Source of the DNA: an uncultured Eubacteriales bacterium
GTDB lineage: Bacteria; Bacillota; Clostridia; Lachnospirales; Lachnospiraceae
NCBI GenBank assembly: GCA_900314525.1
Contig: OMVN01000023.1
Location: 1-34,154 of the forward strand
Direction of reading: 5' to 3'
DNA: 34,154 bases
The translations under genes were made by a program, and so were the position numbers. Shown here in pieces: positions 1 to 34,154 of this stretch (positions are counted from its first letter, which is position 1; each line of letters starts with the position of its first letter). Below the pieces are notes generated by a model that worked only from the letters and a program-made list of their open reading frames with translations, was not told the origin of the DNA and did no database searches.

Positions 1-117
1 TACTGGTTATTTAGGGGGTAGTCACTTTTTTTGTGCAAATCCCTTTGAAATAAAGAAAATATATAGAAAAAAAGTGGTATCATTTGACACTACCATATTA
101 TACGAGGAGAGATTACT

Positions 118-876
118 ATGAAAAAATTAAAATTAATCAAAGGATTAGCTATAGCTTTAGCTGCGTCAATATTTATGACAGGAACACCTGTGAATGCTAG
201 TGAAACACTTGGTGATGATTGGAAACCATTAGTTACAATTGATGATCCGAATACGTACGAAATAAAAGGGTTAGAGGTTTCAAGCAAAAATGATTATTTG
301 GATGTTAAGGTTAATGTAGAATATTGAACATGTTATACTGAAGTTTGTTATTCTCTTTTTGCATATGATTACACAACTAATAGTTGGTCTATGGTCGGAG
401 GATGGCAGAAGGACACTAATTTTAAGTGGAAACCAGACTCAAATGATAGATATGCATTGGCACTGTACTCAGCTGATAAACATTTTGATTCGTATGAAAA
501 TTCAAAGGGAGAAAGAAAAGATATTAATATTAGATATGTAAATACTAAATCCTACTGGCAAGAAGTAAATCGTCCTCAGATGAATAAAAAAGTTATAAAT
601 GATTGTGCTATAAATACAGGAGATGGATTACTATTTGGATGTACATCGAATGTGACAAAAGCGGATAAGGATTATTTTACAACATGCTATATCTACAGTT
701 ATGCAGACAACGCATGGATAGCACAGGCAGCATACCAGGCATCTGATTGTGCATGGTTTAAAGTCTCATCTTTAAAACCGGGAACATACATGATGTACAC
801 ATGTACAGAGAAGGCAAATCCGGATGGAAGCAGAAGAAAATTAAGCTGTAAATATTACAATTTTAATTTACAGTAA
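118..876 (+). pseudogene. Secreted Cys-rich two-repeat protein interrupted by an in-frame TGA
   Basis: The ATG follows a good ribosome binding site (GAGGAGA). The first residues form a signal peptide: a KKLKLIK basic start, a hydrophobic core, and a likely cleavage near VNA-SE. The frame runs to a TGA at 325-327 and continues open in the same frame to the TAA at 874-876, giving 252 codons in all. No start with a ribosome binding site exists for the second half, so it is not an independent gene. The mature part has two similar units. Each has an aromatic core (FAYDYTTNSW in the first, YIYSYADNAW in the second), then an FKW/WFK segment and a YALALY/YMMYTC segment, resembling Y_Y_Y-type extracellular beta-domains of Clostridia. 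Cysteines are frequent. The TGA most likely replaces a Trp TGG. Function unknown. It is either a recent nonsense pseudogene or a recoded gene. Confidence 0.6.
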
Positions 877-912
877 ATATAGAATAATATTTGTTTAAAA
901 CTTGTATAAAAA

Positions 913-958
913 AAGAGATCAGGATAAGACATACCCTGGTCTCTTAATTATTATATTT
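913..958. terminator. Bidirectional rho-independent terminator
   Basis: AAGAGATCAGG at 913-923 pairs with CCTGGTCTCTT at 935-945, an 11-bp stem with one G-U pair. An AT-rich tail follows on the + strand. On the minus strand the stem is followed by a run of T (906-914 read in reverse), so it can end both the secreted-protein transcript and leftward nth transcription. Confidence 0.75.
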
Positions 959-1048
959 TAATAGCTGGGTGGAGTAAGCCAAGTACCTAAAACGATGCGA
1001 AGCATTAAGTTTTATAACGAGCGAAAAGTGTAGCGTTTGCGAGTTTGA

Positions 1049-1690
1049 CTAGATATTTTTGCTGCAGATATCCCTTAAAATACAGGATTCACACATAGGC
1101 TTTCTAGCCGTGCATACACGTCTTCCATGTTCCACGAGACAGTGGCAGAAATGGTTTCCATCCTCTGGAGGAATAATTTTCCATAATTCCATTTCAACTT
1201 TTTTTGGATCTTTTAAATTATCTATCAAGCCCATTCTGTTAGTGAGTCTTATGCAGTGAGTATCTGTAACGATGGCAGGTTTATGAAATACATCCCCCAT
1301 AATGAGATTAGCACTTTTTCTTCCTACACCAGGTAACTTCATAAGCTTATCAAAGTCATCAGGTACGATGTCATTAAATTCACCATGAAGCATTTTCATA
1401 CATTGACTTATATCCCTTGCTTTACTGTGACCAAGACCACAGGGCCGGATAATTTCTTCTATTTTGTTCACGTCGGCTTCTGCGAGAGAGGCTACGTCAG
1501 GAAATTTCTTATATAAATCCTTTACTACAATATTGACTCTTGCATCGGTGCACTGGGCGGCCAATCTGACACTTACTAAAAGTTTCCATGCCTCGTCGTA
1601 GTCGAGAGTACAATCGGCATCCTTGTATTCTGTTTTAAAACGGTTAATTATCTCTATTGCAAGATCTCTTTTCTTTTTATATTTATCCAT
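1049..1690 (-). CDS. nth: Endonuclease III (DNA glycosylase/AP lyase)
   Basis: This base-excision repair enzyme removes oxidised pyrimidines from DNA and cuts the resulting abasic site. Its 213 residues match the usual bacterial length. The helix-hairpin-helix LPGVGRKSA lies at residues 119-127 with the catalytic Lys125, and the catalytic Asp143 sits in VTDTHCIR. The C-terminus carries the [4Fe-4S] ligands in the spacing C-x6-C-x2-C-x5-C (Cys193, 200, 203, 209). The ATG is preceded by GGAGAAATA on the minus strand. It stands alone, divergent from the formate/nitrite channel gene and convergent with the secreted protein gene. An 88-base tail separates its stop from the bidirectional terminator. 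Confidence 0.96.
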   Translation of the reverse strand: MDKYKKKRDLAIEIINRFKTEYKDADCTLDYDEAWKLLVSVRLAAQCTDARVNIVVKDLYKKFPDVASLAEADVNKIEEIIRPCGLGHSKARDISQCMKMLHGEFNDIVPDDFDKLMKLPGVGRKSANLIMGDVFHKPAIVTDTHCIRLTNRMGLIDNLKDPKKVEMELWKIIPPEDGNHFCHCLVEHGRRVCTARKPMCESCILRDICSKNI

Positions 1691-1792
1691 TTATTTCTCC
1701 AGTACTGTTTTTGTATTGATATTTCATATATTAAGTTAAAAATTTATTATAGCAAAAAAGTCTTTAGGAATAAATAAGTTCTTAAGCTTTTA

Positions 1793-1821
1793 TTGATATG
1801 AAAAATTGATTGTGATATAAT
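1793..1821 (+). promoter_or_regulatory. Promoter for the formate/nitrite channel operon
   Basis: TTGATA at 1793-1798, a 17-base spacer and TATAAT at 1816-1821 with an extended TGA just before it. This is a sigma-A-type promoter about 60 bases before the channel gene. Confidence 0.75.
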
Positions 1822-1881
1822 TATAGCTATTACAAATGCAGAAAATGTCTGCAAAATAAAGGAATATAAGAAAGGTACAAA

Positions 1882-2727
1882 ATGGAAAACACACAGACAA
1901 ATTCTCCATCGGAGATTTTAGAAGGAAACATTAAGACAGAAGTAAAAAGAGTTAATATGCCAATATTCAAACTTGTACTGCTTGGTATACTTGCAGGAAT
2001 GTTTATTGCAGGAGGAGCAGCAGCAAGTAACGTTGCCATGCATAATATTTCTAATGTTGGTTTAGCAAGACTTGTTGCAGGAGTAATCTTCCCTGTTGGG
2101 CTTATGATGATAGTGCTTGTTGGAGGAGAACTATTCACTGGTGACTGCCTGTTAATTCTTGGAATTATGGATAAAAAATATAATGTTTTACAGGCAATAA
2201 AAGTTCTTGTTATTGTATTTATAACTAACCTTTTAGGTTCAGTGATTATTGCTTTTATTGTATATGAGAGCGGACAATTCAATTATACAGATGGACTTCT
2301 TGGAGCATTTACTATTAAAGTAGCACTTTCAAAAACAGGATTATCATTTACAAATGCATTCTGTTCTGGAATTTTATGTAATATATTTGTATGTCTTGCA
2401 GTACTTATGGCTGCTTCATCTAAGCAGGTTTCAGGCAAGATACTCGGAATATTTTTCCCAATTATGGCATTTGTAGTGAGCGGATATGAGCACTGTGTTG
2501 CTAATATGTATTACATACCAGCAGGAATAATTGCCAAGATGAATGATTCATATGTGGCCAAGGCAAAGGATGCATATAATTTTACTGATGCTAAATTAGA
2601 CGGACTTAATATCAAGACATTTTTTGTTGATAATTTAATTCCAGTAACACTTGGTAATATTGTTGGAGGAATGCTTTTTGTCGGAGTTATTTTATATCTT
2701 GTAAATCACAAGAAAGCTGAAAAATAA
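1882..2727 (+). CDS. Formate/nitrite transporter family (FocA/NirC) channel
   Basis: An inner-membrane pentameric channel of the FNT family, which moves formate, nitrite or similar small monovalent anions. The 281-residue protein has about six hydrophobic segments (near 30-50, 63-82, 105-128, 158-178, 186-202 and 250-274). It carries the family signatures GELFTGD (82-88) and GYEHCVANMYYIPAG, whose His204 is the conserved pore histidine. The N-terminal 25 residues are polar. In a fermentative anaerobe formate export is the likeliest role, but the substrate cannot be fixed from sequence. It is followed after 40 bases by the chemoreceptor-like gene with no terminator between them, so co-transcription is likely. 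Confidence 0.92.
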   Translation: MENTQTNSPSEILEGNIKTEVKRVNMPIFKLVLLGILAGMFIAGGAAASNVAMHNISNVGLARLVAGVIFPVGLMMIVLVGGELFTGDCLLILGIMDKKYNVLQAIKVLVIVFITNLLGSVIIAFIVYESGQFNYTDGLLGAFTIKVALSKTGLSFTNAFCSGILCNIFVCLAVLMAASSKQVSGKILGIFFPIMAFVVSGYEHCVANMYYIPAGIIAKMNDSYVAKAKDAYNFTDAKLDGLNIKTFFVDNLIPVTLGNIVGGMLFVGVILYLVNHKKAEK

Positions 2728-2767
2728 ACAAGAAAAGTATTTATAAATATGGAGAAGAGGGATCACG

Positions 2768-4102
2768 ATGAAGACCAGAAAATTAAGCATAAGATTAAAA
2801 TTATTAATATGTATTTCCTTGGTTAGTGTGGCATGCTGTCTGACACTTGGTTTTTTTACTTATCTGAAGGCAAAAGAGATTATAGAGAGCATATGCGGTC
2901 AGTATGATATAAGTATGATAAATATTAATCCTGATTTGAAACAGTTAAAAGTAGAATTGGTTTTAATAGTTATTATTGCATGTCTTATTTGTGTTACCAT
3001 CTCCATATTTTTTATTGAGACAATTACTAAGAACTTGAAAATTTTCTATGAGAAAGTTAATGAGATTAATAGTGGTGATGGAGACTTAAATCAGAAACTT
3101 GACATTAAGAGCGGGGATGAATTAGAGGAAATTGCCGGAGAATTTAACAAATTCATAGACAGTGTCAGAGAAGTTGTAAGTGGAGTGGCTTCTGCAGTGG
3201 GAATACTTAAGAACAATAGTATTCATGTTAACTCAATGGCTACGGATAGCGATGCACATCTGACAAAGATTGCAGGTTCTCTTGAGACACTTAGTGCCGA
3301 GATGGAGGAGACATCAGCAACTACTAATATTATTTCAGATAATGTATCGAACACAATTTTTGAAATAACAGACCTTAATTCAAAGGCTCTCGAGTCCAGC
3401 AAACATGCTATGGAAATTAGCAATATTGCCTATGAGACAAAGGAAAATATCAAACTCTCAACAGATAAGAATATCAGAATAATTGAGAAGTTTAATGATG
3501 ATATGAGAACACTTTTAGAAAAATCAAAAGAAATTGAGAAGATAGATGAGATTGTAAGTGAAATTTTAAGAGTGTCCCATTCCACCAAGATTCTTGCACA
3601 GAACACACATATTGAGGCAGCAAGAGTCGGGGAGAGTGGTAGAGGGTTTGCAGTTATTGCAAACAATATGAGCAAGCTTAATAATCAGATTAGTGATTTG
3701 GTTAAGAGGATAAGGGAGTCTAATAACTCAGTTAAGCAGACGGTTTCTGAATTAATTAAGAATTCTAATAAGATGACCAATTACATGAGCATTGACATTA
3801 TGGATGAATATAATGATTTTGTAAATGTAAGTGAGGAGTACAGTAATAATATGGCAAGCACCGCTGAGATGTTTGAGGAATTCAGTGGCAAGACTAAGGC
3901 TGCCAGTGAAAATATCACAATGATAGGTGAGAGAATTGAGGAGATTGATCAGGTAGTAAATGATGCAACCTATAATATTACAGAGGTTCATGGGCTTGCT
4001 GTTGGACTCAGAAATGAAATAGAAAACCTTGTTGAAATTGCAAAGGACAATGAGCAGGGCAGCAGGGATATGGTTGAATCTGTAGAAAAATACATGAATT
4101 AA
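2768..4102 (+). CDS. Methyl-accepting chemotaxis protein with minimal sensor
   Basis: A membrane chemoreceptor-like signal transducer that would act on a CheA/CheW complex. Its 444 residues contain TM1 (about 12-32), a very short external loop (about 33-61), TM2 (62-83), a HAMP domain (about 84-135) and a long coiled-coil signalling domain. The hairpin tip is recognisable around 278-296 (HIEAARVGESGRGFAVIANN), although it departs from the usual NAAIEAARAGE. With only about 28 external residues there is no room for a Cache or four-helix ligand domain. Input may come through the membrane, through HAMP, or from a partner. It lies between an FNT channel and an acylphosphatase. The ATG follows GGAGAAGAGG. 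Confidence 0.9.
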   Translation: MKTRKLSIRLKLLICISLVSVACCLTLGFFTYLKAKEIIESICGQYDISMININPDLKQLKVELVLIVIIACLICVTISIFFIETITKNLKIFYEKVNEINSGDGDLNQKLDIKSGDELEEIAGEFNKFIDSVREVVSGVASAVGILKNNSIHVNSMATDSDAHLTKIAGSLETLSAEMEETSATTNIISDNVSNTIFEITDLNSKALESSKHAMEISNIAYETKENIKLSTDKNIRIIEKFNDDMRTLLEKSKEIEKIDEIVSEILRVSHSTKILAQNTHIEAARVGESGRGFAVIANNMSKLNNQISDLVKRIRESNNSVKQTVSELIKNSNKMTNYMSIDIMDEYNDFVNVSEEYSNNMASTAEMFEEFSGKTKAASENITMIGERIEEIDQVVNDATYNITEVHGLAVGLRNEIENLVEIAKDNEQGSRDMVESVEKYMN

Positions 4103-4113
4103 GGTGGATTTTA

Positions 4114-4383
4114 ATGGTAAGAAAACACTTTGTTATTAAGGGGAATGTTCAGGGCGTTGGTTTCAGATATAGAGCTAAATATGCTGCAAATGGCATAGGA
4201 CTCACAGGGTGGGTCAGAAATGAATGGGATGGCTCGGTTGAAATGGAAGTTCAGGGCAGTGAGGAACTGATTAACAAGATGTTAGTGAGAATAAATGGGA
4301 GCCAGTATATTTATATCGATGATATCAAAACAAAGGTTATTCCATTACAGGAAGACGAGAGAGATTTCCATGTGAGATATTAA
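4114..4383 (+). CDS. acyP: Acylphosphatase
   Basis: A small cytoplasmic enzyme (89 residues) that hydrolyses acyl phosphates such as acetyl phosphate or carbamoyl phosphate. Both catalytic residues are present: Arg18 in the phosphate loop GNVQGVGFR (10-18) and Asn36 in GWVRNEWDG. Their separation of 18 residues is normal for the family. It starts 12 bases after the chemoreceptor gene with the ribosome binding site AAGGTGG, so it probably shares that transcript. Confidence 0.95.
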   Translation: MVRKHFVIKGNVQGVGFRYRAKYAANGIGLTGWVRNEWDGSVEMEVQGSEELINKMLVRINGSQYIYIDDIKTKVIPLQEDERDFHVRY

Positions 4384-4400
4384 CGTTCGCATGATATGGA

Positions 4401-4429
4401 TTGAAATTTATTATACTATGAATTATACT
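4401..4429 (+). promoter_or_regulatory. Promoter upstream of metY
   Basis: TTGAAA at 4401-4406, a 17-base spacer and TATACT at 4424-4429. It precedes the O-acetylhomoserine sulfhydrylase gene. No S-box or T-box fold is evident in the short leader. Confidence 0.65.
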
Positions 4430-4466
4430 AGTCAAATATAAAAAAGGGAAATAAAGAAAGGTGAAA

Positions 4467-5750
4467 ATGAAAATGAGAGACTATAGTATTAATACAAAAT
4501 GTGTACAGGGTGGATATACACCTAAGAATGGTGAACCTAGACAGATACCAATTATTCAGTCTACAACATTTAAGTATGACACAAGTGAAGATATGGGCAA
4601 ATTATTTGATCTTGAGGCATCGGGATACTTTTACACAAGATTACAGAATCCGACTAACGATTATGTAGCAGCAAAAATTGCTGAACTAGAAGGCGGAACT
4701 GCAGCTATGCTCACATCGTCAGGACAGGCAGCTAATTTCTTTGCGTTATTTAATATATGTGAGGCAGGTAGTCACATAGTTTCCTCTTCCTCAATTTATG
4801 GTGGAACATTTAATCTTATTTCTGTAACAATGGCTAAGATGGGAGTGGAGGCAACATTTGTATCACCTGACTGCACAGAGGAAGAATTAAATGCAGCATT
4901 TAAGGAGAATACAAGAGCAGTATTTGGAGAAACAATTGCAAATCCAGCACTTACAGTGTTAGACATAGAGAAGTTTGCAAAAGCTGCTCATGCGCATGGT
5001 GTACCACTTGTTGTAGATAATACATTTCCTACACCAATTAACTGCAGACCATTCGAGTGGGGAGCAGATATCGTTACTCATTCTACAACAAAATACATGG
5101 ACGGACATGGCGCAGCAGTTGGTGGAGCAATCGTAGACAGTGGAAAATTTGACTGGATGGCGCATGCAGATAAATTCCCAGGTCTTTGTACACCAGATGA
5201 ATCATATCATGGAATTACTTATGCTGAGAAGTTTGGCAAGGAAGGTGCATTTATTACTAAGGCTACAGCTCAGCTTATGAGAGACTTTGGATGTATTCAG
5301 TCACCACAGAATGCATTTATCCTCAATTTAGGTTTGGAATCATTGCATGTAAGAATGCCAAGACATGTTGAGAACGGTCTTGCAGTGGCAGAATTTTTAA
5401 GCACTTGTGATGATGTTGAGAGTGTTAATTATCCAGGACTTGAGACAGATAAATATCATGAAATTGCAAAAAAATATCTTCCAAATGGTGGATGCGGAGT
5501 TGTATCATTTGTTATTAAAGGTGGAAGAACTGCAGCAGAAGCATTTATGAAAAAATTAAAAGTTGCAGCAATTGAAACTCACGTAGCAGATGCAAGAACA
5601 TGCTGTCTCAACCCAGCAACATCAACACACAGACAGATGACAGACGAGCAGTTGGCAGAGGCAGGAATCCCTGCAGGACTTGTCAGAATTTCATGTGGGC
5701 TTGAAGACAAAGAAGACCTAATTGCTGATTTAAGACAGGCACTTAGCTAA
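4467..5750 (+). CDS. metY: O-acetylhomoserine aminocarboxypropyltransferase (sulfhydrylase)
   Basis: A PLP enzyme of the Cys/Met metabolism gamma family that makes homocysteine from O-acetylhomoserine and sulfide in methionine synthesis. The PLP lysine lies in [10 protein letters not shown] (about residue 209), the Asp that contacts the PLP ring nitrogen in VVDNTFPTP, and the substrate-loop tyrosine in [11 protein letters not shown]. Length, about 427 residues, is typical of MetY rather than the shorter MetB/MetC. The frame is also open from a GTG at 4461 and from an ATG at 4473. The AAAGGTG ribosome binding site overlaps the GTG, so 4467 or 4473 is the real start; homologues often begin near MRDYS (4473). 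mntP follows after 13 bases. Confidence 0.9.
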
Positions 5751-5763
5751 TTTAGGAGATATA

Positions 5764-6321
5764 ATGGGAATATTAGAACTTTTTTTACTGGCAGTTGGAT
5801 TATCAATGGATGCCTTTGCAGTTTCAATCTGCAAAGGCCTTTCTCTTGGTAAAATTAAAATAAAGCATATGTGTATTGCTGGTCTGTGGTTTGGCGGATT
5901 TCAGGCACTTATGCCACTGATAGGATATTTTCTTGGAGGATTTTTCAAGGACTATATTACTAAGATTGACCACTGGATTGCTTTTGTACTCTTGGTTATT
6001 ATTGGGGGAAATATGATTAAAGAAGCATTTGGACCTGAAGAAAATGTGGATGCTTCAATGAAACCTGGAAATATGTTTCTGCTGGCAGTTGCTACATCAA
6101 TAGATGCACTTGCGGTAGGTGTTACATTTGCTTTTTTAAGTGTTTCAATAATTCCTGCAGTTTCGTTTATTGGAGTTGTCACATTTGCATTCTCAGCAGC
6201 AGGAGTTAAGATAGGAAGTATTTTTGGTTCAAAATACAAATCAAAAGCTGAAATATTAGGCGGTGTTATTTTAATTGCCCTTGCATTTAAGATTTTAATA
6301 GAGGGGCTTTTAGGGGGATGA
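5764..6321 (+). CDS. mntP: Manganese efflux pump MntP
   Basis: A 185-residue membrane protein of the MntP (former DUF204) family, which exports Mn2+. It has six predicted helices arranged as an internal duplication. Acidic repeats appear in each half: [14 protein letters not shown] near residue 13 and [13 protein letters not shown] near residue 112. The start follows TTAGGAGATATA, 13 bases after metY, and the cation diffusion facilitator begins 4 bases after its stop. In many bacteria mntP is controlled by a yybP-ykoY riboswitch, but the 13-base gap leaves no room for one here. Confidence 0.93.
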
Positions 6322-6325
6322 TAAT

Positions 6326-7213
6326 ATGGGTAATGATAAAAGTTTTGAACAGATAGCAACTCATGTTTCTATGGTAAGTATAATAGGGAATCTGATATTG
6401 TCACTTTTTAAGTTTATTGCAGGAATTGTGGCGAATTCAGGAGCTATGATAAGTGATGCGGTGCACTCTTCATCAGATGTTATAAGTTCGGTCATCGTTA
6501 TTATAGGGGTCAGGATATCAGCAAAAGAATCAGACAGAGAACACCCATACGGACATGAGAGGATGGAATGTGTGGCATCGATTATTCTGTCTGTAATACT
6601 TGCAGTGACTGGATTATTTATTGCCTGGGAAGCAATTCTTAAGATTTCATCGGGAAATTATAATAAATTATCGGTTCCAGGATACCTGGCGCTGATAGCT
6701 GCGGTTGTATCTATAATTGCAAAGGAAGGGATGTATCAATACACCAGAGTATATGCCAAAAGAATTGATTCATTGGCGCTTATGGCGGATGCGTGGCACC
6801 ACAGATCAGACGCATTGTCATCAATCGGAGCGCTTATTGGTATAGGCGGAGCCATAATTGGTTTTAAGGTTTTAGAACCTGTGGCAAGCATTGTTATCTG
6901 CGTTTTTATTCTCAAGGCTGCGTATGATATATTCTTGGACTCCATCGATAAGATGGTAGATCATTCCTGCGATGAGGACACAGAAAAAGAAATATACGAT
7001 GAGATAATGAAAGTGGAAGGGGTTATCAGAATTGATATGCTCCAGACAAGAATTTTTGGAAGCAAGATATATGTGGATGTTGAGATAGCAGCAGATGGCA
7101 ACAAGAAACTTATTGAAACTCATCAGATAGCTGAGAATGTACATAATAATCTGGAAGAAAGATTTCCTAAAATAAAACACATTATGGTACACGTAAATCC
7201 TGCGGAACAATAG
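6326..7213 (+). CDS. Cation diffusion facilitator family metal exporter
   Basis: A 295-residue CDF antiporter that exports divalent metal ions in exchange for protons. It has six predicted transmembrane helices followed by a cytoplasmic ferredoxin-like domain (about 215-293, VEGVIRIDMLQTRIFGSKIYVDVEI onward). The transport site reads HxxxD in TM2 (His47, Asp51 in AVHSSSDVI) and HxxxD in TM5 (His158, Asp162 in AWHHRSDAL). This HD-HD pattern is more typical of zinc transporters than of known manganese CDFs. Its 4-base distance from mntP suggests a common metal-efflux transcript. The ribosome binding site TAGGGGG overlaps the end of mntP. Metal specificity is inference only. Confidence 0.92.
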   Translation: MGNDKSFEQIATHVSMVSIIGNLILSLFKFIAGIVANSGAMISDAVHSSSDVISSVIVIIGVRISAKESDREHPYGHERMECVASIILSVILAVTGLFIAWEAILKISSGNYNKLSVPGYLALIAAVVSIIAKEGMYQYTRVYAKRIDSLALMADAWHHRSDALSSIGALIGIGGAIIGFKVLEPVASIVICVFILKAAYDIFLDSIDKMVDHSCDEDTEKEIYDEIMKVEGVIRIDMLQTRIFGSKIYVDVEIAADGNKKLIETHQIAENVHNNLEERFPKIKHIMVHVNPAEQ

Positions 7214-7274
7214 ATTACAAAATTACTTTAGACATTTTGACTGAAATAAATGAAAAATACTTATGAAATTTTAC

Positions 7275-7304
7275 TTGCATTTATTGGTATGATTGTGGTA
7301 TATA
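7275..7304 (+). promoter_or_regulatory. Probable promoter of the SCP2-domain gene
   Basis: TTGCAT at 7275-7280, an 18-base spacer and TATATA at 7299-7304 with a TGG extension. It lies in the 171-base gap before the SCP2-domain gene. Confidence 0.5.
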
Positions 7305-7384
7305 GTTAGATATAGGAAAAGAAAATCGACTTAACATAATCTTACACAATAATATGCTGAAAATGTTATTTTAAGGAGGACAAT

Positions 7385-7948
7385 ATGACATACGAGGAAT
7401 TAGTTGAAAAGGTTACAAAATATTATGAAGGAGCAAGTGCTAAGAGAGTTGATGAGCATGTAGCTATTCAGGTTAATGTTGAGGGAGAAGCTGAAGGTGC
7501 ATTTTACATCGAAATAGCAAATAACTTCATCGATGTTCAGCCATTCGAATATTTTGACAGAGATGTAATGGTAGTTACAACAGCAGAGGTTTTATCAAAT
7601 ATTGCAGATGGAAAACTTAGTGTAAATGATGCTTATGCAGACGGAAAGTTAAGAGCAGTTGCAGGAGATGCAGCTAAGGTATTAGCTTTAACAGCAATCG
7701 AAGTTAAGAAAGCTAAGAAGACAGCAGCTAAAAAGACAACAGCTAAGACAGCAACAAAGACAACAGCTAAGAAGACAACAACTAAAGCTGCAGCTAAGAA
7801 AGCAGAGCCAGCTAAGGCAGAAGTTAAAGCAGAAGTTAAAGCTGAGGTTAAGACAGAAGTTAAAGCAGAAGCTAAGAAGACAGAGCCAGCTAAGACAGCA
7901 ACAAAGACAACAGCTAAGAAAACAACAGCTAAGAAGACAACAAAATAA
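7385..7948 (+). CDS. SCP2-type domain protein with histone-H1-like Ala/Lys/Thr tail
   Basis: The first ~105 of 187 residues resemble an SCP2 sterol-binding-like fold, a hydrophobic-ligand domain; the segment ending GKLRAVAGDAAKVLALTA is characteristic. From about residue 108 to the end the chain uses essentially only Ala, Lys, Thr, Glu, Val and Pro. KKTTAKK-type blocks resemble histone H1 or AlgP/Hc-like bacterial DNA-binding tails, and a central stretch carries repeats of EVKA. The tail is encoded by direct repeats: 7741-7780 recurs at 7888-7927 with one mismatch. The ATG follows a strong AAGGAGG. It has its own terminator and is probably monocistronic. Function unknown; an SCP2 domain joined to a nucleic-acid-binding tail is unusual. 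Confidence 0.8.
   Translation: MTYEELVEKVTKYYEGASAKRVDEHVAIQVNVEGEAEGAFYIEIANNFIDVQPFEYFDRDVMVVTTAEVLSNIADGKLSVNDAYADGKLRAVAGDAAKVLALTAIEVKKAKKTAAKKTTAKTATKTTAKKTTTKAAAKKAEPAKAEVKAEVKAEVKTEVKAEAKKTEPAKTATKTTAKKTTAKKTTK
7741..7927 (+). repeat. Internal direct repeats in the Lys/Ala tail
   Basis: The 40-base segment 7741-7780 is repeated at 7888-7927 with one difference. Between them lie several copies of a 12-base unit encoding EVKA. Such arrays expand and shrink by slippage, so tail length probably varies among strains. Confidence 0.85.
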
Positions 7949-7966
7949 TTATAGAAATATTCTCCG

Positions 7967-7997
7967 AAAAAAGAATCAGGAAACTGGTTCTTTTTTT
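7967..7997 (+). terminator. Terminator of the SCP2-domain gene
   Basis: AAAAAAGAATCAG (7967-7979), loop GAAA, and CTGGTTCTTTTTT (7984-7996) form a stem with one G-U pair, ending in a run of T. Confidence 0.88.
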
Positions 7998-8017
7998 CTT
8001 TCAAAATTTTTATTATA

Positions 8018-8026
8018 TGATATAAT
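8018..8026 (+). promoter_or_regulatory. Extended -10 promoter element
   Basis: TGATATAAT at 8018-8026, with only a weak -35 (TTTCAA near 7999). It lies about 45 bases before the histidine phosphatase gene, directly after the preceding terminator. Confidence 0.5.
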
Positions 8027-8070
8027 TTTTCTTATGATTTAGATTATGAAAAGTGCCGGAGGATAAGGTA

Positions 8071-8700
8071 ATGTATATATACATATTTAGACATGGTCAG
8101 ACTATCTGGAATGCAAGCAAGTTGTTGCAGGGCAGATCAGATATAGAACTTAATGAAAATGGAATAAGACTTGCAGAAGAAACTGGAAGAAATCTCGCAG
8201 ATGTTCATTTTGACAGGATATACTCATCTCCATTAAAGAGGGCATACAATACAGCGTGTCTTATAAGAGGGGGCAGAGACATCGAGATAATTAAGGATGA
8301 CAGATTAAAAGAACTTTGCTTTGGTGAATATGAAGGCAGAAATTTTGTTGAGCTATTAGCTGATGAGACAGATCCTTTTCATTATTTTTATGATCATCCA
8401 GAATTATACAAGGCCCCTGCAAATGGTGAGACATTAGAGGAAATCACCAAAAGGGCAGAGGAATTTCTTGTCAGTGAGATAGAACCACTGAAGGATAAGT
8501 GTGAGAGAATAATGATAGTAGCTCATGGTGCGTTAAACAAGGCACTTTTACGACATATAAGACAGAATGAACTTAAGGATTACTGGCAGGGCGGTTTGCA
8601 GAGGAACTGTAGTGCGGCAATTGTATCACTTGATGATTCAGGTTATGGTGTAATAGATGATTCTAAATTGTTTTACGAACTGAAAAAGCAGGAGGGATAA
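8071..8700 (+). CDS. Histidine phosphatase family protein (phosphoglycerate mutase-like)
   Basis: A 209-residue cytoplasmic phosphatase or mutase of the histidine phosphatase superfamily. The phosphorylated histidine lies in RHGQT (residues 7-11) and the second catalytic histidine in MIVAHGALN (about 150). The pattern WNxxxxLQGRSDxELNxxG is typical of cofactor-dependent phosphoglycerate mutase-like phosphatases (GpmB/CobC/PhoE group). The substrate cannot be assigned. The frame is open from a GTG at 8053, but the strong ribosome binding site GGAGG at 8058-8062 lies eight bases before the ATG at 8071, which is therefore chosen. nadE starts one base after the stop. Confidence 0.9.
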   Translation: MYIYIFRHGQTIWNASKLLQGRSDIELNENGIRLAEETGRNLADVHFDRIYSSPLKRAYNTACLIRGGRDIEIIKDDRLKELCFGEYEGRNFVELLADETDPFHYFYDHPELYKAPANGETLEEITKRAEEFLVSEIEPLKDKCERIMIVAHGALNKALLRHIRQNELKDYWQGGLQRNCSAAIVSLDDSGYGVIDDSKLFYELKKQEG

Positions 8701-8701
8701 A

Positions 8702-10627
8702 ATGTTTGAAAGTTTTATAAGAGTGGCAGCGGCTACTCCAAGAGTACACATTGGAAATATATCAGAGAACGTTTCTGAAATAATAGAAATTATAGAGGCT
8801 CAGAGAGGAAAGACAGATTTGCTTGTCACACCAGAACTTTCGTTGACAGGATACACATGTGCTGACCTCTTTACGAACAGGAATTTGATTAACAATTGTA
8901 TTGAGGGACTTGGCAAAATTGCCGAGCACACAGAGGGCATAGCAGTTTTAGTTGGAATGCCTTTAGAATACAGAGGTGAACTCTTAAACTGTGCAGTTCT
9001 ATTAAACAACAAGAAAGTATCAGGTATTGTTCCAAAAACATACATCCCTAATTATGGTGAGTTCTATGAGAAGAGATGGTTTAGTGGTGGAAGAAGAGAT
9101 TTAGAATATATAAATTTTGGAAAATTTTCAGATATACCTTTTGGAAATAATGTGATTTTTAACCTCACATATAATGATAAGAGTGTCAAGCTAGGAGTGG
9201 AAATTTGTGAGGATGCATGGACACCAGTATCTCCTGGAAGACTTCTTGCATTAAACGGAGCGGAGATAATTGTAAACCTGTCAGCTTCTAATGAAGTTAT
9301 TGGAAAAGAAAGTTACAGAAGAAATCTGGTTAAGATGACATCGTCTGAATGTCTGTGCGGATATGTATATGTTTCTGCAGGCAGACATGAGTCTACTCAG
9401 GATCTTGTATTTGGCGGACATAATATAATCTGTGAAAATGGAAAGATACTTGGAGAAACGAAATTATTTACAGAAGAAGTTCTTGTTAATGATATCAACC
9501 TCACTAAAATAAGACATGACAGAATCGCAAACAAATCATTTTCAGACTGCAGAAATACATTTGCAGACAGAAAATATGAAGAGATAAAAGTTCCTGTGTC
9601 ATTTATGAAGAAGACAGATCTTTATTCACATGTATCTATGACACCATTTGTACCTAATAATAATCTATTAGAGAGAAGTCTCTCTATTTTCAACATGCAG
9701 GTTGCAGGTCTGATGAGAAGAATTGAGACAACAAGATGTAAGTGTATAGTAGTAGGAGTTTCAGGAGGACTTGATTCAACTCTTGCACTTTTAGTATCAG
9801 CAGCTGCTGTGAAGAGATTAAATCTTTCTCCTAAGATGGTTGTTGGAATAACAATGCCTGGATTTGGTACAACTAAGAGAACAAAGAATAATTCCACACA
9901 GCTTATGAAAATTCTCGGCTGTGATATAAGAGAGATAAATATTGTTGATTCGGTAAGACAGCATTTTAAGGATATAGGTCAGAAAGAATCAGATCATGAC
10001 ATTACGTATGAGAACTGTCAAGCAAGAGAGAGAACACAGATTTTAATGGATGTTTCTAATAAAGAGGGCGGATTCGTAATTGGAACAGGTGATTTATCAG
10101 AACTTGCACTTGGATGGTGCACATACAATGGCGACCACATGAGTATGTACGGCGTAAATGCAAGTATTCCAAAGACTTTAGTCAGGACTTTAGTTGACTA
10201 CGTAGGACATTATATGGCAGATAATGGATTTGATGGACTGAATAAGGTTATTGAAGATATTATTCTTACACCAGTGAGCCCAGAACTTCTTCCTCCAAAT
10301 CCAGATGGAACAATTGCCCAGAAGACAGAGGATACGGTTGGATCTTATATTCTTCATGATTTCTACCTGTATTACACACTTCGTTTTGGAATGACACCAG
10401 AGGAAATTTATGATTTGTGCAGAGTGGCAGTAAAGAACTCAAAAGAATATAACTTTAATGATGAAGAGATAAAGAAATGGCTCAACGTATTCTATACAAG
10501 ATTTTTCAGACAGCAGTTCAAGAGAGACTGTATGCCGGATGGAGTAAAAGTTGGTACAGTATCAGTTAGTCCAAGAGGAGACCTAAGAATGCCATCAGAG
10601 GTTGAAATGGAAGAATACTTGATTTAG
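8702..10627 (+). CDS. nadE: Glutamine-dependent NAD+ synthase
   Basis: The enzyme amidates deamido-NAD to NAD+ using glutamine and ATP. The N-terminal nitrilase-type glutaminase domain has the triad Glu45 (TPELSLTGY), Lys112 (PKTYIPNYGEF) and Cys169 (GVEICEDAW). The C-terminal synthetase domain has the ATP pyrophosphatase loop SGGLDST at 354-360 and the downstream GTGDLSELALGWCTYNGDH motif. At 641 residues it is the long two-domain form, so it needs no separate ammonia source. It is translationally packed between the histidine phosphatase gene (one base before) and the methyltransferase (directly after). Confidence 0.97.
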   Translation: MFESFIRVAAATPRVHIGNISENVSEIIEIIEAQRGKTDLLVTPELSLTGYTCADLFTNRNLINNCIEGLGKIAEHTEGIAVLVGMPLEYRGELLNCAVLLNNKKVSGIVPKTYIPNYGEFYEKRWFSGGRRDLEYINFGKFSDIPFGNNVIFNLTYNDKSVKLGVEICEDAWTPVSPGRLLALNGAEIIVNLSASNEVIGKESYRRNLVKMTSSECLCGYVYVSAGRHESTQDLVFGGHNIICENGKILGETKLFTEEVLVNDINLTKIRHDRIANKSFSDCRNTFADRKYEEIKVPVSFMKKTDLYSHVSMTPFVPNNNLLERSLSIFNMQVAGLMRRIETTRCKCIVVGVSGGLDSTLALLVSAAAVKRLNLSPKMVVGITMPGFGTTKRTKNNSTQLMKILGCDIREINIVDSVRQHFKDIGQKESDHDITYENCQARERTQILMDVSNKEGGFVIGTGDLSELALGWCTYNGDHMSMYGVNASIPKTLVRTLVDYVGHYMADNGFDGLNKVIEDIILTPVSPELLPPNPDGTIAQKTEDTVGSYILHDFYLYYTLRFGMTPEEIYDLCRVAVKNSKEYNFNDEEIKKWLNVFYTRFFRQQFKRDCMPDGVKVGTVSVSPRGDLRMPSEVEMEEYLI

Positions 10628-10636
10628 GTGAAAACT

Positions 10637-11416
10637 ATGATGACAAATATTGAGAAATATTATAATAAATTTAATGAAGATAAGAGACTTTTAAGAAGGC
10701 ACGGCAATGTAGAATTTGTGACTTCTATGAAATACATCCACGAATATCTTGGAGAGGATAAAAACAAGAAAATTATTGATATCGGGGCTGGAACAGGTAG
10801 ATATAGTGTTGCCCTGGCCAATGAAGGTTATGACGTAACGGCAGTTGAACTGGTAAAATATAATCTAGGTATTTTAAAGCAGAAGAATTCTTTGGTAAAA
10901 GCATATCAGGGAAATGCACTGAAACTCTCACGATTTAATGACGAGAGTTTTGATATTACAATATTATTTGGACCAATGTATCATTTAATAAAGTTTGAAG
11001 ATAAAGTAAAGGCATTAAAAGAAGCAGCAAGAGTAACTAAAAAAGGCGGTGTAATATTAGTTGCATATGTAATGAATGAATTCAGCGTGATAACATATGG
11101 ATTTAAAGAAAATAATATTATTGAACTTATTGAAAGTGGAAAAATAGATGAAAACTACCGCGTAAAACCTGGAGAAGATGATTTGTATGATTATGTCAGA
11201 CTTGAAGATATTAATAGGATTAATGATGAAGTGACAGAAGTTGAGAGACTAAAAATCATTTCAGCTGATGGACCTGCAGATTATCTGAGACCGGTGCTAA
11301 ATAAGATGGATGATAAGACGTATGAACAGTTTATCAGGTATCATCTGGCAACATGTGAGAGAACAGAACTTCTTGGTGCCAGCGCCCACACAGTTGACAT
11401 ACTTCTTAAAAAATAG
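10637..11416 (+). CDS. Class I SAM-dependent methyltransferase
   Basis: A cytoplasmic methyltransferase of about 259 residues. Motif I is IIDIGAGTGRYSVAL, followed by the motif II acidic end VTAVEL. A later FDITILFGPMYHLI segment fits the Methyltransf_11/25 type. The small-molecule, RNA or protein substrate cannot be told from sequence. An in-frame GTG lies directly behind the nadE stop (10628), but the AGGTG ribosome binding site overlaps it and serves the ATG at 10637 (or 10640). The 3' end carries the tyrS promoter inside its coding sequence. Confidence 0.87.
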   Translation: MMTNIEKYYNKFNEDKRLLRRHGNVEFVTSMKYIHEYLGEDKNKKIIDIGAGTGRYSVALANEGYDVTAVELVKYNLGILKQKNSLVKAYQGNALKLSRFNDESFDITILFGPMYHLIKFEDKVKALKEAARVTKKGGVILVAYVMNEFSVITYGFKENNIIELIESGKIDENYRVKPGEDDLYDYVRLEDINRINDEVTEVERLKIISADGPADYLRPVLNKMDDKTYEQFIRYHLATCERTELLGASAHTVDILLKK

Positions 11417-11422
11417 TATAAT
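11394..11422 (+). promoter_or_regulatory. Full-consensus promoter of the tyrS T-box transcript
   Basis: TTGACA (11394-11399), a 17-base spacer and TATAAT (11417-11422): a perfect sigma-A consensus. The -35 and most of the spacer lie within the last codons of the methyltransferase gene. Transcription should begin near 11429. Confidence 0.88.
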
Positions 11423-11428
11423 ACAGAA

Positions 11429-11692
11429 AAATTTAAGGCTGTGAAGGGAAAGAGTAGTTTATGCGACTCCTTTAAGAGAGTATCCGGATGGTGCGAGGAT
11501 ATAAGGAGACATTTATGAATACACCCCAGAGCTGCTACCTGAAAATATTATTAGTAGGGATAGACGGGAGCGCCCGTTATAGCGTTAGAGTGTGACAGCA
11601 CTTGTTGAGGAGGATTTCGTGAGGAGTCCTTGATTTTGAGGTGGTACCGCATATTATGCCCTCTGCAGTCTATGATTGCAGGGGGCTTTTTT
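11429..11692 (+). promoter_or_regulatory. T-box riboswitch for tRNA-Tyr
   Basis: A leader RNA that binds uncharged tRNA-Tyr and controls read-through into tyrS. The T-box core GAGGTGGTACCGC lies at 11638-11650. It is followed by the terminator stem GCCCTCTGCA (11658-11667) with TGCAGGGGGC (11677-11686) and six T. A probable specifier codon TAC (Tyr) lies at 11520-11522 in the context GAATACA, matching the downstream gene. The stem I helices were not folded in full. Uncharged tRNA pairs with the UGGU of the T-box and favours the antiterminator. Confidence 0.93.
11658..11692 (+). terminator. T-box-controlled terminator
   Basis: A 10-bp stem with one G-U pair, a nine-base loop and T6. It is the switchable terminator of the T-box leader, 16 bases before tyrS. 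Confidence 0.9.
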
Positions 11693-11708
11693 GAAAGGAT
11701 GAGATGAA

Positions 11709-12932
11709 ATGCAGATTTATGATGAATTAGTGGCAAGAGGATTAATTGCCCAGGTAACAGACGAAGATGAAATTAAGAAACTTATCAATGAAGGAAAGGC
11801 TACATTTTACATTGGATTTGATCCAACAGCAGATTCACTTCATGTAGGACATTTTATGGCTCTCTGTCTTATGAAGAGATTACAGATGGCAGGTAACAAA
11901 CCTGTAGTTTTACTCGGAGGAGGAACAGGATATATCGGAGATCCTACAGGCAGATCAGATTTAAGACAGATGCTTACTCCTGAGACAATAGAGCACAACT
12001 GTGAATGCTTCAAGAAACAGATGGAGAAATTTATTGATTTCTCAGAAGGAGGAGCTATTGCAGTTAATAACGCTGACTGGTTATTAAAACTTAACTACAT
12101 TGATGTATTAAGAGAAGTAGGAACATGTTTCTCTGTTAACAACATGTTAAGAGCAGAGTGCTACAAGCAGAGAATGGAAAAAGGACTTTCATTCTTAGAA
12201 TTCAACTACATGATTATGCAATCATACGATTTTTATCATTTATTCAAAGAATACGGATGCAATATGCAGTTTGGTGGAGATGATCAGTGGTCTAACATGT
12301 TAGGTGGTACAGAGTTAATCAGAAAGAAACTTGGCAAGGATGCATATGCAATGACAATAACTCTTCTGTTAAATTCAGAAGGTAAAAAAATGGGTAAAAC
12401 ATCAAATGGAGCTGTATGGCTTGATCCAGAGAAAACTTCACCATTTGAATTTTTCCAGTACTGGAGAAATGTTGGAGATCAGGATGTTCTTAAATGTATC
12501 AGAATGCTTACATTCCTTCCACTTGAGCAGATAGATGAAATGGACAGCTGGGAAGGCTCTAAGTTAAACGATGCAAAAGAAATCTTGGCTTATGAACTTA
12601 CTAAATTAGTTCACGGTGAAGAAGAGGCAGAAAAAGCAAAGACAGCCAGCCATGCATTATTTGCAGGTGGCGGAGATGATTCAAATATGCCAACAACAAA
12701 ATTTACTGATGATATGTTAAACGATGGTGTAATAAATATTATGGACGCAATGATGACTTGCAAACTTGCAGCATCTAAGAGTGAGGCAAGAAGGCTTATC
12801 ACACAGGGCGGCGTATCAGTAAACGATGAAAAAGTAACAGCAATTGATTTCCAGATAACAAAAGAAATGTTAACAGAAGGAATCAAGATTAAAAAAGGAA
12901 AGAAAACTTTCCACAAAGCTATATTTGAATAA
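11709..12932 (+). CDS. tyrS: Tyrosyl-tRNA synthetase
   Basis: A class I aminoacyl-tRNA synthetase that attaches tyrosine to tRNA-Tyr. It has the HIGH-type motif HVGHF (45-49), a KMSKS-type motif written KMGKT (about 228-232) and the tyrosine-pocket segment [13 protein letters not shown]-terminal S4 RNA-binding domain begins near residue 345 ([20 protein letters not shown]). The 407-residue length is normal. The ribosome binding site is AAAGGATG. It is regulated by the Tyr T-box just upstream. Confidence 0.97.
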
Positions 12933-12958
12933 ATCAGACTTAGTCTGGCAAAATTAGA

Positions 12959-12988
12959 AAATCGAGTGGGGCAAAACCTGCTCGATTT
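12959..12988 (+). promoter_or_regulatory. 12-bp hairpin directly before the GTPase-nuclease ribosome binding site
   Basis: AAATCGAGTGGG (12959-12970) pairs with CCTGCTCGATTT (12977-12988), 12 bp with two wobbles and a six-base loop. No T-run follows, so it is not a normal terminator. It ends eight bases before the GGAGG (12997-13001) of the next gene and could shape its translation or mRNA stability. A smaller palindrome, CAGACTTAGTCTG, precedes it at 12934-12946. Confidence 0.55.
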
Positions 12989-13009
12989 CGTCAAATGGAG
13001 GAATTTTAA

Positions 13010-15616
13010 GTGAAAAATATTGTGGCAGGAATTCTTGCACATGTTGATGCGGGAAAAACTACATTATCAGAAGCAGTTTTATATATGAGCGGTGCCATAA
13101 GAAGTGCTGGAAGAGTGGACAATGGCAATTCATTTCTTGATAATTTTTATCTTGAACGACAGAGAGGAATTACCATTTTTTCAAAACAGGCTGGCATCAG
13201 ATGGAATGAAACTTCTGTCACAATTCTTGATACTCCAGGACATGTAGATTTTTCGGCAGAGATGGAGAGGACACTCTCGGTAATTGATTATGGAATATTA
13301 ATAGTAAGTGGATTTGAATCTCTGGCTAATCAGACAGTGAATCTATTCAGACTTTTAAAAAGATATAATAAACCAGTTTTCATTTTTGTAAATAAGATGG
13401 ACATGGCACTGTCAGATAAGGCGGTAATCTACGATGAAATAAGAAATAAACTTTCAAAGGACTGTGTTGATTTTACAGACTTAAATTTGGAGGAAACAAA
13501 AGAGTCCATAGCCTCATGTTCTGAAAAGATTATGGATAAATATTTATCCTCCGGTGAAATAGAAAAAGAAGATATAGCAGAATCGATAAAAAATCGAGAA
13601 ATCTTCCCGTGCTTTTTTGGCTCGGCCCTTAAGATACAGGGAGTAAAGGAATTTATGGACGGTTTCACAGAATTTGCAAGGGCCGACAATTACTCTGATA
13701 TAAATTCAGGAATCATATACAAAATAAGCCGTGATGACAAGAATAACAGATTAACTCACTTAAGGGTTATGGGTGGAAGAATAAAAGTTAAAGATACCCT
13801 CGAAATTTATGGTGAGAAAATTAATCAGATCAGGTTCTACAACGGAGACAAATTTGAGATCAGGGATTTTGCAATGCCAGGTGAAATTTGTGTAATAACT
13901 GGAATTACTAAATCAAAGGCAGGTGACATGTTTGGAAATGTGCCTGATAATGCAGTCAAAAATATACTAGAACCATTTATGTCATATGAACTGAAATTTG
14001 ACGATAAAGTTAATATGTTAGAAACTGTAAGAAAAATACGAATGCTTGAAGAGGAAATACCTGAAATAGCCGTAATGTGGAATGAGATAACAAAGAGTAT
14101 TTCTATTAAGGTTATGGGTGAGGTTCAGACTGAGGTTATAAAAGATATAATAAAGAACAGATTTGACCTTGATGTGAAATTTGGCAAGGGAAATATATCA
14201 TATAAGGAGACAATTGGAAATACAGTAGAGGGAGTGGGACACTTTGAACCTCTTAGACACTATGCAGAAGTTCATCTTCTTATGGAACCTTTAGAGAGGG
14301 GAAGTGGGCTTGTGTTTGATACTGATGTCAGCACAGACTTGCTGAGTCTAAACTGGCAGAGACTTATTCTAACTCACCTTAAAGAGAAGGTTCATACAGG
14401 AGTGCTGACCAACTCACCTCTGACAGATATGAGAATAACCCTTGTAAATGGAAAATCTCACATAAAACATACTGAGGGCGGGGATATGAGACAGGCCACA
14501 TATAGAGCTTTGAGGCAGGGACTGATGAAAGCAGAATCAATTCTTTTAGAGCCATACTACGAATTTACTCTAAGTGTGCCGAAGAGTACAACAGGAAGAG
14601 CAGTAACTAATCTTGAGCAGAGAGGTGCTAACTTTGACATAACCAGTAATGATGGAGAAAATACTGTAATTGAAGGAAGAGGACCAGTTAGTACTCTGAT
14701 TGATTACGTGCTTGTAGTAAAGGCATTCACAAAAGGTGCTGGAAACATATCATTTAAATTTGCAGGCTATGATATTTGCAAAAATGCCCAGAATATTGTG
14801 AATGAAATTAATTATGACCCCGTTGCAGATATAAATAATTCACCAGATTCTGTATTCTGCAGTCATGGTGTAGGAACAATTGTACCGTGGTCAGAAGTTG
14901 AGAATCACATGCACCTTGAGCTTCGAAATAAAGAAAAGACCAGTGAGCTAAATACATTAAACGTTATAAACAGGCAGAATACAAGAGAACAGAAAACAGG
15001 ATATGAGGCTGATGCAGAACTTTTAGAGATATTTAACAGGACGTATAAATCAGCAAATGTCTCGAATAAATCAAAAGGTTCAAAGAAAATCGAAGAACGG
15101 ATAAAACCAGTAAAACCATATGAATACAAACCAGTAAAGCATAAGGATAAATATCTGCTTGTGGATGGATACAATGTAATATTTGCATGGAAGGAATTAA
15201 GGGAACTTGCCCAGGTAAACATTGATTCTGCAAGAGACAAACTGATTGAAATTATGTCTAATTACCAGGGATACAAAAAAATTCATATGATGATTGTATT
15301 CGATGCATACAAAGTTAGAGGCTTTGGCGGAGAACAGAAAAATTTTGGTAATGTGTGTGTGGTATTTACAAAAGAGGCATGTACTGCAGACAGATATATA
15401 GAAAAATTTGCCCATGATTATGGAAAAAAATATGATATTACCGTTGCTACATCAGATGGTGTGGAGCAGGTTATTATACTTGGTCAGGGCTGCAATCTGA
15501 TATCATCAAGAGAATTTGAAAAGGAAGTTGAAATTACAAATATCCAGATAAGAGAAAATTTAGAGGAAATAAAAAAGAGCCTTAAGAATGGCATAAGCAT
15601 AGAGACGGAGGATTAA
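13010..15616 (+). CDS. Tet(M)/EF-G-like translational GTPase fused to a Rae1/YacP-like NYN endoribonuclease domain
   Basis: An 868-residue cytoplasmic protein. The N-terminal GTPase has G1 AHVDAGKT (10-17), the RGIT switch (52-55), DTPGH (74-78) and NKMD (128-131). EF-G/Tet(M)-like domains II-V follow to about residue 590, including TEGGDMRQATYRALRQG in domain IV. Residues 590-715 form a linker with a Cys/His-bearing segment (SVFCSHGVGTIVPW) and a basic stretch. Residues 715-845 form a NYN/PIN-like domain with LLVDGYN, VFDAYKV, TADRYIE and VATSDGVEQ; candidate metal-binding Asp719, 765, 794 and 816 are all present. Free-standing Rae1 (YacP) cleaves mRNA in the ribosomal A site. The GTG start follows GGAGG by eight bases. 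An automatic tetracycline-resistance label would be unsafe. Role inferred: ribosome-associated mRNA cleavage or rescue. Confidence 0.9.
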   Translation: MKNIVAGILAHVDAGKTTLSEAVLYMSGAIRSAGRVDNGNSFLDNFYLERQRGITIFSKQAGIRWNETSVTILDTPGHVDFSAEMERTLSVIDYGILIVSGFESLANQTVNLFRLLKRYNKPVFIFVNKMDMALSDKAVIYDEIRNKLSKDCVDFTDLNLEETKESIASCSEKIMDKYLSSGEIEKEDIAESIKNREIFPCFFGSALKIQGVKEFMDGFTEFARADNYSDINSGIIYKISRDDKNNRLTHLRVMGGRIKVKDTLEIYGEKINQIRFYNGDKFEIRDFAMPGEICVITGITKSKAGDMFGNVPDNAVKNILEPFMSYELKFDDKVNMLETVRKIRMLEEEIPEIAVMWNEITKSISIKVMGEVQTEVIKDIIKNRFDLDVKFGKGNISYKETIGNTVEGVGHFEPLRHYAEVHLLMEPLERGSGLVFDTDVSTDLLSLNWQRLILTHLKEKVHTGVLTNSPLTDMRITLVNGKSHIKHTEGGDMRQATYRALRQGLMKAESILLEPYYEFTLSVPKSTTGRAVTNLEQRGANFDITSNDGENTVIEGRGPVSTLIDYVLVVKAFTKGAGNISFKFAGYDICKNAQNIVNEINYDPVADINNSPDSVFCSHGVGTIVPWSEVENHMHLELRNKEKTSELNTLNVINRQNTREQKTGYEADAELLEIFNRTYKSANVSNKSKGSKKIEERIKPVKPYEYKPVKHKDKYLLVDGYNVIFAWKELRELAQVNIDSARDKLIEIMSNYQGYKKIHMMIVFDAYKVRGFGGEQKNFGNVCVVFTKEACTADRYIEKFAHDYGKKYDITVATSDGVEQVIILGQGCNLISSREFEKEVEITNIQIRENLEEIKKSLKNGISIETED

Positions 15617-15631
15617 AACCATCCTCCGTCT
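15603..15631. terminator. Inverted repeat across two overlapping convergent stop codons
   Basis: AGACGGAGGAT (15603-15613) and ATCCTCCGTCT (15621-15631) form a perfect 11-bp stem with a seven-base loop. The loop and arm ends contain both stop codons. T-runs are poor on both sides, so termination may be weak; a barrier or mRNA 3'-end stabiliser is also possible. Confidence 0.6.
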
Positions 15632-16341
15632 ATTGTTATAATTTGACCTGTGAGATATTCGTTCATAGAATAAAGACTATATGCAAGATCTGCAACTTCA
15701 GTTGTTTTTCCCATTCTTCCCACAGGAATCTCATCTTCAAGTGATTCTTTTTCTTCATTACTAAGCCTGTCGTTCATAGATGTATCGATTGCACCACATG
15801 CAATAGCATTGACACTAATGTGGGAAGGGGCAAGCTCCTTAGCAAGAGCACGGGTAAAACCATTAATTCCCCCTTTTGATGCAGAATATGCAACTTCACA
15901 GGAACCCCCATTTGAACCAAATACAGAAGAAATATTAATTATGCATCCCCTGTCTAATCCCAGCATATCTGGAATAAAAGCTTTTGAAGTGTAGAAAATG
16001 GAAGAAAGATTTACATCTATTATATGATGCCAATCATCCACGCTCATATCCTGAATTATACCAAAATAATCTATTCCTGCATTGTTAACAACACAGTCTA
16101 TAGTTATATCAGAATCTGCAAGTTTAGATTTTAAATCCAGTATTTGACTGTAATCTGACACATCTGTTGAAAATGCCATACAACATACCCCGTATGATAA
16201 CACTTCCTGCATGGTTTCCGCCAGAGCTTCATTTGATTTGGAAGAAACAAGAATAAGATTAATGCCTTTAGTTGCAAAATTTAAGGCGATTGCTTTCCCA
16301 ATGCCTCTTGATGCACCTGTTATAAGTGTATATCTGTTCAT
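15613..16341 (-). CDS. SDR family oxidoreductase, FabG-like (candidate EF-P 5-aminopentanone reductase)
   Basis: A 242-residue classical short-chain dehydrogenase using NAD(P)H. Visible motifs are TGASRGIG (8-15), NNAG (86-89), catalytic Ser139 (INISSVFG), Tyr152 and Lys156 (YSASK), and the C-terminal LTGQIITIDGGW. The YFG segment after NNAG, SCEVAYSASKGG and NAIACGAIDT resemble the group annotated as elongation factor P 5-aminopentanone reductase (YmfI) in Firmicutes. A plain 3-oxoacyl-ACP reductase cannot be excluded, but no fatty-acid genes are near. The minus-strand ATG follows AGGAGG. Its stop overlaps the GTPase-nuclease stop by four bases, tail to tail. Confidence 0.88.
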   Translation of the reverse strand: MNRYTLITGASRGIGKAIALNFATKGINLILVSSKSNEALAETMQEVLSYGVCCMAFSTDVSDYSQILDLKSKLADSDITIDCVVNNAGIDYFGIIQDMSVDDWHHIIDVNLSSIFYTSKAFIPDMLGLDRGCIINISSVFGSNGGSCEVAYSASKGGINGFTRALAKELAPSHISVNAIACGAIDTSMNDRLSNEEKESLEDEIPVGRMGKTTEVADLAYSLYSMNEYLTGQIITIDGGWF

Positions 16342-16368
16342 AAAATTCCTCCTATATTATTTACATAT

Positions 16369-16398
16369 ATTGTACCATATTTTTGTTTAAAATGTGAA
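16369..16398 (-). promoter_or_regulatory. Possible promoter of the SDR gene
   Basis: On the minus strand TTCACA, an 18-base spacer and TACAAT with a TGG extension. It ends about 28 bases before the SDR start codon. Confidence 0.42.
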
Positions 16399-16424
16399 AA
16401 ATGTAATTTTATGGGAGCAACAAC

Positions 16425-16453
16425 TTGACAATATATACTTCTTTTGTTAAAAT
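16425..16453 (+). promoter_or_regulatory. Promoter of the NlpC/P60 gene
   Basis: TTGACA (16425-16430), 17 bases and TAAAAT (16448-16453) with a TGT extension. The leader that follows has several TGTAAM-like hexamers and the palindrome ACAAATTTGT. Confidence 0.7.
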
Positions 16454-16525
16454 GTAAAAGGTTTTTAACAAATTTGTAACAAATGTAGAAGGTAGCAATT
16501 AGAAGGTATTAGTTCGCAGAAAGGA

Positions 16526-17923
16526 ATGGGATTTGTGAAAAAGAAAGGTATCGTGTCAGTAACTGGACTTTTAGCAATTACAATGATAGCTGGAACAGTT
16601 ACGATTAATGCACAGAGTCAGAAAAAAGAAAAATTAAGTATGAATATTCCAGATGCAGGCATCGCTGTAGCATTGAAGAATTATGATAATAAAGATGAGA
16701 ATAAGAAAGCAGAAATATCTGCTATCATGAAAGATAAAGTTAAAGAGGTACAGCCTCAGGCAGAACAGCAGACAGATGCTGCACAGCCAGAGACACAGGC
16801 TCAGACACCTGCACAGACATCAATATATGACACACTTGCGATGTCACAGGTAGAGGATTATGTTAATGTCAGAGCACTTCCTAATACAGATGCTGAAATA
16901 GTGGGCAAGATTTATAATAATTGCGCTGCTACTATAATAGGTACTGAGGGAGATTGGTACAAGATTAAATCAGGAAATGTTGAAGGATATATTAATTCAC
17001 AGTATTTCGTTACTGGAGAGCAGGCAAAAGCTATTGCTACTCAGTGTGGATTTGTGAATGCCACAGTTAAGACTGAGACACTTAACGTAAGAGAAAGCCA
17101 GAACACAGATTCAAGAGTTCTTACACAGTTACCAGAAGGTGAAACGTATGATGTAATACAGTATGGTGACGGATGGGTATACTTAAGTGTAGATGGAGAT
17201 ATCCAGGGATGGGTATCTATGGAATTTGTAGATATTGATGTAAAATATAATACAGCTCTTACATTACAGGAAGAGCAGGAAAAAATTGCTGAGGAGCAGA
17301 AGCGAGCTGAAGAAGCAGCAGAAGCAGAAAGACTTGCCAAAGAAGCTCAGGCACAGAAGGAAGCAGAAGAAGCAAAGAAAGCAAAAGAAGCAGAAGCAGC
17401 AAGAATTAAAGAGCAGGAGAAAAAATCTCAGGCAGCAGCTAATGCAGCTAAGAATGAAACTCCAAAGGCATCATCTAACAATAACTCAAATGCGTCTAAA
17501 CAGGTGAAAGAAGAGCCTGTACAGAGCACAGCAAATGTTGATACATCATCTTCATCAGCACTCAGAAATGCTGTTGTTGCATATGCTTTACAGTTCGTAG
17601 GAAATCCATATGTATATGGTGGTACAAGCCTTACAAATGGTACAGACTGTTCAGGATTCACAATGTCTGTATATGCACACTTTGGTTATGGATTACCACA
17701 CCAGTCAGGATCACAGTCAGGATGTGGTGTAGCAGTTTCAACAAGTTCGTTGTTACCAGGTGACTTATTATTCTACTCAGACGGTAGCGGAAATGGTATT
17801 AGTCACGTTGCATTATATATTGGTAATGGACAGATTGTTCATGCAAGTACACCTGCAACAGGAATCAAGGTTTCTGGTGCATTCTATAGAACACCTATGT
17901 GTGCAGTAAGAATTATCAACTAA
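16526..17923 (+). CDS. Secreted SH3b-NlpC/P60 peptidoglycan hydrolase
   Basis: A 465-residue exported cell-wall enzyme, probably a D,L-endopeptidase that cuts stem peptides. It has a signal peptide (KKKG start, hydrophobic core to about residue 29), then two bacterial SH3 domains (about 112-162 and 185-236) that bind the wall. A Glu/Lys/Ala-rich coiled coil (about 246-305) and an Asn/Ser-rich linker lead to the catalytic NlpC/P60 domain (about 347-465). Cys375 (TDCSGF), His427 (SHVALYIG) and His439 (IVHAS) form the catalytic set. The start follows AGAAAGGA. It has its own promoter and a strong terminator. Confidence 0.95.
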   Translation: MGFVKKKGIVSVTGLLAITMIAGTVTINAQSQKKEKLSMNIPDAGIAVALKNYDNKDENKKAEISAIMKDKVKEVQPQAEQQTDAAQPETQAQTPAQTSIYDTLAMSQVEDYVNVRALPNTDAEIVGKIYNNCAATIIGTEGDWYKIKSGNVEGYINSQYFVTGEQAKAIATQCGFVNATVKTETLNVRESQNTDSRVLTQLPEGETYDVIQYGDGWVYLSVDGDIQGWVSMEFVDIDVKYNTALTLQEEQEKIAEEQKRAEEAAEAERLAKEAQAQKEAEEAKKAKEAEAARIKEQEKKSQAAANAAKNETPKASSNNNSNASKQVKEEPVQSTANVDTSSSSALRNAVVAYALQFVGNPYVYGGTSLTNGTDCSGFTMSVYAHFGYGLPHQSGSQSGCGVAVSTSSLLPGDLLFYSDGSGNGISHVALYIGNGQIVHASTPATGIKVSGAFYRTPMCAVRIIN

Positions 17924-17938
17924 TAAACAGATTATATG

Positions 17939-17975
17939 GCTGTCGTGCCGGGAAACCGGTATGGCAGCTTTTTTT
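17939..17975 (+). terminator. Strong terminator of the NlpC/P60 gene
   Basis: GCTGTCGTGCCGG (17939-17951), loop GAAA and CCGGTATGGCAGC (17956-17968) pair along all 13 positions with wobbles, followed by T7. Confidence 0.93.
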
Positions 17976-18013
17976 GTTGCATGAATTATGCTGATATGAC
18001 GCTAACACTGGCA

Positions 18014-18151
18014 AGGATACAAAAGTTTCGTCCGAAGGGCCTTTTAAGACCGTCGGCACCAAGAGTTGACAGATACATATGTCAGAGCTTAGTGTCCGTT
18101 ACGAGGCTTAAAGAACGGGAGCGTGTCTCTGAGGACGCCCTTTTGTATCCT
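18014..18151 (+). ncRNA. Candidate structured RNA upstream of hpf, possibly raiA-type
   Basis: AGGATACAAAAG (18014-18025) and CTTTTGTATCCT (18140-18151) form a perfect 12-bp closing stem around about 114 bases. That interior is visibly richer in G+C than its surroundings. Internal complementary pairs include CCGA/TCGG, TGACA/TGTCA (near 18066-18085), CCGTT/AACGG and GCGT/ACGC. No convincing reading frame with a ribosome binding site crosses it. A family of structured RNAs called raiA is known upstream of raiA/hpf genes in Gram-positive bacteria, and hpf is the next gene here. The family assignment is therefore suggested by position and not demonstrated by a covariance model. 6S RNA is the main alternative. 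Flanking bases 17990-18165 may belong to it. Confidence 0.6.
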
Positions 18152-18231
18152 ATATTTTGTTAAAACTGCACAATGGAACACGACCCTCTATATTTGTCAA
18201 CAACATCTTATTAACAATCAAATGTAGATGA

Positions 18232-18351
18232 TGTGGATAAATCTGAGGCAAAATCTGTCAGAATATGGCGTAATAAAGCAATATGTTCACTTATACACCA
18301 CATTATCCACATTATCCACAGAAAAATCAGTGAATATGCATTGGTGTAAAA
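18232..18351. promoter_or_regulatory. DnaA box cluster
   Basis: There are three perfect DnaA boxes (TTATCCACA): one reversed at 18232-18240 and two in direct tandem at 18303-18311 and 18312-18320. Near-matches are TTATACACC at 18291-18299 and, reversed, TTTTACACC at 18343-18351. All lie in non-coding DNA between the candidate RNA and the hpf promoter. No dnaA or dnaN gene is nearby. Confidence 0.85.
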
Positions 18352-18360
18352 GTGGAAAAA

Positions 18361-18495
18361 TGTTTGTGAGTTTTTAATGAAAAGTGAAAATCTGACAAAA
18401 AACTATTGACAGACATATGATTAAACAGGGAATGGAAGAAAGGATTTGATTTAGAAAAAAGTTATAAAAAACATGTGTATAATGACTAAAATTTG
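18361..18495. other. AT-rich non-coding stretch beside the DnaA boxes
   Basis: This 135-base stretch contains no reading frame with a ribosome binding site. It is very A/T-rich and contains isolated TTGACA (near 18405) and TATAAT (18478-18483) hexamers that are not correctly spaced with each other. Apart from base composition nothing specific was recognised. Confidence 0.5.
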
Positions 18496-18524
18496 TTGAA
18501 AAAAATCTCTGGAATTGTTATAAT
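18496..18524 (+). promoter_or_regulatory. Promoter of hpf
   Basis: TTGAAA (18496-18501), 17 bases and TATAAT (18519-18524) with a TGT extension. Predicted start near 18531. Confidence 0.82.
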
Positions 18525-18546
18525 TAGTACATAAATATTTGATTGA

Positions 18547-18599
18547 AGGTGTCAGATATTTATGTGATAAGGAGGGTGATTAGAACACCTGATTTATCA
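18547..18599 (+). promoter_or_regulatory. hpf leader with alternative hairpins and an unused AAGGAGG
   Basis: AGGTGT (18547-18552) can pair with ACACCT (18585-18590). Alternatively TGATAA (18565-18570) pairs with TTATCA (18594-18599) around an AGGGTG/CACCT inner stem. Both forms enclose or pair with a strong AAGGAGG at 18569-18575. That site has no well-spaced start codon; a GTG follows it with zero spacing. Confidence 0.45.
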
Positions 18600-18624
18600 A
18601 TAATGGGAAAAGGAGATGGACAGC

Positions 18625-19152
18625 ATGAGATACGTTATTACAGGTAAAAACATTGATGTTACAGAGGGATTAAGGAACGCAGTTCAGGAGAAAATTGGAA
18701 AATTAGAGAAATACTTTACAGCTGATACAGAGGTTTATGTTACTCTTAGCGTAGAGAAAGAGAGACAGAAGATAGAGGTTACTATTCCTGTCAAAGGTAA
18801 TATAATCAGATCAGAACAGGTAAGCAGTGATATGTATGTATCAATTGATTTGGTTGAAGAGATAATTGAGAGACAATTGAAAAAATATAAGAATAAGATC
18901 ATTGATAAGAAACAGGCAAGAGATAATTTTAATCAGGCATTCATTGAGAAAGATTACGATGAAGATGATTCAGTTAAGATTATCAGAACTAAGAAATTTG
19001 GAATTAAGCCGATGGATCCTGAAGAAGCATGTATTCAGATGGAACTCTTAGGACATAATTTCTATGTATTCTCTAATTCAGATACAGATGAAGTTAATGT
19101 AGTATACAAGAGAAAAGGCAATACATATGGTCTTATTGAACCAGAGTTTTAA
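18625..19152 (+). CDS. hpf: Ribosome hibernation promoting factor, long form
   Basis: It binds the 30S subunit and pairs 70S ribosomes into inactive 100S dimers in slow growth. The 175-residue product has the N-terminal RaiA/HPF domain (about 1-95, MRYVITGKNIDVTEGLR onward). A charged linker leads to the C-terminal dimerisation domain (about 115-175, KFGIKPMDPEEACIQMELLGH) that defines long HPF. The frame also opens at an ATG at 18616, but that codon touches the AGGAG ribosome binding site. The ATG at 18625 is nine bases away, and homologues start MRY. It has its own promoter, leader and terminator, and secA follows on a separate promoter. Confidence 0.95.
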   Translation: MRYVITGKNIDVTEGLRNAVQEKIGKLEKYFTADTEVYVTLSVEKERQKIEVTIPVKGNIIRSEQVSSDMYVSIDLVEEIIERQLKKYKNKIIDKKQARDNFNQAFIEKDYDEDDSVKIIRTKKFGIKPMDPEEACIQMELLGHNFYVFSNSDTDEVNVVYKRKGNTYGLIEPEF

Positions 19153-19168
19153 ATAATAATTGATTATG

Positions 19169-19198
19169 AGCTGTCCACGAATTGTGGGCAGCTTTTTT
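19169..19198 (+). terminator. Terminator of hpf
   Basis: AGCTGTCCAC (19169-19178), loop GAATT and GTGGGCAGCT (19184-19193) form a 10-bp stem with one G-U pair followed by T6. Confidence 0.92.
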
Positions 19199-19259
19199 AT
19201 GAAAATAGAGTAATATGGCATATATGGTGGGGATAGGACAACTTTTTTTGCCATAAATA

Positions 19260-19288
19260 TTGAATAAAATGCATAAAAGTGTTAGAAT
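19260..19288 (+). promoter_or_regulatory. Probable promoter of secA
   Basis: TTGAAT (19260-19265), a 17-base spacer and TAGAAT (19283-19288), about 60 bases before the secA start. Confidence 0.55.
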
Positions 19289-19348
19289 TGAGTGAAAAAT
19301 TAAATTGGATTACTTTATTTATCCATGAGAAAGATTAGGAGATTTACA

Positions 19349-21925
19349 ATGGGTCTTGTATCAAAAGTATTTGGAACACATAGCGAGAGAGAAATCAATC
19401 GTATTAAGCCGGTTGTTAAGAAGATAGTTGCACTTAGACCGGAAATGATGGAATTAAGTGATGATCAGTTAAGAGATAAAACAGAGGAGTTTAAGAAGAG
19501 ATTATCAGAGGATGAGACACTTGATGACTTATTACCAGAGGCATATGCAGTAGTAAGAGAGGCAGCAAGAAGAGTCTTAGGCACAGAACATTATGAATGC
19601 CAGCTTATGGGTGGTATTATTTTACATCAGGGAAGAATCGCTGAGATGAAAACTGGTGAAGGTAAGACACAGACATGTCTTCTTCCAGCATATTTGAATG
19701 CATTAGATGGGAAGGGTGTCCATGTTGTAACTGTCAACGATTACCTTGCACATCGTGATGCGGAGTGGATGGGACAGGTACATAGATTCCTTGGACTTAC
19801 AGTAGGATGTGTATTAAATGACATGGAAAATGATGCCAGAAGAGATGCATACAACTGTGATATTACATATATTACAAATAATGAATTAGGTTTTGATTAC
19901 TTAAGAGATAACATGGTTATCTACAAAAAGGAACTTGTTCAGAGAGGTCTTAATTTTGCCATCGTGGATGAGGTGGATTCAGTTCTTATCGATGAGGCAA
20001 GAACACCACTTATTATTTCAGGACAGAGTGGAAAATCAACAAAACTTTATGAGACATGTGATATACTTGCTCATCAGTTAAAGAGGGGTAAGGAAAGTGC
20101 TGAACTTACAAAGATGGCCGCCATCATGAAGGAAGAAATTGAAGAGGATGGCGATTTCATAGTCAATGAGAAGGATAGAGTAGTTAACCTTACAGCAGAA
20201 GGTGTTAAGAAGGTTGAGAAATTCTTTAGCATAGAAAACCTTGCAGATCCTGAAAACCTTGAAATACAGCACAACGTAATTCTTGCACTCAGAGCTAATA
20301 ACTTAATGTTCAAGGATAAGGATTATGTAGTTAAAGATGATGAAGTTCTTATAGTAGACGAATTCACAGGTCGTATTATGCCAGGTAGAAGATATTCTGA
20401 TGGTCTTCATCAGGCCATAGAGGCAAAGGAACATGTTAAGGTTAATAGAGAGAGCAAGACACTTGCAACAATTACATTCCAGAATTTCTTTAATAAATAT
20501 AATAAGAAATGTGGTATGACAGGTACAGCTCTTACAGAGGAACAGGAATTTAGAAATATTTATGGAATGGACGTTGTTGAAGTTCCAACAAACAGACCAA
20601 TTGCCAGAATAGACAAAGAAGATGCTGTTTATAAGACAAAGAAAGGCAAGTTAAATGCCATCGTCAATGAAATTGTAGAGACACACAAGACTGGACAGCC
20701 AGTATTAGTTGGTACTATTACAATTGATTCTTCAGAGGAAATTAGCAGTCTTTTAAAGAAAAAAGGAATTCAGCATAATGTCTTAAATGCAAAGTTCCAT
20801 GAATTAGAGGCAGAAATTGTTGCACAGGCTGGTATATTTGGAGCAGTAACAATTGCAACAAATATGGCAGGACGTGGTACTGATATTAAACTTGATGATG
20901 AGTCGAAAAAGGCTGGAGGATTAAAGATTATCGGTACAGAGCGACATGAGTCAAGACGTATTGACAATCAGCTCCGTGGACGTGCAGGTAGACAGGGTGA
21001 TCCTGGACAGTCACAATTCTTCATCTCTCTTGAAGATGATCTTATGAGACTTTTCGGATCAGAAAAACTCATGAAGACATTTAATGCACTTGGCATAGAT
21101 GAAAACGAACCCATTGCACATGGAATGTTATCAAGAACAATCGAAAAGGCACAGAAGAGAATAGAGGGAAATAACTACGGAATCAGAAAGAATTTGTTAG
21201 AATATGATCAGGTTAACAATGATCAAAGAGAGACAATCTATGCTGAGAGAAGAAAAGTCTTAGATGGTGACAACATGAGAGATTCTATTTATAAGATGAT
21301 TACAGATGTTGTCGAGAGCAAAGTAGATATGTGTATTTCTGATGATCAGCCAGCATCAGAGTGGAATCTTGTTGAACTTAATGAATTAATGCTTCCAATA
21401 TTCCCATTTGACGTTATCGAATTAGACGATGAGCAGCTTAAGAAATTCAAGAAAGCAGATATGGTTCAGTATCTCAAAGAGAAGGCTGTTAAATTATATG
21501 AGGCAAAAGAAGCTGAATTCCCAGAACAGGAACAGATAAGAGAATTAGAGAGAGTTATTCTTCTCAAAGTAATTGATAGAAAATGGATGGATCATATTGA
21601 TGATATGGACCAGCTTCGTACAGGTATTGGTCTTCAGGCATATGGACAGAGGGATCCTGTTGTAGAATACAGAATGGTAGGATTTGATATGTTTAATGAA
21701 ATGACATATGCTATCATGGAAGATACAGTTAAATCACTGCTTCATGTTAAAGTAGAGCAGAAGATTGAAAGAGAACAGGTTGCAAAGGTAACAGGTACAA
21801 ATAAAGATGAATCTACAGTAAAGGCTCCAAAGAAGAGAGAACAGGCTAAGATTTATCCAAATGATCCATGTCCATGCGGAAGTGGATTAAAATATAAACA
21901 GTGTCATGGTAAGAAGGTGATTTAA
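19349..21925 (+). CDS. secA: Protein translocase ATPase SecA
   Basis: The motor that pushes preproteins through SecYEG. At 858 residues it has Walker A GEGKT (about 103-107), the DEAD-type Walker B followed by [11 protein letters not shown], the [11 protein letters not shown] segment and [12 protein letters not shown] motif VI. It also has the helical scaffold region and a C-terminal zinc motif [13 protein letters not shown], which binds SecB or ribosomes in other species. The frame is open from an ATG at 19325, but AGGAG at 19337-19341 lies seven bases before the ATG at 19349, and SecA proteins usually start MGLV. prfB starts directly after the stop. Confidence 0.97.
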
Positions 21926-23036
21926 GTGGTTGAATTAGAACAGTACAAATACGATCTTGCTCAATATGATAATGCACTTAATGAATTGAGGGATTCCCTT
22001 TGACTTAGCGTCAAAGGGACAAAAGATAGAAGAATTAGAGAGAACAATGGAGGCACCTGGATTCTGGGATGACGCAGAGAAGGCTCAGAAGTATGTGCTT
22101 GAGCTGAATGCTCTTAAGAGTGATATCACTAAGTTTAGTGATCTTCACTCTGAATATGAGGATTTAATGACACTCATCGAGATGGGATTTGAGGAAAATG
22201 ATCAGGCCATTGTAGAAGAGGTTGAAAGCGAGTATAACAAGTTTATATCTGATTATGAATCACTTAAGATTTCCACACTATTGTCAGATGAATATGATGG
22301 TTATGGTGCTATTCTTACACTCCATGCTGGAGCAGGCGGAACAGAGTCGTGTGACTGGACAGAGATGCTCTCTAGAATGTACAGAAGATATGCAGATAAG
22401 AAGGGCTTTGGTGTTGAAATACTGGACTTTCTCGTTGGAGATGAGGCAGGAATGAAATCTGTTACTATGCAGATAAATGGACAGAATGCTTTTGGGTATC
22501 TCAAGTCTGAGAAAGGTGTTCACAGACTTGTTAGAATTTCACCGTTTAATGCGGCAGGAAAAAGGCAGACCTCATTCGCATCCTGCGATGTTATGCCAGA
22601 TATAGAAGAGGATCTTGATATTGAGATAAATGAAGATGACTTAAAAATTGACACATACAGAAGTAGTGGTGCTGGTGGACAGCATATTAACAAGACTTCA
22701 TCAGCAGTTAGAATTACACATCTTCCTACTGGAATAGTTGTGCAGTGTCAGAATGAGAGATCGCAGTTTCAAAATAAAGATAAAGCGATGCAGATGTTAA
22801 AGGCAAAGTTATATCTTTTGAAAAAGGAAGCCAATGCTGAAAAGATATTAGATATCAGAGGCGAAGTTAAGGAAATTAATTTTGGAAATCAGATAAGATC
22901 CTATGTAATGCAGCCATATACAATGGTTAAGGACCACAGGACTAATTTTGAGACAGGAAATGTAGGTGCAGTTCTTGATGGCGATTTGGATCCGTTTATT
23001 ATTGAGTATTTAAAGTGGAAAAATTTAAAGAAATAG
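21926..23036 (+). CDS. prfB: Peptide chain release factor 2, programmed +1 frameshift
   Basis: RF2 ends translation at UGA and UAA. A GTG start at 21926 follows AAGGTG by six bases. After 25 codons the frame meets CTT TGA C (22001-22003 is the stop), and a +1 shift at CTT resumes at GAC (22002). The joined product, 21926-22000 plus 22002-23036, is 369 residues. In that numbering the UGA-reading SPF motif falls at 205-207 and the catalytic GGQ at 250-252, the same positions as in E. coli RF2, which supports the joining. The upstream Shine-Dalgarno-like stimulator GAGGG is five bases from CTT. The site lies in a 10-bp hairpin. This is autoregulation: low RF2 slows UGA reading and favours the shift. 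Confidence 0.96.
21995..22019 (+). promoter_or_regulatory. Hairpin enclosing the prfB frameshift site
   Basis: TCCCTTTGAC (21995-22004) and GTCAAAGGGA (22010-22019) form a perfect 10-bp stem with loop TTAGC. The slippery CTT, the TGA stop and the first +1 codon all lie in its 5' arm. Confidence 0.7.
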
Positions 23037-23048
23037 CTGGAGGCATAT

Positions 23049-23408
23049 ATGAAGATTGAATTTCTGATTTTTGAACTTGATAATCAAAAATATGGAATAG
23101 AAGTGAAGTATGTGCAGCAGATTTTGAGACATTCGGTTAAAGAGGATGAAAGCAATCTCATAGACCTAAGAAAGATATTTGGATTAGACAGCAGCTCTGC
23201 AGGACAGTCGGTAAGGCTTACGTATAAAGGCAGAATATTCAGAATAAGAACTGACGCGGTTTATGAGATAAGATCATTTGATAAATCTGAAGTAGACAGA
23301 ATAAAAAAGAACAATTATATAGACAAACTATTTTACAGCGCAATACAGACAGATGATGGAATTATAGTGAATCTAGATATAGAAGAATTGCTAAACACGC
23401 TCTCATAA
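23049..23408 (+). CDS. Small CheW-like domain protein
   Basis: A 119-residue soluble protein. Its start, FLIFELDNQKYGIEVKYVQQILR, matches the first strands of CheW (a short polar turn, then YGI and a V..IL helix). A later NLIDLRKIFGL segment fits the hydrophobic P-D/L-R pattern of that fold. The rest is divergent, and the usual CheW length (about 140-160) is not reached. It could be a degenerate coupling or scaffold protein for a receptor array, perhaps serving the receptor at 2768-4102; that link is only a guess. The start follows CTGGAGG, 12 bases after prfB. The terminator overlaps its stop codon. Confidence 0.6.
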   Translation: MKIEFLIFELDNQKYGIEVKYVQQILRHSVKEDESNLIDLRKIFGLDSSSAGQSVRLTYKGRIFRIRTDAVYEIRSFDKSEVDRIKKNNYIDKLFYSAIQTDDGIIVNLDIEELLNTLS

Positions 23409-23423
23409 GGGGCGTGTTTTTTT
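23393..23423 (+). terminator. Terminator after the CheW-like gene
   Basis: AAACACGC (23393-23400) and GCGTGTTT (23412-23419) pair perfectly over 8 bp and run into a T-tract. The stem begins within the last codons of the gene. Confidence 0.85.
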
Positions 23424-23453
23424 ATACAATTGAGGAAGTATATAAAAATGTAC

Positions 23454-23482
23454 TTGCAATGTAGTTAAATTTGTGTTAAAAT
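23454..23482 (+). promoter_or_regulatory. Promoter of the ACT regulator-hom operon
   Basis: TTGCAA (23454-23459), 17 bases and TAAAAT (23477-23482) with a TGT extension. The predicted transcript begins near 23489, at the base of a hairpin: TGTC (23489-23492) with GACA (23517-23520), and inside it AAAAAC with GTTTTT. Confidence 0.6.
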
Positions 23483-23548
23483 TCTGTCTGTCAAAAACAA
23501 CTGTTTTTTTAGGAAAGACAGTTAATATTATATTAGAGGTTTTTATAT

Positions 23549-23992
23549 ATGGCAGATGATAATAAGTATTATGTGCTTAAGAAGAAAGCAGTACCTGAGG
23601 TTCTCTTAAAGGTTGTAGAAGCCAAGAGACTGATAGAAACAGGGAAGGCAATGTCGGTACAAGAGGCAGCTGATATAACGGGAATAAGCAGAAGTTCATT
23701 TTATAAGTACAAAGATGATATTTTCCCATTCCACGATGATGCCAGAGGCAAAACGATTACATTTGTGCTTCAGATGGACGATGAGCCAGGTTTGCTTTCA
23801 GGGGTATTAAAATTGATTGCGGAGTTTAATGCAAACATTCTTACAATACATCAGACAATACCTGTAAACAGCATGGCAACTCTTACAATAAGTATAGAGG
23901 TGGGACCAAATACAAAAGATGTTTCGGAAATGATAGATGCCATTGAATCAAAAGATGGTGTCCATTATATAAAGATTTTAGCCAGAGAATAA
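23549..23992 (+). CDS. UPF0735-type ACT domain regulator (PheB-like)
   Basis: A 147-residue cytoplasmic protein. Residues about 37-62 form a helix-turn-helix-like segment (MSVQEAADITGISRSSFYKYKDDIF). Residues about 70-147 form an ACT domain (ITFVLQMDDEPGLLSGVLKLI...) of the kind that binds amino acids. Proteins of this family are commonly encoded next to hom or thr genes in Firmicutes. Here it is 32 bases before hom, so a role in sensing an aspartate-family or aromatic amino acid is likely but not shown by sequence. The start follows a modest AGAGG site. Confidence 0.88.
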   Translation: MADDNKYYVLKKKAVPEVLLKVVEAKRLIETGKAMSVQEAADITGISRSSFYKYKDDIFPFHDDARGKTITFVLQMDDEPGLLSGVLKLIAEFNANILTIHQTIPVNSMATLTISIEVGPNTKDVSEMIDAIESKDGVHYIKILARE

Positions 23993-24024
23993 ACACATTT
24001 TAAAGAGCAGAAAGGATAATAGAA

Positions 24025-25239
24025 ATGGTAAACGTTGCAGTATTAGGATATGGTACAGTAGGTTCAGGAGTAGTAGAGGTTATTAAGACAAATAAAGCTA
24101 TTGTTGATAAAAAAGCAGGTCAGGAAATCAATGTAAAATATGTTCTTGATCTTAGAGAATTTCCTGGAGATTCTGTAATGGATATTCTTGTCCATGACTA
24201 TAATGATATATTAAACGACCCTGAAGTTGAAGTAATAGCAGAGGTTATGGGTGGAGTTGAGCCAGCATATACATTTGTAAAGGCGGCACTTGAAAAAGGA
24301 AAGAGTGTATGTACATCAAATAAGGAACTTGTTGCAAAACATGGTCCAGAATTAATAAATATTGCAAGAGAGCATAACAGAAACTTCCTTTTTGAGGCAA
24401 GTGTAGGTGGTGGAATCCCAGTTATCAGACCACTTAATGAGTGTATTACAGCTGATGAGATAAACAGCATTACAGGTATATTGAATGGTACAACTAATTA
24501 TATTTTAACAAAGATGAGTAAAGAAGGACTCGATTTTGATACAGTTCTTAAAGAAGCACAGGCTCTTGGATATGCAGAGAGAAATCCTTCAGCAGATGTA
24601 GACGGATTTGATGCATGTAGAAAGATAGCAATTCTTTCTTCTCTTGCATATGGAAAGAGTGTTAATTTTGAAGATATCTACACAGAAGGAATTACAAAAA
24701 TTTCAGATACTGATTTTAAGTATGCAAATAAACTTGGAAAATCAGTTAAGCTTTTTGGCAAGGCTGAAAAAGCTGGAGATAAGATAAACGTCTTTGTTGC
24801 ACCAGTAATGATTGGAAAAGATCATCCGCTTTTCAGCGTAGATGGAGTATTCAATGCAATCCTTGTTAATGGTAATGTACTTGGAGATGTAATGTTCTAC
24901 GGTAGCGGAGCAGGAAAACTTCCTACAGCATCTGCAGTAGTATCAGATATAGTTGATGCAGTAAGAAATTTAAACAATACAGCATATGTTGATTGGTCTA
25001 CAGAAAAATTAGAGCTTGCAGATATCAAAGAATCAGAGAAGAAATTCTTTGTAAGAGTTTCAGGAGACAAGGCTTCAAAAGAAGCAGAGATCAATAAGTC
25101 ATTTGGAAATGTAGAATATGTTGTTGCTGATGATGTAAATGGAGAGTTTGCATTTGTGACAGATGCTATGAAAGAAAAGGATTTTGAAGAGGCAGCATCT
25201 TCAATTGATGGAATGATTACAAGAATCAGAATGGAATAG
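24025..25239 (+). CDS. hom: Homoserine dehydrogenase
   Basis: It reduces aspartate semialdehyde to homoserine in the threonine and methionine branch, upstream of the O-acetylhomoserine used by MetY. The 404-residue protein has the NAD(P)-binding loop GYGTVGSG (8-15), the substrate-site segment GILNGTTNYILTKM and a YAERNPSADVDGFDA motif. A C-terminal ACT domain (about 345-404) usually mediates feedback by threonine. It is co-transcribed with the ACT regulator. It ends at a strong terminator shared with convergent tex. Confidence 0.96.
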   Translation: MVNVAVLGYGTVGSGVVEVIKTNKAIVDKKAGQEINVKYVLDLREFPGDSVMDILVHDYNDILNDPEVEVIAEVMGGVEPAYTFVKAALEKGKSVCTSNKELVAKHGPELINIAREHNRNFLFEASVGGGIPVIRPLNECITADEINSITGILNGTTNYILTKMSKEGLDFDTVLKEAQALGYAERNPSADVDGFDACRKIAILSSLAYGKSVNFEDIYTEGITKISDTDFKYANKLGKSVKLFGKAEKAGDKINVFVAPVMIGKDHPLFSVDGVFNAILVNGNVLGDVMFYGSGAGKLPTASAVVSDIVDAVRNLNNTAYVDWSTEKLELADIKESEKKFFVRVSGDKASKEAEINKSFGNVEYVVADDVNGEFAFVTDAMKEKDFEEAASSIDGMITRIRME

Positions 25240-25260
25240 AATTATAAAATGCAATGAAAA

Positions 25261-25352
25261 AAGGGATTGTAAAATAAGTCTCTGATATTGAGAGCTGAGT
25301 AGGATATTATCTATACAGCTCTCTTTTTTGTGAAATATTTTACAGATCCCTT
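25261..25352. terminator. Nested inverted repeats between convergent hom and tex
   Basis: Inner stem: GAGAGCTG (25290-25297) with CAGCTCTC (25316-25323) followed by T6, a good + strand terminator for hom. Outer stem: AAGGGATTGTAAAATA (25261-25276) with TATTTTACAGATCCCTT (25336-25352), 16 bp with one bulged base. Read on the minus strand, the outer stem is followed by T's (reverse of 25257-25260), fitting termination of tex. Confidence 0.8.
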
Positions 25353-25364
25353 GTGAAATAAATT

Positions 25365-27509
25365 CTATTTTTTGATTTTCATTGTTAGCTGAATTCTTTT
25401 TTTAACAGGATCAACATTCATGACCTGTACGTCAACAATGTCTCCTACAGAAACAGCTTCTAAAGGATGCTTTATGTATCTGTCTGAAATCTGAGAAATA
25501 TGAACAAGACCGTCCTGGTGAACACCTATATCAACAAATGCTCCAAAATCAATTACGTTTCTAACGGTTCCTTTGAGAATCATGCCAGGTTTTAAATCAC
25601 TTAATTCCAATACATCTGTTTTTAATATTGGTTTTGGCATTTCATCTCTGGGATCTCTTCCAGGTTTTTCTAATTCATCCACAATATCCTTTAATGTAAT
25701 TTCACCGATTGAAAGTTCTTCTGCAGTTTTTTTGTAATCTTTTATCATGAGTCGGAGACCAACCACAGTTTTGTTCTTATCATTATCAAGAACTAATTTG
25801 TATGTTGATAAAAGTTTTGATACTGCATCATATGATTCTGGATGTACGCTTGTGTGATCAAGAGGATTATCGCCATCCATGATTCGAAGGAAACCAGCAC
25901 ACTGTAAAAATGCTTTTGGTCCTAACTTATCAACTTTTAGAAGTTCCTTTCTGTTTTTGAATCTTCCGTTTTCTTCTCTGTACTTGACGATATTTTTGGC
26001 AATTGTTTTACTTATGCCAGAAATATATTCTAATAAACTTGCAGATGCCGTGTTTAAATCAACACCTACACTATTTACGCAGTCTTCAACTACACCAGTA
26101 AGAGACTCGTTAAGTTTTTTCTGATTCATATCGTGTTGGTACTGGCCTACACCGATAGATTTTGGATCAATTTTTACTAGTTCAGCAAGCGGATCCTGTA
26201 GCCTTCTGGCCATTGATGCAGAACTTCTTCCCCCAACATCAAGGTTTGGAAATTCTTCTGTTGCAAGTTTGCTTGCTGAGTAAACTGAGGCACCAGCTTC
26301 GTTAACAATTACATATGACACTTTGTGTTTTGCTTCTTTTATAATATCAACGACCACTTTTTCAGATTCCCTTGAAGCTGTACCATTTCCGAGGGAAATA
26401 AGGGTTACATTATATTTGTCTATTAATTTTAGAATTGTCTTTTTAGTTTCTGCAATTTTGTTCTGAGGTTCAGTTGGATATACAACAGTTGTTTCAAGAA
26501 CCTTTCCGGTTTCGTCTACAACAGCAATTTTACATCCAGTACGGAAACCTGGGTCCCATCCGAGAACTACCTGACCTGTAATTGGAGGCTGCATAAGAAG
26601 CTGATGTAGATTTTTTCCAAATATCATTATTGCTCCGTCTTCGGCCGTTTCAGTGAGGTCATTTCTTATATCACGCTCAATAGCAGGAGCAATAAGTCTC
26701 TTATAACTGTCTGCGATTGAACTTTTGATTACATTTTCACCGTCTGAACTTAGTCCTTTTATAAGTTGTTTTTCAAGATATGCTAAAATAGCACTTTCAT
26801 CAACTTCAACTTTTACAGTAAGGAATTTTTCTTTTTCTCCTCTATTGATGGCAAGAATTCTATGGCCAGCAATCTTTTTTACAGGCTCAGTGAAATCATA
26901 GTACATTTCATATACAGAATCCTTTTCCTTATCTTTGGCTGCGGAAGTAATATTGCCATTATTGAATGTATATTTTCTTATATAATCTCTGTATGTGGCG
27001 TTGTCGGAAATATTTTCAGCGATAATATCGCTTGCCCCGTTTATTGCATCTTCTCTTGATAAAACTTCTTTTTCAATATTTATATATTTATCAGCATCGG
27101 ACAGTTTGAAATCTGAAGAAAAAAGTTCTTTAGAAAGAGGTTCTAAGTCTCTCTCTTTAGCAATAATCGCTCTTGTTCTTCGTTTTGGTCTGTAAGGGAG
27201 GTAAAGGTCTTCTAGTGAGACCATTGTTGTCTGCTTATTAATTGCATTTCTTAAATCCTCGGTTAACTTGCCCTGCTCTTCTATACTTGAAATTATTTGT
27301 TCTTTTCTTGCTTCCAGATTTCTAAGATAAGTAAGACGTTCATCAAATTTTCTGAGAACCTCATCATTTAGAGAACCTGTAACATCTTTCCTGTATCTTG
27401 CTATGAAAGGGATTGTGTTTCCTTCATCGATTAATTTAACTGTAGCTTCCACTTGCCATAATTTTATGTCAAGCTCATCTGCTAAAACTGAATAAATTTT
27501 TTCTGCCAT
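25365..27509 (-). CDS. tex: Tex-family RNA-binding transcription accessory protein
   Basis: A 714-residue cytoplasmic nucleic-acid-binding protein of the Tex/Spt6 family, linked to transcription and RNA metabolism. In order it has the Tex N-terminal helical domain and the YqgF/RNase H-like domain (about 318-430, VVLGWDPGFRTGCKIAVVDETG onward). Helix-hairpin-helix segments follow (about 480-560, NTASASLLEYISGISKTIAKNIV), then a C-terminal S1 domain (about 643-712, GMILKGTVRNVIDFGAFVDIG). The minus-strand ATG follows AGGAGG. A possible promoter is TTGACA-17-TTAAAA at 27584-27612, which is weak at the -10. It converges with hom. Confidence 0.96.
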   Translation of the reverse strand: MAEKIYSVLADELDIKLWQVEATVKLIDEGNTIPFIARYRKDVTGSLNDEVLRKFDERLTYLRNLEARKEQIISSIEEQGKLTEDLRNAINKQTTMVSLEDLYLPYRPKRRTRAIIAKERDLEPLSKELFSSDFKLSDADKYINIEKEVLSREDAINGASDIIAENISDNATYRDYIRKYTFNNGNITSAAKDKEKDSVYEMYYDFTEPVKKIAGHRILAINRGEKEKFLTVKVEVDESAILAYLEKQLIKGLSSDGENVIKSSIADSYKRLIAPAIERDIRNDLTETAEDGAIMIFGKNLHQLLMQPPITGQVVLGWDPGFRTGCKIAVVDETGKVLETTVVYPTEPQNKIAETKKTILKLIDKYNVTLISLGNGTASRESEKVVVDIIKEAKHKVSYVIVNEAGASVYSASKLATEEFPNLDVGGRSSASMARRLQDPLAELVKIDPKSIGVGQYQHDMNQKKLNESLTGVVEDCVNSVGVDLNTASASLLEYISGISKTIAKNIVKYREENGRFKNRKELLKVDKLGPKAFLQCAGFLRIMDGDNPLDHTSVHPESYDAVSKLLSTYKLVLDNDKNKTVVGLRLMIKDYKKTAEELSIGEITLKDIVDELEKPGRDPRDEMPKPILKTDVLELSDLKPGMILKGTVRNVIDFGAFVDIGVHQDGLVHISQISDRYIKHPLEAVSVGDIVDVQVMNVDPVKKRIQLTMKIKK

Positions 27510-27652
27510 AGTGCCTCCTGATTGTTCGTGTGTTAACTTTTAAATTTGTTGCAATAAATCATGTAATCAAATATAAAAGTCCCTTTTAATAATACCGATT
27601 TTTAGCTGTCAAATCAATATTTAATTGTGGAAAATATGTAAATATAAAATCA

Positions 27653-27681
27653 TTGTAAAAAAATTATTAATATGATATAGT
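27653..27681 (+). promoter_or_regulatory. Promoter of the tandem membrane-protein pair
   Basis: TTGTAA (27653-27658), 17 bases and TATAGT (27676-27681) with a TGA extension, about 45 bases before the first gene. Confidence 0.6.
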
Positions 27682-27726
27682 TGAAAAGAATTATGTGTAA
27701 TTATATAAAAAAAGGAGGAAATATGA

Positions 27727-28107
27727 ATGAATAAGAAAGTATTTGAACTTGTAGGTTTCATATGCTCATGTGCAGGATGTTTCTTAACATTACTTTTTTC
27801 TATTATCACATGTGCAAGAGGTAAGGCTATGGTAGAAAACTTGTCAGGTGACAAGATAAAGATGTCACTGTGGGTAATCGGTGTAGTTCTTTCAATTATT
27901 GTTGTAATTGTGGGAGCTGTATTCTCAGTCTTATCCATTGAGAGAGGTACAAGTATAAGTGATATCAGCAAGTTAACATTAATATCACTTGCAGTAGCAG
28001 CATTTGCTTTATTCTACGGTATTGTTGGAAATGCTACAATTTGTGGATATACATGCAGCCTTAACAACATAAAAGGACTAATTAGCAATATAATATTATT
28101 TAGATAG
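27727..28107 (+). CDS. Small Cys-rich three-helix membrane protein, copy 1
   Basis: 126 residues, not assigned to a known family. Three hydrophobic helices are visible (about 7-29, 47-70 and 83-104) with a short C-terminal tail. Cysteines at 13, 15, 18, 29, 106 and 110 lie in or next to the membrane; the last two form CGYTC followed by SLN. The next gene is a clear paralogue. AGGAGG at 27713-27718 is eight bases before this ATG. An overlapping ATG at 27723 reads only MNE then stop. It has its own promoter and probably one transcript with copy 2, 12 bases downstream. Confidence 0.8.
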   Translation: MNKKVFELVGFICSCAGCFLTLLFSIITCARGKAMVENLSGDKIKMSLWVIGVVLSIIVVIVGAVFSVLSIERGTSISDISKLTLISLAVAAFALFYGIVGNATICGYTCSLNNIKGLISNIILFR

Positions 28108-28119
28108 GAAGGAGATATT

Positions 28120-28548
28120 ATGAATAAGAAATTATTTACATGGATCGGCTTTGGATGTGCAGTATTTGGATGTCTTTTAACATTCATTTTTGCAATTGTA
28201 ACATGTGCAAATCCTAAGATTAAATATGATAAATTAAAGATTTATGGATACTCAACAAAATATCCAGCTGGATTTAAAATGTCACTTTTATTTATTGGAA
28301 CAATAATTGGATTGATAATAACAATCGCAGGTATTGTTCTTGCAATACTTGGAATGGAAAAGGAAACTTCACTCTTCAAGGTTACAATAATTACATTAGC
28401 TGTTGGTGCATTTGCAGTATTCTATGGATTAATTTCAACAATGACAGTATGTAGTTACAACTGTTCATTAAATAAAGGATTCAAGAGTAAATTGAATTCA
28501 GAGGTATCAAAAAAAGTATCAGGTTTTGATATTGATGACTGGGATTAA
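28120..28548 (+). CDS. Small Cys-rich three-helix membrane protein, copy 2
   Basis: 142 residues, paralogous to the preceding gene over nearly the whole length. Shared features are the MNKK start, GCxLT, TCA, KMSL, FALFYG/FAVFYG and CxYxCSLN. Conserved cysteines are 13, 18, 29, 111 and 115. Compared with copy 1 it has a longer loop after TM1 (IYGYSTKYPAG) and a polar C-terminal extension ending in acidic DIDDWD. The start follows AAGGAG. Function unknown. The conserved intramembrane cysteines could bind metal, carry lipid, or form disulfides; the sequence alone does not decide. Confidence 0.8.
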   Translation: MNKKLFTWIGFGCAVFGCLLTFIFAIVTCANPKIKYDKLKIYGYSTKYPAGFKMSLLFIGTIIGLIITIAGIVLAILGMEKETSLFKVTIITLAVGAFAVFYGLISTMTVCSYNCSLNKGFKSKLNSEVSKKVSGFDIDDWD

Positions 28549-28561
28549 AAATTTATTGTAC

Positions 28562-28590
28562 TTCACTAAATAGCTTAAATATGGTATAAT
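28562..28590 (+). promoter_or_regulatory. Possible promoter abutting the terminator
   Basis: TTCACT (28562-28567), 17 bases and TATAAT (28585-28590) with a TGG extension. The start would fall inside the adjacent hairpin. Confidence 0.42.
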
Positions 28591-28591
28591 T

Positions 28592-28627
28592 ACCTGCAAA
28601 TTGATTATTCAGTTTGCAGGTTTTTTT
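28592..28627 (+). terminator. Terminator after the membrane-protein pair
   Basis: ACCTGCAAA (28592-28600) and TTTGCAGGT (28613-28621) form a perfect 9-bp stem, extendable by TGA/TCA inside, followed by T's to 28627. Confidence 0.88.
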
Positions 28628-28663
28628 ATGCAAATAATTAGTAGTAATAAAGGGAACAGATAT

Positions 28664-29161
28664 ATGGAAGATAAAAGATTTACATTTAAAGTAAAAACAG
28701 ACTCAAAGGAATTATTTGAATTTATGATGTATCATAATTATGTATCACTTAGAGGAATTCTTTCTGTGACTTTTAGCGTAGTGGCATTCATTGGTATAAT
28801 TATATTCAGGGATATAACAATAGCGCAGAGACTGTTTTTGATGTTGTTTGCATTGATGTTTACGGTGATTTCGCCTTTTGAGTATTATATAAGGTCTAGA
28901 AGACAGGCAAAGAAGAGTTTTGAAAATGAGTTGCAGTATACATTTGATGACGAGGGAATTACAGTACAGATAAACGATTTAAGCAGTGTGCTTCCTTGGG
29001 AAGACGTGATAAAGGTAGTGTCAACCAAACATTTGGTTTTGATATATTCGACACCGGTAAGGGCATATATTCTTCCAAAGAAAGATATCGGCAGGAAATT
29101 TGCACAGTTAAAAGCTTATATGGAAAAGAAAACAGATTGTTACAAATTTAAAATGGAATAG
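28664..29161 (+). CDS. YcxB-like membrane protein
   Basis: 165 residues with two transmembrane helices (about 30-48 and 54-73). A cytoplasmic C-terminal domain follows, with the pattern YTFDDEGITV...WEDVIKVVST...LVLIYSTPVRAYILPKKD, typical of the YcxB-like C-terminal domain. Function of the family is unknown. The frame is open from 28601 (TTG) and from an ATG at 28628, but only the ATG at 28664 has a fair ribosome binding site (AAAGGGA) at normal spacing. It precedes tsaE by 10 bases and may share its transcript. Confidence 0.8.
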   Translation: MEDKRFTFKVKTDSKELFEFMMYHNYVSLRGILSVTFSVVAFIGIIIFRDITIAQRLFLMLFALMFTVISPFEYYIRSRRQAKKSFENELQYTFDDEGITVQINDLSSVLPWEDVIKVVSTKHLVLIYSTPVRAYILPKKDIGRKFAQLKAYMEKKTDCYKFKME

Positions 29162-29171
29162 GAGTGGTAGC

Positions 29172-29600
29172 ATGGAATACGAAACACATTCTTCAGAAGA
29201 AACATTTAATCTTGGATTTGAAATGGCACAAAAGGCACACAAGGGAGATATTATCTGCCTTGATGGACAACTTGGCGCTGGAAAAACAGTATTTGCCAAA
29301 GGGTTCGCAAAGGGACTGGGGATAAAAGAGGAAATTAACAGTCCAACATTTACTATTGTAAAAGTTCATCAGGGTGGAAAGTTACCACTATATCATTTTG
29401 ATGTTTACAGACTGGCCAGCGGGTATGATATGGATGATATAGGATATGAGGAGTATTTCTTTGGAGATGGAGTATGCCTCATAGAGTGGGCATCTATGAT
29501 AGATGAGATAATTCCGCTTACGGCCACTAAGGTAGAGATAAAGAAATATATAACAAAAGATTTTGATTATAGAAAAATAATCGTGACAAAAAGAAGGTAG
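29172..29600 (+). CDS. tsaE: tRNA t6A synthesis ATPase TsaE
   Basis: The 142-residue ATPase helps the TsaB-TsaD complex add threonylcarbamoyl to A37 of tRNAs that read ANN codons. It has the P-loop GQLGAGKTVFAKG (about 36-48), the SPTFTIV switch-like segment and the HFDVYRL motif. The start follows an AGGAGTGG site. tsaB begins five bases after its stop. Confidence 0.96.
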   Translation: MEYETHSSEETFNLGFEMAQKAHKGDIICLDGQLGAGKTVFAKGFAKGLGIKEEINSPTFTIVKVHQGGKLPLYHFDVYRLASGYDMDDIGYEEYFFGDGVCLIEWASMIDEIIPLTATKVEIKKYITKDFDYRKIIVTKRR

Positions 29601-29605
29601 GGAAA

Positions 29606-30319
29606 ATGGTACTAGCAATAGATAGTTCTTCTCTTGTTGCCAGTGTTGCACTTGCAGATGAAGACGTAATAATAGCTGAATATACTGTAAATCTGAAAAA
29701 GACACATTCACAGACATTACTTCCAATGATAGATGAAATTTTCAGAATGACAGAAATTGACAAAAAAGAAGTGGAAGCTATAGTTGTATCAAGCGGTCCG
29801 GGTTCTTTTACAGGACTTAGAATTGGAGCAGCTACAGCGAAGGGACTTGCTCTTGCTCTAGATATTCCTGTGGTTGGTATATCTACAATTGAGATGATGG
29901 CAAACAATTATAACCATTGTAACAAACTAATATGTCCTATTATGGATGCGAGAAGAAATCAGGTCTATACAGGAATATACAGCTGTGAAGGAGATAAGCT
30001 GGAGGAGATATTAAAACCTGCACCAATGGCAATTGAAGACTTATTGGGCGAAATTATAAAACTTGGAAAAGATGTTATATTTGTAGGAGATGGTATACCT
30101 GCTTTTAAATCAGCAATACAAGATACATTAGAATCTGGATATTACTTTGGAAGACAAAATTTTGCAAGACAGAATGCAGGAAGTCTTGCTTCACTTGGAA
30201 TAGACGCACTGAAGGAAGGAAAAGCAGTAATTTCGGATTTATTTGCGCCTGAATATATGCGTCTGTCTCAGGCAGAAAGAGAGCGCTTGAATAATGGTAA
30301 GAAAGATGAAAATAAGTGA
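29606..30319 (+). CDS. tsaB: tRNA t6A synthesis protein TsaB
   Basis: The 237-residue partner of TsaD in t6A formation, an ASKHA-fold protein. It opens with MVLAIDSSSLVASVAL and carries HSQTLLPMID and the SSGPGSFTGLRIGAATAKGLA segment diagnostic of the family. TsaB has no active site of its own and acts as a dimerisation scaffold. The 3' end overlaps rimI by 26 bases, which points to translational coupling. Confidence 0.95.
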   Translation: MVLAIDSSSLVASVALADEDVIIAEYTVNLKKTHSQTLLPMIDEIFRMTEIDKKEVEAIVVSSGPGSFTGLRIGAATAKGLALALDIPVVGISTIEMMANNYNHCNKLICPIMDARRNQVYTGIYSCEGDKLEEILKPAPMAIEDLLGEIIKLGKDVIFVGDGIPAFKSAIQDTLESGYYFGRQNFARQNAGSLASLGIDALKEGKAVISDLFAPEYMRLSQAERERLNNGKKDENK

Positions 30320-30728
30320 TGCTACAGGTGTAGCAGAACTTGAAAAGGAGTGTTTTTCAGAACCATGGTCAGAAAGATCTCTTATGGAATATGCACAGAA
30401 AAAGGATGCTCTTTTTCTTGTGTATGAGAAAGAGGATTGTATAGCAGGGTATGCTGGAATGTATTACGTTTATCCAGAGGCCTATATAACTAATGTGGCA
30501 GTGACAAAATCGTGCAGAGGAAGAGGATATGCAAAAGAGATTCTTAAACAGATGTTTGAACTGTCAAAATATTCTGGAATTGAGAGATGTACTCTTGAAG
30601 TAAGGAAATCAAATAAAGCAGCAATAAGTCTGTATGAGGGGTTAGGCTTTAAGATGGCTGGGGAGAGAAAAAACTTTTATGATAATCCCACTGAAAATGC
30701 GATTATTATGTGGAAAGATTATCAGTAA
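30294..30728 (+). CDS. rimI: Ribosomal protein S18-alanine N-acetyltransferase RimI
   Basis: A GNAT acetyltransferase of 144 residues that acetylates N-terminal alanine, classically of ribosomal protein S18. It has the SEPWSERSL substrate segment, the acetyl-CoA loop RGRGYAKEIL and the LEVRKSNKAAISLYEGLGF motif. It overlaps the end of tsaB. ATG 30306 is an alternative start with the same weak ribosome binding site. The tsaE-tsaB-rimI order is common in Firmicutes. Confidence 0.93.
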   Translation: MVRKMKISDATGVAELEKECFSEPWSERSLMEYAQKKDALFLVYEKEDCIAGYAGMYYVYPEAYITNVAVTKSCRGRGYAKEILKQMFELSKYSGIERCTLEVRKSNKAAISLYEGLGFKMAGERKNFYDNPTENAIIMWKDYQ

Positions 30729-30761
30729 TAAATTACCACTAGAAATAGTGATTTTACTGTG

Positions 30762-30767
30762 TATAAT
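30762..30767 (+). promoter_or_regulatory. Possible -10 element before the zinc-ribbon gene
   Basis: TATAAT at 30762-30767 without a good -35. A small CACTA/TAGTG hairpin lies just before it (30737-30750). Confidence 0.35.
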
Positions 30768-30804
30768 TTAAGTGTACAAATAACGAAAAAGGAGTTAAAG
30801 AGAC

Positions 30805-31047
30805 ATGAGAGAATACACAGATCAGAATATATTAAAATCAATAAAATGCAACAAATGTGGAAAAAATATAAAGTTTGATAACACACTGCCAGAAGAAGAT
30901 TATATTTCTGTGTCGAAAAACTGGGGATATTTTTCTTCTAAAGATGGGGAAAAACATGAATTTGATTTGTGTGAAGAGTGTTATGACAATTTAACAGGTA
31001 CTTTTGAAATACCTGTAAGCGTAATGGATAATAACGAACTTATATAG
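30805..31047 (+). CDS. Small zinc-ribbon-like protein
   Basis: 80 residues with two CxxC knuckles (Cys15/18 in CNKCGK and Cys56/59 in CEECYD), 38 residues apart. This fits a single structural zinc site. The rest is polar with a GYFSSKDGEKHEFDLC stretch. No function can be assigned. Such small proteins occur as adaptors or regulators. The start follows AAGGAG with ten-base spacing, and RNase Z follows 18 bases later, suggesting a common transcript. Confidence 0.8.
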   Translation: MREYTDQNILKSIKCNKCGKNIKFDNTLPEEDYISVSKNWGYFSSKDGEKHEFDLCEECYDNLTGTFEIPVSVMDNNELI

Positions 31048-31065
31048 ATTAGAAATGAGGAAATT

Positions 31066-31980
31066 ATGTTAGAAATATGTTTATTAGGAACTGGAGGTAT
31101 GATGCCTCTGCCAAAAAGACTGCTTACATCAATGATGGCCAGATATAATGGCAGCAGTCTTTTAATTGACTGTGGAGAGGCAACACAGATAGCAATAAAG
31201 AGAAAAGGCTGGAGTTTTAATCCTATAGACATATTATGTATAACACATTTTCACGCAGACCATATAAGTGGTCTTCCAGGATTACTTCTCACTATGGGAA
31301 ATGCAGACAGGAGGGATCCTCTTACTGTAATTGGGCCTAAGGGGCTTGAAAAAGTTGTAAATTCGCTGAGAATAATTGCACCAGAACTTCCTTTTGAACT
31401 CAAATTTATTGAAATAAAAGGTGAAAAGGAAGAATTTAAAATAAATGGATACAAAATTACTGCATTTAAGGTAAATCACAATGTTACATGTTATGGATAC
31501 AGTGTAGAGATAGAGAGGGCAGGAAAGTTTATGCTAGAAAAGGCTAATTTAAATGATGTGCCTAAAAAGTGCTGGAATAGTCTACAAAAAGGGGAAACTG
31601 TAATAGCAGATGGGAAAACATATACACCGGACATGGTTCTAGGTGAACCAAGAAAAGGTTTAAAGGTAGTATATAGCACGGACACTAGACCTGTTGATGC
31701 AATTAGTGAAATGGCAGAAGATGCGGATTTATTTATTTGTGAGGGAATGTACGGCGAGAAGGATAAGATAGGCAAGGCGAAAGAATATAAACATATGACA
31801 TTTTATGAAGCAGCCAGACTTGCCAGCAAGGCACAGCCAAAGCAGATGTGGCTGACACATTACAGTCCGTCCCTTGTAAGACCTGATGATTACATGGATG
31901 AAGTGCGTAAAATCTTCCCTAATAGTTATCCTGGGAAAGATGGTAAAACTGTTGATTTGAATTACGAAGAAGAAAAGTAG
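31066..31980 (+). CDS. rnz: Ribonuclease Z
   Basis: A metallo-beta-lactamase-fold endonuclease that trims the 3' end of pre-tRNAs lacking an encoded CCA; the tRNA-Ser at the end of the window is such a tRNA. The 304-residue protein has the HxHxDH metal motif (His61, His63, Asp65, His66 in HFHADH). Further ligands lie in VNHNVTCYGY, YSTDTRP and LTHYSP. The ribosome binding site is GAGGAAA. It lies between the zinc-ribbon gene and tsaD. Confidence 0.93.
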   Translation: MLEICLLGTGGMMPLPKRLLTSMMARYNGSSLLIDCGEATQIAIKRKGWSFNPIDILCITHFHADHISGLPGLLLTMGNADRRDPLTVIGPKGLEKVVNSLRIIAPELPFELKFIEIKGEKEEFKINGYKITAFKVNHNVTCYGYSVEIERAGKFMLEKANLNDVPKKCWNSLQKGETVIADGKTYTPDMVLGEPRKGLKVVYSTDTRPVDAISEMAEDADLFICEGMYGEKDKIGKAKEYKHMTFYEAARLASKAQPKQMWLTHYSPSLVRPDDYMDEVRKIFPNSYPGKDGKTVDLNYEEEK

Positions 31981-31998
31981 AGGAAAAGGTGTAAAAAA

Positions 31999-33024
31999 AT
32001 GGAAAATAAAGATGTATATATTCTTGCAATTGAAAGTTCCTGTGATGAGACTGCAGCAGCAGTTGTGAAAAATGGACGAGAGGTATTATCTAATATTATT
32101 TCCTCACAGATAGATATACATACATTATATGGTGGAGTAGTACCGGAAATCGCTTCAAGAAAACATATTGAAAATATAAATCCTGTAGTCAGAGCGGCGT
32201 TAAAAGAGGCTAAAATGGAACTTAAAGATGTGGATGCTATAGGTGTAACTTATGGCCCTGGATTAGTTGGAGCACTATTAGTGGGAGTTACTCAGGCAAA
32301 GGCAATGGCATTTGCGGCAAATAAGCCTTTAATTGGAGTACATCATATTGAAGGACATATATCTGCAAACTATATAGCAAATAAGGAATTAGAGCCGCCA
32401 TTTATCTGCCTTGTTGTATCGGGCGGACATACACACCTTGTAGTAGTAAATGATTACGGAAAATATGAAGTAATAGGTCATACAAGGGATGATGCAGCAG
32501 GAGAAGCATTTGATAAGGTAGCAAGAGCGATAGGATTAGGCTATCCAGGTGGTCCTAAAATAGATAAAGTGGCAAAAGAAGGAAATGAAAACGCCATTAA
32601 ATTCCCTAAAGCTGTTGTGAATGATGCTCCGCTTGATTTTAGTTTTAGTGGTCTTAAATCTGCTGTATTAAACTATATAAATTCATGTCAGATGAAAGAA
32701 ATCGAATACAGTGTTCCTGATATAGCCGCGTCATTCCAGAAGGCAGTTGTAGATGTACTGTCAGAACATGCAATAAAGGCATGTAAGGATAGAAAGATAA
32801 ATAAACTCGCAATCGCAGGAGGAGTATCAGCAAATTCAGCAATAAGAAGTAGAATGATTGAAGAATGCAAGAAAAATAACATTGAATTTTATTATCCACC
32901 AATAATATTATGTACAGATAACGCCGCTATGATTGGATCAGCAGCCTATTACGAGTATATAAAAGGTGAGAGAAGCGATTATTATTTAAATGCAATTCCA
33001 AATCTAAAACTGGGGGAGAGATGA
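31999..33024 (+). CDS. tsaD: tRNA N6-adenosine threonylcarbamoyltransferase TsaD
   Basis: The catalytic subunit that transfers threonylcarbamoyl to A37 of tRNA, working with TsaB and TsaE encoded nearby. The 341-residue protein opens [15 protein letters not shown] and has the metal ligands HHIEGH (His116 and His120), the nucleotide segment VSGGHTHLV and [13 protein letters not shown]. Length is typical. It starts after AAAAGGTG, 18 bases behind rnz, and ispD starts four bases after its stop. Confidence 0.97.
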
Positions 33025-33028
33025 GATA

Positions 33029-33724
33029 ATGAAAACATACGCCATAATTCTGTCAGCTGGTAAGGGAAAAAGGATGCAGAGCACAATTAGCAAGCAGTAC
33101 ATAGAGGTTCTGGGGTATCCGGTACTTTACTATACTTTGAAAGCTTTTGAAAAGAGCAAAGTTGACAATATAATAATAGTAGCAGGACAAGATGATATTG
33201 AATATATAAGAAAAGATATCATAGAAAAATATAATATTAATAAGGTGTTAGATATAGTTTCTGGTGGTGCAGAGAGATATGACTCTGTTATGGCAGGATT
33301 AAAATGCATATCTGGAGACGGAAACGTTTTGGTACATGATGGTGCAAGACCATTAATTGAGGATTTCCAAATTAATAAGATAATAGAAAACCTTAAAAAT
33401 GACGAGGCGTGTGTTATGGGTATGCCTGTAAAAGATACAATAAAAATTAAGGATAGAAATAATTATGTAATAAATACCCCTAGAAGAAGTACCCTGTGGC
33501 AGATACAGACACCACAGGCTTTTAATGTGTACACATTGAAGAAAGCATATGAAACAATGCAGATAAATGAAGATACAACTATAACAGACGATTCTATGGT
33601 AATGGAAAGGTATTCTGAAGTACAGATTAAGCTTATTGAGGGAAGCTATGAGAATATCAAAATAACAACACCAGAAGACCTAATTCTCATGACGGAAATA
33701 CTGAAAAAAAGGAATAAAATATAA
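33029..33724 (+). CDS. ispD: 2-C-methyl-D-erythritol 4-phosphate cytidylyltransferase
   Basis: It joins CTP and methylerythritol phosphate in the non-mevalonate isoprenoid pathway. The 231-residue protein has the nucleotide-binding loop LSAGKGKRM (8-16), VHDGARPLI, the VKDTIK segment, and TPQAFNV followed later by TDDSMVME. Teichoic-acid cytidylyltransferases (TarI) are similar, but no ribitol-phosphate genes are nearby, so IspD is preferred. It is packed against tsaD. Confidence 0.92.
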   Translation: MKTYAIILSAGKGKRMQSTISKQYIEVLGYPVLYYTLKAFEKSKVDNIIIVAGQDDIEYIRKDIIEKYNINKVLDIVSGGAERYDSVMAGLKCISGDGNVLVHDGARPLIEDFQINKIIENLKNDEACVMGMPVKDTIKIKDRNNYVINTPRRSTLWQIQTPQAFNVYTLKKAYETMQINEDTTITDDSMVMERYSEVQIKLIEGSYENIKITTPEDLILMTEILKKRNKI

Positions 33725-33748
33725 ATTGAAAAAAATCGAAAAAAGTTG

Positions 33749-33777
33749 TTGACAGAGTGACTGTAGGATGATATACT
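33749..33777 (+). promoter_or_regulatory. Strong promoter 1 upstream of tRNA-Ser
   Basis: TTGACA (33749-33754), 17 bases and TATACT (33772-33777) with a TGA extension. It is 25 bases after ispD and begins in the motif AAAAGTTGTTGACA. Confidence 0.8.
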
Positions 33778-33831
33778 TACTTTCGCGCTGATGAGTGCAA
33801 GATAAAAAACAAAATAAAATAAAAAAAGTTC

Positions 33832-33860
33832 TTGACAAACAGTTGGAAAGCTGATATAAT
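33832..33860 (+). promoter_or_regulatory. Strong promoter 2 upstream of tRNA-Ser
   Basis: TTGACA (33832-33837), 17 bases and TATAAT (33855-33860) with a TGA extension, a full consensus. The tRNA starts 16 bases after the -10. Confidence 0.9.
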
Positions 33861-33876
33861 AGTCAAGCAATCGCAT

Positions 33877-33962
33877 GGAGAGGTATCGAAGTGGTCATAA
33901 CGAGGCGGTCTTGAAAACCGTTTGTCCGCAAGGGCGCGTGGGTTCGAATCCCACCCTCTCCG
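33877..33962 (+). tRNA. tRNA-Ser (anticodon UGA)
   Basis: The acceptor stem GGAGAGG (33877-33883) pairs with CCTCTCC (33955-33961), with discriminator G at 33962. The anticodon loop CTTGAAA (33910-33916) gives TGA at 33912-33914 and reads UCA-family codons. The long variable arm expected of a class II tRNA is present, and GGTTCGAATCC forms the T arm. CCA is not encoded. Confidence 0.96.
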
Positions 33963-33990
33963 CTAGCTCAAAAAATTAAATAAAAAGTTC

Positions 33991-34019
33991 TTGACAGACA
34001 ACTTAATATTTGATATAAT
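33991..34019 (+). promoter_or_regulatory. Strong promoter 3, likely rRNA operon promoter
   Basis: TTGACA (33991-33996), 17 bases and TATAAT (34014-34019) with a TGA extension. The upstream AAAAAGTTC is the same as at promoter 2. Confidence 0.9.
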
Positions 34020-34154
34020 GAGCAAGCTGGTTCGACAAAATGCGAATCAACAAAGCATATGAACATTGATAACTAAACAGTTTTAAAGAATTTCAAACAA
34101 TAGATTGAAATAAACCATCCCTGAAATTTCAAAAGAATTTCAAGCGGACATCGT
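34020..34154 (+). other. Probable 16S rRNA leader (window ends inside it)
   Basis: No gene is visible. The stretch contains ATTGATAACTAAACAG near 34064-34080, which resembles the GAAAACTNAACA element seen before rRNA genes in Firmicutes. It also has a repeated AAAGAATTTCAA (near 34085 and 34132), suited to processing stems. Mature 16S has not started by the window end. Confidence 0.55.

Follow-up and report, generated by a model that had tools for sequence, protein, structure and literature searches.

The window, here meaning the whole stretch of 34,154 nucleotides that was analysed (contig OMVN01000023.1 of an uncultured Lachnospiraceae bacterium), carries on its forward strand an open reading frame that is confirmed, as far as its sequence can be read, as an EF-G-type GTPase and a YacP/Rae1-type NYN domain in one chain. 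Its features are listed below by position in the window, with residue numbers of the product in brackets.

12997..13001, + strand: ribosome-binding site GGAGG, from reading of the sequence
13010..15616, + strand: whole fused gene, 868 aa, GTG start
13022..13675, + strand: GTPase domain (residues 5-222), Pfam GTP_EFTU 7e-47, with G1, G3 and G4 intact
13706..13936, + strand: EF-G-type domain II (233-309), Pfam EF-G_D2
13973..14188, + strand: EF-G-type domain III (322-393), Pfam EFG_III, 24.1 bits, below the cut-off of 27
14189..14536, + strand: EF-G-type domain IV (394-509), Pfam EFG_IV 2e-18
14453..14488, + strand: domain IV tip, loop III (482-493), clade-specific AHxKHTxGGDF; in the alignment H484 is the EF-G His and K486 the Tet Pro position
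14543..14785, + strand: EF-G-type domain V (512-592), Pfam EFG_C 4e-18
14765..14917, + strand: conserved C-tail of the parent GTPase (586-636) with C590, C617 and H635, from the alignment of fused and stand-alone proteins
14918..15154, + strand: tether between GTPase and NYN domain (637-715), variable except for a short conserved stretch at about 670-679
15155..15595, + strand: NYN_YacP (Rae1-type) nuclease domain (716-862), Pfam 165.5 bits; 5mq8/5mq9 E 1.2e-25
15164..15166, + strand: acidic residue D719, pairs with Rae1 D7; 106/106 fused
15302..15304, + strand: acidic residue D765, pairs with Rae1 D53; 106/106 fused
15389..15391, + strand: acidic residue D794, pairs with Rae1 D81; 106/106 fused
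15455..15457, + strand: acidic residue D816, pairs with Rae1 D104; 106/106 fused

Curated Pfam cut-offs were exceeded by GTP_EFTU, EF-G_D2, EFG_IV, EFG_C and NYN_YacP, and not by EFG_III. The NYN_YacP score, to be read against a cut-off of 24.6 bits, places the domain in the Rae1/YacP family, and the match to the Bacillus subtilis YacP/Rae1 crystal chains 5mq8/5mq9 covers the C-terminal 164 amino acids. An earlier note on this DNA had described a complete translational GTPase and a Rae1-like nuclease in one chain, with candidate catalytic aspartates at 719, 765, 794 and 816. Its coordinates and residue numbers agree with the reading frame and with the 5mq8/5mq9 alignment, along which the pairing with Rae1 was counted in chain numbering, and the Pfam domains and intact catalytic set bear out both halves, the NYN fold being judged from sequence. 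The expectation that the four aspartates would be conserved among homologues also held: they were kept in 26 of 26 fused homologues in a first alignment and in every member of a larger one, and were present in 28/28 fused and 33/33 free YacP rows. The larger set of 106 fused proteins consists of the window protein, 25 proteins from the class survey and the 80 best matches from named genomes, and is biased towards the fused form because of how its members were picked. GTPase motifs G1, G3 and G4 were intact in at least 104 of these 106.

The fused NYN domain resembles Rae1/YacP of Bacillus subtilis (5mq8, 5mq9) in its domain family and its four acidic residues. Unlike that free protein, it is the C-terminal domain of a GTPase, and it differs from 33 free clostridial YacP proteins by clade-wide changes at three conserved positions (N725 to F/Y, H767 to Y and K775 to E). 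The C-terminus after G827 also varies, from 17 to 74 residues; because of these changes and this variable end, the cut site or specificity of the fused domain may differ. A search with PADLOC anti-phage defence models gave no family at E 0.01 for either the whole chain or the NYN part, and identity as a defence system was therefore rejected.

We found no conserved operon partner of the fusion; within 4.5 kb, the commonest neighbour family was shared by 15 of 105 loci, many flanks being short. In the window the fused gene is preceded by a tyrosyl-tRNA synthetase gene, before which lies a T-box leader at 11432-11666 (Rfam RF00230, 112.9 bits). A translation and secretion gene cluster at 18616-23036 comprises a ribosome hibernation factor (S30AE), SecA and a peptide chain release factor.

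Members of the GTPase clade also exist as stand-alone proteins of 624-729 amino acids. These share with the fused proteins a C-tail motif, GYxxCxN...DSVFCxxGxGxxVxW...MH, in which C590 is kept in 106/106 fused and 20/20 stand-alone proteins, C617 in 106/106 and 19/20, and H635 in 104/106 and 19/20. The earlier note had assigned a conserved-looking Cys/His segment to the linker at 590-715. Its conservation stands and its place in a fusion linker does not: since stand-alone relatives carry the segment (about 586-636) and mostly end just after it, with at most six further residues in 17 of 20, it is the C-tail of the GTPase itself. Outside the NYN domain, the part that these alignments mark as specific to the fusion is the tether and not the Cys/His segment. 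The tether measures 64-148 residues among the 106 fused proteins (median 80.5; 80 in the window protein) and is mostly variable, with a short conserved stretch in which E670 is kept in 101/106 and I674 in 102/106.

Among the stand-alone proteins, WP_069469564.1 from a Ligilactobacillus salivarius plasmid (L214:2986-4920) is 45% identical to the window protein over residues 1-637 and has the same loops and C-tail, while unlike the fusion it ends without tether and NYN domain. It is annotated as a member of the TetM/TetW/TetO/TetS family and reached 377 bits against the Tet cut-off of 775. Genome G106 holds two stand-alone copies (L202, L203), and the stand-alone GTPase of G376 (L209) is fast-evolving, with a shortened match.

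The fusion is common, being present in 127 of the 393 genomes surveyed in the class. NYN_YacP was matched in 250 of these genomes, and 164 have a match to the GTPase clade at E 1e-40; the latter comprise the 127 with a single frame of at least 800 amino acids (all with an NYN match), 28 with a stand-alone GTPase and nine that are fragmentary (eight with an NYN match). In the window's family, where fusion was inferred from frame length, NYN was matched in 108 of 120 genomes, in frames of at least 800 amino acids in 96, 516-690 in three and under 400 in nine; eight of the nine short frames were looked at, and G848 (a 271-residue frame at a contig end) was left out. In the family survey, G801 also carries a second NYN piece where one of its contigs ends. 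Of 398 genomes drawn from across the phylum and scored on GTPase match and frame length alone, 34 contained the GTPase clade at 1e-60, with frames of at least 857 amino acids in 28 and of 651-674 in six. Fused loci were present among named Lachnospiraceae, Oscillospiraceae, Ruminococcus, Fusibacter, Anaerovorax and others.

The reading that we favour, and to which we give about even chances on these sequence comparisons, is that the fused protein would be a housekeeping Rae1 tethered to a ribosome-binding GTPase, both using the A site in turn. Conservation of both active sites in the 106 aligned fused proteins supports it, as does the finding that free YacP is commoner where a stand-alone GTPase is present (NYN in 22 of 28 such genomes versus 93 of 229 without the GTPase clade; Fisher p 2e-4, uncorrected for kinship). 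These same counts show that the halves are separable, NYN occurring without the GTPase in 93 of 229 genomes and the GTPase without NYN in 6 of 28, which counts against the favoured reading and suits an alternative in which the fusion only links expression, the GTPase having an EF-G- or LepA-like job and the NYN domain doing the job of Rae1 unaided. Both parents exist apart and can be lost separately, separate GTPase and yacP genes show no linkage where coordinates are available, and most of the tether sequence varies, all as expected of independent halves. We nevertheless consider that alternative unlikely: the fused form accounts for 127 of the 164 GTPase-clade genomes and falls in one clade, the tether has its conserved stretch around E670 and I674, and free YacP is more frequent alongside the stand-alone GTPase. 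The genomes with a stand-alone GTPase and no NYN match are G288, G178, G068, G028, G025 and G054.

In the GTPase tree the one clade of fused proteins (support 100) contains 27 fused rows and the Ligilactobacillus stand-alone protein. An alternative tree, in which the fused rows form a clade without this protein, was not rejected (AU p 0.705) and had the higher likelihood; for this reason, secondary loss of the NYN domain in the Ligilactobacillus protein is not claimed. A single origin of the fusion is not rejected and, as judged from these trees, well supported. In the NYN tree, one clade (97/93) unites the fused domains with free yacP from the order to which the window belongs; the free copy of G284 and 33 free yacP from other families lie outside it. 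Branching inside this NYN clade is weakly settled, with 139 columns and AU p values of 0.217 and 0.2, and the tree leaves out the split gene of G804 (L239). Descent of the free NYN of G209 from a fusion, as a smaller tree had suggested, was dropped as a claim, since neither the tree enlarged by seven same-family free yacP genes nor the AU tests supported it.

Free yacP usually lies in the order mrnC-rlmB-yacP-sigH. Six of the seven free yacP genes examined in the window's family were directly behind mrnC-rlmB, the stand-alone GTPase being full in four of these seven genomes, partial in one and lacking in two. Among seven unfused genomes, yacP was between rlmB and sigH in five (gaps 599-711), beside sigH in G225 and elsewhere in G209. 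In fused genomes, rlmB was within 2 kb of sigH in 10 of the 26 examined, and in none of the ten was there an intact yacP between them; the gaps between matches were 17-326 bases in eight, 786 in G370 and 1990 in G384. The gap in G370 holds a broken yacP remnant (E 8e-9, two pieces with a stop). In the remaining 16 fused genomes the site gives no information, as sigH either lies away from rlmB or did not turn up in the search. Faint NYN-like matches in G299, G139 and G384 (E 0.010, 0.017 and 0.024) were not accepted as remnants, being near noise, for which the best value at the own-genome locus was 0.050. A 163-165-residue frame with a weak partial NYN_YacP match (E about 5e-4) is present in three f26 genomes, G120 (L230), G174 and G208, and is perhaps a distant NYN relative.

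The genome of the window itself has a single NYN match, that of the fusion. It has a cysS-mrnC-rlmB run without an NYN match, cysS being named by eye from the sequence, so the free gene is missing from behind rlmB; sigH was not found. The survey of fused genomes that the earlier note had called for gave an intact separate yacP in one of about 135 in the class (127 whole and 8 fragmentary); this one, G284 (L229), has both the fusion and an intact free yacP at the old rlmB site. Gene content and position suggest that in many Clostridia the fusion has taken over from a separate nuclease gene.

Other translational GTPases have roles in ribosome assembly, and the same neighbourhood could be read in favour of rRNA or tRNA maturation, with the GTPase as an assembly checkpoint and the NYN domain trimming precursor RNA: free yacP adjoins mrnC, rlmB and cysS, and RNA maturation is the older guess for YacP/NYN domains, cited as such within PMC4342817. 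This would be a quite improbable role for the fusion, as the fused gene is no longer in the mrnC-rlmB operon and Rae1, the one characterised relative, cuts mRNA in a translation-dependent manner according to the sections on it in PMC12320835 and PMC10100781.

The GTPase half shares the domain plan and the domain IV tip His with elongation factor G; this residue, H484 in the fusion, was kept in 103/106 fused and 18/20 stand-alone proteins. The score of the window protein on the EF-G model was nonetheless 277.1 bits, below the cut-off of 659.4, and its own genome has a separate EF-G of 714 amino acids that reached 1108 bits. The ribosomal protection proteins Tet(M), Tet(S) and Tet(W) have the same EF-G-like domain order and differ from the fusion in the domain IV tip and in lacking the Cys/His tail. 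On the NCBIfam Tet equivalog model NF012153 the window protein reached 414.3 bits against a cut-off of 775, compared with 879.8 for Tet(M), 852 for the Tet protein and 351.3 for the EF-G of its own genome. This genome-own Tet(M/W/O/S)-class protein (618 amino acids, contig C35, L216:2697-4553) is a true one, at 1255 bits against a cut-off of 1100, and is about 20 residues shorter than Tet(M). In loop III, 104/106 fused proteins have K where Tet has P (4/4); the Tet Pro509 feature, which sits in the drug site of Tet(M) as described in part of PMC8161019, is thus missing.

Among the 53 rows of a GTPase tree, the four Tet proteins formed one clade (100) and the 47 fused and stand-alone rows stood apart (97), on a separate long branch from Tet. 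This tree has just four Tet and two EF-G rows, both on long branches, and leaves out the split gene of G190 (L206); the split between Tet and the window's clade persisted in trees without EF-G. Phylogeny against Tet(M) and EF-G, proposed in the earlier note, therefore grouped fused and stand-alone proteins apart from both, and the description of the GTPase as Tet(M)-like fails in any specific sense, whereas the warning that a tetracycline-resistance label would mislead is upheld. Sequence and phylogeny place the GTPase half in a separate EF-G-shaped clade, distinct from both Tet and EF-G, and the fused protein is probably not the tetracycline-resistance protein suggested by automatic labels. 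Plasmid records holding at least 80% of the fused protein in one place numbered 2 of 72,556; one of them is a 518-kb non-mobilizable Monoglobus record, in which the protein is labelled 'translation factor GTPase family protein'. Resistance to tetracycline or another A-site drug, with a Tet-like GTPase freeing the ribosome and the NYN RNase assisting, has in its favour the Tet domain order, Tet(M) as the best solved-structure match (E 8e-68) and the 2015 filing under Tet in PMC4342817, and is very improbable for a protein that scores slightly over true EF-G and far under true Tet, lacks Pro509, branches separately, is so rare on plasmids and shares its genome with a true Tet protein.

The architecture itself is known. 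The relevant part of Atkinson 2015 (PMC4342817) describes the same order, an EF-G-like GTPase followed by a YacP-like NYN domain in one clostridial chain, in ten species of Clostridiales, filed as Tet with possible resistance, and the window frame agrees with that description. Whereas the fusion was placed in Tet in that part of the paper, here it stands apart from Tet, occurs in 127 of the 393 genomes of the class and appears to stand in for free yacP. A literature search, with subscription papers mostly outside its coverage, turned up neither functional nor later studies of it. To the published description the present analysis adds that the GTPase belongs to a distinct clade, that the tail is part of this GTPase, how widely the fusion is distributed, and its replacement of yacP.

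A Rae1 held by its partner GTPase, as favoured above, would build on what is described for the separate parts. Domain IV of EF-G-type factors reaches the A site, as described for Tet in a portion of PMC8161019, and Rae1 of Bacillus cuts mRNA in the A site in a translation-dependent manner, A-site entry at pauses being what is known of its trigger from the corresponding passages of PMC12320835 and PMC10100781. By analogy with its family, the GTPase half would dock at the factor site when a ribosome is stalled or slow, point domain IV towards the A site, hydrolyse GTP and then withdraw. The NYN domain, kept near by its tether of 64-148 residues, could then enter the emptied A site and cleave the mRNA in the manner of free Bacillus Rae1. 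The A site is the expected place of domain IV as well as of the Rae1 domain, and each should exclude the other from it, a difficulty that the earlier note did not raise. The two halves would therefore act in turn, and we infer that the GTPase comes first and the NYN domain second. The changes at 725, 767 and 775 may reflect this order. These residue changes, the expected exclusion in the A site and the retention of both genes in G284 also count against a tethered Rae1.

The interpretation in the earlier note, a ribosome-triggered mRNA cutter or a rescue factor coupling GTP hydrolysis to A-site cleavage, is partly supported overall, and none of the three refuting results that it had named beforehand appeared (a C-terminal domain unlike NYN, an Asp set that varies among homologues, or an intact separate yacP beside a decayed fusion domain in the same genome). 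More tentatively, and with somewhat less than even confidence, we suggest that this single chain may cut mRNA at a moment timed by GTP; the unassigned EF-G-like clade would then serve Clostridia as the factor that works with Rae1, joined to it in most lineages having the clade and separate in others. If this is true, the protein would to our knowledge be the first case of a translational GTPase that both brings a nuclease of its own and has a known role. The Tet-family labels on chromosomal GTPases of this clade probably make tetracycline resistance look more widespread in gut genomes than it is. The presence of the fusion in place of free Rae1 would name a partner GTPase for this nuclease and make the trigger of ribosome-dependent mRNA cleavage testable with a single protein.
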